NCBI RefSeq assembly: GCF_009758015.1
Contig: NZ_WSEL01000003.1
Span: 1,054,001-1,118,000, forward strand
Direction of reading: 5' to 3'
DNA length: 64,000 nucleotides
From: Ramlibacter pinisoli
GTDB taxonomy: Bacteria; Pseudomonadota; Gammaproteobacteria; Burkholderiales; Burkholderiaceae_C
Position numbers and translations under genes: made by a program. Positions 1 through 64,000 of this stretch are shown piece by piece. Positions within the stretch are counted from its first letter, which is position 1. Each line of letters opens with the position of its first letter. The notes beneath the pieces are model-generated. The model was not told the DNA's origin and did not search any database. It saw nothing but the letters and a program-made list of their open reading frames with translations.

Positions 1-632
1 GAGGTGGCATGCGGCAGCGACATCGTGCCCTCGGCCAGCAGTTGCAGGTCGTGCTGGCGGCCGGCCACGAACGACGAGCACACCGCCGGCGAGGCGCCGA
101 ACAGGTACAGCAGCAGGAAGGCGTGGCGGCGGAAGTTGCGGATCAGCGCGAAATAGCCGTCGCTGGACACGCCCGGCAGCGACCAGTTGTAGTGGATGCC
201 CGAGATGGTCTGCATGCGCCGGCCGTAGCGGTGCGCCAGGCCCATGCGGTAGACGCTCTTGGCGCGCCCGACGTTGGAGGGGCCGTAGCTGCCGATCGGG
301 ATGGTCTCGTCGGCCGGCAGGTTGCACGGCATGCTCGACACCCACATCATCTCGTCGCCCAGCGCGCGCACCGTCGCCTGGTGGATGCGCAGCAGCTCCT
401 CCAGGCAGGTCTCGGGCGTCGCGTGCACGCCGGTGATCAGTTCGAGCTGCGCCTCGCTGTAGTCGGTGGTGATGCAAGGATGCGTCAGCGCCGACCCCAG
501 GCCGGCCGGATGCGGCGTGAGGGCCAGCGCGCCGCTGGCCGTGGCGCGCAGGCTCTCCTTCTCGATGCCGCGGCGGATGCCGCGCAGGCGGTCGGCGGAC
601 AGGGCGTCCAGCGAGGATTGCAGGCGGCTCAT
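1..632 (-). CDS. gshA: Glutamate-cysteine ligase, 5' part only (runs off the window)
   Basis: First 210 residues of a proteobacterial glutamate-cysteine ligase, which joins L-glutamate and L-cysteine using ATP as the first step of glutathione synthesis in the cytoplasm. The reading frame on the minus strand starts at the ATG whose complement is at 630-632 and stays open to base 1. Visible family blocks are GIEKES (residues 22-27, with acidic residues expected to bind metal/substrate), [13 protein letters not shown] (55-67) and SGIHYNWS (144-151). The family is about 430-520 residues, so more than half lies outside. An upstream gap of about 175 bases separates it from the esterase gene. Confidence 0.93.
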
Positions 633-807
633 CGGGGCAGTTCCACCTGCGGCTGTGCGACTCGCGCTCGGGCGGCCGTGCGTCTCATGATCGGGTTGTC
701 TCGGCCGGTGTGTGGCGGGGCGCAGAAGTTAACACCTTTGGGCAAATCCTGCTGCGCGCGCCGGGTATGGCGCCTGCACCAGCACGCGCCGTGGCCCGCT
801 CGGGCAT

Positions 808-1479
808 TCAGGCCGGGGCCAGCACCTTCAGCAGCCAGGCGTTGAGGTCCTGGACCTCCTCCAGGCAGACCGAGTGCGCCATCGGGTACTCGTGCCAGTC
901 AACCGGGTGGCCGAGTTCGCGCAGCAGCTCGCACGAGGCCTGGCCGCGTGCCACCGGGACCACGTTGTCGTGGCTGCCGTGCGCCAGGAACACCGGCGTG
1001 CGCGCGTTCGCCTCGCTGCGCTCGGCCGCGGTGGTGGCGGCCAGCGGCAGGTAGCCCGACATGCCCACGATGCCGGCCAGCCGCTCGCGGTGGCGCAGGC
1101 CGGTGAGCAGCGCCATGGCGCAGCCCTGGGAGAAGCCGGCCAGCACGATGCGGTCGGAGCGGATGCCGCGCGCCTCCTCGCGGGCCAGCAGCGCCTCGAC
1201 CGCGGTGAGCGAGGCGCGCAGGCCGGCCTCGTCCTCGCGGCGGACCAGGTCGGTGCCGAGGATGTCGTACCAGGCCCGCATGCGGTAGCCGTTGTTGATC
1301 GTGACCGGCATCACCGGCGCATGCGGGAACACGAACCGCACCGGGCCGACCGGTCCCAGCTGCAGCTCGCTGGCAAAGGGCACGAAATCGTTGCCGTCGG
1401 CGCCCAGCCCGTGCAGCACGATGATGGTGGCGACCGGGTTGGGGCCGGTTTCGGTCTCGATGGTTTCCAGCAGGGACAT
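808..1479 (-). CDS. Alpha/beta-hydrolase carboxylesterase (phospholipase/carboxylesterase family)
   Basis: A 223-residue cytosolic serine esterase of the bacterial carboxylesterase/acyl-protein-thioesterase-like family; natural substrate unknown. The oxyanion block HGLG is at 23-26, the nucleophile elbow GFSQG at 115-119 (Ser117), and the remaining triad members fit Asp171 (HGSHD) and His202 (PMAHS). The start chosen is the ATG at 1477-1479, because the upstream in-frame extension is not family-like. It is divergent from the hibernation factor at 1589, with a 109-base shared control region. Length matches the family. Confidence 0.9.
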   Translation of the reverse strand: MSLLETIETETGPNPVATIIVLHGLGADGNDFVPFASELQLGPVGPVRFVFPHAPVMPVTINNGYRMRAWYDILGTDLVRREDEAGLRASLTAVEALLAREEARGIRSDRIVLAGFSQGCAMALLTGLRHRERLAGIVGMSGYLPLAATTAAERSEANARTPVFLAHGSHDNVVPVARGQASCELLRELGHPVDWHEYPMAHSVCLEEVQDLNAWLLKVLAPA

Positions 1480-1518
1480 GGCTTGGGACAAGGGGGGCTG
1501 ACGCAGGGCCCGCCATTG

Positions 1519-1525
1519 TCCTACA
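1519..1525 (+). promoter_or_regulatory. TCCTACA upstream element (copy ahead of the hibernation factor gene)
   Basis: TCCTACA, reading toward the downstream gene 63 bases away. The base context is GTCCTACACC, and a CTGACG at 1498-1503 would sit about 18 bases upstream, so a promoter -10 role is possible. This is one of several co-oriented intergenic copies in the window; the function is inferred only from position and repetition. Confidence 0.4.
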
Positions 1526-1588
1526 CCCCATCCGCTGGCCTTGTCGCCACACTTGGTCGCCACGCAACGCGTTTGGCGAAGGAAGAGC

Positions 1589-1951
1589 ATGCAGGTGCAG
1601 GTGAACACGAGCAACGGCGTCGAGAACAAGGACACCCTGGAGCGCTGGGCCACCGACTATCTCAACGAGGCGCTGGCGCGCTTCTCCCAGGACATCACGC
1701 GCGTCGAGGTCCAGATGCGCGAGACCAGCAACAGCAGGAATGGCGCGGTCGACAAGCGCTGCATGCTCGAGGCCCGCATCGCCGGCCGCGACCCGGTCGC
1801 CGCCACCCACCACGCGCCGTCGCAGGACGAGGCGTTCCGCGGCGCGACGCAGCGGCTCATCCACCTGCTGGACCACACGCTCGGCAAGCTCGACCGTCAC
1901 CAGCACCGCGACCGCGACACCATCCGCAAGGACCCGAGCGCCGTCGAGTGA
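1589..1951 (+). CDS. HPF/RaiA-family ribosome hibernation factor
   Basis: A 120-residue protein resembling the short form of the ribosome hibernation promoting factor (sigma-54 modulation protein/S30EA family), which binds the small ribosomal subunit in stationary phase. The N-terminus (MQVQVNTSNGV) and the following amphipathic helix with ARFSQDITRVEVQMRE match the beta-alpha-beta fold of the family. The C-terminus is rich in His, Arg and Asp (HRDRD) and there is no long-form dimerisation tail. The start at 1589 is preceded by a GGAAGAG ribosome site. It is divergent from the esterase and sits in a stretch of small stress-type genes. Confidence 0.82.
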   Translation: MQVQVNTSNGVENKDTLERWATDYLNEALARFSQDITRVEVQMRETSNSRNGAVDKRCMLEARIAGRDPVAATHHAPSQDEAFRGATQRLIHLLDHTLGKLDRHQHRDRDTIRKDPSAVE

Positions 1952-1989
1952 GGGACCGCGGCCTGTGTGGGTTGCGCGGCGGTGGCCGC

Positions 1990-2166
1990 TCAACTGCCGG
2001 GTTCGTCCGTGCGCCGGTTCGGCGCCCCGTGGTACCCCATGAAGGCCGCGCCCTCCGGATCGGCATAGCCGCCGTGGTCCCAGGGCAGTTCCCGCCGGGC
2101 CTCGCGGGTCATGCACGCGGACAGCGTGAGCATGGCGAGCAGGCAAAGGAGTGGGCGCAGCAGCAT
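1990..2166 (-). CDS. Small predicted lipoprotein
   Basis: A 58-residue protein with a hydrophobic signal sequence and a lipobox LSAC (Cys18), so it is probably lipid-anchored in the envelope. The mature part is short and polar, with PWDHGGYADPEGAAF in the middle. I do not recognise a named family. The start ATG is at 2164-2166, and an upstream element carrying TTCCTACG in gene orientation lies at 2219-2227. Its next neighbour upstream, a C39-like peptidase lipoprotein at 2339, is divergently transcribed. Confidence 0.6.
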   Translation of the reverse strand: MLLRPLLCLLAMLTLSACMTREARRELPWDHGGYADPEGAAFMGYHGAPNRRTDEPGS

Positions 2167-2218
2167 GGGGGATTCCGGAACGGTGAACCCACGATAGGCG
2201 CCATGTCGAGTTGCCCTG

Positions 2219-2227
2219 CGTAGGAAC
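2219..2227 (-). promoter_or_regulatory. TCCTACA-like upstream element ahead of the small lipoprotein
   Basis: The minus strand reads GTTCCTACG, a one-base variant of the TCCTACA element, oriented toward the lipoprotein gene whose start is about 52 bases downstream. Role inferred from position only. Confidence 0.3.
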
Positions 2228-2338
2228 GCCGCGGGACGTGGCGTCGGCTGCCACCGCCGGGCTGGAGCGCAGCGCGCTTCCATTTGTCGGCTTTCGCCTC
2301 TTCTACTTCGCGCGTCCTTGCGGCATGCTTGCGTCCCG

Positions 2339-3352
2339 ATGACGACCGCACCGGCTTCTCCCACCGCCAGTGGCGGCGCGGGCTCGCGCCGGCGCTGGCT
2401 CGCGGGCTGCGCGGCCGTGCTGCTGTCCGGCTGCGCGCAGATGGTGCCGCAGTCGCTGCAGCTGCGCACCGGCTGGCCGTCGGGCGTGCAGCAATCGGTC
2501 GAGCTCGAGGCCGTTCCCTTCTTCCCCCAGGATGAGTACCAATGCGGCCCCGCCGCGCTGGCCACCGTCCTGGCGGCCAGCGGCATCGACGTCACGCCCG
2601 ATGCCCTGGTCGACCAGGTCTGGCTGCCCGAGCGGCGCGGCAGCCTGCAGCTGGAGATGCTGGCCGCCGCGCGCCGCTACGGGCGGGTGTCATACCTGCT
2701 CGCGCCACGCTACGCCGACCTCCTGCGCGAGGTGGCCGCGGGCAACCCGGTGCTGGTGCTGCAGGACGTGGGCCTGCTCACCGTCACCTGGCACTACGCC
2801 GTGGTGAACGGCTTCGACTATCCGAGCGGCAGCGTGGTCCTGCGCTCGGGCACCCGGCGCCGCCAGGAAATGGCGTTCAGCGCCTTCGAGCGCAGCTGGA
2901 TGCACAGCGGCTACTGGGCCATGGTGGTCGCGCCGCCGGATCGCATCCCGGCCACCGCCACCGAGGACGCCTGGATGACCGCGGTGCTCGCGATGGCGCG
3001 GGTCGCCGATGGGCGCGCCGCGATGGCCGGCTTCGCCGCCGCCCTGCAACGCTGGCCGGACAACCAGGCCGCGGCCGTCGGCCTGGCCAACCAGTACCAC
3101 GCGCGCGGCGATCTTGCCAAGGCGGCGATGGTGCTGGGCGAGGCGCGCCGGCGGCACCCCGCCTCGGCGATCGTCGGCAACAACCTGGCCCAGGTGCTGT
3201 CCGACCAGGGCCGCAACCAGGAGGCGCTGGCGCTGATCGAGCCGCTGGCCGCCGACAGCCGCAACCCCTTCGCAAGCGAGATTCGCGCCACGCGCGAGCA
3301 GATCCTGCAGAAGCTGCGCCAGGCCGGCGCCACCCAGCCACCCCGGCGTTGA
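2339..3352 (+). CDS. PA2778-type C39-like cysteine peptidase lipoprotein with TPR repeats
   Basis: A 337-residue predicted envelope lipoprotein: signal region with lipobox LSGC (Cys32), then a peptidase-C39-like domain (about 58-205), then TPR-like helical repeats (about 210-337). Candidate catalytic residues are Cys69 in EYQCGPAA, His152 in TWHYAVVNGFD and Asp160. This is the arrangement of the PA2778 family; its substrates are not established. The ATG at 2339 was preferred over an in-frame ATG at 2318 because it puts a normal spacing before the hydrophobic segment. A long non-coding gap of 329 bases follows. Confidence 0.82.
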   Translation: MTTAPASPTASGGAGSRRRWLAGCAAVLLSGCAQMVPQSLQLRTGWPSGVQQSVELEAVPFFPQDEYQCGPAALATVLAASGIDVTPDALVDQVWLPERRGSLQLEMLAAARRYGRVSYLLAPRYADLLREVAAGNPVLVLQDVGLLTVTWHYAVVNGFDYPSGSVVLRSGTRRRQEMAFSAFERSWMHSGYWAMVVAPPDRIPATATEDAWMTAVLAMARVADGRAAMAGFAAALQRWPDNQAAAVGLANQYHARGDLAKAAMVLGEARRRHPASAIVGNNLAQVLSDQGRNQEALALIEPLAADSRNPFASEIRATREQILQKLRQAGATQPPRR

Positions 3353-3681
3353 CCGTCGGGTCGCAGCGCGCCCGGCCTACAGCCCGTCGCGCCGATGGCT
3401 TGCGGCAATGCCGCGTTGCCCCGCCCACACTGCAGCGGTGCCCGCCGGGGTGCCGCGCTACGAGACAGGGATCGGGCCTCCGCGCTTGCCGCGAAACGAC
3501 CAACCATTGTCCAGCGGCCCCGGCGGGCCACTGCCTGGGCGGCCCGCCGGATGATGCGCCGTCGTGGTGCGCGGCCCGACTGCCCCAATGGGCGTCCGAC
3601 GGAGTACCGCGGGGTCGGCCTACAGCTTGCAACCGGCCGGATGCCTACGCTGGACCCATCCACCACCTCGCGGAGTCTTCC
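3353..3681. other. 329-base gap without a convincing gene
   Basis: This gap lies between the C39-like peptidase and the DUF4864 gene. No frame in it shows start, ribosome site and family-like protein together. It holds two copies of GGCCTACAG, at 3374-3382 and 3617-3625, both on the plus strand, and GC-rich partial dyads around 3520-3550. The downstream copy is placed as a control element of the DUF4864 gene. No terminator with a T-run is visible after the peptidase gene. Confidence 0.5.
3617..3625 (+). promoter_or_regulatory. CCTACA upstream element ahead of the DUF4864 gene
   Basis: GGCCTACAG, oriented toward the gene and 56 bases ahead of its start codon. Same core and orientation as the other TCCTACA copies. 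The role is inferred. Confidence 0.35.
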
Positions 3682-4125
3682 ATGGCCACGCAGTCCCACC
3701 GCATCCTGCTGCTGCTCGCGACGGCGGCTGCAGCGCTCTGCTTCCATGTGCGTGCCGTCGCGAACCCGTTGACCGAGGTGGAAGCGGCCAAGGTGCGCGA
3801 GGTGATCGTGGCGCAGATCGCGGCGCTGCAGGAAGACGACGCCGATGGCGCCTTCCAGACCGCCACGCCGTCCGTGCAGCAGGCCATCGGCAGCTCCGGA
3901 CGCTTCCTTGCGATGGTGCGGGGTGCCTACCCCATGGTCTACCGCCCGGCCTCGGTGAGCTTCCACAAGCCCGAGGAAGAGGACGGCAGCGTTCTGCAGA
4001 TGGTCGAGATCAAGGACGACGAGGACAAGTCCTGGCTGGCGCTGTTCGCGCTCGAACTGCAGCCGGATCGCAGCTGGCGCATCAGCGGCTGCCTGGTGGC
4101 CGAGAACCCCTGGCAATCGATCTGA
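3682..4125 (+). CDS. DUF4864 domain secreted protein
   Basis: A 147-residue protein with an N-terminal signal sequence (hydrophobic residues about 8-25, probable cleavage after the VRAVA region), so it is likely periplasmic. The rest resembles the DUF4864 family, a small cystatin/NTF2-like fold: VREVIVAQIAALQEDDADGAF, then YPMVYRP and a C-terminal strand with WRISGCLV. No catalytic residues are evident and the role is unknown. The start ATG is at 3682 and a strong terminator follows at 4173, so the gene is probably monocistronic. Confidence 0.72.
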   Translation: MATQSHRILLLLATAAAALCFHVRAVANPLTEVEAAKVREVIVAQIAALQEDDADGAFQTATPSVQQAIGSSGRFLAMVRGAYPMVYRPASVSFHKPEEEDGSVLQMVEIKDDEDKSWLALFALELQPDRSWRISGCLVAENPWQSI

Positions 4126-4172
4126 GAGGACGCATCCTTCACCGGTCCGGCGCGCCGCTCCCGACCATCCGG

Positions 4173-4201
4173 AAAGCCGGGGCCCGCCCGGCTTTTTCTT
4201 T
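4173..4201 (+). terminator. Intrinsic terminator after the DUF4864 gene
   Basis: Nine-base-pair stem AAAGCCGGG/CCCGGCTTT (4173-4181 with 4187-4195), loop GCCCG, then a T-rich run ending TTTCTTT. It lies 47 bases after the stop codon at 4125. Confidence 0.85.
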
Positions 4202-4231
4202 GCGCCGGCGCGGCCTGCCTCGGCCGTCACG

Positions 4232-4870
4232 TCAGAGCTGGGTGAACAGGTCGCGCGCCTGCTGGGTTTCCGGCAGCACGTAGACAACGCCCTCGCGCTG
4301 GCCCAGCAGGGGCTCGATCACGTCGAGGTAGAACGGGACCGGCACCACCACGCAGCCGAGCGAGACCCGGCGCGCGTCCGGCCGGCCGGCGTCCAGGCGC
4401 GCCGCCCGCACGTCGTGCGAGCGGCCCGGGCGCAGGCGGTGGATGGCCAGCGCGGCCTCGTAGTCGAACCACACCACCGGCTCGCCGTTGCGGTTGCGCC
4501 CGGGTTGGGTGAGGAAACGGCCGGCGGGCGTGGTGCGCTCGGCGAACGGCAGCACGCCGTTCTGGGCCCGGTCGCCGACACCCGGCGCGCTGTAGTCGCC
4601 GACCGCCGCCCCCAGCAGGACCGGGGTGGCGGCGCGCAGGCGCCCCGACGGCTCAAAAACGTAGAGATGCGCCGCCTTCTTGTCGACCACCAGGAACGGC
4701 TTGTCCTCCGCGTCCCGGGACTGCAGCACCCACTGCACCATGTCGCGCGCTTCCGCCGACGGGCGCTCGCGCTCGAAGCGGGCATCCAGCTGCGCCTGCG
4801 GTCCCGCCAGGGCCGCACCGGCGATCGCCCATGCGAAGGCCAGTGCGACGGTCTTGTTTTTCCATTCCAT
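4232..4870 (-). CDS. L,D-transpeptidase-like (YkuD) secreted protein, paralogue 1
   Basis: A 212-residue secreted protein with a signal sequence (about 5-22, ALAGP cleavage region) and a YkuD-like catalytic region. The conserved His is likely His144 (AIHRLRP), and the active cysteine is Cys173 in VSLGC (170-173). The Arg usually found after the Cys block is absent; the sequence continues VVVP. Members of this family crosslink peptidoglycan stems or attach proteins to them, but these divergent forms are often catalytically uncharacterised. The start at 4870 follows a GGGGA stretch. It is downstream of, and clearly similar to, the larger paralogue starting at 5831. Confidence 0.75.
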   Translation of the reverse strand: MEWKNKTVALAFAWAIAGAALAGPQAQLDARFERERPSAEARDMVQWVLQSRDAEDKPFLVVDKKAAHLYVFEPSGRLRAATPVLLGAAVGDYSAPGVGDRAQNGVLPFAERTTPAGRFLTQPGRNRNGEPVVWFDYEAALAIHRLRPGRSHDVRAARLDAGRPDARRVSLGCVVVPVPFYLDVIEPLLGQREGVVYVLPETQQARDLFTQL

Positions 4871-5831
4871 TCGCGTCCCCATCCTCGCGGCCGCGCAGCG
4901 ATGCCGGCGACCTCGGTTGGGCGCGAATGCTAGCGACGGCCGGTCGGGCTGCCGGCGTCGTCACCGACCAAGGATGGGTTGATGCGGATGATCGTGTTTT
5001 TTTCACGCGGGGCGGGGGCGCCAGCGCCAGAGCCTCGTCGGGATCAGGCACGTCGTAGGAGCCGAATTGCCGATGCGCGCTGCGGGTCTCGGGCAGCACG
5101 TAGACGATGGCGCCGGTGCGCAGGACCGCGGGTCGCAGCACCTGTTCGTAGAACGCCGGCGGCAGGTTGATGCAGCCGAACGAGATGCGGTTGTCGCGCG
5201 GCGTCGCCGAGGCCAGCCGCTGCAGGCGGCGCTCGGCCTTGACCGTCGGGCGCACGCGGTGCATGGACACCGCCAGGTCGTACGACACCCAGATGATGTC
5301 CTCGCCGCTCGCATTGACGCCGGGCTCCGCGACGTAGCGGCCGGCCGGCGTCGTCTTTTCCTGCGGCAGCACCTGCGCCAGCGGCTTCTCGCCGATGCCG
5401 GGCACCGCGTCGTCGCCGGCCGCGGCGCCGAGCAGCGCGGGCGTCTGCGCCACCAGCGCGCCGTCCGGGTCGAACAGCCAGACGCGGGCGTCCTTCTTGT
5501 CGACGACCACGAACGACTTGCCCTCGTGGTCGCCAGCATCGACGATCCAGTTGGCCAGGTGGCGCACGTCGGGCGTGGGCGACTGGCCGTTGAACGATGC
5601 CAGGCGCGTGACGTGCGGTGCGGGGTGCGGCGCCGGCTGCGGCATCGTCGCGACGGGCGCCGATTGCGGGCGCACCAGGTTCGCCGTCGCGGCGGCCTCG
5701 CGCCGCGTCTTGGCGAATTCGCCGGCGGCCAGCCCGCCGATCAGCGCCACCACCAGGATCGCGGCCTGCCACAGCCGCCAGCCTCCACGCGCCGGCGTGC
5801 AGGCGTGGGAAGGAAGCGGTGCGTGCGGCAT
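4653..5831 (-). CDS. L,D-transpeptidase-like (YkuD) membrane-anchored protein, paralogue 2; 3' end doubtful
   Basis: The frame encodes 392 residues. It has a short N-terminus, one transmembrane segment (about 23-37), a Pro-rich linker (54-75), then a YkuD-like domain (about 105-255) with His191 (SMHRVRP) and the active-site block SFGCIN (Cys220). It shares VVDKK, LLGAA and VYVLPET with paralogue 1. The domain should end near residue 265, yet the frame continues and overlaps the next gene by over 200 bases. A run of seven A (minus strand, complement of 4997-5003) sits at codons 276-279. A one-base change there would stop translation at 4930 or 4961, in the spacer. I suspect an indel or slippage rather than a true long tail. 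Confidence 0.72.
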   Translation of the reverse strand: MPHAPLPSHACTPARGGWRLWQAAILVVALIGGLAAGEFAKTRREAAATANLVRPQSAPVATMPQPAPHPAPHVTRLASFNGQSPTPDVRHLANWIVDAGDHEGKSFVVVDKKDARVWLFDPDGALVAQTPALLGAAAGDDAVPGIGEKPLAQVLPQEKTTPAGRYVAEPGVNASGEDIIWVSYDLAVSMHRVRPTVKAERRLQRLASATPRDNRISFGCINLPPAFYEQVLRPAVLRTGAIVYVLPETRSAHRQFGSYDVPDPDEALALAPPPRVKKTRSSASTHPWSVTTPAARPAVASIRAQPRSPASLRGREDGDANGMEKQDRRTGLRMGDRRCGPGGTAGAAGCPLRARAPVGGSARHGAVGAAVPGRGGQAVPGGRQEGGASLRF

Positions 5832-5858
5832 GGCGGCGATCCTGGTGGGGCTGACATG

Positions 5859-5890
5859 AAAAAGGGCGGCCCCGCGTGGGACCGCCCTTC
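5859..5890 (-). terminator. Intrinsic terminator after the Ser/Gly-rich gene
   Basis: The minus strand reads AAGGGCGGTCCC, a short loop, then GGGGCCGCCCTTTTT, a strong GC stem with a T-run. It lies about 20 bases after the stop of the gene ending at 5911 and before the paralogue-2 start region. Confidence 0.85.
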
Positions 5891-5910
5891 GTGCCGGATG
5901 GAACCGGTGC

Positions 5911-6402
5911 TTAGTTGCGGTCGGTGCGGGCGGCGCGGCCGCCGGTGGTACCCGACGTGTCGCTGCTACCCGAGGACGAACCCATCGAGCTGCTGGAGCC
6001 CGACGACGTGCTGGGGCTGGTGGCGCCGGACGACGAGGTCGAGGGGCTGGCGCCCATCGAAGACGACGAGCCCGACGAACCCGAGGCGCTCGGGGTGGTG
6101 GCGCTGGAGCCCGTGTTGGACGTGTCAGCCGCGGTGCCGCTCGAGCTCGAGCCGGTGCCCGACGCGCCCATGGTGCTCGGAGACGAGCCGCCTGCCGGAG
6201 CGGTGCTCGACCCGGTGCTGGCACCCGTGCCCGCACCCGTGCCGGTGCCCTGGGTGCCGCCGGCGCCGCCGGAGCTGCTACCGCTGGCGCCGCCAGCGGC
6301 GCCGCCGCCGGAAGCACCGGACGACTGGGCGACCGCATAGCCGCCGAATGCCAGCGCCGCTGCCGCCGCTAGCGTGGTGAGGGTGGTCTTGGTTGCTCTC
6401 AT
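5911..6402 (-). CDS. Ser/Gly/Thr-rich low-complexity secreted protein
   Basis: A 163-residue protein with a clear signal sequence (MRATKTTLTTLAAAAALAFGG, cleavage near YAVAQ, residues 22-26). The mature region is almost entirely Ser, Gly, Thr, Ala and Pro, with repeated short blocks such as SGSSSS and PSTSSSG. There are no cysteines, aromatic residues or domains in the mature part, so it is expected to be disordered and perhaps surface-exposed or matrix-like. A terminator follows at 5859. The composition could hide length variation between strains. I do not recognise a family; the assignment as a gene rests on start, signal sequence and terminator. Confidence 0.65.
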   Translation of the reverse strand: MRATKTTLTTLAAAAALAFGGYAVAQSSGASGGGAAGGASGSSSGGAGGTQGTGTGAGTGASTGSSTAPAGGSSPSTMGASGTGSSSSGTAADTSNTGSSATTPSASGSSGSSSSMGASPSTSSSGATSPSTSSGSSSSMGSSSGSSDTSGTTGGRAARTDRN

Positions 6403-6506
6403 GGTTCAAACTCCTTGATGGATGCGATGCCGGCGCGGTGCGTCGGCTGGACCAGAGATTAGGTTCCGTCGCAGCGGCGATGGAGTGAGGTGATGACGGC
6501 ACGGTC

Positions 6507-6513
6507 TGTAGGA
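6507..6513 (-). promoter_or_regulatory. TCCTACA upstream element ahead of the Ser/Gly-rich gene
   Basis: The minus strand reads GGTCCTACAGACC, i.e. TCCTACA toward the gene starting at 6402, 104 bases away. Inferred element. Confidence 0.35.
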
Positions 6514-6536
6514 CCGCCACTGTCACGATTTGCCGC

Positions 6537-6716
6537 TCAGGCAATCGGGGCTGACCCTTGGTCGCGAGCGCTGGTAGTGGTCGGTTCCCAGGCCTCGACC
6601 TGCAGCGCAGGCAAGGCGCATTCCCATCCGAGCCAGGACTCGTCGTCATCGTGGATCGGGGCTACGTGGCGCGGCGTGCGTTCGTCCGGCGACCACAGGG
6701 TGTGCAACAACGGCAT
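6537..6716 (-). CDS. Small hypothetical protein (59 residues)
   Basis: A short acidic protein beginning MPLLHTLWSPDERTPRHV, with several Trp residues (LWSPDE, SWLGWE, EAWEP). No membrane segment, signal or known motif. The strongest support is a near-perfect ribosome site, GAGGAGG, six bases before the ATG at 6714-6716. Its own upstream gap carries a TCCTAC-type element. Function unknown; the size and setting fit a stress-induced small protein. Confidence 0.5.
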   Translation of the reverse strand: MPLLHTLWSPDERTPRHVAPIHDDDESWLGWECALPALQVEAWEPTTTSARDQGSAPIA

Positions 6717-6804
6717 CGTGTCCTCCTCGCGCGACTGCATTTTTTGCTGTACCCATGATGCGCAGTCGAGCCACGCGGCGCTATGCGCCACGGTCCCGTC
6801 GGAA

Positions 6805-6811
6805 GGTAGGA
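6805..6811 (-). promoter_or_regulatory. TCCTAC-type upstream element ahead of the 59-residue gene
   Basis: The minus strand reads TTTCCTACC, a variant of the TCCTACA element, oriented toward the start at 6716 and 88 bases away. Overlapping partial dyads with GGCCTACGG at 6815-6823 are present. Confidence 0.25.
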
Positions 6812-6817
6812 AACGGC

Positions 6818-7099
6818 CTACGGCCGAGCTACGGGTCGCGTGTCGCCATCCGGCGACAGCGGCTGCTCGGTCTTGGCCACGCCGCGGATGTTCAACGCCG
6901 CGAGCGCCACCTGCAGCGCGATGAGGGCCCACGCGCCGTCATGCCAGCCCCACGCAGTCCACAGCACGTTGCTGGCGAGGAAGACCCAGAAGCCGGCGTT
7001 GCGCCGTGGCTGGTGGTTGGATGCGACCAGCCAGGCGGCCAGCACGCTGGCCGCCATCGCGGGCCACTGCAGCAGGTCGAGGACGGACGACAACTCCAT
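6818..7099 (-). CDS. Small three-helix membrane protein
   Basis: A 93-residue inner-membrane protein. Hydrophobic segments lie at about 8-26 (LLQWPAMAASVLAAWLVAS), 36-52 (GFWVFLASNVLWTAWGW) and 56-70 (WALIALQVALAALN), and the tail is polar. Proteins of this size and pattern are common hypothetical genes in Burkholderiales; no function is known to me. The ATG at 7097-7099 follows an AAGGTCC ribosome site. It is downstream of the DUF808 gene on the same strand, but has its own TCCTACA element at 7158. Confidence 0.65.
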   Translation of the reverse strand: MELSSVLDLLQWPAMAASVLAAWLVASNHQPRRNAGFWVFLASNVLWTAWGWHDGAWALIALQVALAALNIRGVAKTEQPLSPDGDTRPVARP

Positions 7100-7157
7100 G
7101 GGGCCGGACCTTAGCGCCGCCGCCGCCAGGCCGGCGCCAGCAGGCACCACGCCGCCC

Positions 7158-7164
7158 TGTAGGA
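7158..7164 (-). promoter_or_regulatory. TCCTACA upstream element ahead of the small membrane protein
   Basis: The minus strand reads GCGTCCTACAGG, 58 bases before the start at 7099 and inside the 75-base gap after DUF808. The flanks (GCGTCCTACAGG) are nearly identical to the copy at 8680. Confidence 0.4.
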
Positions 7165-7174
7165 CGCGCCGCGA

Positions 7175-8089
7175 TCAGGCCGGCACGCGCCGGCCGCGCA
7201 GGCGGCGCGCGCCCTCCACCCCGGCCAGCACCAGCGCCCCGGCCAGCAGCCCGACGACCGCGTGCGCGAGCAGCGGCAGCACGGCGGCCCGCATCGGCCC
7301 GGCGCCGTCGGTCCAGGCCTCCAGCGCGTGCTCCAGGCCCGGCACACCGTGCGCGAGGATGCTGCCGCCGACCAGGAACATCGCCGCCGTGCCGGCCAGC
7401 GACAGCCCCTTCATCAACCAGGGCGCCAGCCGCAGCAGACCGGCGCCGGCGGCCCGCGCCGCCGCCGCGGGCCGGCGCGTGAGCCAGAGCCCGAGGTCGT
7501 CGAGTTTCACGATGCCGGCCACCAGGCCGTAGACGCCGATGGTCATGAGCAGGCCGATGCCGGCCAGGACGGCCAGCTGCGTCGTCAGCGGCTCCTGCGC
7601 CACCGTGCCGAGCGCGATGACGATGATCTCGGCCGACAGGATGAAGTCGGTGCGCACGGCGCCGCGCACCTTGTCCTTCTCCAGCGCGAGGACGTCGACG
7701 GCGGGATCGGCCAGCCCCTGCTCCAGCGCCGCCTTGCGCTGCGCGTCCTCGCCGTGGTGTAGGAACCGGTGCGCGAGCTTCTCGGCGCCCTCGAAACAGA
7801 GGTACGCGCCGCCCAGCATCAGCAGCGGCAGCACGGCCCAGGGCGCGACCACGCTGATGGCAAGGGCGGCCGGCACCAGCACCAGCTTGTTGCGCAGCGA
7901 GCCCTTGGCGACCGCCCACACGACCGGCAGCTCCCGGTCGGCGTGGACGCCGCTGACCTGCTGCGCGTTGAGCGCAAGGTCGTCGCCCAGGACCCCCGCG
8001 GTCTTCTTGGCGGCCACCTTGGTGAGCAGCGACACGTCGTCCAGCACGGTCGCGATGTCGTCCAGGAGAGCGAAGAAGCTGGAGGCCAT
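7175..8089 (-). CDS. DUF808 (YedI-like) inner-membrane protein
   Basis: A 304-residue polytopic membrane protein matching the DUF808/YedI family. The N-terminus MASSFFALLDDIATVLDDVS, the following KVAAKKTAGVLGDDLALN and the block GGAYLCFEGAEKL are characteristic. About five to six hydrophobic segments follow, including 69-92, 165-190 and 200-225. The family is widely conserved in proteobacteria without an agreed function. The start ATG at 8087-8089 sits after GGAGG-like bases. It is divergent from the 2Fe-2S protein starting at 8128. Confidence 0.88.
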   Translation of the reverse strand: MASSFFALLDDIATVLDDVSLLTKVAAKKTAGVLGDDLALNAQQVSGVHADRELPVVWAVAKGSLRNKLVLVPAALAISVVAPWAVLPLLMLGGAYLCFEGAEKLAHRFLHHGEDAQRKAALEQGLADPAVDVLALEKDKVRGAVRTDFILSAEIIVIALGTVAQEPLTTQLAVLAGIGLLMTIGVYGLVAGIVKLDDLGLWLTRRPAAAARAAGAGLLRLAPWLMKGLSLAGTAAMFLVGGSILAHGVPGLEHALEAWTDGAGPMRAAVLPLLAHAVVGLLAGALVLAGVEGARRLRGRRVPA

Positions 8090-8127
8090 GGGGTGCGGGT
8101 CGGTGGTGGGGATGCCTATGATCGGTG

Positions 8128-8457
8128 ATGGCCGGCGACGACGAGGACGACGAGAGCAGCACCCGCGCGTGGCAGGTGCGACTGGGGCCGGACGGGCCCG
8201 CGTTCGAGGCGCGGGCCGACCGCCCGCTGCTGCAGTCGGCCGAAGCCGCCGGCTGGCCGCTGCCCAGTTCGTGCCGCAACGGCACCTGCCGCACCTGCAT
8301 CCAGCGGTTGCGGTCGGGACGGGTCCACTACGCCATCGCCTGGCCCGGGGTGCTGGCCGAGGAACGGCGCGAAGGCTGGATCCTGCCGTGCGTGGCGCAT
8401 CCGCGCAGCGACCTGGTGCTCGACGACCCCTTGGCTCAATCGTTGCCGGTGACGTAG
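8128..8457 (+). CDS. Small 2Fe-2S ferredoxin-like protein
   Basis: A 109-residue cytosolic electron carrier of the plant-type [2Fe-2S] ferredoxin fold. The cluster ligands are Cys49, Cys54 and Cys57 (SSCRNGTCRTC) and Cys88 (ILPCVAHP). The N-terminal 15 residues are acidic and variable. An ATG lies three bases earlier at 8125, so the exact start is uncertain. No partner reductase or oxygenase is adjacent, so its redox partner cannot be read from context. The 3' end overlaps the convergent Pro-rich small gene by 22 bases. Confidence 0.85.
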   Translation: MAGDDEDDESSTRAWQVRLGPDGPAFEARADRPLLQSAEAAGWPLPSSCRNGTCRTCIQRLRSGRVHYAIAWPGVLAEERREGWILPCVAHPRSDLVLDDPLAQSLPVT

Positions 8458-8630
8458 GGCCCGCGCGGCTTGTGCTGCTCGCGGGCGGGATGCCGTTCGG
8501 CGTCCGGGTCGGGCCGGTGGATGGTCGTGTTGCTGCCCTCGGGCACGTCCTCGCTGCCCGGCGGTGGCAGCTCGTGCGGCGGCATGACGTCGGGCGCCGA
8601 GGCGGGGGTCTTGGGGTCGGGGCGGTTCAT
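8436..8630 (-). CDS. Small Pro/Asp-rich hypothetical protein
   Basis: A 64-residue hydrophilic protein (MNRPDPKTPASAPDVMPPHE...), rich in Pro, Asp, His and Glu, with no signal, membrane segment or motif. It is probably disordered. The support is a plausible start at 8628-8630, a TCCTACA element 49 bases upstream, and the run of similar small genes around it. The ribosome site is weak. It may be a spurious frame, but the upstream element argues for a real small gene. Confidence 0.42.
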   Translation of the reverse strand: MNRPDPKTPASAPDVMPPHELPPPGSEDVPEGSNTTIHRPDPDAERHPAREQHKPRGPYVTGND

Positions 8631-8679
8631 GGCGGACTCGCGGTCGTGTCCCACTCTAGGCAGGCGCACGCGGTGAACC

Positions 8680-8686
8680 TGTAGGA
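8680..8686 (-). promoter_or_regulatory. TCCTACA upstream element between the Pro-rich gene and the cytochromes
   Basis: The minus strand reads GGCGTCCTACAGG, oriented toward the Pro-rich small gene. The gap is shared with the divergent cytochrome gene starting at 8732. Confidence 0.4.
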
Positions 8687-8731
8687 CGCCGTCGCGCCGC
8701 CGGGGAATCCGTGGGGCATGATCGGCATCCC

Positions 8732-9448
8732 GTGAACCCGATCCGCCTCCTCCTTGCCACTGCCGCGCTGCTGTTCGCGGCCCACGCCGCCAGCGCCGCG
8801 CCGTTCGAGGACACCATGGCCCAGCGCACGCTGGCCTGTACCGTCTGCCACGGCCTGCAGGGGCGCGCCGGACCCGACGGCTACTACCCGCGCATCGCGG
8901 GCAAGCCCGAGGGCTATCTCTTCAACCAGCTGCTCAACTTCCGCGATGGCCGCCGCCACTACGGCGCGATGACGCGGCTGCTCGACCCGCTGTCCGACGC
9001 CTACCTGCAGCAGATCGCGCGCCACTTCGCCTCGCTCGAGGTGCCGTATCCGCCGCCCACGGCCCCGCGCGTGCCCGCCGAACTGCTCGAACGCGGGCGC
9101 CGCATCGCGCTGGAGGGCGTCCCTGCCAGCCAGGTGCCGGCCTGCGCGGCCTGCCACGGTGCGGCGCTCACCGGCGTGCAGCCGAACACGCCCGGCCTGC
9201 TCGGCCTGCCGGCCGACTACCTGCAGGCGCAACTGGGCGCCTGGCGCACCGGCCAGCGGCGCGCCCACGCGCCGGACTGCATGGCGCAGGTCGCGCGCGC
9301 GCTCTCGCCCGAGGACCTGAATGCGGCCGTCACCTGGCTGGCATCGCAGCCGGCGCCTGCGCAGCCGAAGGCCGTGGACCGCCTGCCCCAGCCGCCCGCC
9401 ATCGCATGCGGCAGCGCCGCCCTGCCGGCCGGGAGGCAGCAGCCATGA
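8732..9448 (+). CDS. Dihaem c-type cytochrome (c4-like), periplasmic
   Basis: A 238-residue secreted cytochrome. The signal sequence is residues 1-23 (IRLLLATAALLFAAHAASA), and haem-binding sites are CTVCH (36-40) and CAACH (138-142), giving two similar halves as in cytochrome c4. Likely axial Met residues lie in YGAMTR and DCMAQ. The start is taken as the GTG at 8732, which places the signal sequence at the N-terminus. The gene overlaps the next cytochrome by four bases (ATGA), so they are co-translated and probably pass electrons between each other. No dehydrogenase gene is next to them. Confidence 0.87.
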   Translation: MNPIRLLLATAALLFAAHAASAAPFEDTMAQRTLACTVCHGLQGRAGPDGYYPRIAGKPEGYLFNQLLNFRDGRRHYGAMTRLLDPLSDAYLQQIARHFASLEVPYPPPTAPRVPAELLERGRRIALEGVPASQVPACAACHGAALTGVQPNTPGLLGLPADYLQAQLGAWRTGQRRAHAPDCMAQVARALSPEDLNAAVTWLASQPAPAQPKAVDRLPQPPAIACGSAALPAGRQQP

Positions 9449-10710
9449 AGCGCATCCTGCTGCTGGTCGCGGTGCTGCTGCTGGCGTTCGCCGGCTGGGT
9501 CGGCTGGTCGAACTACGGCGGCGAGGACGAGGGCCGCGCCAGTGCGGGCACGGCGCCGCCATCGGCCGAACGCGGCGCTTACCTCGTCAAGGTGGGCAAC
9601 TGCATGGCCTGCCACACCGATCGCGGCGGCGCGCCCTGGGCCGGCGGCCGGCCGGTCGAGACGCCGTTCGGCACCGTCTATGCGACCAACCTCACCGCCG
9701 ACCCCGCCCACGGCCTGGGGCGCTGGAGCGCCGACGAGTTCTGGCGCGCCCTGCACCACGGCCGCTCGCGTGACGGCCGCCTGCTCTACCCGGTGTTCCC
9801 GTACACCAACTACACCGCGGTCACCCGCGCCGACGCCGACGCGATGTTCGCCTACCTGCGCACCGTGCCGCCGGTGGCGCGGCCCAACACGCCGCACCAG
9901 CTGCGCTGGCCGTACAGCACCCAGGCCGCGCTCGCCGTGTGGCGCACGCTGTACTTCCGCCCCGGCACCTGGCAGGACCAGCCGGCGCAGGCGGCGACCT
10001 GGAACCGCGGCGCCTACCTGGTGCGCGGCCTCGGGCACTGCTCGGCCTGCCACAACACCCGCAACGCGCTCGGCGCCAACAGCGACGTGTTCGGCCTGTC
10101 CGGCGGCGTGATCCCGATGCAGGACTGGTACGCGCCCTCGCTCACCTCGCCGCACGAGGCGGGCGTGGCGCAATGGTCGGTGCAGGACGTGGCGCGCCTG
10201 CTGCGCACCGGCGTCGCCAACGACGCGACCGTGGTGGGCCCGATGGCGGAGGTCGTGCTGGGGAGCACGCAGCACCTGTCGGCCGAGGACGCGCTGGCCA
10301 TGGGCACGTACCTGAAGACGCTGCCGCAGACCGACGAACCGCCGGGGGAGGATGCGCCCCCCGTCAGCGCGCGGGTGGCCGAGCTCGGCACCCGGCTCTA
10401 TGGCGAGCACTGCGCGCAATGCCACGGCGAACGCGGCGAGGGACGCACCGGCGCCTACCCGCCGCTGGCCGGCAACCGCGCGGTGACGATGGCGGTGACG
10501 GCCAACCTGGTGCAGGTGGTGCTGGGCGGCGGGTTCGCGCCCTCGACCGAGGGCAACCCGCGGCCGTTCGGCATGCCGCCCTTCGTCACGCTGCTGTCGG
10601 ACGCCGACATCGCCGCGGTGCTGACGCACATCCGCACCTCCTGGGGCAACCGCGCCGCGCCGGTCAGCGAGTTCGAGGTCGGCCAGCACCGCAGCGGCAG
10701 CTTCCGCTAG
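9445..10710 (+). CDS. Trihaem cytochrome c, alcohol-dehydrogenase cytochrome-subunit type
   Basis: A 421-residue protein with an N-terminal membrane anchor or signal (MKRILLLVAVLLLAFAGWVGW) and three haem sites: CMACH (53-57), CSACH (199-203) and CAQCH (323-327). The arrangement matches the cytochrome c subunit of membrane-bound alcohol, aldehyde or gluconate dehydrogenases (family usually 400-480 residues). The block FGTVYATNLTAD is typical. It overlaps the upstream dihaem gene (ATGA). The catalytic subunit it would serve is not in the window, so the donor is unknown. Its stop overlaps the convergent oxygenase stop by four bases. Confidence 0.88.
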   Translation: MKRILLLVAVLLLAFAGWVGWSNYGGEDEGRASAGTAPPSAERGAYLVKVGNCMACHTDRGGAPWAGGRPVETPFGTVYATNLTADPAHGLGRWSADEFWRALHHGRSRDGRLLYPVFPYTNYTAVTRADADAMFAYLRTVPPVARPNTPHQLRWPYSTQAALAVWRTLYFRPGTWQDQPAQAATWNRGAYLVRGLGHCSACHNTRNALGANSDVFGLSGGVIPMQDWYAPSLTSPHEAGVAQWSVQDVARLLRTGVANDATVVGPMAEVVLGSTQHLSAEDALAMGTYLKTLPQTDEPPGEDAPPVSARVAELGTRLYGEHCAQCHGERGEGRTGAYPPLAGNRAVTMAVTANLVQVVLGGGFAPSTEGNPRPFGMPPFVTLLSDADIAAVLTHIRTSWGNRAAPVSEFEVGQHRSGSFR

Positions 10711-11729
10711 GCGGCCGGGGCGGTTTCCGCCGCCGCCTCGCTCCAGGACTTGCGGTCCCGCTGCAGCCCGTGCGCGACGAACTCCCCCGCGACGACGGGC
10801 TCGTACCGGATGGTGCCGGCGCCCGGCAACTGCGCCGGGTCCACCACCGCACGGTACGAGGGGTGGTGGAACTGCGGGATCGAATAGCGCTCGTGGCCGG
10901 TCTCGTTGACGACGCGGTGGATCGCCGAGCGGAAGCGCCCGTTGCTCCAGCGTGTCATCAGGTCGCCGACGTTGACGATGATGGCTTGCGGATCCGGCGG
11001 CGCGTCGATCCAGTCCCCGTTCGCCGTCTCCACGTGCAGGCCGCCGTTCGAGTCGTTCAGCAGCAGCGTGATGATCCCGCGGTCGGAATGCGCGCTCGCG
11101 CCGATGCCGGCGTCGGGCTGCGGATCCTGCGGCGGGTAGTGCACCAGGCGCATGTTGGTGTAGGGCTTCTCGCACTGGCCCACGAAGAAGTTCTCGTCGG
11201 CACCGAGCGCCAGCGCCATCGCGCGCAGCACGTGCCGGCCGCACTCGAGCTTGCTGAAGTACAGCGCCTCGATCGCGCGCCGGAAGCCGGGCAGGTCCGC
11301 GGGCCAGCTGTTGGTCGAATGGAACGGCAGGCCGGCCAGCACGTCGGGGTCGTCCGCGGCCAGCGGGAAGCCCATGTCGAACGATTCCTTCAGGTCCGCC
11401 GGGATGCCGGGGCGCTTGGTGTCGCCCAGCGGCTGGTAGCCGCGGATCTGGCGCGCCGCGGTGGGCCGGCAGGCCATGCGCTTGTCCACCGGCATCGCGA
11501 AGAAGCGCTCGGCCGCCTCGAAGCCGCCCTGGCGCAAGGCGTCCGGCACGTTGTGGCGGTACAGGTAGAAGAAGCCGTAGCGCGCGCAGGCGTCGGCGAT
11601 CCGGCGGGCCACCTGCAGCCGCGCGGCGCGGTCGCCGAACAGCCAGGGATGCAGGTCGATCTGCGGCAGCCGCTCGGTGCTGCTGATGCGCGCCGTGTTC
11701 AGCGCGTTCTGTTGCTCTGCGGTTCTCAT
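10707..11729 (-). CDS. Isopenicillin-N-synthase-like Fe(II) oxygenase 1
   Basis: A 340-residue cytosolic enzyme of the 2-oxoglutarate/Fe(II) oxygenase (isopenicillin N synthase-like) superfamily. It has the N-terminal block LPQIDL (21-26), YGFFYLYRHNV (51-61), the iron ligands His214-x-Asp216 (AHSD) and His271 (AIHRVV), and the RxS pair Arg281/Ser283 that would bind a 2-oxoglutarate carboxylate. The substrate is unknown. The ATG at 11727-11729 is preceded by AAAGGTG. It is the last minus-strand gene of the 10.7-17.0 kb cluster, with a LysR-type dyad at 11821 upstream, and is a distant paralogue of the oxygenase at 15591. Confidence 0.87.
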   Translation of the reverse strand: MRTAEQQNALNTARISSTERLPQIDLHPWLFGDRAARLQVARRIADACARYGFFYLYRHNVPDALRQGGFEAAERFFAMPVDKRMACRPTAARQIRGYQPLGDTKRPGIPADLKESFDMGFPLAADDPDVLAGLPFHSTNSWPADLPGFRRAIEALYFSKLECGRHVLRAMALALGADENFFVGQCEKPYTNMRLVHYPPQDPQPDAGIGASAHSDRGIITLLLNDSNGGLHVETANGDWIDAPPDPQAIIVNVGDLMTRWSNGRFRSAIHRVVNETGHERYSIPQFHHPSYRAVVDPAQLPGAGTIRYEPVVAGEFVAHGLQRDRKSWSEAAAETAPAA

Positions 11730-11774
11730 GCAAACACCTTTCAGGGCTGGCGTTGGGGATGGGTCGGCCGCCAA

Positions 11775-11781
11775 TGTAGGA
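11775..11781 (-). promoter_or_regulatory. TCCTACA upstream element ahead of oxygenase 1
   Basis: The minus strand reads GGCTCCTACATTGG, 45 bases before the start at 11729. It may double as the -10 (TACATT), with the LysR dyad about 40 bases further upstream. Confidence 0.4.
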
Positions 11782-11820
11782 GCCGCCCGTGTCCGCGGCA
11801 AGCGCCGAATTTTCGCCAGT

Positions 11821-11841
11821 GCGTTCTCATGCCGAGAACGC
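11821..11841. promoter_or_regulatory. LysR-type dyad, copy 1
   Basis: Perfect 8-bp inverted repeat GCGTTCTC-N5-GAGAACGC, containing a T-N11-A core (TCTC...GAGA) as LysR regulators prefer. It lies between the LysR gene stop (11846) and the start of oxygenase 1 (11729). A near-identical copy is at 15493-15513. The assignment to the adjacent LysR protein is an inference. Confidence 0.6.
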
Positions 11842-11845
11842 GAAT

Positions 11846-12799
11846 TCAGCCCCGGGGGGCGGCCGGCCGAGCGGCTTGCGCGAGCCCCTGCTCGATGGCG
11901 CCCACCATCGCCCGCGCGGCCGCGGACAGCGGCCGGCCCTTGCGCACGCAGCAGGCGATCACCTGCGCGGGAATGCCGGCATCGCGCAGCGGGACGAACA
12001 CCACCGGCGACCGCGCGCCCTGCGGATGGAACAGCTGCTGCGTGAGGATGGCGATGCCGACACCGGCTTCCGCCGCGCTGCGCATCACCTCGTAGGAGTT
12101 GGTGGACAGCACCGTGCGCGGCGACACGTCGGCCTGCGCGAACATGCCGTCCAGGGTGGCGCGCAACGCGAGGCTCTCGTCCGGCATCACCAGGTCGTGG
12201 CCGGCGCAGTCGCTCAGGCGCACCGTGCGCAGCCTGGCCAGGGGATGGGTGCGCCGGACCATCACGCAGGCCTGCACGTGGTGGCGCACCGCGAAGGTCA
12301 GGTCCGGGTGCGGGCGCGGGTTGAACGCCAGGGCGAGGTCGATCTCGTCGGCGAGCAGCAGCTCGACCAGGCGCGGCGAGCCGCCGACCACCGCGTGGTG
12401 GACGATGCCCGGGTGCGCCTTGCGGAAGGCCGTCAGCACGCTGGGCAGGAGTTCGCGCCAGATGCCTTCGTTCACGCCCATCTTGACGGTCCCCTGGTCC
12501 AGGCCGAGCAGGGAGTTCACTTCGGTGCGGGCGGTGCCCAGTTCGGCGATCGCCCGCTTGAGGCGGTACAGCAGGACCTCGCCCGCCGCCGTGAGCTTGA
12601 GGCCGGCACGCCCCTTGCCGCGCTCGAACAGCAAGGTGCCCATCTCCTCCTCCAGGTACTTCACGTGCCGGTTGAGGGCCGACGCGGCGATGTGGACCTG
12701 CTCGGATGCCTTGCGGAACGAGCCGGCCCGCGCGACTTCATGGAAGTAGCGCAGGGACAGCGGGTGCTTGAGCGGGAAGAAACTGTCGCGCGCGGCCAT
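11846..12799 (-). CDS. LysR-family regulator of the oxygenase/ThDP cluster
   Basis: A 317-residue LysR-type transcription factor. The winged helix-turn-helix is at about 14-73 (LRYFHEVARAGSFRKASEQVHIAASALNRHVKYLEEE), and the effector-binding domain follows from about 95. The third helix uses AASALNRHVK rather than the commoner QPAVSRQI, as in some metabolic LysR proteins. It is surrounded by the ThDP enzyme/Bug genes upstream and oxygenase 1 downstream, all on the minus strand, and both cluster control regions carry the same dyad. It is therefore the likely regulator of this cluster. The ligand is unknown. Confidence 0.9.
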   Translation of the reverse strand: MAARDSFFPLKHPLSLRYFHEVARAGSFRKASEQVHIAASALNRHVKYLEEEMGTLLFERGKGRAGLKLTAAGEVLLYRLKRAIAELGTARTEVNSLLGLDQGTVKMGVNEGIWRELLPSVLTAFRKAHPGIVHHAVVGGSPRLVELLLADEIDLALAFNPRPHPDLTFAVRHHVQACVMVRRTHPLARLRTVRLSDCAGHDLVMPDESLALRATLDGMFAQADVSPRTVLSTNSYEVMRSAAEAGVGIAILTQQLFHPQGARSPVVFVPLRDAGIPAQVIACCVRKGRPLSAAARAMVGAIEQGLAQAARPAAPRG

Positions 12800-12862
12800 G
12801 CTGGAACTCCGGGCCGGTCCTGGCCGGCTCGCTGGCAGTTTACGGTCGCGCCGCGGGCGTCC

Positions 12863-14404
12863 CTAGGGAACGGCCAGCTCGATGAGGAAGGGGCCGGCCG
12901 TGGCCATCGAGCGTTCGAACAGCGCGTTGAACTGGTCCATCGTCGCCGCCACGCCGGAGGCGACGCCGAAGCCGTTGGCGAGCTGGTCCCAGCGGATGTC
13001 CGGCTGCCCCAGGCTGAAGAGCGCCGACGCCGCGGGACCGGCCGTGGCCCGCACCCGCCGCATCTCGTCGTGGAGGATGGCGTAGCGCCGGTTGGAGAAG
13101 ATGACGGTGGTGACGTCCAGCCGCTCGCGCGCCTGCGTCCACAGCGCCTGCACGTTGTACAGCGCGGACCCGTCGGCCTGCAGGACGACGACGCGCCGGC
13201 CCGCGCCCGCGACCGCGGCGCCCGTGGCCACCGGCAGCCCCATGCCGATCGCGCCGCCGGTCAGCTGCAACCAGTCGTGCGCGGCGGCATCGAGCGTGCC
13301 GTCGAACACCGCACGCCCGAAGCTCACGCCTTCATCGACGACGATCGCGCCGGGCGGCAGCAGTGCGCCCAGCGACCGGGCGAACGCCTGCGGGCTCACG
13401 TCGCCCGCTGCGGGTGACGGCCGCTCGCGCCGCGGGGCATCGACCGTGGCGGCGCATCCCAGGCGCTCGGCCAGGCGGCCGAGTGCGCACACCACGTCCT
13501 CCTCGGGCGCCGCGACCAGGGCCACGTGCAGGCCGGGCGGTTCGGGCCGCTGGTGGCCGTCGGGCCCGGCGAACGCGAACACGGGCCGGCGCGCGCCGAC
13601 CAGCAGCAGGCGGCGCACGCCGGCCAGCAGCCGGGTCGCCGGCTCGGGCGCGTAGGGCATGCGCCCGATCCGGGGGGTGCCGTCGCCGCGCGCCATGCGC
13701 GCGACGGTCGCTCCGGCGAGCAGCCGGGCGCCGGTCCTCTCGGCGATGCGCGCGGCGAGCGCAAGCCCGGGGCCGTGCAAGGCATCCTGCCCCAGCAGGA
13801 GCAGCGTGCCCTCGCCTTCGAGCGCGCAGGCGGCGGCATGCGCGAGCCGGTCGTCGGGCACCCCGGCGCGGGGCGGGACGGGCTGCGGCGCGGCGACCTG
13901 CGCGCCTTCGTCCCAGCAGACGTCGGACGGAAGGACCAGGCTGGCGATGCGCCCGCCGCCGGCGCGTGCCGCGGCGACGGCGCTGGCGGCGTCGGGCGCG
14001 ACGGCGCACGCGTCGAGCGACGTGCGGGTCCACGCCGACACTGTCTTCGCGAGGGCTTCGGTGTCGGCGGCCAGGGGCGGATCCAGCGGACGGTGGTGGT
14101 GCGCCTGGTCCCCGATGAGGTTGAGCACCGGCACGCCGGCGCGGCGCGCGTTGTGCAGGTTGGCCAGCCCGTTCGCCAGCCCGGGGCCGCAGTGCAGCAG
14201 CGTGGCGGCGGGCTTGCCGGCGATGCGCGCGTAGCCGTCGGCCGCCCCGGTGGCGACGCCCTCGGCCAGCGCCGGGATCGCCCGCAGGCCGGGCACCTCG
14301 TCGAGCCCGGCCACGAAATGCATCTCGCTCGTGCCGGGGTTGGCGAAGCAGGTGTCGACGCCTGCCGCCACCAGCGTGCGCAGCAGCGCCTGTGCGCCGT
14401 TCAT
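12863..14404 (-). CDS. Acetolactate-synthase-like ThDP enzyme 1
   Basis: A 513-residue protein with the three-domain fold of thiamine-diphosphate decarboxylases/acetolactate synthases. The N-terminal domain carries the expected cofactor-activating Glu48 (ALAEGVATGAADGYARI). The C-terminal metal/ThDP motif is present but altered: ADGS at 410-413 with Asn417, where the first residue is normally Gly (GDG). There is no sign of the regulatory-subunit partner of true acetolactate synthase, so a side role (2-keto acid or 2-hydroxyacyl chemistry) is likelier than valine synthesis. The start overlaps the stop of the Bug receptor gene by four bases, so the two are translationally coupled. Confidence 0.8.
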   Translation of the reverse strand: MNGAQALLRTLVAAGVDTCFANPGTSEMHFVAGLDEVPGLRAIPALAEGVATGAADGYARIAGKPAATLLHCGPGLANGLANLHNARRAGVPVLNLIGDQAHHHRPLDPPLAADTEALAKTVSAWTRTSLDACAVAPDAASAVAAARAGGGRIASLVLPSDVCWDEGAQVAAPQPVPPRAGVPDDRLAHAAACALEGEGTLLLLGQDALHGPGLALAARIAERTGARLLAGATVARMARGDGTPRIGRMPYAPEPATRLLAGVRRLLLVGARRPVFAFAGPDGHQRPEPPGLHVALVAAPEEDVVCALGRLAERLGCAATVDAPRRERPSPAAGDVSPQAFARSLGALLPPGAIVVDEGVSFGRAVFDGTLDAAAHDWLQLTGGAIGMGLPVATGAAVAGAGRRVVVLQADGSALYNVQALWTQARERLDVTTVIFSNRRYAILHDEMRRVRATAGPAASALFSLGQPDIRWDQLANGFGVASGVAATMDQFNALFERSMATAGPFLIELAVP

Positions 14405-15420
14405 TCGAGCTTGATGCCCGCCCGCGCGACGACGGATTTCCAGGTGTTGATCTCGTTTTCCAGCAGCCTGGTGAACTGCTCGGGCGTGTTCGGGAACGGC
14501 GGCATGCCCCGCTCCTCCAGCTGCCTGGCCATGTCGGGCTCGGCCAGGATGGCGACCACTTCGTCGTGCAGGCGGCTGACGGTGGCGGCGGGGGTGCGGG
14601 CCGGCGCGAACAGGCCGATCCAGCCCGGCACGCCCATGTTGCGGATGCCGGCTTCTGCCAGCGTCGGGATGCTGGGAGCGAACGCCAGGCGCTGGCTGTT
14701 GACGACGGCGAGCGCCTTCATCTTGCCGGCCTTGACCTGCGGCATGGCGACGAAGGCGTTCTCGAACATGTACTGCACGTTGCCGGCGAAGAGGTCGGCC
14801 CAGGCGGCCGGACCGCCCTTGTAGGGGATGTGCGTGGAGTTGATGCCGGCGACGTAGTTGAGCTGTTCGCCGTACAGGTGGTTGGTGGTGTTGTTGCCGA
14901 AGGACGCGTAGTTGATCTTGCCCGGGTTGGCCTTCGCGTACGCGATGAACTCGGCCAGCGTGTTGGCAGGCACCTGGGTGTTGGTGACGAGCATGAGCGT
15001 GGAGGACACGACCGTCGTGATCGGAGCGAAGTCCTTCAGCGTGTCGTACGGCACGTCGCGCACGGTCGCCTGCGCGAGCGCCATCTCGGACGGGGCGCCC
15101 ACGAGCAGGGTGTAGCCGTCGGGGTCGGAGCGGGCCACCGACTGGGCGCCCAGGCGGCCGCCGGCGCCTGGCCGGTTCTCGACGACCACCGGCTGGCCCA
15201 GCCGCCGCGCGAGGCGTTCGGAAATCTGCCGCGCGGTCGTGTCGGCGCTGCCCCCGGGCGGGTAGGCCACGACGATCTTCAGGGGTTTGTTCGGCCAGCC
15301 CGGCTGGGCGAACGACGGGCCGCAGGCGACGGCGGCGGCGCCGAGCAGGATGGCGCGACGGGAGAGTGCGGCGCGGGCGTGGAAGGCGTTGCCCGTCGGT
15401 TCCGGCTTGAATGTGTCCAT
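14401..15420 (-). CDS. Bug-family tripartite tricarboxylate (TTT) solute receptor 1
   Basis: A 339-residue periplasmic binding protein. The N-terminus has twin Arg (SRRAILLGAAAV), a hydrophobic core and cleavage near SFAQ, so Tat export is possible. The mature start WPNKPLKIVVAYPPGGSADT and the later block VVVENRPGAGG are diagnostic of Bug receptors. These receptors catch small organic acids; some pair with TctAB membrane units, which are absent here. It overlaps the ThDP enzyme gene (ATGA) and is divergent from the second oxygenase. The ligand cannot be told from the sequence. Confidence 0.9.
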   Translation of the reverse strand: MDTFKPEPTGNAFHARAALSRRAILLGAAAVACGPSFAQPGWPNKPLKIVVAYPPGGSADTTARQISERLARRLGQPVVVENRPGAGGRLGAQSVARSDPDGYTLLVGAPSEMALAQATVRDVPYDTLKDFAPITTVVSSTLMLVTNTQVPANTLAEFIAYAKANPGKINYASFGNNTTNHLYGEQLNYVAGINSTHIPYKGGPAAWADLFAGNVQYMFENAFVAMPQVKAGKMKALAVVNSQRLAFAPSIPTLAEAGIRNMGVPGWIGLFAPARTPAATVSRLHDEVVAILAEPDMARQLEERGMPPFPNTPEQFTRLLENEINTWKSVVARAGIKLE

Positions 15421-15492
15421 GGCTGTCGAGGAGGGGGATTGATGATTAGAGGAGGCGCCGGTCAGCACGACAAGCATCGAATCGATCCGTTT

Positions 15493-15513
15493 GCGTTCTG
15501 TCTTCGAGAACGG
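15493..15513. promoter_or_regulatory. LysR-type dyad, copy 2
   Basis: GCGTTCTG-N5-GAGAACGG: same bases as copy 1 at 11821 apart from the spacer and two outer positions, with the T-N11-A core intact. It sits midway in the 170-base divergent region between the Bug receptor (start 15420) and oxygenase 2 (start 15591), so one bound regulator could control both directions. Confidence 0.6.
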
Positions 15514-15552
15514 TAGCGTGCCGAATCCGTGCTTCTTGACAGCAAGGTTCGT

Positions 15553-15559
15553 TCCTACA
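15553..15559 (+). promoter_or_regulatory. TCCTACA upstream element ahead of oxygenase 2
   Basis: GTTCCTACAGTG, 31 bases before the ATG at 15591, with a TTGACA at about 15536-15541. Position and orientation match the other copies. Confidence 0.4.
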
Positions 15560-15590
15560 GTGCCGGTATCGTTCTTGCTGAGTGGCCCCC

Positions 15591-16565
15591 ATGAGCATCC
15601 CCATCCTCGATCTGCAGGGCGCACTGTCCCGGGGCGGTCCACGCAGTGCCGAGGTGGCACGCCAGCTGCGCGCAGCCGCCGTCGGCTCGGGCTTTTTCTA
15701 CGTGCGCAACCACGGCGTCGCCGCGCAGCAGGTGGCGCGCCAGTTCGAGCTGGCCCGGCAGCTGCTGGAAGACGTGCCGCCGGGCACGCGCGAACGGCTG
15801 GACATGAAGAACTCGCCGACCCTGCGCGGCTACGAGCGCCTGGGCGCCCAGACGCTGGACCTGGACGCGAAGCCGGACCTGAAGGAAAGCTTCTATTGCG
15901 GCATGGCGTATCCGGCCGACCATCCCTACGTGAGGGCCGGCTACCAGACCTACGGCGGCAACCAGTGGCCGGCGCAGGTGCCGCAGGCGCCCGCGGTGTG
16001 CGAGGCGTACATCCGCAGCCTGCTGGCCCTCGCGCGCCGCCTGATGCAGTTGCTGGCGCTGTCGCTCGCACTGCCCGAGGACTACTTCGACGGCACGAGC
16101 GAGAGCCCGATGGTCACCCTGCGGATGCTGCGCTATCCCGCGCATCCGCCCGACGCGGACCAGCACACCTTCGGCGCCGGCGCGCACACCGACTGGGGCG
16201 CCATCACCATCCTGGCGCAGGATTCACATGGCGGGCTCGAGGTGTGCATGCCCGACGGCACCTGGGCCGACGCCACGCCCATCGACGGCTGCTTCGTCGT
16301 GAACCTGGGCGACATGATCCCGCGCTGGACCAACGGCCTGTACCACTCCAATCCGCACCGCGTGCGCAACCGGCACTCGTCGGGCCGCCCGCGGTTTTCG
16401 GTCCCCTTCTTCTACGAGCCGGACTACATGGCCCGCATCGAGGCCGTGCCCGGCACCGTCCCGGCCGGCGAGCAGCCGCGGTTCACGCCCTGCACGGCCG
16501 GCGAACACCTGGCCGAGATGTACCGGCGCACCTACGGCAAGCCTGCGGAGGGCACCCCGGCATGA
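15591..16565 (+). CDS. Isopenicillin-N-synthase-like Fe(II) oxygenase 2
   Basis: A 324-residue 2-oxoglutarate/Fe(II) oxygenase-superfamily enzyme. It starts with the family block SIPILDL (2-8), then GSGFFYVRNHGV (33-43). Iron ligands are His199-x-Asp201 (AHTDWG) and His256 (NPHRV), and the RxS pair is Arg268/Ser270. An upstream GTG at 15582 is possible, but the ATG at 15591 fits the family start. It overlaps the VOC gene at its 3' end (ATGA), suggesting joint translation. Divergent from the Bug/ThDP pair, with a shared LysR dyad. The substrate is unknown. Confidence 0.88.
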   Translation: MSIPILDLQGALSRGGPRSAEVARQLRAAAVGSGFFYVRNHGVAAQQVARQFELARQLLEDVPPGTRERLDMKNSPTLRGYERLGAQTLDLDAKPDLKESFYCGMAYPADHPYVRAGYQTYGGNQWPAQVPQAPAVCEAYIRSLLALARRLMQLLALSLALPEDYFDGTSESPMVTLRMLRYPAHPPDADQHTFGAGAHTDWGAITILAQDSHGGLEVCMPDGTWADATPIDGCFVVNLGDMIPRWTNGLYHSNPHRVRNRHSSGRPRFSVPFFYEPDYMARIEAVPGTVPAGEQPRFTPCTAGEHLAEMYRRTYGKPAEGTPA

Positions 16566-16957
16566 GGGTGAACTTCAACCTGTTCTGCCGCGACATCGAA
16601 GCGCAGATGGCCTTCTACCGCGACGTGCTGCAGCTGGCCGAACGCACCGAGCTGCGCTCGCCCCTGTACCGCGCACTGGCGGCACGCGACGTCGAGATCG
16701 GCTTCAATGCGCCCGGTGCGTACGAACTGCTCGGCCTGGGGCAACGGCGCCCGGACCAGCGGGGGCCCGCCCCCGTCACCGGCTACGCGACCTTCATGGC
16801 CGAGTCGCCGGCCGCCGTCGACGGCGCCGCGCAGCGGGCAGCCGAGCGCGGCGCGACGGTGGTGAAGGCGCCGTACCGCACGTACTACGGCGACTGGCAG
16901 GTGGTGCTGGAAGATCCAGAAGGCAACGTGTTCCGGGTGGGCGCGAAGGCCGACTGA
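16562..16957 (+). CDS. VOC (glyoxalase/bleomycin-resistance-like) family protein
   Basis: A 131-residue vicinal-oxygen-chelate fold protein (beta-alpha-beta-beta-beta repeats). It begins VNFNLFCRDIEAQMAFYRDVLQL and ends in the typical VVLEDPEGNVFRVG. Members bind a metal and act on vicinal oxygen substrates (lyase, dioxygenase, isomerase). Possible ligands are not complete enough to predict the reaction. It overlaps oxygenase 2 by four bases, so it probably acts on the same pathway product. A short convergent gap separates it from the c-subunit-like gene. Confidence 0.82.
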   Translation: MRVNFNLFCRDIEAQMAFYRDVLQLAERTELRSPLYRALAARDVEIGFNAPGAYELLGLGQRRPDQRGPAPVTGYATFMAESPAAVDGAAQRAAERGATVVKAPYRTYYGDWQVVLEDPEGNVFRVGAKAD

Positions 16958-16977
16958 AAGCGGGTCGCGCCTGGCGC

Positions 16978-17256
<279 letters not shown>

Positions 17257-17727
17257 TCAGGGAAGGCGGGCAATGACCTGGGAGGTAACGGCCGCCAGGT
17301 CGGCGGGCGCGACACGATCGGGCGCGAGTTCCGCCAGCGGCAGCAGCACGAAGGCGCGCTGGCGCATGCGCGGGTGCGGCACCGTGAGCGCCGGGCTGGC
17401 GATCGACGCCTGCCCGTACAGCAGCAGGTCGAGGTCGAGCGTGCGCGGCGCATGGTGCCAGGGCCTTTCGCGGCCGGCCGCCTGCTCGATCGCCTGCAGG
17501 GCGGCCAGCAGCGCGGGCGCGCTGAGCGTGGTGCGCAGCGCGGCGACGGCATTCACGAAGTCGGGGCCGCAGGCGTCGACCGGCGCGCTGCGGTAGAGCG
17601 ACGAGCGCCCCACCAGCGCGGTGCCGGGCAGGCGGCCGAGCGCGTCGAGCGCCGCGCGCACCGCCGCGGCAGGGTCACCCAGGTTGGCGCCCAGGCCGAC
17701 GAAGGCCGCGACCGGCTCGCGGCCCAT
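17257..17727 (-). CDS. folK: 6-hydroxymethyl-7,8-dihydropterin pyrophosphokinase
   Basis: A 156-residue folate-synthesis enzyme that transfers pyrophosphate from ATP to 6-hydroxymethyl-7,8-dihydropterin. The HPPK hallmarks are visible: VGLGANLGDP (10-19), SSLYRSAPV (42-50), FVNAVAAL (57-64), and RTLDLDLLLYG (95-105), whose two Asp bind magnesium, followed by PHPRMRQRAFVL (117-128). Length is normal. It starts two bases after the pcnB stop, as in many betaproteobacteria, so the two are an operon. Confidence 0.95.
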   Translation of the reverse strand: MGREPVAAFVGLGANLGDPAAAVRAALDALGRLPGTALVGRSSLYRSAPVDACGPDFVNAVAALRTTLSAPALLAALQAIEQAAGRERPWHHAPRTLDLDLLLYGQASIASPALTVPHPRMRQRAFVLLPLAELAPDRVAPADLAAVTSQVIARLP

Positions 17728-17729
17728 GC

Positions 17730-19328
17730 TCACTGCGCCGGCGGTTCGGCCGGCCGCTCGCCCGCCCCGGCCGCGCCGCCACCCGCGGCACCGGCCGGCT
17801 TGCGGCGGCGGCGGCGGCGCTTGGCCGGCACGGCGCCCGGCTCGGCATCGATGTGCTCGCCTTCCTCGGCGGGCGCCACGTCCGCCGGTTCGCCGGAGGA
17901 AGCCGGGCGCTCGGCCGGCGAGGCCTTCTCCTGCGGCTTGACCACCCGCACCCGGCGCGCGCCCTTGTGCTGCTCCTGGCGCACCTGGACCAGCAGGTCC
18001 TCGCGCCCGGCGTCGCTGGCGACGCTGAACTCCTGCCACCAGTCGGCCAGCACGACGTCGACCTCGCCGGCATCGGCACGCAGGCGCATGAAGTCGAAGC
18101 CGGCGCGAAAGCGCGGCTGCTCCACCAGGCTGAACGGCGAGCTGCCGGTGCGCTTCTCGAAGCGCGGCTGCATCATCCAGATCTCGCGCATGTCGGCGGC
18201 CAGCTTGCCGCGACCGGAGACGTCGCCGATGCGGGCGTTGAAGACGTCGTCGATCGCGTCCTGCAGGGCCGGGAACGGGTGCTGCTTCTGCTCCAGCCGC
18301 CCGGCCCAGCCGTCGCGCACGTCCGACCACAGCACGCTGGCGAGCAGGAAGCTGGGCGCGACCGGCTTGCCCTCCTGCACGCGGCGGTCGGTGTCCTGCA
18401 GGGCGGCGCGCACGAACGGCTGGTCGGCCCGCTCGACCACCAGGTCGAGCAGCGGGTAGATGCCGGTGGCCAGTTCCAGGCCGCGCAGCTGCTCGATGGT
18501 GGCGACCGCATGCCCGGTCTGCAGCAGCTTGAGCATCTCGTCGAACAGCCGGCTCTGCGGCACGTCGGCCAGCAGGCCCAGGGCGGGCTTGAGCGCCGCG
18601 CCGGTCTTGGGTTCGAGCTTGAAGCCGACCGGCGACAGCTTGGCCGCGAAGCGCACGGCCCGGATGATGCGCACCGGGTCCTCGCGGTAGCGCGAGACCG
18701 GGTCGCCGATCATGCGCAGCATCTTCTTGCCGGAGTCCTTGATGCCGCCGTGGTAGTCGACCAGGGTCTGGGTCTCCGGGTCGTAGTACATGGCGTTGAT
18801 GGTGAAGTCGCGCCGGGTCGCGTCCTCTTCCTGCGGACCCCACACGTTGTCGCGCAGCACGCGCCCGCTGGCGTCGACGGCGTGCTTCATGCCGGCGAGC
18901 TCGGAGCGGCTGGTCTTCTCGTTGCCGGCCACCGTCTCGGCGGCGGCGTTGTCCATGTAGGCGCGGAAGGTCGAGACCTCGATCACCTCGTGCTCGCGGC
19001 CGCGGCCGTAGACGACGTGCACGATGCGGAAGCGCCGGCCGATGATGAAGGCGCGCCGGAACAGGCCCTTGACCTGCTCGGGCGTGGCGTCGGTGGCGAC
19101 GTCGAAGTCCTTGGGACGCAGGCCCAGCAGCAGGTCGCGCACGGCGCCGCCGACGATGTAGGCCTGGTGTCCGGCTTCCTTGAGCGTGCGCACCACGTTG
19201 ACGGCGCGCTCGTCGACCAGCGACGGGTCGATGCCGTGCTCCTGCGGTCCGATCTCCTGGCGCTTGCCGAATTTCGGCTTGCGGCCGGCGCCGCCGCCCA
19301 GCAGCGACTCGATGAATTTTTTGATCAT
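17730..19328 (-). CDS. pcnB: Poly(A) polymerase I
   Basis: A 532-residue nucleotidyltransferase that adds 3' poly(A) tails to RNA and speeds its decay. The class II polymerase signature is VGGAVRDLLLG (59-69) with the catalytic carboxylates Asp74 and Asp76 (KDFDVATDAT). Later come RRDFTINAMYYD and the RNA-binding head/neck region. A highly basic C-terminal tail (KRRRRRRKPAG) favours poly(A) polymerase over a tRNA CCA-adding enzyme. It overlaps the upstream HAD gene by four bases and is followed by folK two bases on. Confidence 0.94.
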   Translation of the reverse strand: MIKKFIESLLGGGAGRKPKFGKRQEIGPQEHGIDPSLVDERAVNVVRTLKEAGHQAYIVGGAVRDLLLGLRPKDFDVATDATPEQVKGLFRRAFIIGRRFRIVHVVYGRGREHEVIEVSTFRAYMDNAAAETVAGNEKTSRSELAGMKHAVDASGRVLRDNVWGPQEEDATRRDFTINAMYYDPETQTLVDYHGGIKDSGKKMLRMIGDPVSRYREDPVRIIRAVRFAAKLSPVGFKLEPKTGAALKPALGLLADVPQSRLFDEMLKLLQTGHAVATIEQLRGLELATGIYPLLDLVVERADQPFVRAALQDTDRRVQEGKPVAPSFLLASVLWSDVRDGWAGRLEQKQHPFPALQDAIDDVFNARIGDVSGRGKLAADMREIWMMQPRFEKRTGSSPFSLVEQPRFRAGFDFMRLRADAGEVDVVLADWWQEFSVASDAGREDLLVQVRQEQHKGARRVRVVKPQEKASPAERPASSGEPADVAPAEEGEHIDAEPGAVPAKRRRRRRKPAGAAGGGAAGAGERPAEPPAQ

Positions 19329-20011
19329 GGGTGGGGGGAGAACAGGTTCAGGATACGCCAGCCGCGCTCGCGGGCCAGGGCGCGCAGGCGGTCGTCGGGG
19401 TTGGTGGCCACGGGGTGGTCCACCTGCTCCAGCAGCGCCAGGTCGTTCATGGAATCGGAATAGAAGGTGGCCTCGACGCCGGCCCAGTCCAGGCCGCGGT
19501 CGGCCAGCCACTGCCCGACGCGCACCGCCTTGCCCTCGCGGGTGGATGGCACGCCGTCGATCTCGCCGGTGATCCAGCCGTCGCCATCGCGGGCCAGCCG
19601 CACCGCGATGAGCGTCTCGACGCCGAAGGCGCGGGCGATGGGTTCGGTGACGAACTCGTTGGTGGCGGTGGCGATGACGACGGTGTCGCCTGCCCGCTGG
19701 TGCGTCTGCACCAGCTCCAGCGCCTCGGGCCGCAGCGCCGGCGCGATGACCTCGGCCATGAAGCGCTCGCGGGCGGCCAGCGCCGCCTCCCGGCCCTGCA
19801 GCCGGATGGCCTCGGTGGCGAAGCGCACGTAGTCGTGGACGTCGAGCGTGCCGGCCTTGTAGTGCTCGTAGAAGGCGTCGTTGCGCTGCTTGAAGACCAC
19901 CGGGTCGGTCCAGCCGATGGCCTGCGTGAACTCGCCCCAGGCGTAGTCGGAGTCGATCGGCAGCAGGGTGTGGTCGAGGTCGAAGAGGGCCAGCCTCAGC
20001 TTCTTATGCAT
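19325..20011 (-). CDS. HAD-IB family phosphatase
   Basis: A 228-residue haloacid-dehalogenase-superfamily phosphatase, SerB-like type IB. The catalytic motif I is DLDHT (Asp11 nucleophile, Asp13), motif II is Thr115 (VVIATATN), motif III includes Lys161, and motif IV is SDSMND (185-190). Close relatives act on phosphoserine-like or lipid phosphates, but the true substrate is not predictable. It is part of the minus-strand run hda, HAD, pcnB, folK, in a four-base overlap with pcnB. Confidence 0.9.
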   Translation of the reverse strand: MHKKLRLALFDLDHTLLPIDSDYAWGEFTQAIGWTDPVVFKQRNDAFYEHYKAGTLDVHDYVRFATEAIRLQGREAALAARERFMAEVIAPALRPEALELVQTHQRAGDTVVIATATNEFVTEPIARAFGVETLIAVRLARDGDGWITGEIDGVPSTREGKAVRVGQWLADRGLDWAGVEATFYSDSMNDLALLEQVDHPVATNPDDRLRALARERGWRILNLFSPHP

Positions 20012-20041
20012 ACGCAGGCCGCTTCGGGGGGAACCGTCTCT

Positions 20042-20719
20042 TCATTCGTTTTCCAGCATCGACCTGATCAGCGGGATGGTGATGGCGCGCTTGGTCTGCA
20101 GCGCGTAGGCATCCAGCTGGTCGAGCAACTGCATCAGGTGGCCCAGGTCGCGCGAGAAGCGCGTGAGCATGAAATCCATCACGTCGTCGCCGAGGAACAC
20201 GCCGCGCGCGTCGGCGGCCTGGCGCAGCACGGCGCGGCGTTCCGGGTCCGACAGCACCTGCAGCTGGAACACGTGGCCCCAGCCCAGGCGCGTGCGCAGG
20301 TCCTCGCGCAGCTGGAGGTCGGCCGGCGGCAGCGCGCCGGCCGCCAGCACGCCGCGCTGCAGCGCCTGGCAGCTGACGAACCAGGCGAAGGCCGCGTGCT
20401 GCTGCACCGCGGTGTACAGGTGGACGTCGTCCATCAGCACCACCGCCCAGCGTTCGTCGAACGACGGCGGCTCCAGCATCGAGGCATCGAGCCAGCCGAC
20501 GCGCGCGCCCTGCTCGCGCAGGGACTCCAGCACCGCCTTGAGCAGGTGGGTCTTGCCGCTGGCCGACGGCCCCCACAGGTAGGTGGGCACCGGCGACCGC
20601 GTCGGGCTGCCGGCCCACAGCTTCAGGTGGGCCAGCGTCGGCTCGTTGGGGCCCGGGCAAAAGCTCTCCAGCGTGGGCGCACGGGCCAGCGCAATGGGAA
20701 GGGTGAGCTGCTTCATCAT
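20042..20719 (-). CDS. hda: DnaA regulatory inactivator Hda
   Basis: A 225-residue AAA+ protein that works with the DNA-loaded sliding clamp to hydrolyse DnaA-bound ATP and stop re-initiation of replication. The N-terminal clamp-binding motif QLTLPI is at 4-9. The nucleotide-binding P-loop is in WGPSASGKTHLL (49-60) and the Walker B is VLMDDVH (94-100). The size fits Hda rather than DnaA, with no C-terminal DNA-binding domain. The start overlaps the stop of the upstream AI-2E transporter gene (ATGATGA). Confidence 0.92.
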   Translation of the reverse strand: MMKQLTLPIALARAPTLESFCPGPNEPTLAHLKLWAGSPTRSPVPTYLWGPSASGKTHLLKAVLESLREQGARVGWLDASMLEPPSFDERWAVVLMDDVHLYTAVQQHAAFAWFVSCQALQRGVLAAGALPPADLQLREDLRTRLGWGHVFQLQVLSDPERRAVLRQAADARGVFLGDDVMDFMLTRFSRDLGHLMQLLDQLDAYALQTKRAITIPLIRSMLENE

Positions 20720-21780
20720 CCTTGGTAAAGGCGGCTTGCCAGGTAACCCGATCGCACGCGCCGGATGGCGACCAGCAGCACGGCGCTGGCCGGCAGCGCC
20801 ACCAGCACGCCGACGAAACCGAACACCTGGGCGAACGCGAGCAGCGCGAAGATGACGGCCAGCGGGTGCAGCCCGATGCGCTCGCCCACCAGCCGCGGCG
20901 TGAAATAGAAGCCCTCCACCAGCTGCCCGGCGCCGTAGACGACCGCCACCATCACCAGGGCCTTGGCCGAGGCGAACTGCAGCAGCCCGGCCAGCAGGGC
21001 CAGCACCAGCCCGATGCCGAAGCCCAGGTAGGGCACGAACATCGCCAGCCCGGTGAAGATGCCGATGGGCAGCGCCAGGTCGAGGCCGAACAGCGCGAGG
21101 CCGACCGAATAGAACACCGCCATGATCAGCATCACCAGCAGCTGGCCGCGCAGGTACTGGCCGAGCACCTGGTCGGCCTCGTGCGAGAACGAATCGACGC
21201 CCGGGCGCGCCCGCGGCGGCACCAGCTCCAGCACGCGGACCACGAAGCGGTCCCAGTCGAGCAGCAGGTAGAACAGCGCCACCGGGATCAGGACCGCGTT
21301 GAACAGCAGCGTGAAGGCCAGGCTGCCGCCGACCTTGAGCGAGGACAGCAGGTGCAGCAGGGCCTCCTCGTAGTTGACCTCCAGGTATCGCAGGATCTGG
21401 GCCTTGAGGCTGGCCACGTCCAGCGCGACGTGGATGCCGAACTGCGCCAGCCAGGGCCGCACCGTGGCATCCAGCCAGTCGAACAGGGCCGGCAGCTGGT
21501 CGCGCATCAGCGGGATTTCCTTGGCCAGGATGGGCACCACCATGAAGAACAGCGAGACCAGCGCCAGCACGAACAGCAATTCGACCACCACCGCCGCCAC
21601 CGCGCGCGGCAGCCGGCCCCGGGCCTCGAGCCGGTCGACCAGCGGCGTGAGCGCATAGGCCAGCACCGAGCCGACCACGAACGGCGTCAGCACCGGCCCC
21701 AGCGCCCGCAGCACCAGCACTGACAGCAGCGCGATCAGCGCCCAGGTGGCGACACGTTTCTGGGTGGGTGTGAATTGCAT
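20716..21780 (-). CDS. AI-2E family (PerM/TqsA-like) membrane protein
   Basis: A 354-residue polytopic membrane protein of the AI-2E exporter family (UPF0118, PerM/TqsA). Hydrophobic segments cluster in three groups (about 10-45, 60-90 and 205-345), with the soluble region about 95-200. The block [30 protein letters not shown] is typical. Family members export autoinducer-2 or act as antiporters, but many are uncharacterised. It is divergent from purM across a 92-base gap carrying -10-like TAGAAT and TAAAAT sequences. Confidence 0.88.
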
Positions 21781-21872
21781 CCGGGGGGTCGGTGGGGCGG
21801 GGACGGCGGATGGCCGCCGGTAAAATCCCTCAAATTCTATCGGGCGCCCTGCAGGGCCTGCCCTTGCCGCCC

Positions 21873-22904
21873 ATGAGCCACTCTCCCCTCTCGTACAAGG
21901 ATGCCGGCGTCGACATCGATGCCGGCGACGCGCTGGTCGAGCGCATCAAGCCGCTGGCCAGGAAAACCATGCGCGACGGCGTGCTGGCCGGCATCGGCGG
22001 CTTCGGCGCCCTGTTCGAGGTGCCCAAGCGCTACAAGGAGCCGGTGCTGGTGAGCGGCACCGACGGCGTGGGCACCAAGCTCAAGCTCGCGTTCGAGTGG
22101 GGCATGCACGACACGGTGGGCATCGACCTGGTGGCCATGAGCGTCAACGACGTGCTGGTGCAGGGCGCCGAGCCGCTGTTCTTCCTCGACTACTTCGCCT
22201 GCGGCAAGCTCGACGTGGACACGGCCGCCCGCGTGGTCGGCGGCATCGCGCGCGGCTGCGAGCTGTCGGGCTGCGCCCTCATCGGCGGCGAGACGGCCGA
22301 GATGCCCGGCATGTACCCGGCCGGCGAGTACGACCTGGCCGGCTTTGCCGTCGGCGCGGTCGAGAAGTCGAAGATCCTCACCGGCCGCGACGTGCGGCCG
22401 GGCGACGTGGTGCTGGGGCTGGCCTCCAGCGGCGTGCATTCGAACGGCTTCTCCCTGGTGCGCAAGTGCATCGAGCGGGCCGGCGCCGCCCTGCCCGCCA
22501 CGCTGGACGGGCAGCCGTTCCGCGATGCCGTGATGGCGCCCACCCGCCTGTACGTCAAGCCGGTACTGGCAGCGCTGGCGCAGCACCCGATCAAGGCGCT
22601 GGCCCACATCACCGGCGGCGGCCTGCTGGAGAACATCCCGCGCGTGCTGCCCGAAGGCACGGCGGCCCACCTGCGCGCCGGCAGCTGGCCGCGCAGCGAG
22701 CTGTTCGCCTGGCTGCAGCAGACGGCCGGCATCTCCGACTTCGAGATGAACCGCACCTTCAACAACGGCATCGGCATGGTGGTGGTGGTCGCCGCCGCCG
22801 AGGCCCAGGCGACCGCCGCCACGCTGCGCGCGCAGGGCGAGACCGTGCACGAGATCGGCGCCATCGCGGCGCGCGGCGACGGCGCCCCGGTCGTCGTCGC
22901 CTGA
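21873..22904 (+). CDS. purM: Phosphoribosylaminoimidazole synthetase (AIR synthase)
   Basis: A 343-residue purine biosynthesis enzyme that closes the imidazole ring of FGAM to AIR using ATP. The start [18 protein letters not shown], the block [11 protein letters not shown] (near 68-78), and [11 protein letters not shown] are hallmark. Length matches the family. The ATG at 21873 is used because the preceding in-frame residues (from 21792) are not family-like. A -10-like TAAAAT lies at 21821-21826. The MFS gene begins eight bases after its stop, so they may be co-transcribed. Confidence 0.96.
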
Positions 22905-22911
22905 CGGCCCC

Positions 22912-24099
22912 ATGGGGACCGGGTCCGGCGCCCCCGCCCCCCGCCTGCCCCGCGCCATCTGGGCGCTGGGCTTCGTCAGCCTGCTGATGGACGTCTCGTC
23001 CGAGCTGATCCACAGCCTGCTGCCGGTCTTCATGGTCACCACGCTGGGCACCAGCATGCTGGCGGTCGGGCTGGTCGAAGGCGTGGCCGAGGCCACCGCG
23101 CTCATCGTCAAGGTCTTCTCGGGCGCGCTGTCCGACCACCTCGGGCGCCGCAAGCCGCTCGCCTTGCTGGGCTACGGCCTGGGCGCACTCTCCAAGCCCC
23201 TGTTCGCACTGGCCAGCACCACCGGGATGGTGGTGACGGCCCGCCTGGTCGACCGCATCGGCAAGGGCATCCGGGGCGCGCCGCGTGACGCGCTGGTGGC
23301 CGACCTGGCACCGCCGGCGATGCGCGGCGCCGCCTTCGGCCTGCGCCAGTCGCTGGACACCGTCGGCGCCTTCCTCGGCCCGGTGCTGGCGATCGGGCTG
23401 ATGCTGCTGTGGGCGGACGACTTCCGGGCCGTGTTCTGGGTCGCGGTCATCCCGGCCGTGCTGTGCGTGGCGCTGCTGGTGGTGGGGGTGCGCGAGCCCG
23501 AGCCCCGCGGCGGCCCGCGCCGCTCCAACCCGATCCGGCGCGACAACCTGCGCCAGCTGTCGGGCGCCTACTGGTGGGTGGTGGCGGTCGGCGCGGTGTT
23601 CACGCTGGCCCGCTTTTCCGAGGCCTTCCTGGTGCTGCGCGCGCAGCAGGGCGGACTGCCGGTCGCCTGGGCGCCCGCGGTGCTGATCGCCATGAACGTG
23701 GTCTACGCGGCCGGCGCCTACCCGTTCGGCCGCCTGGCCGACCGGCTCGACCAGCGCCTGCTGCTCGCCGCCGGCCTGCTGCTGCTGGTGGTCTCGGACC
23801 TGCTGCTGGCGGCGGCCGGGGCCGGGCCGCTGCTGTGGGCCGGGATCGTGCTGTGGGGCCTGCACATGGCGATGACCCAGGGCTTGCTGGCCACCATGGT
23901 GGCGGCCACGGCGCCGGAGCACCTGCGCGGCACCGCCTTCGGCCTGTTCAACCTGGCCAGTGGCGTGGCGCTGCTGGTGGCCAGCGCGCTGGCGGGCTGG
24001 CTGTGGGACCGCTGGGGGCCGGCCACCACCTTCCTGGCCGGCGCCGCCTTCAGCGTGCTGGCGCTGGCCGGGCTGCTGGCGCGGCGCCGGCCGGCGTGA
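22912..24099 (+). CDS. Major facilitator superfamily transporter
   Basis: A 395-residue 12-helix transporter. The loop 2-3 motif is LSDHLGRRKPL, and the matching half-site in the second half is GRLADRLDQRL. The N-terminus (GFVSLLMDVSSELIHSLLPVF) resembles the YajR/DHA1-like drug and metabolite exporters. The substrate cannot be read from the sequence. It lies eight bases after purM. The stop faces the SirB1 gene across a short gap with a GC-only palindrome at 24110-24124. Confidence 0.85.
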   Translation: MGTGSGAPAPRLPRAIWALGFVSLLMDVSSELIHSLLPVFMVTTLGTSMLAVGLVEGVAEATALIVKVFSGALSDHLGRRKPLALLGYGLGALSKPLFALASTTGMVVTARLVDRIGKGIRGAPRDALVADLAPPAMRGAAFGLRQSLDTVGAFLGPVLAIGLMLLWADDFRAVFWVAVIPAVLCVALLVVGVREPEPRGGPRRSNPIRRDNLRQLSGAYWWVVAVGAVFTLARFSEAFLVLRAQQGGLPVAWAPAVLIAMNVVYAAGAYPFGRLADRLDQRLLLAAGLLLLVVSDLLLAAAGAGPLLWAGIVLWGLHMAMTQGLLATMVAATAPEHLRGTAFGLFNLASGVALLVASALAGWLWDRWGPATTFLAGAAFSVLALAGLLARRRPA

Positions 24100-24147
24100 C
24101 GTGATCGGACCCCGGGGCCCCGGGACGGCCCTCGCGGGCGCGCCGGC

Positions 24148-25002
24148 CTAGCTGTTCTGGGCGCGGCGCAGGTCGGCCACGCGGTCGGCGATGGCGTCGA
24201 TGTCGAGCGAATCCTGCGCGTGGATGAGGTAGGTCTCGAGGTCGAGCACGGCCAGCGCGGCGTGGCCCTGCTCGGCATGCGCGAGGCCGCGGTCGCGGTA
24301 CTCGGCCCAGGCGTCCGGCAGCAGGATGAGCAGGCGGTCCTGGACGGCGATGAGCCGCTGCCAGTCCTCCTGGGCGCGGTGGATCTCCTTGAGGTTGCGC
24401 AGCATGCGGGCGATGACGTCGCGCGGCGGCGCTGCCTGCAGGTACAGCCCGAGCGGCACCTCGAAGTCGTCGATCAGCCCGCTGCGCCGCTTGTACGGCT
24501 CGAGGCGTTCGGACAATTCCTCGCGCGACAGCGACTGGCCGGTGAACGGATCGATGACGACCTGGCCCTTGGGCAGGTTCACCTTGACCATGAAGTGCCC
24601 CGGGAAGCACACGCCACGCGCATGCAGTCCCAGCCCCTGGGCCAGCTCGATCCACAGGATGGCCAGCGAGATCTGGATGCCGCGCCGCGTGCGCAGCACG
24701 ACGTTGAGGTAGCTGTTGTCGGGGTCGCAGTAGTCGTTGACGTTGCCGCCGAACGAGAGGTCTCGGAAGAAGAACTGGTTGAGCGCGCGCAGCCGCTGCA
24801 GCGGGGCGGCGTCGGCCGGCAGGCGGCGTTTCAGGCGGGCGAGCAGCTGGTCGACGTCGCCGAGGACCTGCTGGACGTCGAGGTCGGGATATTCGTCCTG
24901 GGCGATGCAGGCGGCTGCCTCGAGCAGCGGGAAATGGTCGTCGTCCTGGACCAGAGTACGGAAGTAGTCCAGCGTGCTCGGGACTTCGAGGTTCAGCGCC
25001 AT
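24148..25002 (-). CDS. SirB1-family transglutaminase-like/TPR protein
   Basis: A 284-residue cytosolic protein of the SirB1 family: an N-terminal transglutaminase-like domain and a C-terminal TPR-like helical region (about 200-284). Diagnostic blocks are [21 protein letters not shown] (written in parts here: [19 protein letters not shown]) and [14 protein letters not shown] with [11 protein letters not shown]. The role is unknown; relatives sit near prfA/prmC in other bacteria. The start is the ATG at 25000-25002. It follows murJ on the same strand. Confidence 0.85.
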
Positions 25003-25056
25003 GTGGTTCGTTGTAATGGACCCGCACGGCAGCGTCAAGGCGACCCCGGCGTGCCT

Positions 25057-26625
25057 TTACCAGCGCGTGACGAATTGCCTCAGTTGCAAGCCTGCGGCCC
25101 AGAGCGCGGCGAAGTAGATGGCGGCGGCGGCGACCAGCAGCCCGGCCAGCAGGGCCGCGCGGTGCAGCGGCTCGGCGCGCAGCCCGATCCAGGAGAAGCT
25201 GCTCGCGCCCCAGAGGAGGAACAGCGTGAGCAGCACGGTGGCGGCGACCACCTGCAGCAGGAAGCGCCACCAGCCCGGCGAGGGCGTCCAGCTGCCGCGC
25301 CGACGCAAGCCCAGCAGCAACCAGCCCGCATTGAGCAACGCGCCCAGGCCGATCGACAGCGCCAGTCCGGCATGGCGGAACAGCGGCACGAACGCAAGAT
25401 TCATCAGTTGCGTGAGAACCAGCACGGCCACGGCGATGCGCACGGGCGTCTTCATGTCCTGGCTGGCATAGAAACCCGGTGCCAGCACCTTGATGCCGAC
25501 CAGCCCCATCAGGCCGACGCCGTAGGCACCGAGGGCGACGGACACCTGCAGGACGTCGGCGTCGCGGAAGGCACCGTAGTGGAACAGGGTCGCCACCAGC
25601 GGCTGCGCGAAGACCAGCAGCGCGACCGACGCCGGCATGGCCAGCAGCACCACCAGCCGCAGCCCCCAGTCGAGCATGGCCGAGTAGCGATCGGCGTCGC
25701 CGGCCCCACGCGCCGACGCGAGCTGGGGCATGAGCACCACGCCGAGCGCGACGCCCAGCATGGCGGTCGGGAACTCCATCAGCCGGTCGGCATAGAACAG
25801 CCAGGTGACGCTGCCGCTGGGCAGGTGCGAGGCGATCTGGGTGTTGATCAGCAGCGAGATCTGGGCGACGCTGACGCCCAGCAGCGCCGGGCCCATCATG
25901 CCGACGATCTGGCGCACGCCGGGATCGGCCCAGGCGGCCTTCAACCGCGACCAGGTGAGCCCGATGTGCGGCAGCAGGCCGATGCGGCGCAGCGCCGGCA
26001 CTTGCACGGCGAGTTGCAGGACACCGCCGACCATCACGCCGCCCGCCATGGCGTAGATCGGCTCGATGCCCAGCGACCGGAACCAGGGTGCGCCGAACCA
26101 GGCGGCGAGGATCATCGCCAGGTTCAGCAGCACGGGCGTCGCGGCCGGCACGGCAAAACGTTTCCAGGTGTTGAGGATGCCGGCCGACAGCGCCACCAGC
26201 GACATGAAGCCGATGTAGGGGAACATCCAGCGCGTCATGACGACGCCGGCCTCGAACGCGCGCGGCTCCTGCTGCAGGCCGCTGGCCAGCGCATAGACCA
26301 GCAGCGGCGCGGCCAGCACTCCCAGCGCGCAGGTGGCCAGGAGCACCCAGGCCAGCACGGTGGCCACGTGGTCGACCAGGACCCGGGTGACCTCCTCGCC
26401 GCGCTGCTCGCGGGTGTGCGCCAGCGCCGGCACGAAGGCCTGGCTGAAGGCTCCCTCGCCGAACAGGCGCCGGAACAGGTTGGGGATGCGGAACGCGACG
26501 TTGAACGCGTCGGTCAGCGCGCTGGCACCGAAGAAGGCGGCCATCAGCAGGTCGCGCAGGAGCCCGGTGATGCGAGAGGCCAGCGTCAGCGCGGAGACCG
26601 TGGAAGCGGCTTTGAACAGGCTCAC
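25057..26625 (-). CDS. murJ: Lipid II flippase MurJ (MviN)
   Basis: A 522-residue membrane protein with about 14 transmembrane segments that flips lipid II across the inner membrane for peptidoglycan assembly. The N-terminal signature [19 protein letters not shown] (residues 18-36) and [18 protein letters not shown] (49-66) are typical. The start codon is GTG (26623-26625). It is divergent from rpsT with a 96-base gap, an arrangement common in betaproteobacteria. Confidence 0.95.
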
Positions 26626-26670
26626 CGTCCGAGTGTAAGCGGCTCAGCCAGCCGAGCCTGCCCGATCGCT

Positions 26671-26676
26671 TACAAT
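26671..26676 (+). promoter_or_regulatory. -10 element of the rpsT promoter
   Basis: TACAAT, 45 bases before the rpsT start, preceded by TCGCT. A good -35 is not evident at 17 bases. Transcription would start near 26683. Confidence 0.5.
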
Positions 26677-26721
26677 GGAGGGCTTTGCTGGCATCATCCT
26701 CGAACACCTAAGGAACACACC

Positions 26722-27030
26722 ATGGCATCTGCCAAACCCAAGAAGAAGAACCCGCGCCTGGCGTCGGGCCGCAAACGCGCCCGCCAGGACGTCAAGCTGA
26801 ACGCCGCGAACACCTCGCTGCGCTCGAAGTACCGCACCGCCGTGAAGAACGTCGAGAAGGCCGTCGCCGCTGGCGACAAGGCCAAGGCGACCGACCTCTT
26901 CGCGAAGGCCCAGAGCATCGTCGACATCGTCGCCGACAAGGGCATCTTCCACAAGAACAAGGCCTCGCGCGACAAGAGCCGCCTCGCGGCAAAGGTCAAG
27001 TCGCTGGCCACGGCGCAAGCCGCCGCCTGA
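26722..27030 (+). CDS. rpsT: 30S ribosomal protein S20
   Basis: A 102-residue basic protein of the small ribosomal subunit, binding 16S rRNA near the base of the body. The start [21 protein letters not shown] is typical of the betaproteobacterial form, and the protein is mostly helical with many Lys/Ala. Slightly longer than the enterobacterial S20 (87 residues). An AAGGA ribosome site precedes the ATG. It is followed by a terminator at 27099, so it is a single-gene unit. Confidence 0.97.
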
Positions 27031-27098
27031 CCTCCGGGTCACCCGCCCGGGCTTCCCCGAAGCCCGCCGTTTGAACCGGGTGCGCTGCCAGCAAAAGT

Positions 27099-27126
27099 GA
27101 AAAACCGCCTTCGGGCGGTTTTTTCA
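27099..27126. terminator. Bidirectional intrinsic terminator between rpsT and the DUF3579 gene
   Basis: AAAAACCGCC-TTCG-GGCGGTTTTTT: a six-to-ten-base-pair stem with a TTCG tetraloop and A/T runs on both sides. It can stop rpsT (plus) and the convergent DUF3579 gene (minus). Confidence 0.93.
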
Positions 27127-27171
27127 TTGGTGGGGATGCGAGGCCGGGATGAGGCGGCCGGCCCTGGACGC

Positions 27172-27468
27172 TCAGCCTTCGATGTCGCGCACCTGCAGGT
27201 CGTTGTCGCGGGCGAAGTTCATCACGAAATCCCAGGCCATGACGTCGTGGGCGCGCAGGTCGCTGTGGACCACGACGGCCTTCACGCCCTCGGCGGTGCG
27301 CGGCACGCACCAGGGGGAATAGCTGAGGTGGCTGCCGGGCTGCGCGCCGCCCGGCCGGAACGGGCTCATCACGCCCGCCAGCCGCTCGGCCCAATCGCTC
27401 GGCCGGAAGGTGCGGCCATCACGGGTGATGCCCAGGATGAGGATTTCTCTGGTGCTGCTGGAGACCAT
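27172..27468 (-). CDS. DUF3579 protein
   Basis: A 98-residue cytosolic protein of the DUF3579 family, typical of betaproteobacteria. It has EILILGITRDGRTFRPSDWAERL near the N-terminus and VKAVVVHSDLR in the middle; the end is RDNDLQVRDIEG. Its function is not known. The start is the ATG at 27466-27468. Its upstream region carries the perfect palindrome TCTTATATAAGA directly before a TAGAAT -10, suggesting repression by the GntR protein encoded at 50158 or a relative. It is divergent from argD. Confidence 0.8.
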   Translation of the reverse strand: MVSSSTREILILGITRDGRTFRPSDWAERLAGVMSPFRPGGAQPGSHLSYSPWCVPRTAEGVKAVVVHSDLRAHDVMAWDFVMNFARDNDLQVRDIEG

Positions 27469-27533
27469 TCGGTGCTGGTGTGGGAGAGCATTGCAGCCGG
27501 GGATCGCCCATGCTGCATTGCACAAGTATTCTA

Positions 27534-27545
27534 TCTTATATAAGA
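27534..27545. promoter_or_regulatory. TCTTATATAAGA palindrome upstream of the DUF3579 gene
   Basis: A perfect 12-bp palindrome, identical to the one between mdh and gntR at 50113. On the minus strand TAGAAT follows directly, so the site overlaps the spacer of the DUF3579 promoter. Likely GntR-family operator (inference). Confidence 0.6.
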
Positions 27546-27636
27546 GTTGAGCCAGCCTTCCCCGCCGCGGCCGCACCCTGCCCCGCTTCATCGCAGTGAT
27601 GCGCAATCGTCAACCAGGCAGGGCAGGCGGTGTGCC

Positions 27637-27642
27637 TAGAAT
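27637..27642 (+). promoter_or_regulatory. -10 element upstream of argD
   Basis: TAGAAT followed by CGG, with no strong -35 at 17 bases. If used, the transcript would begin about five bases before the hairpin at 27653. Confidence 0.35.
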
Positions 27643-27652
27643 CGGCCCTCAA

Positions 27653-27680
27653 CGGCTCACGCGTTGAGCCGATTTTTTTT
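27653..27680 (+). terminator. Terminator-like hairpin in the argD leader
   Basis: Seven-base-pair stem CGGCTCA/TGAGCCG, loop CGCGT, then GA and eight T (27673-27680). It has a T-run only on the plus strand, so it reads toward argD and no plus-strand gene lies upstream. It is 44 bases before the argD start, where it could act as an attenuator or end a short leader RNA. Confidence 0.65.
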
Positions 27681-27724
27681 CCCGCGCCGCATCCGACGGC
27701 GCGCAGCCCAAGGAGAAGCAGCCC

Positions 27725-28918
27725 ATGGCCCTGATCGAGCCCGCGTCGCCCCACGTGATGAACACCTACGGCCGCGTGCCCGTGGCCCTGTCGCACGGCC
27801 AGGGCGTGCGCGTGTGGGATGTCAACGGCAAGTCCTACCTCGACGCCCTGGCGGGCATCGCGGTCAACACGCTGGGCCACAACCACCCCCGGCTGGTGCC
27901 GGCCCTGCAGGACCAGGTGGCGAAGCTCATCCATTCGAGCAACTACTACCACGTGCCCGGGCAGGAGCAGCTGGCCGCCAAGCTCACGCAGCTGGCCGGC
28001 ATGACCAACGCCTTCTTCTGCTGCACCGGGCTGGAGGCCAACGAGGCCGCGATCAAGCTGGCACGCAAGTTCGGCCACGACAAGGGCATCGAGCGGCCGC
28101 AGATCGTGGTCTACGAGAAGGCTTTCCACGGCCGCAGCATCGCCACCCTGTCGGCCACCGGCAACGAGAAGGTGCAGAAGGGCTTCGGGCCGCTGGTCGA
28201 GGGCTTCATCCGGGTGCCGCTCAACGACATCGCCGCGCTGCGCGCCGCGACCCAGGGCAACAAGGACGTGGTGGCGGTGTTCTTCGAGACCATCCAGGGC
28301 GAGGGCGGCATCAACCCGATGCGCATCGACTACCTGCAGCAGGTTCGCAAGCTGTGCGACGAGAACGACTGGCTGCTGATGATCGACGAGGTGCAGTGCG
28401 GCATGGGCCGCACCGGCAAGTGGTTCGCCCACCAGTGGGCCGGCATCGTGCCGGACGTGATGCCGCTGGCCAAGGGCCTGGGTTCGGGCGTGCCGATCGG
28501 CGCGGTGGTGGCGGGCCCGCGCGCCGCCGGCATCTTCCAGCCCGGCAACCACGGCACCACCTTCGGCGGCAACCCGCTCGCCATGCGGGCGGGCATCGAG
28601 ACCATCCGCATCATGGAGGAGGACGGCCTGCTGGAGAACGCCGCCAGCATCGGCGGCTTCATCCGCGAGGCGCTGGCGCGCGAACTCGGCGGCCTGCCGG
28701 GCGTGCGGGAGATCCGCGGCCAGGGCCTGATGATCGGCATGGAGCTCGATCGCCCCTGCTCGGTGCTGGTGAACCGGGCCGCCGACGCCGGGCTGCTGAT
28801 CAGCGTCACCGCCGACACGGTGGTGCGCCTGCTGCCGCCCCTGATCTACACCCGCGCCGACGCCCAGGAGTGCCTGGACATCCTGGTCCCGCTGGTGAGG
28901 GCTTTCCTGGCGGAGTGA
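27725..28918 (+). CDS. argD: Acetylornithine aminotransferase
   Basis: A 397-residue PLP enzyme of arginine synthesis that transfers an amino group to N-acetylglutamate semialdehyde; it may also serve lysine synthesis. It has the class III aminotransferase pattern: LDALAGIAVNTLGHNHP, FFCCTGLEANEAAIKLAR, the PLP Asp221 in LMIDEVQCGMGRTG and the Schiff-base Lys250 (PLAKGLGSGVP). A good ribosome site (AAGGAGAA) precedes the ATG. The argF start is two bases after its stop. The leader hairpin at 27653 may regulate it. Confidence 0.93.
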   Translation: MALIEPASPHVMNTYGRVPVALSHGQGVRVWDVNGKSYLDALAGIAVNTLGHNHPRLVPALQDQVAKLIHSSNYYHVPGQEQLAAKLTQLAGMTNAFFCCTGLEANEAAIKLARKFGHDKGIERPQIVVYEKAFHGRSIATLSATGNEKVQKGFGPLVEGFIRVPLNDIAALRAATQGNKDVVAVFFETIQGEGGINPMRIDYLQQVRKLCDENDWLLMIDEVQCGMGRTGKWFAHQWAGIVPDVMPLAKGLGSGVPIGAVVAGPRAAGIFQPGNHGTTFGGNPLAMRAGIETIRIMEEDGLLENAASIGGFIREALARELGGLPGVREIRGQGLMIGMELDRPCSVLVNRAADAGLLISVTADTVVRLLPPLIYTRADAQECLDILVPLVRAFLAE

Positions 28919-28920
28919 CC

Positions 28921-29841
28921 ATGCCGATCCAGCACTACCTGCAGTTCACCGACCTCACGGCCGGCGAGTACGCCTGGCTGTTCGAGCGTGCGGCCGTCAT
29001 CAAGCGCAAGTTCAAGGCCTACGAGAAGTACCACCCGCTGGCCGACCGCACGCTGGCGATGATTTTCGAGAAGGCCTCGACCCGCACCCGGGTGAGCTTC
29101 GAGGCCGGCATGTACCAGCTGGGCGGCAGCGTGGTGCACCTGACCACCGGCGACAGCCAGCTGGGCCGCGCCGAGCCGATCGAGGACAGCGCCAAGGTGA
29201 TCAGCCGCATGGTCGACCTGGTGATGATCCGCACCTTCGGCCAGGACAAGATCGAGCGCTTCGCGGCGCACTCGCGCGTGCCGGTGATCAACGGCCTGAC
29301 CAACGAATTCCACCCCTGCCAGATCCTGGCCGACATCTTCACCTTCCAGGAGCACCGCGGCTCCATCCGGGGCAAGGTGGTCGCCTGGGTCGGCGACGGC
29401 AACAACATGGCCAACACCTGGCTGCAGGCCGCCGAGCTGCTGGGGTTCACCGTGCACCTGAGCACGCCCAGCGGCTACGAGGTCGACCAGGCGGTGGCCG
29501 GCGTGCGCAGCCGCGACAGCTACAAGGTGTTCAAGGACCCGATGGACGCCTGCCGCGGCGCCGACCTGGTGACCACCGACGTCTGGACCAGCATGGGCTA
29601 CGAGGCCGAGAACGAGGCCCGCCGCAAGGCCTTCGCCGACTGGTGCGTCGACGAGGACATGATGAAGGTGGCCCGCCCCGACGCCCTGTTCATGCACTGC
29701 CTGCCCGCCCACCGCGGCGAGGAAGTGGCCGCCGAGGTGATCGACGGCACCCAGTCGGTGGTGTGGGACGAGGCCGAGAACCGGATGCACGTGCAGAAGG
29801 CACTCATGGAGTACCTGCTGCTCGGCAAGGTGTCGGGCTGA
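28921..29841 (+). CDS. argF: Ornithine carbamoyltransferase
   Basis: A 306-residue enzyme forming citrulline from ornithine and carbamoyl phosphate. The carbamoyl-phosphate site STRTR is at 53-57, HPCQ at 131-134, and the ornithine loop HCLPAHRGEE at 259-268. Length is normal. It starts two bases after argD, forming an argDF operon, and is followed by the convergent Myb-like gene. Confidence 0.96.
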   Translation: MPIQHYLQFTDLTAGEYAWLFERAAVIKRKFKAYEKYHPLADRTLAMIFEKASTRTRVSFEAGMYQLGGSVVHLTTGDSQLGRAEPIEDSAKVISRMVDLVMIRTFGQDKIERFAAHSRVPVINGLTNEFHPCQILADIFTFQEHRGSIRGKVVAWVGDGNNMANTWLQAAELLGFTVHLSTPSGYEVDQAVAGVRSRDSYKVFKDPMDACRGADLVTTDVWTSMGYEAENEARRKAFADWCVDEDMMKVARPDALFMHCLPAHRGEEVAAEVIDGTQSVVWDEAENRMHVQKALMEYLLLGKVSG

Positions 29842-29853
29842 CGCCCGGCCGCT

Positions 29854-30240
29854 TCAGTGCGCCGGTGCCGGCCCCATGGGCACGCCCCCAGGTTCGAGCG
29901 GGATGGCGCCCAGCTTGACCAGCCGCGATTCGATGGCCCAGCGCGTGCGCCCCAGCGCGGCCGCCAGGGCCTTGGTGGGCGTGCCGGCGTCGAAGCCCAG
30001 GCGCAGTTGCTCGTCGTCTTCGGCGCTCCAGGGCTTGCCGGTGTTGGCGGGCCGCTCGCCGCGCGAGCGCCGCGGCGCCGGCGCATCGGCGGCCGCCTCC
30101 AGCGCCTGCGACACGGTGAACAGCGCACGGATGACGGGCGGCTCGTTGTACGGGCTGTCGGGGGGCATCACTTCCCCGGAGACGGGGTGGATGCCCTGCG
30201 CCAGCGTGTCGAGGATGGCGCGTGCGGTCTGCAATTCCAT
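29854..30240 (-). CDS. SANT/Myb-like helix-turn-helix protein
   Basis: A 128-residue protein. The N-terminal part (1-55) has a helical segment (ARAILDTLAQGIHPVSGE) and the C-terminal part (about 68-110) resembles a Myb/SANT-type helix-turn-helix: KPWSAEDDEQLRLGFDAGTPTKALAAALGRTRWAIESRLVKLG (given in short parts: WSAEDDEQLRLGF, ALGRTRWAIESRL). It may bind DNA and regulate itself, since an 18-bp perfect dyad lies 23 bases upstream of its start. An AAAGGAAT ribosome site precedes the ATG. No function is known. Confidence 0.7.
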   Translation of the reverse strand: MELQTARAILDTLAQGIHPVSGEVMPPDSPYNEPPVIRALFTVSQALEAAADAPAPRRSRGERPANTGKPWSAEDDEQLRLGFDAGTPTKALAAALGRTRWAIESRLVKLGAIPLEPGGVPMGPAPAH

Positions 30241-30262
30241 GGTCGATTCCTTTCACGAAAAG

Positions 30263-30280
30263 ACTGGATGGACATCCAGT
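30263..30280. promoter_or_regulatory. Perfect 18-bp dyad in the Myb-like/YkgJ divergent promoter
   Basis: ACTGGATG-GA-CATCCAGT, arms of eight bases with a two-base spacer. It lies between the start of the Myb-like gene (30240, minus) and the YkgJ gene (30318, plus). Candidate operator. Confidence 0.5.
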
Positions 30281-30317
30281 TTCCCCACAACGCGGCGCCT
30301 GGCGCGCCGTTGACAGC

Positions 30318-30641
30318 ATGAGCGAGCCACATCCCTGTCTTTCGTGCGGTGCCTGCTGCGCGAGCTACCGCGTCGACTTCGCCGTCTACGAACTCGACGA
30401 CATGGGCGGCCACGTGCCGGCCGGCCTGGCGGTCGAGGTGAACGGCAGCACCTGCCGCATGCGCGGCACCGACCACGTCCCCATCCGTTGCGCCGCGTTG
30501 CAGGGCAAGGTCGGCGAGAAGGCGTCCTGCGGCATCTACGAGTGGCGGCCGAATCCCTGCCGCGAGCTCGAGCCCGGCAGCCATGGCTGCGAGAAGGCGC
30601 GCGTGCGCCACGGGCTGCCGCCGTTGCCGCCGGTGATCTAG
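30318..30641 (+). CDS. YkgJ-type zinc/iron-chelating cysteine-cluster protein
   Basis: A 107-residue protein of the YkgJ (CxxCxxCC) family. The N-terminal cluster is Cys7, Cys10, Cys13 and Cys14 (PCLSCGACC), with further conserved Cys46, Cys58, Cys71 and Cys81/91. The pattern fits binding of a zinc or iron-sulfur centre. Role not established. The ATG at 30318 is preferred; it is divergent from the Myb-like gene and 72 bases before kynB. Confidence 0.87.
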   Translation: MSEPHPCLSCGACCASYRVDFAVYELDDMGGHVPAGLAVEVNGSTCRMRGTDHVPIRCAALQGKVGEKASCGIYEWRPNPCRELEPGSHGCEKARVRHGLPPLPPVI

Positions 30642-30713
30642 CCAGCGGGGAAATTTCGGCGGTGTTGGTGGCAACCGACACCACGCGCTTTTTTCGCGCG
30701 CCACACTCGCCGC

Positions 30714-31340
30714 ATGGAGCACCTCTGGGACATCTCGCCGCCGGTGCATGCGCAGTCGCCGGTGTTCCCCGGCGACACGCAGTACGCGCAGCAATGGTCC
30801 GCGCGCATCGGCCCCGGCTGCCCGGTCAACGTGAGCAGCATCACCACCACGCCGCACGTGGGCGCCCATGCCGACGCCCCGCTGCACTACGACCCGCACG
30901 GTGAGCCGATCGGCGCCGTCGACCTCGGGGCCTACCTGGGTCCGTGCCGCGTGATCCACGCCATCGGCCGCGGCCCCCTGGTCCGGTGGGACGACCTGGC
31001 GCACGCCACCGACGGCCTGCCGGCGCGCGTGCTGGTGCGCACCTACGAGCGCATGCCGGTCGACCGCTGGGATCCGGAGCTGGCCGCCTTCGACGCCGCC
31101 ACCATCGAGCGGCTGGCCGACGCCGGCGTGCGGCTGGTCGGCATCGACACGGCCAGCATCGACCCCGCCGCCAGCAAGGACCTGCCCAGCCACCAGGCGG
31201 TCCGCCGCCGCGGCCTGCGCGTGCTGGAGAACCTGGTGCTCGACGACGTGCCCGAAGGCGACTACGAACTCATCGCCCTGCCCCTCAAATGGATGACCGC
31301 CGACGCCTCGCCCGTGCGCGCCGTGCTGCGCCGGCCATGA
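30714..31340 (+). CDS. kynB: Kynurenine formamidase
   Basis: A 208-residue metal-dependent hydrolase that converts N-formylkynurenine to kynurenine. The cyclase-fold metal site His48, His52, Asp54 ([12 protein letters not shown]) and the C-terminal [17 protein letters not shown] are typical. Length is the same as known KynB proteins (about 208). It overlaps kynU by four bases (ATGA). The 30714 start is only 72 bases after the YkgJ gene; no operator is obvious. Confidence 0.95.
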
Positions 31341-32593
31341 CCAGCCTGCAGGACTGCCGCGCGCTCGACGCCGTCGACCCGCTGCGCCCCCTGCGCGACC
31401 TGTTCGCGCTGCCCGCGGGCGTGATCTACCTGGACGGCAACTCGCTCGGTCCCCTGCCCCGCGCCACGGCGGCCCGCGTCGCCCGCGCGGTGCAGGACGA
31501 ATGGGGCGAGGGCCTGATCCGGTCCTGGAACAGCGCCGGCTGGTTCGAGCTGCCGGCCCGCATCGGCGACCGCATCGCGCCCTGGATCGGCGCGGCCGCC
31601 GGCGAGGTGGTGGCCACCGACACCACCTCGGTCAACCTGTACAAGGTGCTGAGCGCCGCCCTCACGCTGGCCGCCCAGGACGCGCCCAGGCGCCGGGTGG
31701 TGGTGAGCGAGCGCAGCAACTTCCCGACCGACCTGTACATCGCCCAGGCGCTGTGCCGCGAGCGCGGCTGCGAACTGCGCCTGGTCGAGGCGGAGGGGAT
31801 CGCCGCCGCGCTGGACGCCGGCGTGGCCGTCCTGCTGCTGACGCACGTCAACTACCGCACCGGCGCCATGCACGCCATGGCCGACGTCACGGCCCGGGCC
31901 CACGCGGCCGGCGCGCTGGCCATCTGGGACCTGGCCCACAGCGCCGGCGCGGTGCCGGTGGACCTGCACGCGGCCGACGCCGACTTCGCCATCGGCTGCG
32001 GCTACAAGTACCTCAACGGCGGCCCGGGCGCACCGGCCTTCGCCTGGGTCCATCCGCGCCATGCCGACCGCTTCTGGCAACCGCTGGCCGGCTGGTGGGG
32101 CCACGAGGCGCCGTTCGCCTTCACGCCCGAGTACCGGCCGGCGCCGGGCATTGCGCGCTACCTGTGCGGCACGCAGCCGGTGCTGAGCATGACGGCGCTC
32201 GGCTGCGGCCTCGAGACGCTGGAGGCCAGCCTGCCGCTCGGCGGGATGGCGGCGCTGCGCCGCAAGTCGCTCGCGCTCACCGACCTGTTCATCGCGCTGG
32301 TGGAGCAGCGCTGCGCCGGTGCGGGCCTGCGCCTGGTGACGCCGCGCGGGCACGCCGACCGCGGCTCGCAGGTGTGCCTGGCCCGCGACACCGGGGCCTA
32401 CGCGCTGGTGCAGGCGCTGATCGCGCGCGGCGTCATCGGCGACTACCGCGCGCCCGACATCCTGCGCTTCGGCTTCACGCCGCTGTACCTGGGCTTCGAG
32501 GACGTGTGGCAGGCGGTCGAGCACCTGCGCGAGGTGCTCGCAACCGGCGAGTGGCAGCGCGAGGAATTCAACCGCCAGCAGGCCGTGACATGA
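31337..32593 (+). CDS. kynU: Kynureninase
   Basis: A 418-residue PLP enzyme that splits kynurenine into anthranilate and alanine. Hallmarks: [13 protein letters not shown] (31-43), the PLP-binding Asp198 with His201 ([14 protein letters not shown]), and the Schiff-base Lys224 in [12 protein letters not shown]. It is in a tight operon, overlapping kynB and kynA by four bases each, so the whole anthranilate branch is translated together. Confidence 0.96.
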
Positions 32594-33417
32594 GCAACCC
32601 GCACGACCACGGCGCGAAGCTGGACTTCAGCGCCTCCATGAGCTACAGCGACTACCTGCAGCTGGACGCCATCCTCGGGGCGCAGAAGCCGCTCTCGCCC
32701 GACCACAACGAGATGCTGTTCATCATCCAGCACCAGACCAGCGAGCTGTGGATGAAGCTGATGCTGCACGAGCTGCGCGCCGCCATCGAGGCGGTGGCGA
32801 ACGACCGGCTGGGCAGTGCCTTCAAGATGCTGGCCCGCGTCTCGCGCATCATGGAGCAGCTGGTGCATGCGTGGGACGTGCTGGCCACCATGACGCCGCC
32901 CGAGTACAGCGCCATCCGGCCCTACCTCGCCAGCTCCAGCGGATTCCAGAGCGCCCAGTACCGCTGCATCGAGTTCGCGCTGGGCAACAAGAACCCGGCC
33001 ATGCTCAAGCCGCACGAGCACCGCCCCGACCTGCTGGCACAGGTGCAGGCGGCGTTCGAGGCCCCCTCGCTGCACGACGAGGCCCTGCGGCTGCTGGCGC
33101 GGCGCGGACTGCCCGTCCCGCCGGACTGCGTGGAGCGCGACTGGACGCAACGCCGCCCGGAGAGCCGCGAGGTCGAGCAGGCCTGGCTGGTCGTCTACCG
33201 CGATCCCGAGACCTACTGGGACCTGTACCAGCTCGCCGAGGAACTGGTGGACCTGGAAGACGCGTTCCGGCTCTGGCGCTTCCGCCACGTCACCACGGTG
33301 GAACGCATCATCGGCTTCAAGCGCGGCACCGGCGGCACCGGGGGCGTGCCCTACCTGCGCCAGATGCTCGACGTGGTGCTGTTCCCCGAGATCTGGCGGC
33401 TGCGCACCGACCTGTGA
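32590..33417 (+). CDS. kynA: Tryptophan 2,3-dioxygenase
   Basis: A 275-residue haem enzyme, first step of tryptophan degradation, giving N-formylkynurenine. Features: the substrate/haem pocket [14 protein letters not shown] (His48), the axial haem ligand His233 ([15 protein letters not shown]) and [11 protein letters not shown] (247-257). Length is normal for bacterial KynA. Last gene of the kynBUA operon; the next gene is a convergent flavoprotein monooxygenase whose stop lies two bases beyond. Confidence 0.96.
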
Positions 33418-33418
33418 C

Positions 33419-34591
33419 TCAGGTGCCGCGGTAGAGCCAGGGCAGGTCCAGCAGGGGCTCGCCGGCGATGCGCATCGCCAGGTTGCGCGCCAGCCGCAGC
33501 GGCCCGGCCGCGTGGAAGATGCGGCCGTTGCGGACGGCGCGCCGCTGCACCCGGGCACAGCGCTCCCAGCGGCCCAGGGCATAGCGGCGCAGCGCGGTGG
33601 CCACGTCGATGACCCGGCCGTCGCAGGCGGCCAGCACGCGCTGCAGTTCGGCGGCATCTTCCAGCGCCATGCCGGCGCCCTGCGCGAGGTAGGGCCGCAT
33701 CGGATGCGCGGCGTCGCCCAGCAGGGCCACGCGCCCGCGCACCATGGCCTCGGCATCGCGCACCGGCGGCCGGTCGTGCACCGGCCACAGCCGCCAGTCG
33801 TCGACGGCCTCCAGCAGGGCCTGCAGATCGCGGCAGAGCGGGCGGCTCGCGGCGGCCAGGGCACCGGCCTGCGCGGCATGGTCCCAGCCGACCTCGGCGC
33901 GCCCCTCCAGGAAGGCCACCACGTTCAGCGCCTCGCCGGCGCGCACCGGATAGCGAACCAGGTGCATGCCCGGCCCGAGCCAGGCCTCGACCTGCGGGCC
34001 ACGCAGCGCCGCGGGCAGCCCCGCCATCGGCAGCAGGGCGCGGTAGGCCACCTGCCCGGTGGCCGGCGCCGCGCCGTCGCCCAGCAGCTGCTCGCGCAGG
34101 CGGCTCCAGACGCCGTCGGCCACGGCGACCGCATCGCCCTGCGCCACGGCGCCGTCGTCGAATCGCAGCCAGCCGGCATCGGCGTCGCTGGTGACCGCGG
34201 CGATGCGGGCGCCGGTGTGCAGCACGGCGCCCGCATCACGCGCCGCCTGCAGCAGGGCCGCCAGCAGGTCGGCGCGGTGGATGGTGAGATAGGGGGACCC
34301 GTAGCGCTCCCGCGCCGTGGCGCCCAGGCGCAACGAGCCGAGTTCACGGCCGTCGAGGGCATCGCGCACCGACAGCCGGGGCGGCTCGAACGGCCGCAGT
34401 TCCGGGCGCGCCAGCACGCCCCAGGGCTCCAGCACGCGGGTGGCGTTCGGTCCCAGCTGCAGGCCGGCGCCCACCTCGGCGAACCCGGTGGCCTGCTCGT
34501 ACAGCCGCACCTGCCAGCCCGCGGCGCGCCCGGCCAGGGCCGCGGCCAGGCCGGCGATCCCTCCGCCCGCGACCAGGACATCGTGTTCCAC
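33419..34591 (-). CDS. FAD-dependent aromatic monooxygenase
   Basis: A 390-residue group A flavoprotein hydroxylase, NAD(P)H-linked. The dinucleotide fold is GGGIAG (9-14), the second FAD motif is GDAAHPMRPYLAQGAGMALEDA (292-313, given here in part: GDAAHPMRP), and the middle has the DG block VAVADGVWSRLR. It resembles salicylate/3-hydroxybenzoate hydroxylases more than kynurenine 3-monooxygenase, but the position right after kynA may point to a tryptophan or anthranilate-derived substrate. It follows the BLUF-like gene by 38 bases on the same strand. Confidence 0.82.
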   Translation of the reverse strand: MEHDVLVAGGGIAGLAAALAGRAAGWQVRLYEQATGFAEVGAGLQLGPNATRVLEPWGVLARPELRPFEPPRLSVRDALDGRELGSLRLGATARERYGSPYLTIHRADLLAALLQAARDAGAVLHTGARIAAVTSDADAGWLRFDDGAVAQGDAVAVADGVWSRLREQLLGDGAAPATGQVAYRALLPMAGLPAALRGPQVEAWLGPGMHLVRYPVRAGEALNVVAFLEGRAEVGWDHAAQAGALAAASRPLCRDLQALLEAVDDWRLWPVHDRPPVRDAEAMVRGRVALLGDAAHPMRPYLAQGAGMALEDAAELQRVLAACDGRVIDVATALRRYALGRWERCARVQRRAVRNGRIFHAAGPLRLARNLAMRIAGEPLLDLPWLYRGT

Positions 34592-34629
34592 GCGGCGGAT
34601 TGTGCCCGCGCAGGGGCCGGCGGCAGCCG

Positions 34630-35631
34630 CTAGGCGAGACCGGCCTCGGGCATCGGGCCGAACAGCAGGTTCATCAGCTCGAGATCGCCGACCGGTTCGC
34701 GCTGCGTCACGCCGGCGGGCAGGTGCGCGCGCAGGAAATCACCGACGCTGCTGCGCACGCCGGCATCGCCGGCCACCAGGTCGACCCTCGGGGCGCCGGT
34801 TGCGCGCCGCAGGAACTCGACCACACCGGTGGCCAGTTCCATCGCGTGCCGGGCCTTGTCGCCGACCAGCAGCGCCACGCGGTCCGGCGTCCGCAGCGAG
34901 TGGTGCACCAGCTCGTGGCCGAAGGCCCGGCGCGCCACCGCCTGGACGCGCAGCTTGCGGCCGCGGAACGCCACGTCGAAGTAGGCCGTGCCGACGTCGT
35001 TGCTGCCCGGCTCGCCGTCGGCGAAGCGCCGGTACACCAGCGGGCGGCGGCAACGCTCGGCCAGCCGGCGGGCGATCTCGATCGAGCTCTGGTCGTCCGA
35101 CGCCAGCAAACCCACCCAGCAGTGGCCGCGCGGCACGTCGCCCACCGGCCCCAGGTTGCAGGGCTCGCTGAGGGCGCGCCAGATCTCGGCCGGCTGGACG
35201 TCGGCGGCCACCTGGCGCAGCGCCTCGATGCGGCGCTCGAACTGCTCGGGCGCCTCCGCCCACTGGGTGGTGCTGATGGCCAGCGCCTCGCGCAGCGTCC
35301 TCGGTCCGGTGCTGCGGTGGACCAGGCGGGGCGGCTCGTGCAGCGCACTGCGGCGCGAAGGCCGCAGCGCCGCCTCGATCGCTGCCGGCGGGCCCTCCTG
35401 CCAGAGCACGTACCAGCCGCCCACGTGGAGCACGGCGCCGCACAGGCCGGGGATCGCACCGGCGCCGCGCACCCGCTGGCGGGCCGCGAACAGCCGCTCC
35501 ATCGCCGACCCCTGCACCTGCGCACGGCTCGCGCGCACGATGCGGGTGACCGTTTCGCTGTCGGGTTGGGCGGTGGGTGCGGTGGGCCGGGTCGGGCCGT
35601 CAGCCACCGGCGACGCCTTCGCGGACGGCAA
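34630..35631 (-). CDS. Degenerate BLUF-like plus small-GTPase-like fusion protein
   Basis: A 333-residue protein that I read as two degenerate domains. Residues 26-125 resemble a BLUF domain: IVRASRA followed by GLCGAVLHVGGWYVLWQEGP. The flavin-proximal Tyr of working BLUF domains (usually Y in the first strand) is not present. Residues 165-310 resemble an MglA-like small GTPase: WVGLLASDDQSSIEIARRL in place of a P-loop, then TAYFDVAFRGRKLRVQAVARR and DRVALLVGDKA. The Walker Lys/Thr are missing. The start is a TTG at 35629-35631 and is uncertain. Likely a non-enzymatic sensor or scaffold. Confidence 0.55.
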   Translation of the reverse strand: MPSAKASPVADGPTRPTAPTAQPDSETVTRIVRASRAQVQGSAMERLFAARQRVRGAGAIPGLCGAVLHVGGWYVLWQEGPPAAIEAALRPSRRSALHEPPRLVHRSTGPRTLREALAISTTQWAEAPEQFERRIEALRQVAADVQPAEIWRALSEPCNLGPVGDVPRGHCWVGLLASDDQSSIEIARRLAERCRRPLVYRRFADGEPGSNDVGTAYFDVAFRGRKLRVQAVARRAFGHELVHHSLRTPDRVALLVGDKARHAMELATGVVEFLRRATGAPRVDLVAGDAGVRSSVGDFLRAHLPAGVTQREPVGDLELMNLLFGPMPEAGLA

Positions 35632-35839
35632 CCCGCGGGACGACGGGCAGGGGGACGGGGACAGGGGCGGCGCGGGCGACGGCCGCGCTGCAGGCAGGAA
35701 GGCGGGTCACGGGTACTACGGGCTCCGAAGATGGGAGCCGCGCGCGGTCGGGCGGCTCTTCAGCAGCGGATTTTCCGGACTTGACGTCTTTGATTCCAAT
35801 GCATGCTGGGCTAGAGTCGATGCGCTGGGTGCATCCCCC

Positions 35840-36754
35840 ATGAACATCCGTCGGCTCCAACACATCGTGGTCCTGGCCGACGAGGGCAATTTCCGCCGCG
35901 CCGCGGAACGTGTGCATCTGAGCCAGCCCGCCTTCAGCCGCAGCATCCAGGCCGCCGAGGCGGAACTGGGCCTCAAGCTGTTCGACCGCGGCACCCTGGA
36001 GGCCCGAGCGACCCCTGCGGGCGCATTCGTCGTCGAGCGGGCGCGCAGCCTGCTGCAGCAGACCAGCAACCTGGAGCGCGACGTCTCGCTCTACCGCGAA
36101 CGCGCCATCGGCGACATGACCTTCGGCTGCGGACCCTTCCCGGCCGCTGCGCTGGTTCCGCAGCTGCTGGCCGAGCTGCGCCACCGCTACCCGGCCGTGG
36201 GCGTGTGCGTGCAGGTGAGCAATGCCTTCCACCTGCTGGCCAACGTGCGCCACGAGGAGCACGACTTCTTCGTCGCCAACATCGTCGACGTGCCGCGCGA
36301 CGGCATGTTCCACGTCGAGCGCATCGGCCAGCTGCCCGCCGGCCTCTTCGTGCGGCACGGCCATCCGCTGCTGGCACGCCAGTCGCTGCGGATGGCCGAC
36401 CTGCTGCCCTACGGCATCGCCACCGGGCGCCTGCCACGCGACACGCTGCTGCGGCTCGGCCGGCTGATGGGGCTGCCGCCGGAGCAGAAGCTGTGGGTGG
36501 CGGTGGAATGCGACGACATCCAGCTGCTCAGGCGCATCGCCCTGGACAGCGACACGGCCATCGTCGCCACCCGCGACCAGCTGGCGGACGACCTGGAACA
36601 CCAGCTCGTCCATGAACTGTTGCCGCACGACATGCCGCCGCACGTGGCCAACCTCGGCATCGTCACCCTGGCCGGCCGCACGCCCTCGCCCGTGGCGGCG
36701 TTCGCCATGCAGTTCCTGGCCCAGGTGGCCAAGACCCGCGCGGCAGCTCCGTGA
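35840..36754 (+). CDS. LysR-family regulator
   Basis: A 304-residue LysR-type regulator. The helix-turn-helix is at about 1-60 (MNIRRLQHIVVLADEGNF, RVHLSQPAFSRSIQAAE), with the effector domain from about 90. The first residues are typical of the family. The target is unknown: it is convergent with acnA and lies after a BLUF-like/flavoprotein gene pair on the other strand. The start ATG is at 35840. Confidence 0.9.
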   Translation: MNIRRLQHIVVLADEGNFRRAAERVHLSQPAFSRSIQAAEAELGLKLFDRGTLEARATPAGAFVVERARSLLQQTSNLERDVSLYRERAIGDMTFGCGPFPAAALVPQLLAELRHRYPAVGVCVQVSNAFHLLANVRHEEHDFFVANIVDVPRDGMFHVERIGQLPAGLFVRHGHPLLARQSLRMADLLPYGIATGRLPRDTLLRLGRLMGLPPEQKLWVAVECDDIQLLRRIALDSDTAIVATRDQLADDLEHQLVHELLPHDMPPHVANLGIVTLAGRTPSPVAAFAMQFLAQVAKTRAAAP

Positions 36755-36757
36755 TCG

Positions 36758-36830
36758 TCAGGCAGCCAGCAGTTGCCTGAGCACCTCGCCACGCGGTCGC
36801 GTGGCGATTCCTGGGAGAGTGCCTGCGTGC

Positions 36831-36857
<27 letters not shown>
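36758..36857. repeat. Duplicated acnA 3' end between the LysR gene and acnA
   Basis: TCAGGCAGCCAGCAGTTGCC (36758-36777, ending TGAG) matches the true acnA end at 36831-36854 (TCAGGCAGCGAGCAGCTGCC, then TGAG), differing at two bases. Both copies read as the last residues LRQLLAA-stop on the minus strand and both form hairpins (TCAGGCA/TGCCTGA). A nine-base-pair dyad CGCCACGCG-GT-CGCGTGGCG lies between them. This looks like a duplication of the gene's 3' end. Confidence 0.65.
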
Positions 36858-39701
<2,844 letters not shown>

Positions 39702-39823
39702 CGGTCCTCCTGCATGTGCGTTCTGGGAGCCGCCGGGGCGGCGTCCCGCCCGGCGAGGGGGACCCATTGTGCCGCCGGCACCCATTCCCGTGCGGCGACG
39801 TGGGCTGTCGAGCCAGCCGTCCG

Positions 39824-40906
39824 TCAGCCGTGCTCGCGCTCGAAGTCCTGCATGTACGCCACCAGGGCGCGCACGCCCTCCAGCGACATCGCGTTGTAGA
39901 TCGAGGCCCGCATGCCGCCGACGATGCGGTGGCCCTTCAGCTGGATCAGCCCGCGCGCCCTGGCGCCATCGAGGAAGACGCCGTCGAGGGCGGGATCCTT
40001 CAGGTGGAACGGCACGTTCATCAGCGAACGGTCGGCCGGCGCCACGCGGTTCTGGAAGTAGCTGCTCTGGTCGAGGAAGTCGTACAGCAGCCGGGCCTTG
40101 GCCTTGTTGTGCTCTTCCATGGCCGCCATGCCGCCCAGCGACCGGACGTGCTTGTAGACCAGCCCCGCGATGTAGATCGCGTAGGTGGGCGGCGTGTTGA
40201 GCATGGAGTCGGCCTCGGCCTGCAGCTGGTAGTTGAAGGCCGACGGCGTGATCGGCAGCGCGTGGCCCAGCAGGTCGTCGCGCACGATCACGATGGTCAC
40301 GCCCGAGGGGCCCATGTTCTTCTGCGCGCCGGCATAGATCAGGCCGTAGCGCGAGACGTCGATGGGGCGCGACAGGATGTCGGACGACATGTCGGCCACC
40401 AGCGGCACGCCCCCCGTGTCGGGGGTCCCGTGGTACTGCACGCCGCCGATGGTCTCGTTCGAGCAGATGTGGACGTAGGACGCCTGGGGATCGAGCGTCC
40501 AGGTGTCGCGCGGGGGAATGGATGTGAAACCTGTGGCTTCGCTGCTGGCGGCCACGGCGACGCGGCCATAGGTGCGCGCCTCGGTCAGCGACCGCACCGA
40601 CCAGTCGCCGGTCACCACGTAGTCGGCCTTGCCGGTGCGGCCGATCAGGTTCATGGGGACGATGGCGTTCTCCGCGATCGCGCCACCCTGGAGGAACAGC
40701 ACCTTGTAGTTGGCGGGGATCGCCAGCAACTCGCGCAGCGTGGCCTCGGTCTCGGCATGGATGCCCATGAACTCCTTGCCACGGTGGCTCATCTCCATGA
40801 CCGACATGCCGCTGCCCCGCCAGTCGAGCATCTCGTCGGCGGCTTGCCGCAGGACGGCTTCGGGCAGGGTGGCGGGACCGGGGGAGAAATTGAAGACGCG
40901 GGGCAT
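39824..40906 (-). CDS. serC: Phosphoserine aminotransferase
   Basis: A 360-residue PLP enzyme that makes phosphoserine from 3-phosphohydroxypyruvate; it can also serve pyridoxal synthesis. The start [19 protein letters not shown], the Schiff-base Lys196 ([12 protein letters not shown]), MSHRGKEF and the end [11 protein letters not shown] are typical. The start at 40906 fits family length; the upstream in-frame extension is not conserved-looking. It is 122 bases after acnA's start on the same strand. Confidence 0.95.
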
Positions 40907-40972
40907 GGCTGTCGGACGGGAGAGGGGCCGACAGCATACAAGAGGGGCGCGGCCCACCCCCTGGCACCGGCA

Positions 40973-41377
40973 TCAGGCCGGCACGGGCGCGCGCAGCGCG
41001 CGCCATCCCTGCCCCTGCAGGGCCGCCAGCACCAGCACCGTGGCGGCCTGGGCCGCCACCCACGCCAGCCCCAGGGCGGTCGGGCGGACGGCGCCGGAAG
41101 CCAGCAGCGCGGCACTGGCCAGCGCCCAGCCCACGTTGCCCGCCGCGAAGGCCACCACCAGCGGCAGCGGCAACCGGGGCCGGCCCGCGGTCCAACCGAC
41201 CGCCAGGGCGTAGAGGGCCAGGAACAGGCCGGTGCCCAGCAGCAGCGCGCGCGGCAGGCCCAACAGGCCCGCGAGCAGGTCGGGCGCGGCCAGTTGGGCC
41301 GCCGCGCAGGCAAGGCAGGAGGCGGCGTCGGCCCACAGGACGCGGCGCAGGAAGGTGGTGGCAGCGGATTCGGACAT
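40973..41377 (-). CDS. Small four-helix membrane protein
   Basis: A 134-residue inner-membrane protein with four hydrophobic segments (about 16-33, 44-61, 71-92 and 102-122) and Arg-rich ends. No recognised motif. It is divergent from an XRE/MmyB-type regulator at 41483, with a dyad in the 105-base gap, so that regulator probably controls it. Function unknown. Confidence 0.68.
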
Positions 41378-41430
41378 GGAAGGCTCCTTGGTTGGGGTGT
41401 CCGGATGCTCGCGGCCGGCGCGCGCCGGTT

Positions 41431-41451
41431 CCATGACGTCCGAGGTCATGG
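41431..41451. promoter_or_regulatory. Dyad in the XRE-regulator divergent promoter
   Basis: CCATGAC-N7-GTCATGG, perfect seven-base arms. It ends 31 bases before the regulator start at 41483 and 54 bases from the membrane-protein start. Candidate autoregulatory operator. Confidence 0.45.
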
Positions 41452-41482
41452 ATCTGCCCGCGCCAGCGCCTAGGATGGATGC

Positions 41483-42307
41483 ATGAGCCTGACCGCCGCC
41501 CTCCCCCACCGCTCCGGTCCCCAGCCCTTCGGCGCCCACCTGCGCCAGTGGCGCCAGCAGCGCCGCCTGAGCCAGCAGGGCCTGGCCGAGGAGGCCGAGA
41601 TCTCGACCCGCCATCTCAGCTTCGTGGAGACCGGGCGTGCGATGCCGAGCCGCGAGATGGTGCTGCGGCTGGCCGAGCGCCTGCAGGTGCCGCTGCGCGA
41701 GCGCAATGCCATGCTGGTGGCGGCCGGCTACGCGCCCATGTACCGCGAGCGGCCGCTGGGCGATCCCGCCATGGCCCCGGCGCGGGCGGCGGTCGAGCGC
41801 ATCCTGGCGGCCCACGAGCCCTGGCCGGCGCTGGCCGTCGACCGGCACTGGAACCTGGTCGCGCACAACCGGGTGCTGCCCCACCTGCTGGCCGGCATCG
41901 AGGCGTCGCTGCTGCAGCCGCCGGTCAACGTGCTGCGCCTGAGCCTCCATCCCCAGGGCCTGGCCCCGCGCATCGTGAACCTGGCGCAATGGCGCGAGCA
42001 CCTGTTCGAGCGCCTGCGCCAGCAGGTGCAGGCCACCGGCGACGGCGCGCTGGCGGCACTGCTGGCCGAGCTGCGGGCCCTGCCGCCGGCGGCCGTTGCG
42101 CCCGACGTGCGGCTGGAGGGCGAACACCTCGGGGTCGCCCTGCCCTTGCAGCTGCGCCTGCCGGATGGCCGCGTGCTCGGGCTCCTGAGCACGACCACCG
42201 TGTTCGGCACCGCCGTCGACGTGACGGTGCAGGAGCTGACGCTGGAGACCTTCTTCCCGGTGGACGAGGAGTCGGCGCAGGCGCTGCGCCAGCTGGCGGG
42301 CGCGTAG
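41483..42307 (+). CDS. XRE/MmyB-type transcription regulator
   Basis: A 274-residue regulator. The N-terminal helix-turn-helix (about 16-75) reads [38 protein letters not shown] (short form: [20 protein letters not shown]). A C-terminal MmyB-like ligand domain follows, with [19 protein letters not shown], which in relatives contacts small ligands. It is divergent from a small membrane protein. A short dyad lies in the shared gap. The ligand and targets are unknown. Confidence 0.85.
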
Positions 42308-42313
42308 CCGGGC

Positions 42314-42763
42314 TCAGGCGTTCAGCGCGCGGTCGAGGTCGGCGTAGGCCTTGTCGCCCACGGCTTCGCGGATGCGCGGCGCGAGCTCGCGCAGCTGCTC
42401 GAAATTGGTCGCGCCTTCCACCGCCAGGTTGAGGCGGAAGCCGCGCAGCCCCAGGCCGGCGGTGAGGCGGGTGGCAACCGGGTAGGCCTCCTGGTAGCGC
42501 TGCTGCGCCGTCCGGTCGGAGACCGGGGCGGCTGCAGCGGGCGTGGCTGCCGCCGGTGCGGGCCCCGCCGGCTCGAGCAGGTTCTCTTGCAGCAGGTGGT
42601 CGATGTCCTCGCGCGTGACGCCGACCGAGGCCGTGGCGGCGAGGACCTGGTCGACCGTGTTGCGCCCGTCGCAGAGGATGAAGGCCGCGCGCTGCCTGGG
42701 CGTCAGCGGCACCGAGCGGTCCTTCAGGACGCGCTGGCCCAGGTCTGTCTTCGCAAGTTTCAT
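42314..42763 (-). CDS. Conserved hypothetical protein with winged-helix-like N-terminus
   Basis: A 149-residue protein. The N-terminal 65 residues (VLKDRSVPLTPRQRAAFILCDGRNTVDQVLAAT) look like a short helical, possibly DNA- or protein-binding region; an Ala/Pro linker (68-80) follows, and then a helical C-terminus. No known catalytic motif. It is convergent with the XRE gene and tail-to-head with the SbmA gene upstream. I know of no assigned function; similar genes occur in Burkholderiales. Confidence 0.6.
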   Translation of the reverse strand: MKLAKTDLGQRVLKDRSVPLTPRQRAAFILCDGRNTVDQVLAATASVGVTREDIDHLLQENLLEPAGPAPAAATPAAAAPVSDRTAQQRYQEAYPVATRLTAGLGLRGFRLNLAVEGATNFEQLRELAPRIREAVGDKAYADLDRALNA

Positions 42764-42863
42764 GGCGCCTCGCGGGGGCCCGCCCCGTCGGGCCCATGGC
42801 CGGATGATGGCCCTGCGCCGACCACCCTTCGCTAGGGTGATCCCTGAGCGTTGCGCGCCGGCG

Positions 42864-43877
42864 TCAGCCGACGCGGACGGCTGCTGCGTCGTCCGGCGCC
42901 ACGGCGGCCACCTGGATCTGCTGCTCGAACGCGCGCAGCCGCTTGTAGACCGACATCAGTTCGACCACCGTGCTCCAGCTGAGGACGAGGAACTGGAACG
43001 CGCTCTCGACCCGCCCGAACGCGCGCACGATCTGCTGCATGACGCCCAGGGTGATGACGCCGCCGACCACCGTGGGGCCGAGCGCGATGTAGGGAACCAT
43101 CACGCCGGCCTGGATGTACGACCACTTCGCCACGTCGAAGTACAGGTAGTGGAAGAACAGCCGGAAGTAGTTGGTGCGCACGTCCCCGAACAGCCGCTGC
43201 GTGACCGGCGGCGTGGCGTGCGCGGGATCGTCCTCGCCGTAGACCAGCTCCTTGCGGTAGGCCGCCTCGACGCGCTGGTTCTGGAACTGCAGGCCCGGCA
43301 GCTTGATGCCCACCAGCGCCAGCAGCAGCGTGCCCGCCAGCGCCCAGGCGATGGCCACCCAGACCAGCGAATACGGGATGGTGCCGAACCAGGGCAGCTC
43401 GGTGATCTTGCCCGAGAGGGTGGCCAGGATGGGCACGAACGCGAACAGCACCATCAGGCTGCGCATGAAGTCGATGCCCAGGCCTTCCATGATGCCGGCA
43501 AAGCGCATCGTGTCCTCCTGCACCCGCTGGGCCGCGCCCTCGATGTGGCGCAGCTTGTCCCAGTGCGCCATGTAGTACTCGTTCATCGCCTGGCGCCAGC
43601 GGAAGATGTAGTGCTTGACGAAGAAGTCCAGTACCACGGCGATGGTGACGTAGACCATGGCGATGCGCAGGAACGTCGCCAGCTGGCCCCAGTAGGCGTC
43701 CATGCCGATGGCGCCGGGCTTGCCCAGCGCCTTCTGCAGCAGGTCGTAGAAGGTGCCGAACCATTCGTTGATCTGCACGTCGAGTTGCACCCGGTACCAG
43801 GTGGCGAACAGGATCAGCGCCGAGCCCAGGAGCGACCAGGGCCACCAGCGGCGCGACAGGAAGAACGACTTGAACAT
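42864..43877 (-). CDS. SbmA/BacA-like peptide transporter
   Basis: A 337-residue inner-membrane protein. SbmA/BacA family marks: the N-terminal WPWSLLGSALILFATWYRVQLDV, INEWFGTFYDLLQKAL, and YIFRWRQAMNEYYM. It has about seven hydrophobic segments. SbmA/BacA proteins import antimicrobial peptides and other solutes driven by the proton gradient, and BacA is needed for chronic host infection in some alphaproteobacteria. Substrate here unknown. The start is the ATG at 43875-43877; it is divergent from the PNPOx-like gene. Confidence 0.85.
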   Translation of the reverse strand: MFKSFFLSRRWWPWSLLGSALILFATWYRVQLDVQINEWFGTFYDLLQKALGKPGAIGMDAYWGQLATFLRIAMVYVTIAVVLDFFVKHYIFRWRQAMNEYYMAHWDKLRHIEGAAQRVQEDTMRFAGIMEGLGIDFMRSLMVLFAFVPILATLSGKITELPWFGTIPYSLVWVAIAWALAGTLLLALVGIKLPGLQFQNQRVEAAYRKELVYGEDDPAHATPPVTQRLFGDVRTNYFRLFFHYLYFDVAKWSYIQAGVMVPYIALGPTVVGGVITLGVMQQIVRAFGRVESAFQFLVLSWSTVVELMSVYKRLRAFEQQIQVAAVAPDDAAAVRVG

Positions 43878-44048
43878 GCGGGCACCTCGGGGGGATCGTC
43901 GTCGCATGCTAACCGCGACGCGGGCCCGGGCGGGCCGCACGGCCGCTGTCGGAGCGGCCCCACAGCAGCCGGTGCCACCTTCCGACGCCGGCCCCGGGCC
44001 ACCGGGCTCCACCATGGCAAGCGACGTCACCAAGACGAAAGGACAAGC

Positions 44049-44546
44049 ATGAGCAAGGAGAAATCGGCCCACGACCGCCTGTGGGACATGATCAAGGACA
44101 TCCGCTTCGGGATGCTGACCCACCGCCATCCGGAGGGCGGGCTGCACGCGCACCCGCTGACCACGCAGAACAAGGAGCTCGGCCCCAAGGGCATCCTGTA
44201 CTTCTTCGTCAGCCGCAAGACGGAACTGGGCCAGCGCCTGCGCGCCGACGGCAACGTCGGCCTGTCGTACGGCGATCCGAACAAGGATGTCTGGGTGTCG
44301 ATCAGCGGCACGGCCCGCATCAGCGAGGACCGCGACGCCATCGAGCGCCTGTTCAACCCCATGGCCAAGGCCTGGTTCCCGGGCGGCGCCACCGATCCCG
44401 ACCTGGAACTGGTGGAGGTGCACATCGACCACGCCGAGTACTGGGACGTGAAGGAGAGCAAGCCCACGCAGCTCTTCAAGATGGCCGCCGCGGCCGTGAG
44501 CGGCAAGAAGCCGCAGTTGGGCGAGCACCGGGAAGTCGCGGTGTAG
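44049..44546 (+). CDS. Pyridoxamine-phosphate-oxidase-fold protein (general stress protein 26-like)
   Basis: A 165-residue split-barrel flavin-binding-fold protein. It begins with a helical SAHDRLWDMIKDIRFGMLTHRHPEG, then PLTTQNKELGPKGILYFFVSRKTEL and VGLSYGDPNKDVWVSISGTARIS, as in the Bacillus general stress protein 26 group. It may bind FMN or a flavin analogue. The function is uncertain, but the setting of stress-type genes in the window fits. The start ATG is at 44049. Confidence 0.85.
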   Translation: MSKEKSAHDRLWDMIKDIRFGMLTHRHPEGGLHAHPLTTQNKELGPKGILYFFVSRKTELGQRLRADGNVGLSYGDPNKDVWVSISGTARISEDRDAIERLFNPMAKAWFPGGATDPDLELVEVHIDHAEYWDVKESKPTQLFKMAAAAVSGKKPQLGEHREVAV

Positions 44547-44555
44547 AGCGGACGC

Positions 44556-44590
44556 GCAAAAAGACAAGGGCCGCGCATGCGGCCCTTGTC
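44556..44590 (-). terminator. Intrinsic terminator after acnB
   Basis: Twelve-base-pair stem GACAAGGGCCGC/GCGGCCCTTGTC with a GCAT loop (44563-44590). On the minus strand it is followed by TTTTT, so it stops acnB (stop at 44634). It lies 16 bases past the convergent stress gene stop and may serve both directions only weakly on the plus strand. Confidence 0.9.
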
Positions 44591-44633
44591 CTGTGGGGCG
44601 CCGGACGCCCGGCGTCCGGCGCTCAGGCTCCCG

Positions 44634-47219
44634 TCACGCCGGCACGGCGTCGGCCACCTTCCGGAAGTCGTCGATCTGGTCGAAGTTCATGTACTGGTAG
44701 ATGGTGTCGCCGTGGGCGTTGAGCACGCCGACGTCGGCCATGTACTCCTCGCGCGTGGGGATGCGGCCCAGGCGCGAGCAGATGGCGGCCAGCTCGGCGC
44801 TGCCGAGGTACACGAAAGTGTTCTTGCCCAGCCGGTTGGGGAAGTTGCGCGTGCTGGTGGACATCACCGTCGCACCCTCGCGCACCTGCGCCTGGTTGCC
44901 CATGCACAGCGAGCAGCCCGGCATCTCCATGCGTGCGCCGGCGGTGCCGAGCACGCCGTAGTGGCCTTCCTCGGTCAGCTGCTTCTGGTCCATCTTGGTC
45001 GGCGGCGCCACCCACAGCTTGACCGGGATGTCGCGCTTGCCTTCGAGCAGCTTGGACGCGGCGCGGAAGTGGCCGATGTTGGTCATGCACGAACCGATGA
45101 ACACCTCGTCGATCTTGGCGCCGGCGACGTCGGACAGCGTCTTCACGTCGTCCGGGTCGTTCGGGCAGGCCACGATGGGCTCGTGCACGTCGGCCAGGTC
45201 GATCTCGATGACGGCGGCGTACTCGGCGTCGGCATCGCGCTCGAGCAGCTGCGGGTTCTTCAGCCAGGCTTCCTGCGCGGCGATGCGGCGGGCCAGCGTG
45301 CGGCCGTCGGCGTAGCCGTTGGCGATCATCCAGCGCATCAGCGTGATGTTGCTGTTGATGTACTCGACGATCGGCTCCTTGTTCAGGTGCACCGTACAGG
45401 CCGCGGCGGAGCGCTCGGCCGATGCGTCGGACAGCTCGAACGCCTGTTCCACCTTCAGGTCGGGCAGGCCCTCGATCTCGAGGATGCGGCCGGAGAAGAT
45501 GTTCTTCTTGCCGGCCTTGGCGACCGTCAGCAGGCCCTGCTTGATGGCATACAGCGGGATCGCGTTGACCAGGTCGCGCAGCGTGACGCCGGGCTGCATT
45601 TTGCCCTTGAAGCGCACCAGCACCGACTCGGGCATGTCCAGCGGCATGACGCCGGTGGCGGCCGCGAAGGCCACCAGGCCGGAGCCGGCCGGGAAGCTGA
45701 TGCCGATCGGGAAGCGGGTGTGCGAGTCGCCGCCGGTGCCCACGGTGTCGGGCAGCAGGAAGCGGTTGAGCCAGCTGTGGATGACGCCGTCGCCGGGACG
45801 CAGCGCCACGCCGCCGCGGGTGGCCATGAAGTCGGGCAGCTCGTGGTGCATCTTCACGTCGACCGGCTTCGGGTAGGCGGCGGTGTGGCAGAACGACTGC
45901 ATCACCAGGTCGGCGCTGAAGCCCAGGCAGGCCAGGTCCTTCAGCTCGTCGCGGGTCATGGGGCCGGTGGTGTCCTGCGAGCCGACCGAGGTCATGCGCG
46001 GTTCGCAGTAGGTGCCCGGGCGGATGCCCTTGCCTTCCGGCAGGCCGCAGGCACGGCCGACCATCTTCTGCGCCAGCGTGTAGCCCTTGCCGCTGTCCTT
46101 GGGGGCCTGGGGCAGGCGGAACAGGGTGGACGGCGGCAGGCCCAGCGACTCGCGCGCCTTGGCCGTCAGGCCGCGGCCGACGATCAGGGGAATGCGGCCG
46201 CCGGCGCGCACCTCGTCGAACAGCACGTCGCTCTTGACCTGGAAGGTCGCGACCACCTCGCCGTTCTTGAGCGCCTTGCCCTCGTAGGGGCGCAGCTCGA
46301 TGGCGTCGCCCATCTCCATCTTCGAGACGTCCAGCTCGATCGGCAGCGCGCCGGCGTCTTCCATCGTGTTGTAGAAGATCGGGGCGATCTTGCTGCCCAG
46401 GCAGACGCCGCCGAACTTCTTGTTCGGCACGAAGGGGATGTCCTCGCCGGTCCACCACAGCACGCTGTTGGTGGCCGACTTGCGCGACGAGCCGGTACCC
46501 ACCACGTCGCCCACGTAGGCGATGAGGCGGCCCTTGGCCTTGAGCTCCTGCAGCAGCTTCATGGGGCCGCGCTTGCCCTCCTCGTCGGGGACGATGCCCG
46601 GGCGCGGGTTCTTCAGCATCGCCAGCGCATGCAGCGGAATGTCGGGGCGGCTCCAGGCATCGGGCGCGGGCGACAGGTCGTCGGTGTTGGTCTCGCCGGA
46701 CACCTTGAACACCGTCAGCTGCATGCTCTGGGGCACTTCCGGGCGGCTGGTGAACCACTCGGCATCGGCCCAGCTCTGCAGCACGGCCCTGGCGTTGGCG
46801 TTGCCCTTGTCGGCCTTTTCCTTGACGTCGTGGAACTGGTCGAACATCAGCAGCGTCTTCTTCAGCGCATCGGCGGCCGCGGCGCCGACCTCGGCGTCCT
46901 CGAGCAGGTCGATCAGCGGGCTGATGTTGTAGCCGCCCAGCATGGTGCCCAGCAGTTCGGTGGCCTTGGCACGGCTGATGACCAGGCACTTCTCGGTGCC
47001 GTGCGCCACGGCCGCCAGGTAGCTGGCCTTGACCTTGGCCGCGTCATCGACGCCGGCGGGCACCCGGTTGGTGATGAGGTCGAGCAGGAACTCGGCCTCG
47101 CCGGACGACGGGTTCTTCAGCAGTTCGATCAGGCTGGCGGTCTGCTGGGCGTTGAGCGGCAGGGGCGGGATGCCCAGCGCGGCGCGCTCGGCGACGTGGG
47201 CGACGTAGGCTTGCAACAT
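44634..47219 (-). CDS. acnB: Aconitate hydratase B (bifunctional aconitase/2-methylisocitrate dehydratase)
   Basis: An 861-residue AcnB-type aconitase, the main TCA-cycle aconitase of many gammaproteobacteria and betaproteobacteria. N-terminal HEAT-like domain (about 1-160), then the swivel domain with [11 protein letters not shown] (241-251), then the cluster domain with Cys711 ([10 protein letters not shown]), Cys769 and Cys772 (CSLCMGNQA). A second, unrelated-type aconitase (acnA) lies at 36831. Start ATG at 47217-47219, 25 bases after the stop of the secreted-protein gene. Terminator at 44556. Confidence 0.97.
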
Positions 47220-47244
47220 GCGGTTCTCCGTGTCGGTCTCTGGA

Positions 47245-47901
47245 TCAGTTGGTGGTCTTGGGGGCGGCGGGCGGCGGCGAAGCAGGGTCCGTGCCCGCCG
47301 GCGGCGCGGCGGCGGCCGGGTCGGCCGCGGGGGCCGATGCGGCGGGCCGGGGGGCGTCCAGGATGCTGGGGCGCGGGTTCTTCTTCAGCTCGTCGGCCAT
47401 GGTGACCTGCTGCGGGCTCTGGCACTCGTCGGCCAAGCGCTGGCCGAGCTTCTGGCTCATGAGCATGGACTTGTTGCCCAGCTGCAGCCACATGGCGCCG
47501 CGCTTGGCATCCTCGAGGCGGATGGCGCCGGTGCGGCTTTCCACCGGATGCATCACGAAGCGGTAGCCCTTGGTGGTGACGACGAAGATCCCGTCGCGCC
47601 TGGCGGCCCGCACCCGCACGGTGGCACCCAGCTCGCACGGGATGTCACCGACGAACACCTGCTTGGCGACGTCCAGGTCGGAGGGAGTGAGCGTCACGCT
47701 CGGGTCGTCGTCGATCGGCGTCGCCTCCTCCACCGCCTTCTGGGCCGAGCGGGCCAGGGCCGGCTTGCCCGCGGGCTTGGCGGCGGGCTTGGCCGGTGCG
47801 GCGGCCTTCTCGGCCGGCTTGGCCGGCTGGGTCTGCGCGAGGGCCGGGGCGCCGGCAACCAGCGCGAGCGCCAGGAGGATGGGGGACAGGGGGTACTGCA
47901 T
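47245..47901 (-). CDS. Secreted Ala/Pro-rich hypothetical protein upstream of acnB
   Basis: A 218-residue protein. Signal sequence 1-22 ([15 protein letters not shown]), then a Lys/Ala/Pro linker (25-48), a compact core (about 65-165) with [30 protein letters not shown] and two Cys (Cys89, Cys160) that could form a disulphide, then another Pro/Ala-rich tail. It is likely periplasmic. No family recognised. It sits between the CitE-like gene and acnB on the same strand, so it may be co-transcribed. Confidence 0.65.
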
Positions 47902-47927
47902 GGGGACTCCGGTGGGGGGAACGGCGC

Positions 47928-48902
47928 TCAGGCGAACCACGCCTGCGCCTCGGTGGGGAGCTGCCGCCCGGTCTGGTGCGCCCGTTCGAGCACCTGCCAG
48001 TGGAACCGGTAGCTCGCCCGGTCGTGCAACTTGCCGTCGAAGCTGATCGGGGCCCAGCCCGCGTCGCGGGCGGCCAGCAGCATGCGCACGGCCTGGTCGA
48101 TGGCTCCCTCGCTGGGCGACAGCGCTTCCAGGATGGGGCGGATCTGGTCCGGGTGGATGCTCCACATCCGGGTGTAGCCGAACTCGTTGGCGGCGCGGCG
48201 CGCGGCCGCGGCCATGGCGGCCTTGTCCTTGAACTCGGTGACCACGCAGTGCGAGGGCACCTTGCCGTGCGCGTGGCAGGCGGAGGCGATCTCCAGCTTC
48301 GCGCGCACCACCAGCGGGTGCGTGAACTGGCCCTGCACGCCCATCCCTTCCTCGGGGATGGCGCCGCCGTGCGCCGAGACGAAGTCCATCAGGCCGAAAC
48401 TGAGCGACTGCACGCGCGGATGGGCGGCGATGTCGAAGGCGCGGTGGACGGCGGCCGGCGATTCGACCAGCGCCTGCAGCGGCAGCTGCGGCGCGCCGGC
48501 GGCGTCGAGCGCACGCGCGGCGGTGTCGATGTCGGCGACGGTCTCGACCTTGGGCACCATCACGTGGCACAGGCGGGCGCCGGCGCGGCCGACGATGGCC
48601 TGCACGTCGGCCTCGAAGGCCGGGTGGTCGACCGGATGCACGCGCACCGCGACGCGAGCGCCGGGCGCGGCGCCCAGCGCCAGCTCGGTGACCAGCGCCG
48701 CATGCTCGGCCTCGCCGCCCACCGGGGCGCCGTCCTCGCAGTCGAGGGTGACGTCGAACACGCAGGCGCCGAACTCCTGCGTCATCTCGGCCTGCGTCTG
48801 CAGGCTCTTGCGCATCCTCGCCTCGACGCCGCTGTAATGGTCGCAAACGGGCAACTGGCCGGTGCGCGCCTGGGCGCCGAGGAGGATGTCTCTGGGATGC
48901 AA
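47928..48902 (-). CDS. HpcH/HpaI aldolase/citrate-lyase beta (CitE)-like protein
   Basis: A 324-residue TIM-barrel protein of the CitE-like group, relatives of which cleave citryl-, malyl- or citramalyl-CoA. Typical blocks: [15 protein letters not shown] (near 48-62), [23 protein letters not shown] and [16 protein letters not shown], with metal-binding Glu and Asp. No CoA-transferase or CitF gene is adjacent. The start codon is probably TTG (48900-48902); an ATG at codon 30 is possible but would cut the first strand. It lies between mdh and the acnB block, which suggests a link to organic-acid metabolism. Confidence 0.82.
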
Positions 48903-48978
48903 GGCAGGTTGGGCGTGGAGGGGCGGGGGGCGGCCTGTGGGGTCCGCGACCGGCGCCGGGCGCCGGACGCGGAGCCTG

Positions 48979-49965
<987 letters not shown>

Positions 49966-50040
49966 GGGGGTTCTCCGAAAGAAGGTTGGCGGATGGTGCT
50001 GCGCCGGCAGGCGCCGGCACTGTGGCGGGCCGTGCGGCCC

Positions 50041-50057
50041 CGGGGGCGGAGCCCCCG
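50041..50057 (-). other. GC-rich stem-loop in the mdh leader
   Basis: CGGGGGC-GGA-GCCCCCG, a perfect seven-base stem with a three-base loop, between the mdh -10 and its start codon. No T-run follows, so it is not a standard terminator. Could affect mRNA stability or be fortuitous in this GC-rich DNA. Confidence 0.35.
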
Positions 50058-50071
50058 CAAAACAGGCGCGG

Positions 50072-50101
50072 AGTGTACCCGCGTTCGAAGGGGCCGGTCA
50101 A
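50072..50101 (-). promoter_or_regulatory. Predicted sigma-70-type promoter of mdh
   Basis: The minus strand reads TTGACC (complement of 50096-50101), an 18-base spacer, then TACACT (complement of 50072-50077). The start codon is about 107 bases further on. The GntR-type palindrome is about 12 bases upstream of the -35. Confidence 0.55.
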
Positions 50102-50112
50102 TTTGTCTTATG

Positions 50113-50124
50113 TCTTATATAAGA
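50113..50124. promoter_or_regulatory. TCTTATATAAGA palindrome between mdh and gntR
   Basis: A perfect 12-bp palindrome in the 192-base divergent gap, within a wider ATGTCTTATATAAGATAT and next to a second half-site TCTTAT (50106-50111). It lies close to the likely gntR promoter, and the same 12-mer occurs at 27534. Candidate GntR operator. Confidence 0.65.
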
Positions 50125-50157
50125 TATCATGTCGGCCTTCCCGAGCACCCCGCCGAC

Positions 50158-50937
50158 ATGCCCGCCACCCCCCTGCCGGACGCCGCCGCGCCGGCCGCCG
50201 AAGGCCCCGGCCATCCGGCCTTCAGCCCGCTGTACCAGCAGATCAAGGGCCTCATCCTGCAGAGCCTGGAGACGGGCGAATGGAAGCCCGGCGAGGCGAT
50301 CCCGAGCGAGCTGGACCTGGCCGCGCGCTACCGCGTCAGCCAGGGCACGGTGCGCAAGGCGATCGACGAACTGGCCGCCGGCAACCTGCTGGTGCGCCGC
50401 CAGGGCAAGGGCACCTTCGTGGCCACCCATGCCGAGCAGCACGTGCAGTACCGCTTCCTGCGGCTGGCGCCCGACAGTGGCGAGCGCGACGCGGAAGGCC
50501 CGGCCGAGCGCCGCATCCTGGAGTGCCGGCGCGTGCGTGCGCCGGCCGAGGTGGCTCGTCCGCTCGGCCTGCGCGCCGGCGATGCGGTGGTGCAGGTGCG
50601 CCGCGTGCTGGCGTTCTCGGGCGTGCCCACCATCCTGGAAGACCTGTGGCTGCCCGGTGCCGCATTCAAGGGACTGGCCGCCGACCGCATGGCCAGCTTC
50701 CAGGGTGCCACCTACGCGATGTTCGAGCTCGAATTCGGCGTGCGCATGGTGCGCGCCGAGGAGAAACTGCGCGCCGTCGCCGCCGATGCGCAGCAGGCCG
50801 AACTGCTGGCCGTCGCGCCCGGCGCGCCGCTCCTGAGCGTGGAACGCGTGGCCTACACGTACAACGACGTGCCGATGGAACTGCGGCGCGGCCTCTACCG
50901 CACCGACAACCACCATTACCGCAATGACCTGAGTTGA
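50158..50937 (+). CDS. GntR/HutC-family regulator (UTRA domain) of the mdh-sdh region
   Basis: A 259-residue regulator. The GntR winged helix-turn-helix is at about 22-90 (PLYQQIKGLILQSLETGEWKPGEAIPSELDLAARYRVSQGTVRKAID, seen in parts such as IPSELDLAARYRVSQGTVRKA). A UTRA ligand-binding domain follows (about 110-255). Relatives bind small sugars or organic acids. It stands between mdh and sdhC, so it likely controls central carbon genes. The palindrome at 50113 lies 34 bases before the start, suggesting autoregulation. The ATG at 50158 was chosen as no better start is upstream. Confidence 0.87.
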   Translation: MPATPLPDAAAPAAEGPGHPAFSPLYQQIKGLILQSLETGEWKPGEAIPSELDLAARYRVSQGTVRKAIDELAAGNLLVRRQGKGTFVATHAEQHVQYRFLRLAPDSGERDAEGPAERRILECRRVRAPAEVARPLGLRAGDAVVQVRRVLAFSGVPTILEDLWLPGAAFKGLAADRMASFQGATYAMFELEFGVRMVRAEEKLRAVAADAQQAELLAVAPGAPLLSVERVAYTYNDVPMELRRGLYRTDNHHYRNDLS

Positions 50938-50984
50938 GAGCCTGCCCTCTAGCGCAACCTGCGTGTCAGGTTGTTGCATTGCAA

Positions 50985-50990
50985 TAGAAT
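50985..50990 (+). promoter_or_regulatory. Probable -10 of the sdh operon
   Basis: TAGAAT, 71 bases before the sdhC start, just after the symmetric TTGCATTGCAA stretch. No clear -35 hexamer at 17 bases. Tentative. Confidence 0.35.
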
Positions 50991-51060
50991 TTTGGGTTGC
51001 CCGGACTGACGGGCAACACGACGAGCGCGTCCCGCGACCCCAAGAGAAAGTCCACATCCC

Positions 51061-51492
51061 ATGCCTGTAGCCCAGAAGCGGCCGGAGTTCCGGAACATCA
51101 ACGCCCTGCGCGACCTGCCCACCTACCGCCTGCCGGCGCCGGGCTGGGTCTCCATCCTGCACCGCGTGAGCGGCGTCCTGATGTTCGCGCTGCTGCCGTT
51201 CATCATCTGGATGTTCGACACGTCCCTGTCTTCCGAGTACTCCTTCGCCCGCTTCCGCTCCGCCTTCAGCACCGGCATCGGCTTCGTCCCGGGCTGGTTC
51301 GTCAAGCTGGTGGCACTGGCCCTGATCTGGGCCTACCTGCACCACTTCACCGCCGGCGTGCGCCACCTGTGGATGGACATGAGCCACAGCGCCACCAACA
51401 AGCAGTTCGGCAGCACGTCTGCCAAGGTCACCCTGGTGCTGGCGGTCCTGCTGACCGTCGTGCTAGGGCTGAAGCTGTTCGGCGTCTACTGA
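51061..51492 (+). CDS. sdhC: Succinate dehydrogenase cytochrome b556 subunit
   Basis: A 143-residue membrane anchor of complex II, with three transmembrane segments (about 34-52, 76-98 and 122-140). Quinone-site residues Ser and Arg appear in HRVSGV (His34, Arg35, Ser37); the haem b ligand is His95 in HHFTAGVRHLWMD. It opens the sdhCDAB-sdhE-gltA run on the plus strand, with 18 bases before sdhD. Confidence 0.93.
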   Translation: MPVAQKRPEFRNINALRDLPTYRLPAPGWVSILHRVSGVLMFALLPFIIWMFDTSLSSEYSFARFRSAFSTGIGFVPGWFVKLVALALIWAYLHHFTAGVRHLWMDMSHSATNKQFGSTSAKVTLVLAVLLTVVLGLKLFGVY

Positions 51493-51510
51493 TCACTCCC
51501 AAGAAGAACC

Positions 51511-51876
51511 ATGGCAGTCAACTACGGATCCCAACGCACCGTCGTCGGTGCGCACTACGGCATGCGCGACTGGCTCAGCCAGCGCGTCACCGCCGTGCTC
51601 ATGGCGCTGTTCACCGTGATCGTGCTGGCGCAGGTGCTCCTGACGCGCGGCCCGATCGGCTACGACAAGTGGGCCGGCATCTTCGCCGCCCAGTGGATGA
51701 AGGTGCTGACCTTCTCCGTCGTGGTCGCCCTGCTCTGGCATGTCTGGGTCGGCATGCGCGACGTGCTGATGGACTACGTCAAGCCGGTCTGGATGCGCCT
51801 GTCGCTCCAGGTGTTCGTCATCGTCTGGCTCACCGGCTGTGCCGGCTGGGCGGTCCAGGTGCTCTGGAGAATCTGA
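51511..51876 (+). CDS. sdhD: Succinate dehydrogenase hydrophobic membrane anchor subunit
   Basis: A 121-residue membrane subunit of complex II with three transmembrane segments (about 27-45, 62-82 and 95-117). The region WHVWVGMRDVLMDYV (His77) corresponds to the haem-ligand/quinone site in the family. It ends one base before the sdhA start. Confidence 0.92.
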   Translation: MAVNYGSQRTVVGAHYGMRDWLSQRVTAVLMALFTVIVLAQVLLTRGPIGYDKWAGIFAAQWMKVLTFSVVVALLWHVWVGMRDVLMDYVKPVWMRLSLQVFVIVWLTGCAGWAVQVLWRI

Positions 51877-51877
51877 G

Positions 51878-53686
51878 ATGGGTTACAGCAGCAAGAACAT
51901 CACGCGCCGTCGCTTCGACGTCGTCATCGTGGGCGCGGGCGGCTCCGGCATGCGCGCCTCGCTCCAGCTGGCGCGCGCCGGCCTCAACGTCGCGGTGCTG
52001 TCCAAGGTCTTCCCGACCCGCTCGCACACGGTGGCGGCCCAGGGCGGCATCGGTGCCTCGCTCGGCAACATGTCCGAGGACAACTGGCACTACCACTTCT
52101 ACGACACGGTCAAGGGCTCCGACTGGCTGGGTGACCAGGACGCCATCGAGTTCATGTGCCGCGAGGCGCCCAAGGTGGTCTACGACCTCGAGCACATGGG
52201 CATGCCGTTCGACCGCAACCCCGACGGCACCATCTACCAGCGCCCGTTCGGCGGCCACACCGCCAACTACGGCGAGAAGCCGGTGCAGCGCGCCTGCGCC
52301 GCGGCCGACCGCACCGGCCACGCGATGCTGCACACGCTGTACCAGCAGAACGTCAAGGCGCGCACCAGCTTCTTCGTCGAGTGGATGGCCCTCGACCTGA
52401 TCCGCGACGCCGAGGGCGACGTGGTCGGCGTCACGGCCATCGAGATGGAGACCGGCGACCTGCACATCCTGGAAGCCAAGACCACGCTGCTGGCCACCGG
52501 CGGCGCCGGCCGCATCTTCGCGGCCTCCACCAACGCCTTCATCAACACCGGCGACGGCCTGGGCATGGCGGCGCGCGCCGGCATCCCGCTGGAGGACATG
52601 GAGTTCTGGCAGTTCCATCCCACCGGCGTCGCCGGCGCGGGCGTGCTGCTGACCGAAGGCTGCCGCGGCGAAGGCGCGATCCTGCTCAACAGCAACGGCG
52701 AGCGCTTCATGGAGCGCTACGCGCCCACCCTGAAGGACCTGGCGCCGCGCGACTTCGTCTCGCGCTCGATGGACCAGGAGATCAAGGAAGGCCGTGGCTG
52801 TGGTCCCAACAAGGACTACGTGCTGCTCAAGCTCGACCACCTCGGGGCGGACACCATCCACAAGCGCCTGCCCTCGGTGTACGAGATCGGCATCAACTTC
52901 GCCAACGTCGACATCACCCGCGAGCCGATCCCGGTGGTGCCCACCATCCACTACCAGATGGGCGGCATCCCCACCAACGTCAACGGCCAGGTGGTCGTGC
53001 AGACGGCCGACAGCCACAACCAGGTGGTCAACGGCCTGTACGCGGTGGGCGAGTGCTCGTGCGTCAGCGTGCACGGCGCCAACCGCCTGGGCACCAACTC
53101 GCTGCTCGACCTGCTGGTATTCGGCCGCGCGGCCGGCAACCACATCGTCGACTGGGCGGCGAAGAACAAGAACCACAAGGACCTGCCCGCCGACGCCGCC
53201 GACCGCACGCTCGAGCGCCTGGCGCGGCTCGACGCGGCCGGCAGCGGCGAGTACGCGCAGGACGTGGCCAACGACATCCGCTCGGCGATGCAGCAGCACG
53301 CCGGCGTGTTCCGCACCCAGGCCAGCATGGACGAGGGCGTGCGCAAGATCGCCGCCATCCGCGAGCGCGTGAACGGCATCGCGCTGAAGGACAACTCCAT
53401 GGTCTTCAACACCGCCCGCATCGAGGCGCTGGAGGTGGAGAACCTGATCGAGTGCGCGCAGGCCACCATGGTCTCGGCCGCCGCGCGCAAGGAGTGCCGC
53501 GGCGCCCACACGGTGAGCGACTACGAGAAGCCCGCCGACGACCCGGTGTCGCCGCTCGGCCGCGACGATGCCAACTGGATGAAGCACACCCTCTGGCACA
53601 GCAGCGGGAACAACCTGACCTACAAGCCGGTCAACCTCAAGCCGCTCACGGTCGAGTCGGTGCCGCCCAAGGTGCGGACGTTCTGA
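51878..53686 (+). CDS. sdhA: Succinate dehydrogenase flavoprotein subunit
   Basis: A 602-residue FAD-linked catalytic subunit of complex II. FAD fold GAGGSG (19-24); His50 in TRSHTVAAQGGIG carries the covalent FAD. Active-site blocks: HPTGV (near 247), REPIPVVPTIHYQMGGIPT and HGANRLGTNSLLDL, with the catalytic Arg near residue 290. The start at 51878 is preferred over an in-frame ATG at 51839 that overlaps sdhD. An inverted repeat lies in the gap before sdhB. Confidence 0.97.
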   Translation: MGYSSKNITRRRFDVVIVGAGGSGMRASLQLARAGLNVAVLSKVFPTRSHTVAAQGGIGASLGNMSEDNWHYHFYDTVKGSDWLGDQDAIEFMCREAPKVVYDLEHMGMPFDRNPDGTIYQRPFGGHTANYGEKPVQRACAAADRTGHAMLHTLYQQNVKARTSFFVEWMALDLIRDAEGDVVGVTAIEMETGDLHILEAKTTLLATGGAGRIFAASTNAFINTGDGLGMAARAGIPLEDMEFWQFHPTGVAGAGVLLTEGCRGEGAILLNSNGERFMERYAPTLKDLAPRDFVSRSMDQEIKEGRGCGPNKDYVLLKLDHLGADTIHKRLPSVYEIGINFANVDITREPIPVVPTIHYQMGGIPTNVNGQVVVQTADSHNQVVNGLYAVGECSCVSVHGANRLGTNSLLDLLVFGRAAGNHIVDWAAKNKNHKDLPADAADRTLERLARLDAAGSGEYAQDVANDIRSAMQQHAGVFRTQASMDEGVRKIAAIRERVNGIALKDNSMVFNTARIEALEVENLIECAQATMVSAAARKECRGAHTVSDYEKPADDPVSPLGRDDANWMKHTLWHSSGNNLTYKPVNLKPLTVESVPPKVRTF

Positions 53687-53703
53687 CGTAGGTTCTCCTA
53701 CGT
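53686..53703. promoter_or_regulatory. Inverted repeat at the end of sdhA
   Basis: ACGTAGG-TTCT-CCTACGT, seven-base perfect arms with a TTCT loop, in the 62-base sdhA-sdhB gap, overlapping the sdhA stop. A CCTACA copy follows at 53726. Possible mRNA-processing stem between subunits or chance. Confidence 0.35.
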
Positions 53704-53748
53704 ACTCCCACGCATCCTCCCAGGACCTACATTCGAGTCGATTCCTCC

Positions 53749-54453
53749 ATGCAGAAACGCACCTTCCAGATCTACCGCTACGACCCGGACAAGGACGCCA
53801 AGCCTTACATGCAGACGGTCGAGATCACGCTCGAGGGCAACGAGCGCATGCTCCTCGACGCGCTGATGAAGCTCAAGGCGCAGGATCCGACGCTGTCGTT
53901 CCGGCGCTCGTGCCGCGAAGGCGTGTGCGGCTCCGATGCGATGAACATCAACGGCAAGAACGGCCTGGCCTGCCTGACCAACATGCGCATGCTGAAGGAC
54001 CCCATCGTCCTGAAGCCCCTGCCCGGCCTGCCGGTGGTCCGCGACCTCATCGTGGACATGACCGACTTTTTCAAGCAGTACCACTCGATCAAGCCCTACC
54101 TCGTCAACGACAGCATCCCGCCCGAGAAGGAGAGGCTGCAGTCGCCCGAGGAGCGCGAGGAGCTCAACGGCCTGTACGAGTGCATCCTGTGCGCCAGCTG
54201 CTCGACCAGCTGCCCCAGCTTCTGGTGGAACCCCGACAAGTTCGTCGGTCCGGCGGGGCTGCTGCAGGCCTACCGCTTCATCGCCGACAGCCGCGACCAG
54301 GCCACCAGCGAGCGGCTGGACAACCTGGAAGACCCGTACCGGCTGTTCCGCTGCCACACCATCATGAACTGCACCGACGTGTGCCCGAAGGGCCTGAACC
54401 CGACGGCCGCCATCGGCAAGATCAAGGAGCTGATGGTCCGCCGGGCCATCTGA
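53749..54453 (+). CDS. sdhB: Succinate dehydrogenase iron-sulfur subunit
   Basis: A 234-residue iron-sulfur subunit of complex II carrying three clusters. [2Fe-2S]: Cys55, Cys60, Asp63 (the usual Asp) and Cys75. The remaining clusters use Cys145, Cys148, Cys151 and Cys155 ([11 protein letters not shown]), and Cys202, Cys208 and Cys212. Length is standard. sdhE follows after six bases. Confidence 0.97.
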
Positions 54454-54459
54454 CGCGCC

Positions 54460-54729
54460 ATGCCGACGGCGGCCACCCTCGACGACCACGCGGTAGGCAA
54501 GCTGCGCTGGCGCTGCCGCCGCGGACTGCTCGAGAACGACCTGTTCCTCGAGCGCTTCTTCGCCCGCCACGGCGACCGCCTCACTGCCCACCAGGGCATC
54601 GTGCTGGAGGAGCTGATGCAGCTGGCGGACAATGACCTGATGGACCTGTTCCTGCGCCGGCGCGAGCCGGCCGGCGAACTCGATCGTCCCGACGTGAAAG
54701 AACTGCTGGAGCAGCTGCGCGGCCGCTGA
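54460..54729 (+). CDS. sdhE: Succinate dehydrogenase flavinylation factor (SdhE/CptB)
   Basis: An 89-residue SdhE-family protein that helps attach FAD covalently to SdhA. The conserved RGLLENDLFLERF includes the RGxxE motif. The protein is nearly all-helical and short, as expected. It sits between sdhB and gltA, its usual place in betaproteobacteria. Confidence 0.93.
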   Translation: MPTAATLDDHAVGKLRWRCRRGLLENDLFLERFFARHGDRLTAHQGIVLEELMQLADNDLMDLFLRRREPAGELDRPDVKELLEQLRGR

Positions 54730-54759
54730 AGGCGGCCACCATTACCCGAAGGAACCTGC

Positions 54760-56070
54760 ATGAAACTCGCCGACAACAAAGCCACCCTGTCGTTCAGCAA
54801 CGGCAGCCCCAATGTCGAACTGCCCGTCTACCAGGGCACCATCGGCCCCGATGTCATCGACATCCGCAAGCTGTACGCGCAGACCGGCATGTTCACGTAC
54901 GACCCGGGCTTCATGTCCACGGCGTCGTGCCAGTCGACCATCACCTACATCGATGGCGACAAGGGCGAGTTGCTGTACCGCGGCTACCCGATCGAGCAGC
55001 TGGCCACCAACTGCGACTTCCTCGAAACCTGCCACCTGCTGCTGTACGGCGAGCTGCCCAACCAGACCCAGAAGGACGACTTCGTCTCGCGCGTGACCAA
55101 CCACACCATGGTCAACGAGCAGATGCAGTTCTTCCTGCGCGGCTTCCGCCGCGACGCCCACCCGATGGCGGTGATGACCGGCCTGGTGGGCGCGCTGTCG
55201 GCCTTCTATCACGACAGCACCGACATCAACAACCCGGAGCACCGCGAGATCGCGGCCATCCGCCTGATCGCCAAGATGCCCACGCTGGTGGCCATGGCGT
55301 ACAAGTACGGCATCGGCCAGCCGTACATCTACCCGAAGAACTCGCTGTCCTACACCGGCAACTTCATGCGCATGATGTTCGCCACCCCGTGCGAGGAGTA
55401 CGAGCCCAACGAGGTGCTGGTGCGCGCCATGGACCGCATCTTCATCCTGCACGCCGACCACGAGCAGAACGCGTCCACCTCCACCGTGCGCCTGTGCGGC
55501 AGCTCGGGCACCAACCCGTTCGCCGCCATCGCGGCCGGCGTCGCCTGCCTGTGGGGCCCGGCCCACGGCGGCGCCAACGAGGCGGCCCTGAACATGCTGG
55601 AGGACATCCAGCGCATGGGCGGCGTGGCCAAGATCGGCGAGTTCGTCGGCAAGGTCAAGGACAAGAACTCCGGCATCAAGCTGATGGGCTTCGGCCACCG
55701 CGTGTACAAGAACTACGACCCGCGCGCCAAGCTGATGCGCGAGACCTGCCACGAGGTGCTCAGCGAGCTGGGCCTGGGCAGCGACCCGCTGTTCAAGCTG
55801 GCGATGTCGCTCGAGAAGATCGCGCTGGAAGACGAGTACTTCGTCTCGCGCAAGCTCTACCCGAACGTCGACTTCTATTCGGGCATCGTCCAGCGCGCCA
55901 TCGGCATCCCGGTCAACCTGTTCACCGGCATCTTCGCCCTGGCCCGCACGGTCGGCTGGATCGCCCAGCTCAACGAGATGATCGGCGACCCCGAGTACAA
56001 GATCGGCCGTCCGCGCCAGCTGTTCACCGGCGCCACCAAGCGCGACGTCAAGCCGCTCGCGCAGCGCTGA
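54760..56070 (+). CDS. gltA: Citrate synthase
   Basis: A 436-residue TCA-cycle enzyme joining acetyl-CoA and oxaloacetate, type II (hexameric, NADH-sensitive) by its N-terminal domain. Catalytic His269 ([13 protein letters not shown]), His313 ([12 protein letters not shown]) and Asp371 (NVDFYSG) are in place. Start at 54760 after a GAAGGAA ribosome site. The last gene of the block; a terminator follows. Confidence 0.97.
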
Positions 56071-56089
56071 TCCCCTCCGACCGGATCCG

Positions 56090-56114
56090 AAGGCCCGCCC
56101 CGTGCGGGCCTTTT
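56090..56114 (+). terminator. Intrinsic terminator after gltA
   Basis: AAGGCCCGC-CCCGT-GCGGGCCTTTTGC: nine-base-pair stem with a T-run, 20 bases after the gltA stop at 56070. Ends the sdh-gltA block. Confidence 0.9.
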
Positions 56115-56202
56115 GCATGGCGCCGGCCGTTGCGGCGGCGACAGCCCGGGCCGGGTTTTCACCGGCGCGGGCCACCGCGGGTCGTGTAAGCATGCCACCA
56201 CC

Positions 56203-57930
56203 ATGCCCGACCCGGTCCAGCACACTGCCGCCCGCTTCTTCCTCGAAGGCCTGCACGAAGCGGGCATCGAGCACCTGTTCTGCAACCTCGGCACCGACCA
56301 CGTCACGCTGGTCGACGAGCTGGCCCGTTGCGAAGCCGAGGGACGGCCCGCGCCCAACGTCGTGCTCTGTCCGCACGAGAACGTTGCGATCCACATGGCC
56401 GGCGGCTACGCGGCCATCACCGGCCGCGGCCAGGGCGTGCTGGTCCACGTCGACGCGGGCACGGCCAATGCCGCGATGGGGATGCACAACCTGATGCGGT
56501 CGCGCCTGCCGGTGCTGCTGATGGCCGGGCGCGCGCCGTTCGCGCTGCACGGCGAGCTGACCGGCGCGCGCGACACCTACGTGCACTACGTTCAGGACCC
56601 GTTCGACATCGGGTCGCTGGTGCGGCCGTACGTGAAGTGGGAGTACGGCCTGCCCTCCGGCGTGGTCGCCAAGGAGGTGGTCCGGCGCGCCCACACGGTG
56701 ATGCACAGCGACCCGCCGGGCCCGGCCTACCTGACGCTGCCGCGCGAGACGCTGGCGGCCAGCCACCCGGTGGCCGCCGCACGCTCCTTCCCGGCCGAGC
56801 GCTACGGACCGGTGCGCTCCGGCGGCCTGTCGGCCGAGACTGCGGCCCACGTGGCCCGCGAGCTGATCGCCGCCCGGCAGCCGCTGGCCGTCACCTCCTA
56901 CCTGGGGCGCAACCCGCAGGCCGTGGGAGCCCTCGACGCGCTCGCCCGGCTGTGCGGCATCCGGGTCGTGGAGTTCAACACGGCCTGGCTGTCGATCCCG
57001 CGCGAGTCGCCGTGCTTCGCCGGCTTCGACGCCGGCCCGCTGCTGGCCGGCACCGACCTCGGCCTGCTGCTCGACGTCGACGTGCCGTGGCTGCCCAGTG
57101 CCAGGCCGCGCGAGGACACCCGCTGGCTGCACATCGACATCGATCCGGTGAAGAAGGACTTCCCGGCCTGGGGCTTCGCGACCGACCTGCGCCTGCAGGC
57201 CGACTGCGGGCAGGCCCTCCGCGACGTGCACGCGGCGGTGCTGGCGCTGGCCGACGACGCCTTCCACCGCCGGGTGGCCGAGCGCATGGCGGGATGGGAG
57301 GGCGAGCGGCGCGCGCGGCTCGAGCGCGTGGCGGCCCAGGCCGCCGATCCCGGCCAGCGTGGTGCGCTCAACCCGGCCTGGGCGTGCGCCCAGCTCGGCC
57401 GGCACCTGCGGCCGGACGACATCGTCATCAACGAAGGCATCCGCAATGCGCTGAACGTGTTCCAGCAGGTCCCGCGCAGCGAGCCGCTCTCGCTGCTGGG
57501 CGGCGCCGGCGGCGGCCTCGGCTACAGCGCCGGCATGGCCCTGGGCGCCAGGCTGGCCCGTCCCGGCGCGCGCGTCGTCCATGTCGAGGGCGACGGCGGC
57601 TTCCATTTCTCCACGCCCAGCTCGGTCTACGCCGTCGCCCAGGCGTACCGGCTGCCGATCCTCACCGTGGTGCTGGACAACGGCGGCTGGCAGGCCGTCA
57701 AGGAAGCGGTGCTGCGGGTGCATCCGGACGGCGCGGCCGCGCGCCTCAACCAGTTCCACGCGCGGCTGGCCGGCGGCCAGCGCCGGTTCGAGCAGGTCGC
57801 GCAGGCGTTCGGCGCGCATGGCGAGCGCGTCGAGGCGCCAGAGGAGCTGGAGGGCGCCATCACGCGGTGCCTGGCCGCCCTCGACGAGGGCCGCGCCGCC
57901 CTGCTATCGATCACCATCGCGCCGATCTGA
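56203..57930 (+). CDS. Acetolactate-synthase-like ThDP enzyme 2
   Basis: A 575-residue ThDP-dependent enzyme of the acetolactate-synthase/benzoylformate-decarboxylase superfamily. It carries the expected cofactor Glu59 (VVLCPHENVAIHMAGGYAAI). The ThDP/metal motif is intact: GDGGFHFSTPSSVYAV (463-478), with the aromatic-lined VVLDN at 489-493. Its neighbour is again a Bug receptor (28 bases on), not a regulatory subunit. It may act on 2-keto acids outside branched-chain synthesis. The start is the ATG at 56203; 575 residues fits the family. Confidence 0.85.
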   Translation: MPDPVQHTAARFFLEGLHEAGIEHLFCNLGTDHVTLVDELARCEAEGRPAPNVVLCPHENVAIHMAGGYAAITGRGQGVLVHVDAGTANAAMGMHNLMRSRLPVLLMAGRAPFALHGELTGARDTYVHYVQDPFDIGSLVRPYVKWEYGLPSGVVAKEVVRRAHTVMHSDPPGPAYLTLPRETLAASHPVAAARSFPAERYGPVRSGGLSAETAAHVARELIAARQPLAVTSYLGRNPQAVGALDALARLCGIRVVEFNTAWLSIPRESPCFAGFDAGPLLAGTDLGLLLDVDVPWLPSARPREDTRWLHIDIDPVKKDFPAWGFATDLRLQADCGQALRDVHAAVLALADDAFHRRVAERMAGWEGERRARLERVAAQAADPGQRGALNPAWACAQLGRHLRPDDIVINEGIRNALNVFQQVPRSEPLSLLGGAGGGLGYSAGMALGARLARPGARVVHVEGDGGFHFSTPSSVYAVAQAYRLPILTVVLDNGGWQAVKEAVLRVHPDGAAARLNQFHARLAGGQRRFEQVAQAFGAHGERVEAPEELEGAITRCLAALDEGRAALLSITIAPI

Positions 57931-57958
57931 GCGCGCCAACCAGGCAGGAGGCTTTTGC

Positions 57959-58939
57959 ATGCCCACGAACCACGATCCGAACCGGCGCGCCGTGCTGGGG
58001 GCCGCCGCGGCGCTGGCCGCCGGCGTTCCGTTGGCCACGCGCGCCCAGGCCTGGCCGACCAAGCAGGTGCGGCTGGTGGTGCCGTACGCGCCGGGCGGTG
58101 GCAACGACCTGCTCGCGCGGGTGCTGGGCGAAAAGCTCGCACCGGCGCTGGGCCAGCCGGTGGTGGTGGAGAACCGGGCCGGCGCCGGTGCCATCGTCGG
58201 CACCGAATACGTGGCGCGCGCCACTCCCGACGGCCACACCCTGCTGGTGGCGGCCAGCGGCCCGATCGTCTTCAACCCGGTGCTGGTGTCCAAGCTGCCG
58301 TACTCGCCGCTGCAGGACCTGGCACCGGTCTCGATGATCGGATCGTTCCCGCTGATCCTCGCGGTGCACGAGGCCTTCCCGGCGCGCACGCTCGCCGAGC
58401 TGGTCGCCTGGTCGAAGAACGATGCCAACAAGCCGAGCTACTCGTACCCGGCCGCCTCGTTCCAGCTGGTGATGGAACTGCTCAAGTCGCGCACGGGGCT
58501 GAAGGCGCTGAACGTGCCCTACCAGGGCAGCGCGCCGTCGATCAACGCCGTGATGACGCAGGAAGTGCCGATGACGCTGATCGACTCCGGTCCCATCGCC
58601 GCGCTGCTCAAGGCCGGCCGGCTGCGGGCGCTGGCCGTCACGTCCGAGCAGCGCCTGCCCGCCTACCCCACCGTGCCCACGCTGCGCGAGCAGGGCGTCG
58701 ACCTGGTGGTGAACTTCTGGACCGGCCTGCTGGCCCCGGCCGGCACGCCCGCGGCCATCGTCCGCCGGCTGCAGGAGGAGACCGCGCGCGCCATGGCGCT
58801 GCCCGACGTCGTCGACCGCCTGCAGCGGGTCGACATCAAGCCCGTCACCAACAGCCCGGCGGAATTCGCCCGCACCATCGCGCAGGAGATCGAGCTGTGG
58901 ACGCAGGTGGCACGCGACAACAACATCCGCGCCAGCTGA
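57959..58939 (+). CDS. Bug-family TTT solute receptor 2
   Basis: A 326-residue periplasmic receptor. The N-terminus has NRRAVLGAAAALAAGVPLATRAQA, with twin Arg and a cleavage site near residue 32. The mature start AWPTKQVRLVVPYAPGGGND and VVVENRAGAGAIVGT are typical. It is a different lineage copy from the receptor at 14401. It follows the second ThDP enzyme (28 bases) in the reverse order to the first pair. No membrane TctAB genes are nearby. Confidence 0.9.
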   Translation: MPTNHDPNRRAVLGAAAALAAGVPLATRAQAWPTKQVRLVVPYAPGGGNDLLARVLGEKLAPALGQPVVVENRAGAGAIVGTEYVARATPDGHTLLVAASGPIVFNPVLVSKLPYSPLQDLAPVSMIGSFPLILAVHEAFPARTLAELVAWSKNDANKPSYSYPAASFQLVMELLKSRTGLKALNVPYQGSAPSINAVMTQEVPMTLIDSGPIAALLKAGRLRALAVTSEQRLPAYPTVPTLREQGVDLVVNFWTGLLAPAGTPAAIVRRLQEETARAMALPDVVDRLQRVDIKPVTNSPAEFARTIAQEIELWTQVARDNNIRAS

Positions 58940-58956
58940 TGGCCGTGGCCACCTGA

Positions 58957-59439
58957 TCAGGGCGCCGTGCGGTAGCGCGGCGCGGCGGCGGTCCCGACGC
59001 TGAGCTGGTTCACCACGCCCATGACGTCGTCGACCAGCAGCACCGCCCGTTCCATCTGCTCGGCCTGCTCGGGCGTGCGCACGCATCCCATCAGCGTGAC
59101 CAGCCGCCGCTCGCCCAGCACCCAGACGCTGGTGTCGTCGAAACGTCCGTCCATCTGCAGGTACTGCGCCACCCGCGGGAGCAGCTCCTTGTCGTAGAGG
59201 TAGGAGTTCGGCAGCCGGCAGCGGCCCACCCGCCAGCAGCTGGTGCCGTGCTGCGCCCGCACATGCGCTTCGGCACGCATCTCGGCCTCGGTCATGCCCG
59301 GCGGGGCCGGCACGGCGCAGCCGGGCAGCGCCGAGGTCACGCGCAGGAAGGGGGCGTCGAACCAGTTGCGGCGATCCTGGGCGGCCAGCGGCACGGCCAG
59401 CCCCGCCACCAGGAGGCCGGCCCAGATCACTCGCGTCAT
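58957..59439 (-). CDS. Secreted BON-like domain protein
   Basis: A 160-residue protein with a signal sequence (VIWAGLLVAGLAVPLAAQ) and a C-terminal BON-like region (about 95-150: DGRFDDTSVWVLGERRLVTLMGCVRTPEQAEQMERAVLL, visible as RRLVTLMGCVRTPEQAE). The Cys in that region may form a disulphide with others (Cys41, Cys68, Cys74). BON domains bind phospholipid or attach to the outer membrane. Periplasmic role unknown. Convergent with the Bug gene, divergent from the LysR gene. Confidence 0.65.
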   Translation of the reverse strand: MTRVIWAGLLVAGLAVPLAAQDRRNWFDAPFLRVTSALPGCAVPAPPGMTEAEMRAEAHVRAQHGTSCWRVGRCRLPNSYLYDKELLPRVAQYLQMDGRFDDTSVWVLGERRLVTLMGCVRTPEQAEQMERAVLLVDDVMGVVNQLSVGTAAAPRYRTAP

Positions 59440-59603
59440 GCCATGGGCTCCTTGTGCCCCGGGATGCTTGCAATCGCGGCGCCGGACGTCAACGGCGAAG
59501 CCGGCCAGCGGGCGCCGATGCCGACCCCACCCATCGCCGATCGAGATGCCTGGGCTGGTTTGCGGCCGGATAATTCGCTTCCCCTCGCGATTCGCGATCC
59601 CTC

Positions 59604-60557
59604 ATGGCCATCTCCGACCGAAGCTTCGCCCGCCGGCTGGACCTCACTTCGCTGCAGCTGTTCGTGGCGGTGTGCGAGTCCGGTTCGATCGGGCGCGCCG
59701 CCGAACGCGAGGCGATCGCGGCCTCGGCGGTGAGCAAGCGCCTGTCGGACCTGGAGGCGGCCGTGGACGCCCCGCTGCTCTACCGGCATGCGCGCGGCGT
59801 CGACCTCACGCCGGCCGGCGAGACCTTCCTGCACCACGCCCGCTCGGTGCTGTCCAGCCTGGACACCATGCAGGGCGAGCTGAGCGAATACGCACAAGGC
59901 GTGCGCGGCCACGTGCGCATCCACGCCAACATCTCGGCCATCGTGCAGTTCCTGCCGGGCGACCTGGGCGTCTTCACCACCCGCCACGAGCAGGTGAAGA
60001 TCGACCTCGAGGAACGCGTGAGCACCGAGATCATCCGTGCGGTGCACGAGGGCGAATGCGACATCGGCATCTGCAACCCGACGATCGGTGTCGGCGGCCT
60101 GCAGGCCCGCCCCTACCGGCAGGACCGGCTGGTGCTGGTCGTGCCGGCCCGCCACCCGCTGGCCGCGCTGCCGGCCGTCTGGTTCGCCGACCTGCTGGAC
60201 CATGACCTGGTCGGGCTGCACGGCAACAGCGCCATCGACCTGGCGATGCGGCGCGCCGCGGCCCAGGCCGGCAAGCCGCTGCGGCTGCGCATCCGCGTGA
60301 CGGGCCTGGACGCCATGTGCCGCATGATCGACAACGGCCTGGGCATCGGCCTGGTGCCGGACCGCGCCTTCGACCTGCTGCGCGAGATCGGCGCGCTGCG
60401 CGCCGTGCCGCTGCGCGACGAGTGGGCCACCCGCCACATCCAGATCCTGGCGCGCGACTTCGCCGCGCTGCCGGTGACGGCCCGCCTCCTCGTCGACCAC
60501 CTCACCGCCACCGAGGACGCAGCCGCGTCGGTTGGCGCCCACTCACCCCATCGATAA
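59604..60557 (+). CDS. LysR-family regulator upstream of leuC
   Basis: A 317-residue LysR-type regulator. The helix-turn-helix is at about 14-72 (LQLFVAVCESGSIGRAAEREAIAASAVSKRLSDLEAA). The effector domain begins near residue 95. It is convergent-free: 27 bases separate it from leuC, in the same direction. It could control leucine synthesis, but this is not proven; similar LysR genes precede leuC in other Comamonadaceae. A GATAAT -10 lies about 30 bases before the start. Confidence 0.88.
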   Translation: MAISDRSFARRLDLTSLQLFVAVCESGSIGRAAEREAIAASAVSKRLSDLEAAVDAPLLYRHARGVDLTPAGETFLHHARSVLSSLDTMQGELSEYAQGVRGHVRIHANISAIVQFLPGDLGVFTTRHEQVKIDLEERVSTEIIRAVHEGECDIGICNPTIGVGGLQARPYRQDRLVLVVPARHPLAALPAVWFADLLDHDLVGLHGNSAIDLAMRRAAAQAGKPLRLRIRVTGLDAMCRMIDNGLGIGLVPDRAFDLLREIGALRAVPLRDEWATRHIQILARDFAALPVTARLLVDHLTATEDAAASVGAHSPHR

Positions 60558-60584
60558 AATCGATCCTCCAGCCGGAACACGACC

Positions 60585-62006
60585 ATGGGACGCACCCTCT
60601 ACGACAAGATCTGGGACGAGCACGTCGTCCACACCGAAGAGGACGGCACCGCCGTCCTGTACATCGACCGCCACCTGGTCCATGAAGTCACCAGCCCGCA
60701 GGCCTTCGAGGGCCTGCGCCAGGCCGGCCGCAAGGTCTGGCGCATCAGCTCGGTGGTCGCCACCGCCGACCACAACACGCCCACCACCGGCTGGGAGCTC
60801 GGCTACGACGGCATCGCCGACCCGATCAGCAAGGAGCAGGTGACCACGCTCGACAAGAACATCGCGGAGTTCGGCGCCGCCGCCTACTTCCCGTTCCTGT
60901 CCAAGCGCCAGGGCATCGTGCACGTCATCGGTCCCGAGCAGGGCGCCACCCTGCCCGGCATGACGGTGGTCTGCGGCGACTCGCACACGTCCACCCACGG
61001 GGCCTTCGGCGCGCTGGCGCACGGCATCGGCACCAGCGAGGTCGAGCACGTGCTGGCCACGCAGACGCTGCTGGCCAAGAAGGCCCGGAACATGCTGGTG
61101 CGGGTGGAGGGCAAGCTGGCCCGCGGCGTCACCGCCAAGGACATCGTGCTGGCCATCATCGGCCGCATCGGCACCGCCGGCGGCACCGGCTACACCATCG
61201 AGTTCGGCGGCTCGGCGATCCGCGCGCTGTCGATGGAAGGCCGCATGACGGTGTGCAACATGGCCATCGAGGCCGGCGCCCGCGCCGGCATGGTGGCGGT
61301 GGACGACAAGACCATCGAGTACCTCAAGGGCCGGCCGCTGTCGCCGACCGGGGTCGAGTGGGACCAGGCCGTCGCCTACTGGAAGACGCTGCAGTCCGAC
61401 GCCGACGCGAAGTTCGACACCGTGGTCGACCTCGACGCCGCGCAGATCGTGCCGCAGGTCACCTGGGGCACCTCGCCCGAGATGGTGCTGGGCATCGACG
61501 GCCGCGTGCCCGACCCCGACAAGGAAAAGGACGGCAACAAGCGCGGCGCGATCGAGCGCGCGCTGACGTACATGGGCCTGGAGCCGGGCAAGCCGCTGGA
61601 CGACGTGTTCGTCGACAAGGTGTTCATCGGCTCGTGCACCAACAGCCGCATCGAGGACATGCGCGAGGCCGCGGCCATGGTCAAGAAGCTCGGGCGCAAG
61701 GTCGCGAAGAACATCAAGCTGGCGATGGTCGTGCCCGGCTCGGGCGTCGTGAAGGAACAGGCCGAGCGCGAGGGCCTGCACGAGATCTTCCGCGCCGCCG
61801 GCTTCGAGTGGCGCGAGCCGGGCTGCTCGATGTGCCTGGCGATGAACGCCGACCGGCTGGAGCCGGGCGAGCGCTGCGCCTCCACCAGCAACCGCAACTT
61901 CGAGGGCCGCCAGGGTGCCGGTGGCCGCACCCACCTGGTCAGTCCCGCCATGGCCGCCGCCGCCGCCGTGCACGGCCATTTCGTCGACGTCCGCCAATTC
62001 GCCTGA
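60585..62006 (+). CDS. leuC: 3-isopropylmalate dehydratase large subunit
   Basis: A 473-residue [4Fe-4S] dehydratase of leucine synthesis, pairing with LeuD. Cluster ligands Cys351 ([11 protein letters not shown]), Cys414 and Cys417 ([10 protein letters not shown]) are present, as are [21 protein letters not shown]. Length is standard. It is followed by the entericidin-like gene, then leuD. Confidence 0.97.
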
Positions 62007-62019
62007 AGGAGAGCCCTTG

Positions 62020-62148
62020 ATGATGAAGACCCTCGCCACCTGCCTCGCCCTGTGCTTCGCGCTCGCCGGCTGCAGCAACACCGTCCGCGGCGCCGGCCAG
62101 GACATCCAGAAGGCGGGCAACGCGATCGAGAACGCGGTCAAGAAGTAA
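62020..62148 (+). CDS. ecnB: Entericidin-like small lipoprotein
   Basis: A 42-residue lipoprotein resembling entericidin A/B. Signal with lipobox LAGC (Cys18), then the typical tail [23 protein letters not shown]. Such proteins sit in the outer membrane and have been tied to stationary-phase lysis control. It lies between leuC and leuD. GGAGAGC precedes the ATG. Two consecutive ATGs make the start ambiguous by three bases. Confidence 0.85.
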
Positions 62149-62164
62149 CGCGGGCAGACCAACC

Positions 62165-62815
62165 ATGAACAAGTTCACCGTGCACAAGGGCCTGGTGGCC
62201 CCGATGGACCGCGAGAACGTCGACACCGACGCCATCATTCCCAAGCAGTTCCTGAAGTCGATCCACAAGACCGGCTTCGGCCAGAACCTGTTCGACGAGT
62301 GGCGCTACCTCGACCCCGGCTTCCCGGGCCAGGACCCGGCCAGCCGCAAACCCAATCCCGACTTCGTGCTGAACCAGCCGCGCTACAAGGGCGCGTCCAT
62401 CCTGCTGGCGCGCAAGAACTTCGGCTGCGGCTCCTCGCGCGAACACGCCCCCTGGGCGCTCGACCAGTACGGCTTCCGGGCGATCATCGCCCCGAGCTTC
62501 GCCGACATCTTCTTCAACAACAGCTTCAAGAACGGGCTGCTGCCCATCGTGCTGCCCGACTCGGTGGTGGCCAGGCTGTTCGACGAGGCGCTGGCCTTCC
62601 CCGGCTACGAGCTGACCATCGACCTGGAGCGCCAGGTGGTCGTCAAGCCGCAGGGCGAGGAGATCGCATTCGAGGTGCAGGGCTTCCGCAAGTACTGCCT
62701 GCTCAACGGCCTCGACGACATCGGCCTGACGCTGCGCCAGTCCGACAAGATCAAGGCCTACGAGGCCAACCGGCTGGCCACCAAGCCCTGGCTGGCCCAC
62801 ACCCTGCCGGGCTGA
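62165..62815 (+). CDS. leuD: 3-isopropylmalate dehydratase small subunit
   Basis: A 216-residue small subunit of isopropylmalate isomerase. The family blocks [32 protein letters not shown] and the GLLPIVLP region are present. It follows the entericidin-like gene by 16 bases. The end overlaps the metallopeptidase-like gene start region by a few bases of spacing (five). Confidence 0.97.
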
Positions 62816-62820
62816 CCACC

Positions 62821-63825
62821 GTGGGCGCCACCGGCCTGCTGCGCGGGCTGCTCGCGGCCGGCCTGCTGGTGGCGCAACTGGCCGCCGCGCAGGACCTGCG
62901 GCCCGGGCTGGCCAGCCTGCGCTTCGCCGGCCTGGCGGAGGCGAAGGCCGCGCTGGCCGCCGACGACGACTGGATGGCCGCGACCGGCGACGTCCAGCGC
63001 GCCGCCACGGTGCGCGGCCAGGCGCCGGTGACGCTCGAGCAGTTCAAGGCGGCGCTGGCCGGCGCGGCGCGCGAGTGCGGCCCCGAGCAGCGCCGGCGCT
63101 GGAGCCTGGCGCTGGCGGACGTCGCCGACAGCCTGCGCCAGCTGCCGCTGCGCCTGCCCGACCCGGTGACCATCGTCTGCACCGACGGCTCCGATTCCGC
63201 CGGCGCGCCCTACACCCGCGGCGACACCGTGTTCCTGCCGCAGGTGCTGCCGCCAATGCGGGTGAGCGACGCCGAACTGCTGGCGCACGAGCTGGTGCAC
63301 ATCGCCGACCGCCGCCAGCCCGAGCGCGCCACCCGCCTGTACCGGCTGCTGGGCTTCGAGCCCGTCGGCCCGCTGGCCTGGCCGGCCGAGTGGGAGCCGC
63401 TGCGCATCGCCAACCCCGACGCGCCGCACCACCGCCACGTGGTGTGGATCGACGACGGCGGCCAGCGGCTGGCGGTGATGCCGCTGCTCGTGGCCGGCCG
63501 CGACCAGCTGGGCCCCGACGAGACCTTCTTGAGCGTGCTCGAGGTGCGGCTGCTGGCCGTCGAGCCCGGCCGGGACGGCGCGCCGAGCCGGCCGTTGCGC
63601 CAGGCCGGCCGTCTGGTCTGGTTCCCGGCCCAGGCGAGCGCCTCCTACCTCGACCAGCTCGGCGGCAACACCAGCTACGTGTTCCATCCCGAAGAAACGC
63701 TGGCCGACAATGTCGCGTTCCTTGCCAGCGGCCGCGCGGTTCCCAACCGCGCCCTGCTGGAACGCATCCGGGCCGTGCTCGCCGACGGCGGGCCGGCCGA
63801 TTCCCTTCCCCACCTAGCGAGATGA
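62821..63825 (+). CDS. Secreted zinc-metallopeptidase-like protein between leuD and leuB
   Basis: A 334-residue protein beginning with GTG and a signal sequence (about 5-24, [15 protein letters not shown]). Central HEXXH motif [13 protein letters not shown] (His156, Glu157, His160), a zinc-peptidase signature. Downstream, [13 protein letters not shown] (289-301) could supply a third ligand, though the exact gluzincin arrangement is unproven. I do not recognise the family. Its stop overlaps the leuB start (ATGA), so the operon joins a peptidase-like gene to leucine synthesis. Confidence 0.7.
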
Positions 63826-64000
63826 CGATGAAGATTGCAGTGCTGCCGGGCGACGGCATCGGGACCGAGATCGTGGCCGAGGCCGTGAAGGTCCTGAAGG
63901 TTCTCGACCTCCCCCTCGACATGGAAACGGCCCTGGTCGGCGGCGCCGCCTACGAGGCCAAGGGCCACCCCCTGCCCGAGGACACGTTGAAGCTGGCCAA
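63822..64000 (+). CDS. leuB: 3-isopropylmalate dehydrogenase, 5' part only (runs off the window)
   Basis: The first 59 residues of 3-isopropylmalate dehydrogenase. The start [21 protein letters not shown] matches LeuB, with the nucleotide-binding GDGIGTEI. The ATG at 63822 overlaps the previous stop (ATGA); the ATG at 63828 is equally possible. The frame stays open to the end of the window. NAD-linked oxidation of 3-isopropylmalate in leucine synthesis. Confidence 0.93.

Follow-up and report, generated by a model that had tools for sequence, protein, structure and literature searches.

To our knowledge, the group of LysR proteins to which the regulator described here belongs has no characterised member. 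In the general LTTR layout, as set out in PMC8407307, an RBS lies at about -65 and an ABS covers -35/-10. The cluster described here, part of a 64,000-nucleotide stretch of the Ramlibacter pinisoli genome (the window), resembles that model in its T-N11-A dyad at about -65, in a second block over -35, in a -10-like box at fixed spacing, and in the apparent control of the regulator's own operon together with neighbouring genes. Unlike the general model, lysR here closes an operon that is apparently activated, and a single dyad appears to activate both ways. The 3-hydroxypropionate-responsive HpdR systems (PMC5431877) are alike in that a LysR protein controls small-acid catabolism; their site, given there as GCCCCTGTGC-n6-GCACAGCGGC and stated to lack T-N11-A, differs from the operator of the cluster.

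The lysR-acuI-ligase-hydratase loci of Variovorax SRS16, Caballeronia SBC2 and a further genome, G132, are like the cluster in their homologous LysR, their operator and their promoter block. A further likeness is a Bug gene, which lies beside lysR in SRS16 (36% identical to the window's Bug) and in G132 (54%), in G132 with a ThDP gene beside it. Unlike these loci, the window carries ox1 and ox2-VOC under its operators. We think it quite probable, judging from sequence comparison, that one LysR regulator controls all six genes through two operators and that the cluster is a composite.

The genes lie in the order and on the strands given by an earlier, sequence-only reading, and Pfam bears out the families that it had claimed for all six of them. 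On the minus strand lie ox1, an IPNS-like Fe(II)/2OG-family oxygenase (10707..11729; DIOX_N 1.3e-24, 2OG-FeII_Oxy 9e-28), the LysR-type regulator (11846..12799), with an N-terminal HTH_1 (2.1e-17) and a C-terminal LysR_substrate domain (4.6e-44), a benzoylformate-decarboxylase-like ThDP enzyme (12863..14404; NCBIfam PRK07586, Pfam TPP enzyme N and C) and a Bug/TctC periplasmic receptor (14401..15420, start ATG 15420; TctC 4.2e-81). On the plus strand follow ox2, a second IPNS-like Fe(II)/2OG-family oxygenase of a different subfamily from ox1 (15591..16565, start ATG 15591; DIOX_N and 2OG-FeII_Oxy), and a VOC-fold protein (16562..16957; Glyoxalase 4.6e-11). The four-base overlaps are real, between bug and thdp at 14401-14404 and between ox2 and voc at 16562-16565, and ox1 meets a convergent cytochrome c gene in another (10707-10710).

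The two dyads were found where they had been reported. Dyad 1, the proposed LysR recognition site, occupies 11821..11841, and dyad 2, the proposed operator common to two divergent promoters, occupies 15493..15513; for each intergenic region an equally good site arose in 0/2000 dinucleotide shuffles. The perfect 12/12 form, CGTTCT-N7-AGAACG, occurs just twice in the genome of 5.5 Mb, each time inside the cluster. Dyads with one mismatch occur at three further places genome-wide, and those with at most two mismatches number 53 in total, fewer than the 82 of a reversed-pattern control. With up to three mismatches the window holds 10 against a mean of 5.81, a count reached by 7/100 shuffles; because this is only mildly above expectation, the weak matches in the window are noise. 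At three of 46 other weak dyads in the genome the block score exceeds the 99.9% background level (9.4, 3.9 and 3.6, compared with 17-31 for the training promoters). The best-scoring of these weak dyads adjoins another LysR gene, and related LysR proteins may therefore share a style of site.

Relatives of the regulator occur in G132 (70% identity), SRS16 (59%) and SBC2 (50%), and at all three loci a dyad with 0-2 mismatches adjoins lysR. G132 has one in the bug/lysR gap (1 mismatch) and one in the lysR/acuI gap (0 mismatches), each matched by 0/2000 shuffles; the lysR/acuI gaps of SBC2 (1 mismatch, 0/2000) and SRS16 (2 mismatches, 11/2000) hold one each. No site was found upstream of lysR or the tauD genes in SRS16, and none with at most two mismatches at the loci of more distant LysR relatives (39.5%, L125; 42%, L131). 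The claim of a single LysR regulon with two operators is thus strengthened, the exact dyads being unique genome-wide to the cluster and kept beside LysR homologues in three loci. In G132 the operator also stands upstream of genes for an acrylyl-CoA reductase, an acyl-CoA ligase and an enoyl-CoA hydratase; its AcuI scores 491 bits against an equivalog cut-off of 440. A search of the Ramlibacter genome with the SRS16 ligase returned no close relative (best match 31%).

Of the eight directions that face a gene, seven have a conserved block at a fixed distance beyond the dyad, covering the predicted -35; by eye a -10-like box stands at equal spacing in six of these seven and one base further in the seventh. 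The block was spotted by eye and then scored by leave-one-out on those same seven directions, three of which are homologous acuI promoters and not independent; its score was reached by 0-3 of 10000 background 24-mers, compared with 43 to 4269 of 10000 in five other directions. The direction towards the lysR end in SRS16, a non-target, scores fairly high (43/10000), and that towards lysR in G132, gene-facing but without a block (1107/10000), was classed as not activated.

Within the cluster, the block of ox1 (11798..11821, minus strand; 2/10000) precedes a predicted -10, TACATT (11773..11778, minus), at the same spacing as in the other promoters, with a predicted start of transcription near 11766. 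The block of bug-thdp-lysR (15470..15493, minus; 0/10000) precedes TCTAAT (15445..15450, minus; predicted +1 near 15438), and that of ox2-voc (15513..15536, plus; 3/10000) precedes TACAGT (15556..15561, plus; predicted +1 near 15568), all these starts being placed by assumption 7 bases after the -10. The ox1 reading frame extends 5' to TTG 11801, but ATG 11729 is the likelier start because the predicted transcription start lies downstream of that TTG. Dyad 2 probably serves two operons that diverge from it, bug-thdp-lysR and ox2-voc; dyad 1 probably serves ox1. Three predicted promoters, which between them would drive all six genes, thus have a T-N11-A dyad at about -65 with an activation site over -35, and this again favours one LysR regulon. 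That the dyads instead arose by chance, or belong to an unrelated regulator, we regard as very improbable: symmetric T-N11-A-like sites are of a common kind, another LysR gene has a similar weak site beside it, and no block accompanies two exact dyads that precede Bug genes elsewhere, yet the only two exact copies in this genome both lie in the cluster, and the dyads are kept beside LysR homologues with fixed promoter spacing.

The earlier proposal, that the six genes form a dedicated and undescribed catabolic pathway under selection as one unit, fares less well, and we consider it possible but unlikely. One operator and promoter design is common to all six genes, the nearest copies of ox2 in its own genome are ox1 (37%) and a third at 35%, and ThDP-Bug proximity recurs, with a Bug relative (33-54%) within 1.5 kb of the ThDP gene in 9 of the best 38 ThDP loci. 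However, the whole set was found in no other genome searched. Including Ramlibacter itself, LysR homologues (E 1e-70) and ox1 relatives (E 1e-80) each occur in 2/299 family genomes, with no second genome holding both, and ox2 (E 1e-120) in 1/60 genus members; no ox2 and no close LysR homologue was found in the 59 congeners searched. None of 80 ox2 loci, with flanks of up to 8 kb that were in some cases ended by contig ends, carries the set, and one has a 48% ThDP relative; two annotated plasmid loci of ThDP relatives have no adjacent LysR, Bug or IPNS-like gene. The idea of a co-conserved five-family pathway is therefore not borne out by the ox2 loci, family genomes or congeners. Co-conservation of neighbours is largely missing for the whole set and is present for two subsets, ox2-VOC and LysR-ThDP-Bug, the latter together in 1/298 other family genomes searched (G132), where no relative of ox1 or ox2 was found in the 20 kb around the LysR homologue covered by the six-gene search. 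The enzyme set looks like a one-off assembly of parts usually housed elsewhere, and a LysR regulon already in place looks to have recruited two oxygenase units within one lineage.

By their metal triad and RxS motif, ox1 and ox2 are assigned to the 2OG/Fe(II) (IPNS-like) oxygenase family. The HxD...H and RxS residues are present in ox1 (by eye), and H199, D201, H256, R268 and S270 of ox2 are invariant in 27 aligned sequences, its own included. Isopenicillin N synthase proper was rejected as an identity, the closest solved relatives being 9ovh and 6jyv, which are not IPNS; NCBIfam returned no model at E 0.001 for either protein. The nearest relative of ox1 (59%, in G105) belongs to the one other family genome with ox1 relatives, which has two copies, near LysR genes at most 31% identical, the closer copy standing near a receptor-like gene (by eye). 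A local duplication giving rise to ox1 and ox2 would agree with their single family and 36% identity, but is contradicted by the tree, which places the two in separate clades, both supported, whose closest relatives and partners differ, and we give it almost no credence.

Across the closest 55 ox2 loci, an unthinned set in which two (L039 and L040) look like one strain, ox2 is 56-84% identical, a VOC gene starts within 200 bp after ox2 in 39/55, and 46/55 have an NMT1-type receptor no more than 400 bp upstream; the receptors tested with Pfam, six from five loci, were all NMT1. The window shares with this common module of Comamonadaceae, Cupriavidus and relatives the VOC gene directly downstream of ox2, and differs in having, in place of the receptor gene directly upstream, the LysR operator and the divergent Bug gene. 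The VOC protein has 2rbb as its only solved relative at E 0.001. Metal-dependent VOC enzymes have conserved His/Glu metal ligands; this protein contains no His, in its alignment no column has His in at least 15 of 38 rows, and two Glu are conserved. Relatives of both oxygenases hint at N-heterocycles rather than acids.

The genes could also be co-regulated yet separate in function, ox2-VOC (perhaps with ox1) acting on N-heterocycles and Bug-ThDP on a carboxylic acid under a recently or opportunistically shared operator. We hold this likewise to be possible but unlikely. One ox2 locus (L058) has an amidohydrolase above the PRK12393 cut-off, also related to 8-oxoguanine deaminase, with cytosine-deaminase-like and creatininase-like genes below their cut-offs, and more distant oxygenase relatives are annotated near a nucleobase symporter, a creatininase-family gene or an adenosine deaminase, but annotation covers just a few ox2 loci. 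Among the genes of the cluster we noticed neither a hydrolase of this kind nor an ABC transporter, and its oxygenases lie under operators of a regulator that elsewhere adjoins acid-CoA genes.

The ThDP enzyme matches PRK07586, named acetolactate synthase large subunit, at 651 bits (cut-off 363). That name is doubtful, because the score against the biosynthetic model TIGR00118 (80.5) is far under its cut-off of 538.35. Its closest solved structures are benzoylformate decarboxylases, and in the alignment with them the DGS (Mg/ThDP) motif, the catalytic Glu and one of two active-site His match. It is like MdlC-type enzymes in fold family and in the equivalent of His70; it is unlike them in being distant (E 7.5e-31), in that no equivalent of His281 was aligned, and in its NCBIfam assignment. 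Import of an acid is the family expectation for a Bug receptor, and many Bug receptors in this group are orphans; TctA and TctB, the membrane partners of a TctC-type receptor in a tripartite tricarboxylate transport system, were not noticed by eye in the open reading frames from 6 to 22 kb.

The gene families, operators, promoter architecture and composite make-up are supported at the level of sequence, and our best reading is a lineage-specific regulon in which two Fe(II) oxygenase units would have been recruited under an older Bug/ThDP regulator. As in G132, the older core would be the regulator, the Bug receptor and the ThDP enzyme, and two unrelated IPNS-like units (ox1, and ox2 with VOC) would have come under the operators, replacing the CoA genes of G132. 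On the pattern of other LysR systems, the regulator would occupy the dyad near -65 and, once inducer is present, would contact the block over -35 and recruit RNA polymerase, dyad 2 acting as a two-sided operator for bug-thdp-lysR and ox2-voc and dyad 1 driving ox1. The regulon probably serves to break down a small acid of the 2-oxo or hydroxy type. Bug may bind the acid in the periplasm, the ThDP enzyme may convert a 2-oxo acid into an aldehyde by decarboxylation, and the oxygenases may hydroxylate or oxidatively cleave the substrate or product; the order of reactions is guesswork. We offer only tentatively, as rather unlikely in its full form, an undescribed route in which the regulator has exchanged the acrylyl-CoA arm of an ancestral regulon for the two oxygenase units, joining decarboxylation of a Bug-bound 2-oxo acid by the ThDP enzyme to non-haem iron oxygenation.

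If this route exists, operators would have been retained, or acquired anew, at every recruited unit, and the cluster would clearly exemplify regulon capture, with one LTTR operator acting on both sides. The analysis provides a testable operator and promoter: CGTTCT-N7-AGAACG, a 24-base block over -35 and a -10 at fixed spacing. The inducer, once found, would help assign substrates to IPNS-like oxygenases, and likewise to the ThDP family PRK07586, whose database name is in doubt.

Within the genome, the gene map and family profiles bore out both the order and the families of the six genes described in the sequence-only reading: an IPNS-like oxygenase of the Fe(II)/2OG family (ox1), a LysR regulator (lysR), a ThDP enzyme (thdp) and a Bug/TctC receptor (bug) on the minus strand, and a second IPNS-like oxygenase (ox2) with a VOC-fold protein (voc) on the plus strand. 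Its two dyads, the proposed LysR operators, are likewise present, at 11821-11841 on the ox1 side (dyad 1) and at 15493-15513 between the divergent bug-thdp-lysR and ox2-voc operons (dyad 2). Across the 5.5 Mb and 11 contigs of the Ramlibacter pinisoli genome, the exact pattern CGTTCT-N7-AGAACG, with 12 specified bases, has two matches, both inside the cluster. One-mismatch dyads occur at three places, and dyads with at most two mismatches number 53 genome-wide, under the 82 counted for a reversed control pattern. The exact dyads are therefore exceptional, while the mismatched ones amount to background.

The dyad recurs beside homologues of the regulator. G132, a genome of another genus in the same family, has a LysR homologue of 70% identity whose neighbours are a ThDP enzyme at 61% and a Bug receptor at 54%, and plasmid-borne homologues are carried by Variovorax sp. 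SRS16 (59%) and Caballeronia sp. SBC2 (50%). These three fetched loci were used for the dyad comparison; plasmid PBL-E5, whose LysR match is the same as that of SRS16 (59.2%), was left out, and an unannotated stretch of the CH34 megaplasmid was set aside. In all three, the gap between lysR and an acrylyl-CoA-reductase-type gene contains a dyad with 0-2 mismatches, and a second G132 dyad lies between bug and lysR. The reductase-type gene, acuI, takes its name from a model match in G132 and is annotated “MDR family oxidoreductase” in the SRS16 and SBC2 plasmids. For both window gaps, both G132 gaps and the SBC2 gap, none of 2000 dinucleotide shuffles was as good as the observed site; for the SRS16 gap, 11 of 2000 were. 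No site was found in two further SRS16 gaps. At L125 and L131, fetched loci with LysR relatives of about 40% identity, no dyad with at most two mismatches was found. Annotation of L125:5790-11683 gives, one after the other, genes for a substrate-binding protein, an adenosine deaminase and a LysR regulator about 40% identical to the window's, then ABC genes and one for an IPNS-like oxygenase, and by eye the gene order at L131:6067-11841, from the window's genus, is similar. Searches with LysR returned 2 of 299 family genomes at E 1e-70 (R. pinisoli included), 1 of 399 order genomes at E 1e-60 (R. pinisoli itself), and R. pinisoli plus one 42% relative among 60 genus genomes at E 1e-50.

Beside the dyad, a 24-base block covers the predicted -35 and reads CTTG, ATTG or CTTC close to its end. 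Its spacing is the same in seven directions: toward ox1, the bug operon and ox2 in the window, toward the bug operon and acuI in G132, and toward acuI in SRS16 and in SBC2. Leave-one-out block scores, in that order, were equalled by 2, 0, 3, 0, 0, 0 and 0 of 10000 background window 24-mers; for the five remaining directions the range was 43 to 4269. Of these five, four point at the lysR end; the fifth is the lysR start in G132 (1107/10000), a direction that we take as not activated. The block is thereby found in seven of eight gene-facing directions, three of the seven being homologous acuI promoters and so not all independent. By eye, the -10-like hexamers are TACATT, TCTAAT, TACAGT, TAGATT, TAGATT, TAGATT and TAGACT, equally distant in six of the seven directions and one base further in SRS16. 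If +1 is set 7 bases past the hexamer, the window's transcripts would begin near 11766 (ox1), 15438 (bug) and 15568 (ox2), and the dyad centre falls at about -65 from these predicted starts. In PMC8407307 the recognition site of LysR promoters is placed near -65, a position that the dyads of the window and its relatives match, given starts that are predicted here. A block flanks dyad 2 on each side, and so this dyad probably serves to activate the two divergent operons. On the genome-wide count, the shuffles and the conserved promoter block, the reading of the dyads as chance repeats was rejected. That the genes form one LysR regulon was a correct proposal and, as read from sequence, appears stronger than it was stated, with exact dyads unique in this genome, conservation near LysR homologues and a shared promoter block.

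A wider regulon in the R. pinisoli genome was rejected. Fifty of the 53 places with at most two mismatches were listed (three never were), and 46 of these were scored for the block in both directions, the two exact and two weak places within the window being left out. Scores passed the 99.9% background (2.96) at three of the 46 weak places (9.4, 3.9 and 3.6), all far under the 17-31 of the training promoters, and the top-scoring site (9.4) adjoins a different LysR gene. A GGTTCT-N7-AGAAGG dyad with a moderately matching -35 block was seen at L178:3226-3244 (C3:202725 of the same genome), between another LysR gene and, by eye, CoA-transferase, Bug receptor and HMG-CoA-lyase-like genes; it is possibly a sister operator style. 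Exact CGTTCT-N7-AGAACG occurs at L047:11906 (Cupriavidus) and L051:11899 (Ralstonia), each time ~100 bp upstream of the Bug gene of a locus that also carries ox2-VOC, and the -35 block was absent from both when scored.

The oxygenases have relatives in other settings. A search with ox1 at E 1e-80 returned 2 of 299 family genomes, R. pinisoli included, and one with ox2 at E 1e-120 returned R. pinisoli itself among 60 genus members, 45 of which have a completeness of 90% or more and a contamination of 5% or less. Public genome contigs yielded 133 confirmed ox2 relatives, of which the best 80 were retained. By tblastn, the 55 closest loci (ox2 identity 56-84%) have a VOC start within 200 bp downstream of ox2 in 39 cases, and in 46 a same-strand NMT1-type receptor gene ends no more than 400 bp upstream, the type having been Pfam-tested on six proteins from five loci, all NMT1. 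At L058, an ox2 locus examined in detail, a PRK12393 amidohydrolase scores over cut-off, and cytosine-deaminase-like and creatininase-like genes under it. A divergent IPNS-like gene lies upstream of ox2 on the opposite strand in 23 of the 55; that ox1 is this gene is rejected, as eight sampled copies make their own clade. Local duplication is likewise rejected on the tree, in which ox1 and ox2 fall in separate supported clades. The iron triad and RxS motif are kept in an alignment of ox2 and 26 relatives, and in ox1 by eye. Histidine is absent from the VOC protein, and none is common to its relatives, so the protein may bind its ligand rather than turn it over; a metal VOC enzyme finds no support.

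The window's gene set was found in none of the 80 ox2 loci kept, and a ThDP relative in one (L076). An established, co-conserved pathway is thus unsupported, the full six-gene set having been met nowhere else in these searches. We infer that a LysR-Bug-ThDP core bearing the operators took up the oxygenase units within this lineage. On the present sampling, loss or transfer among the relatives may instead explain the pattern. The cluster resembles its flanks in G+C, except for the richer thdp gene, and no tRNA gene was found in the window as a sign of a genomic island. Two cytochrome c genes lie directly left of the cluster (8711-10710), the second convergent with ox1 and overlapping its end by four bases. 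In G132, the LysR-Bug-ThDP core adjoins acuI, a ligase, a hydratase and a succinate-semialdehyde-dehydrogenase-like gene, a neighbourhood that points to a small carboxylic acid as the inducer. Two of eight scanned G132 genes passed an equivalog cut-off, acuI and a more distant 4-hydroxybenzoate 3-monooxygenase. In R. pinisoli, only a 31% match to the SRS16 operon's acyl-CoA ligase was found. Full-text literature searches found no paper joining the IPNS family, LysR, TTT and thiamine pyrophosphate, none on IPNS with 8-oxoguanine deaminase or with Comamonadaceae, and none pairing PA0147 with oxidoreductase.

Relatives of the ThDP enzyme (12863-14404) are common: at E 1e-100 they turn up in 65 of 299 family genomes and in 25 of 60 from the genus. 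Among the best 38 loci, nine have a Bug relative within 1.5 kb and one a window-type LysR. Its nearest solved structures are benzoylformate decarboxylase, and in alignment with that enzyme it keeps the Glu that we take to be catalytic and one of two His presumed to belong to the active site. Its naming as an acetolactate synthase in the database goes back to PRK07586, without backing from the biosynthetic model TIGR00118. In sequence, the protein seems closer to a 2-oxo acid decarboxylase than to an acetolactate synthase, and in a family this widespread the PRK07586 name may mislead annotation.
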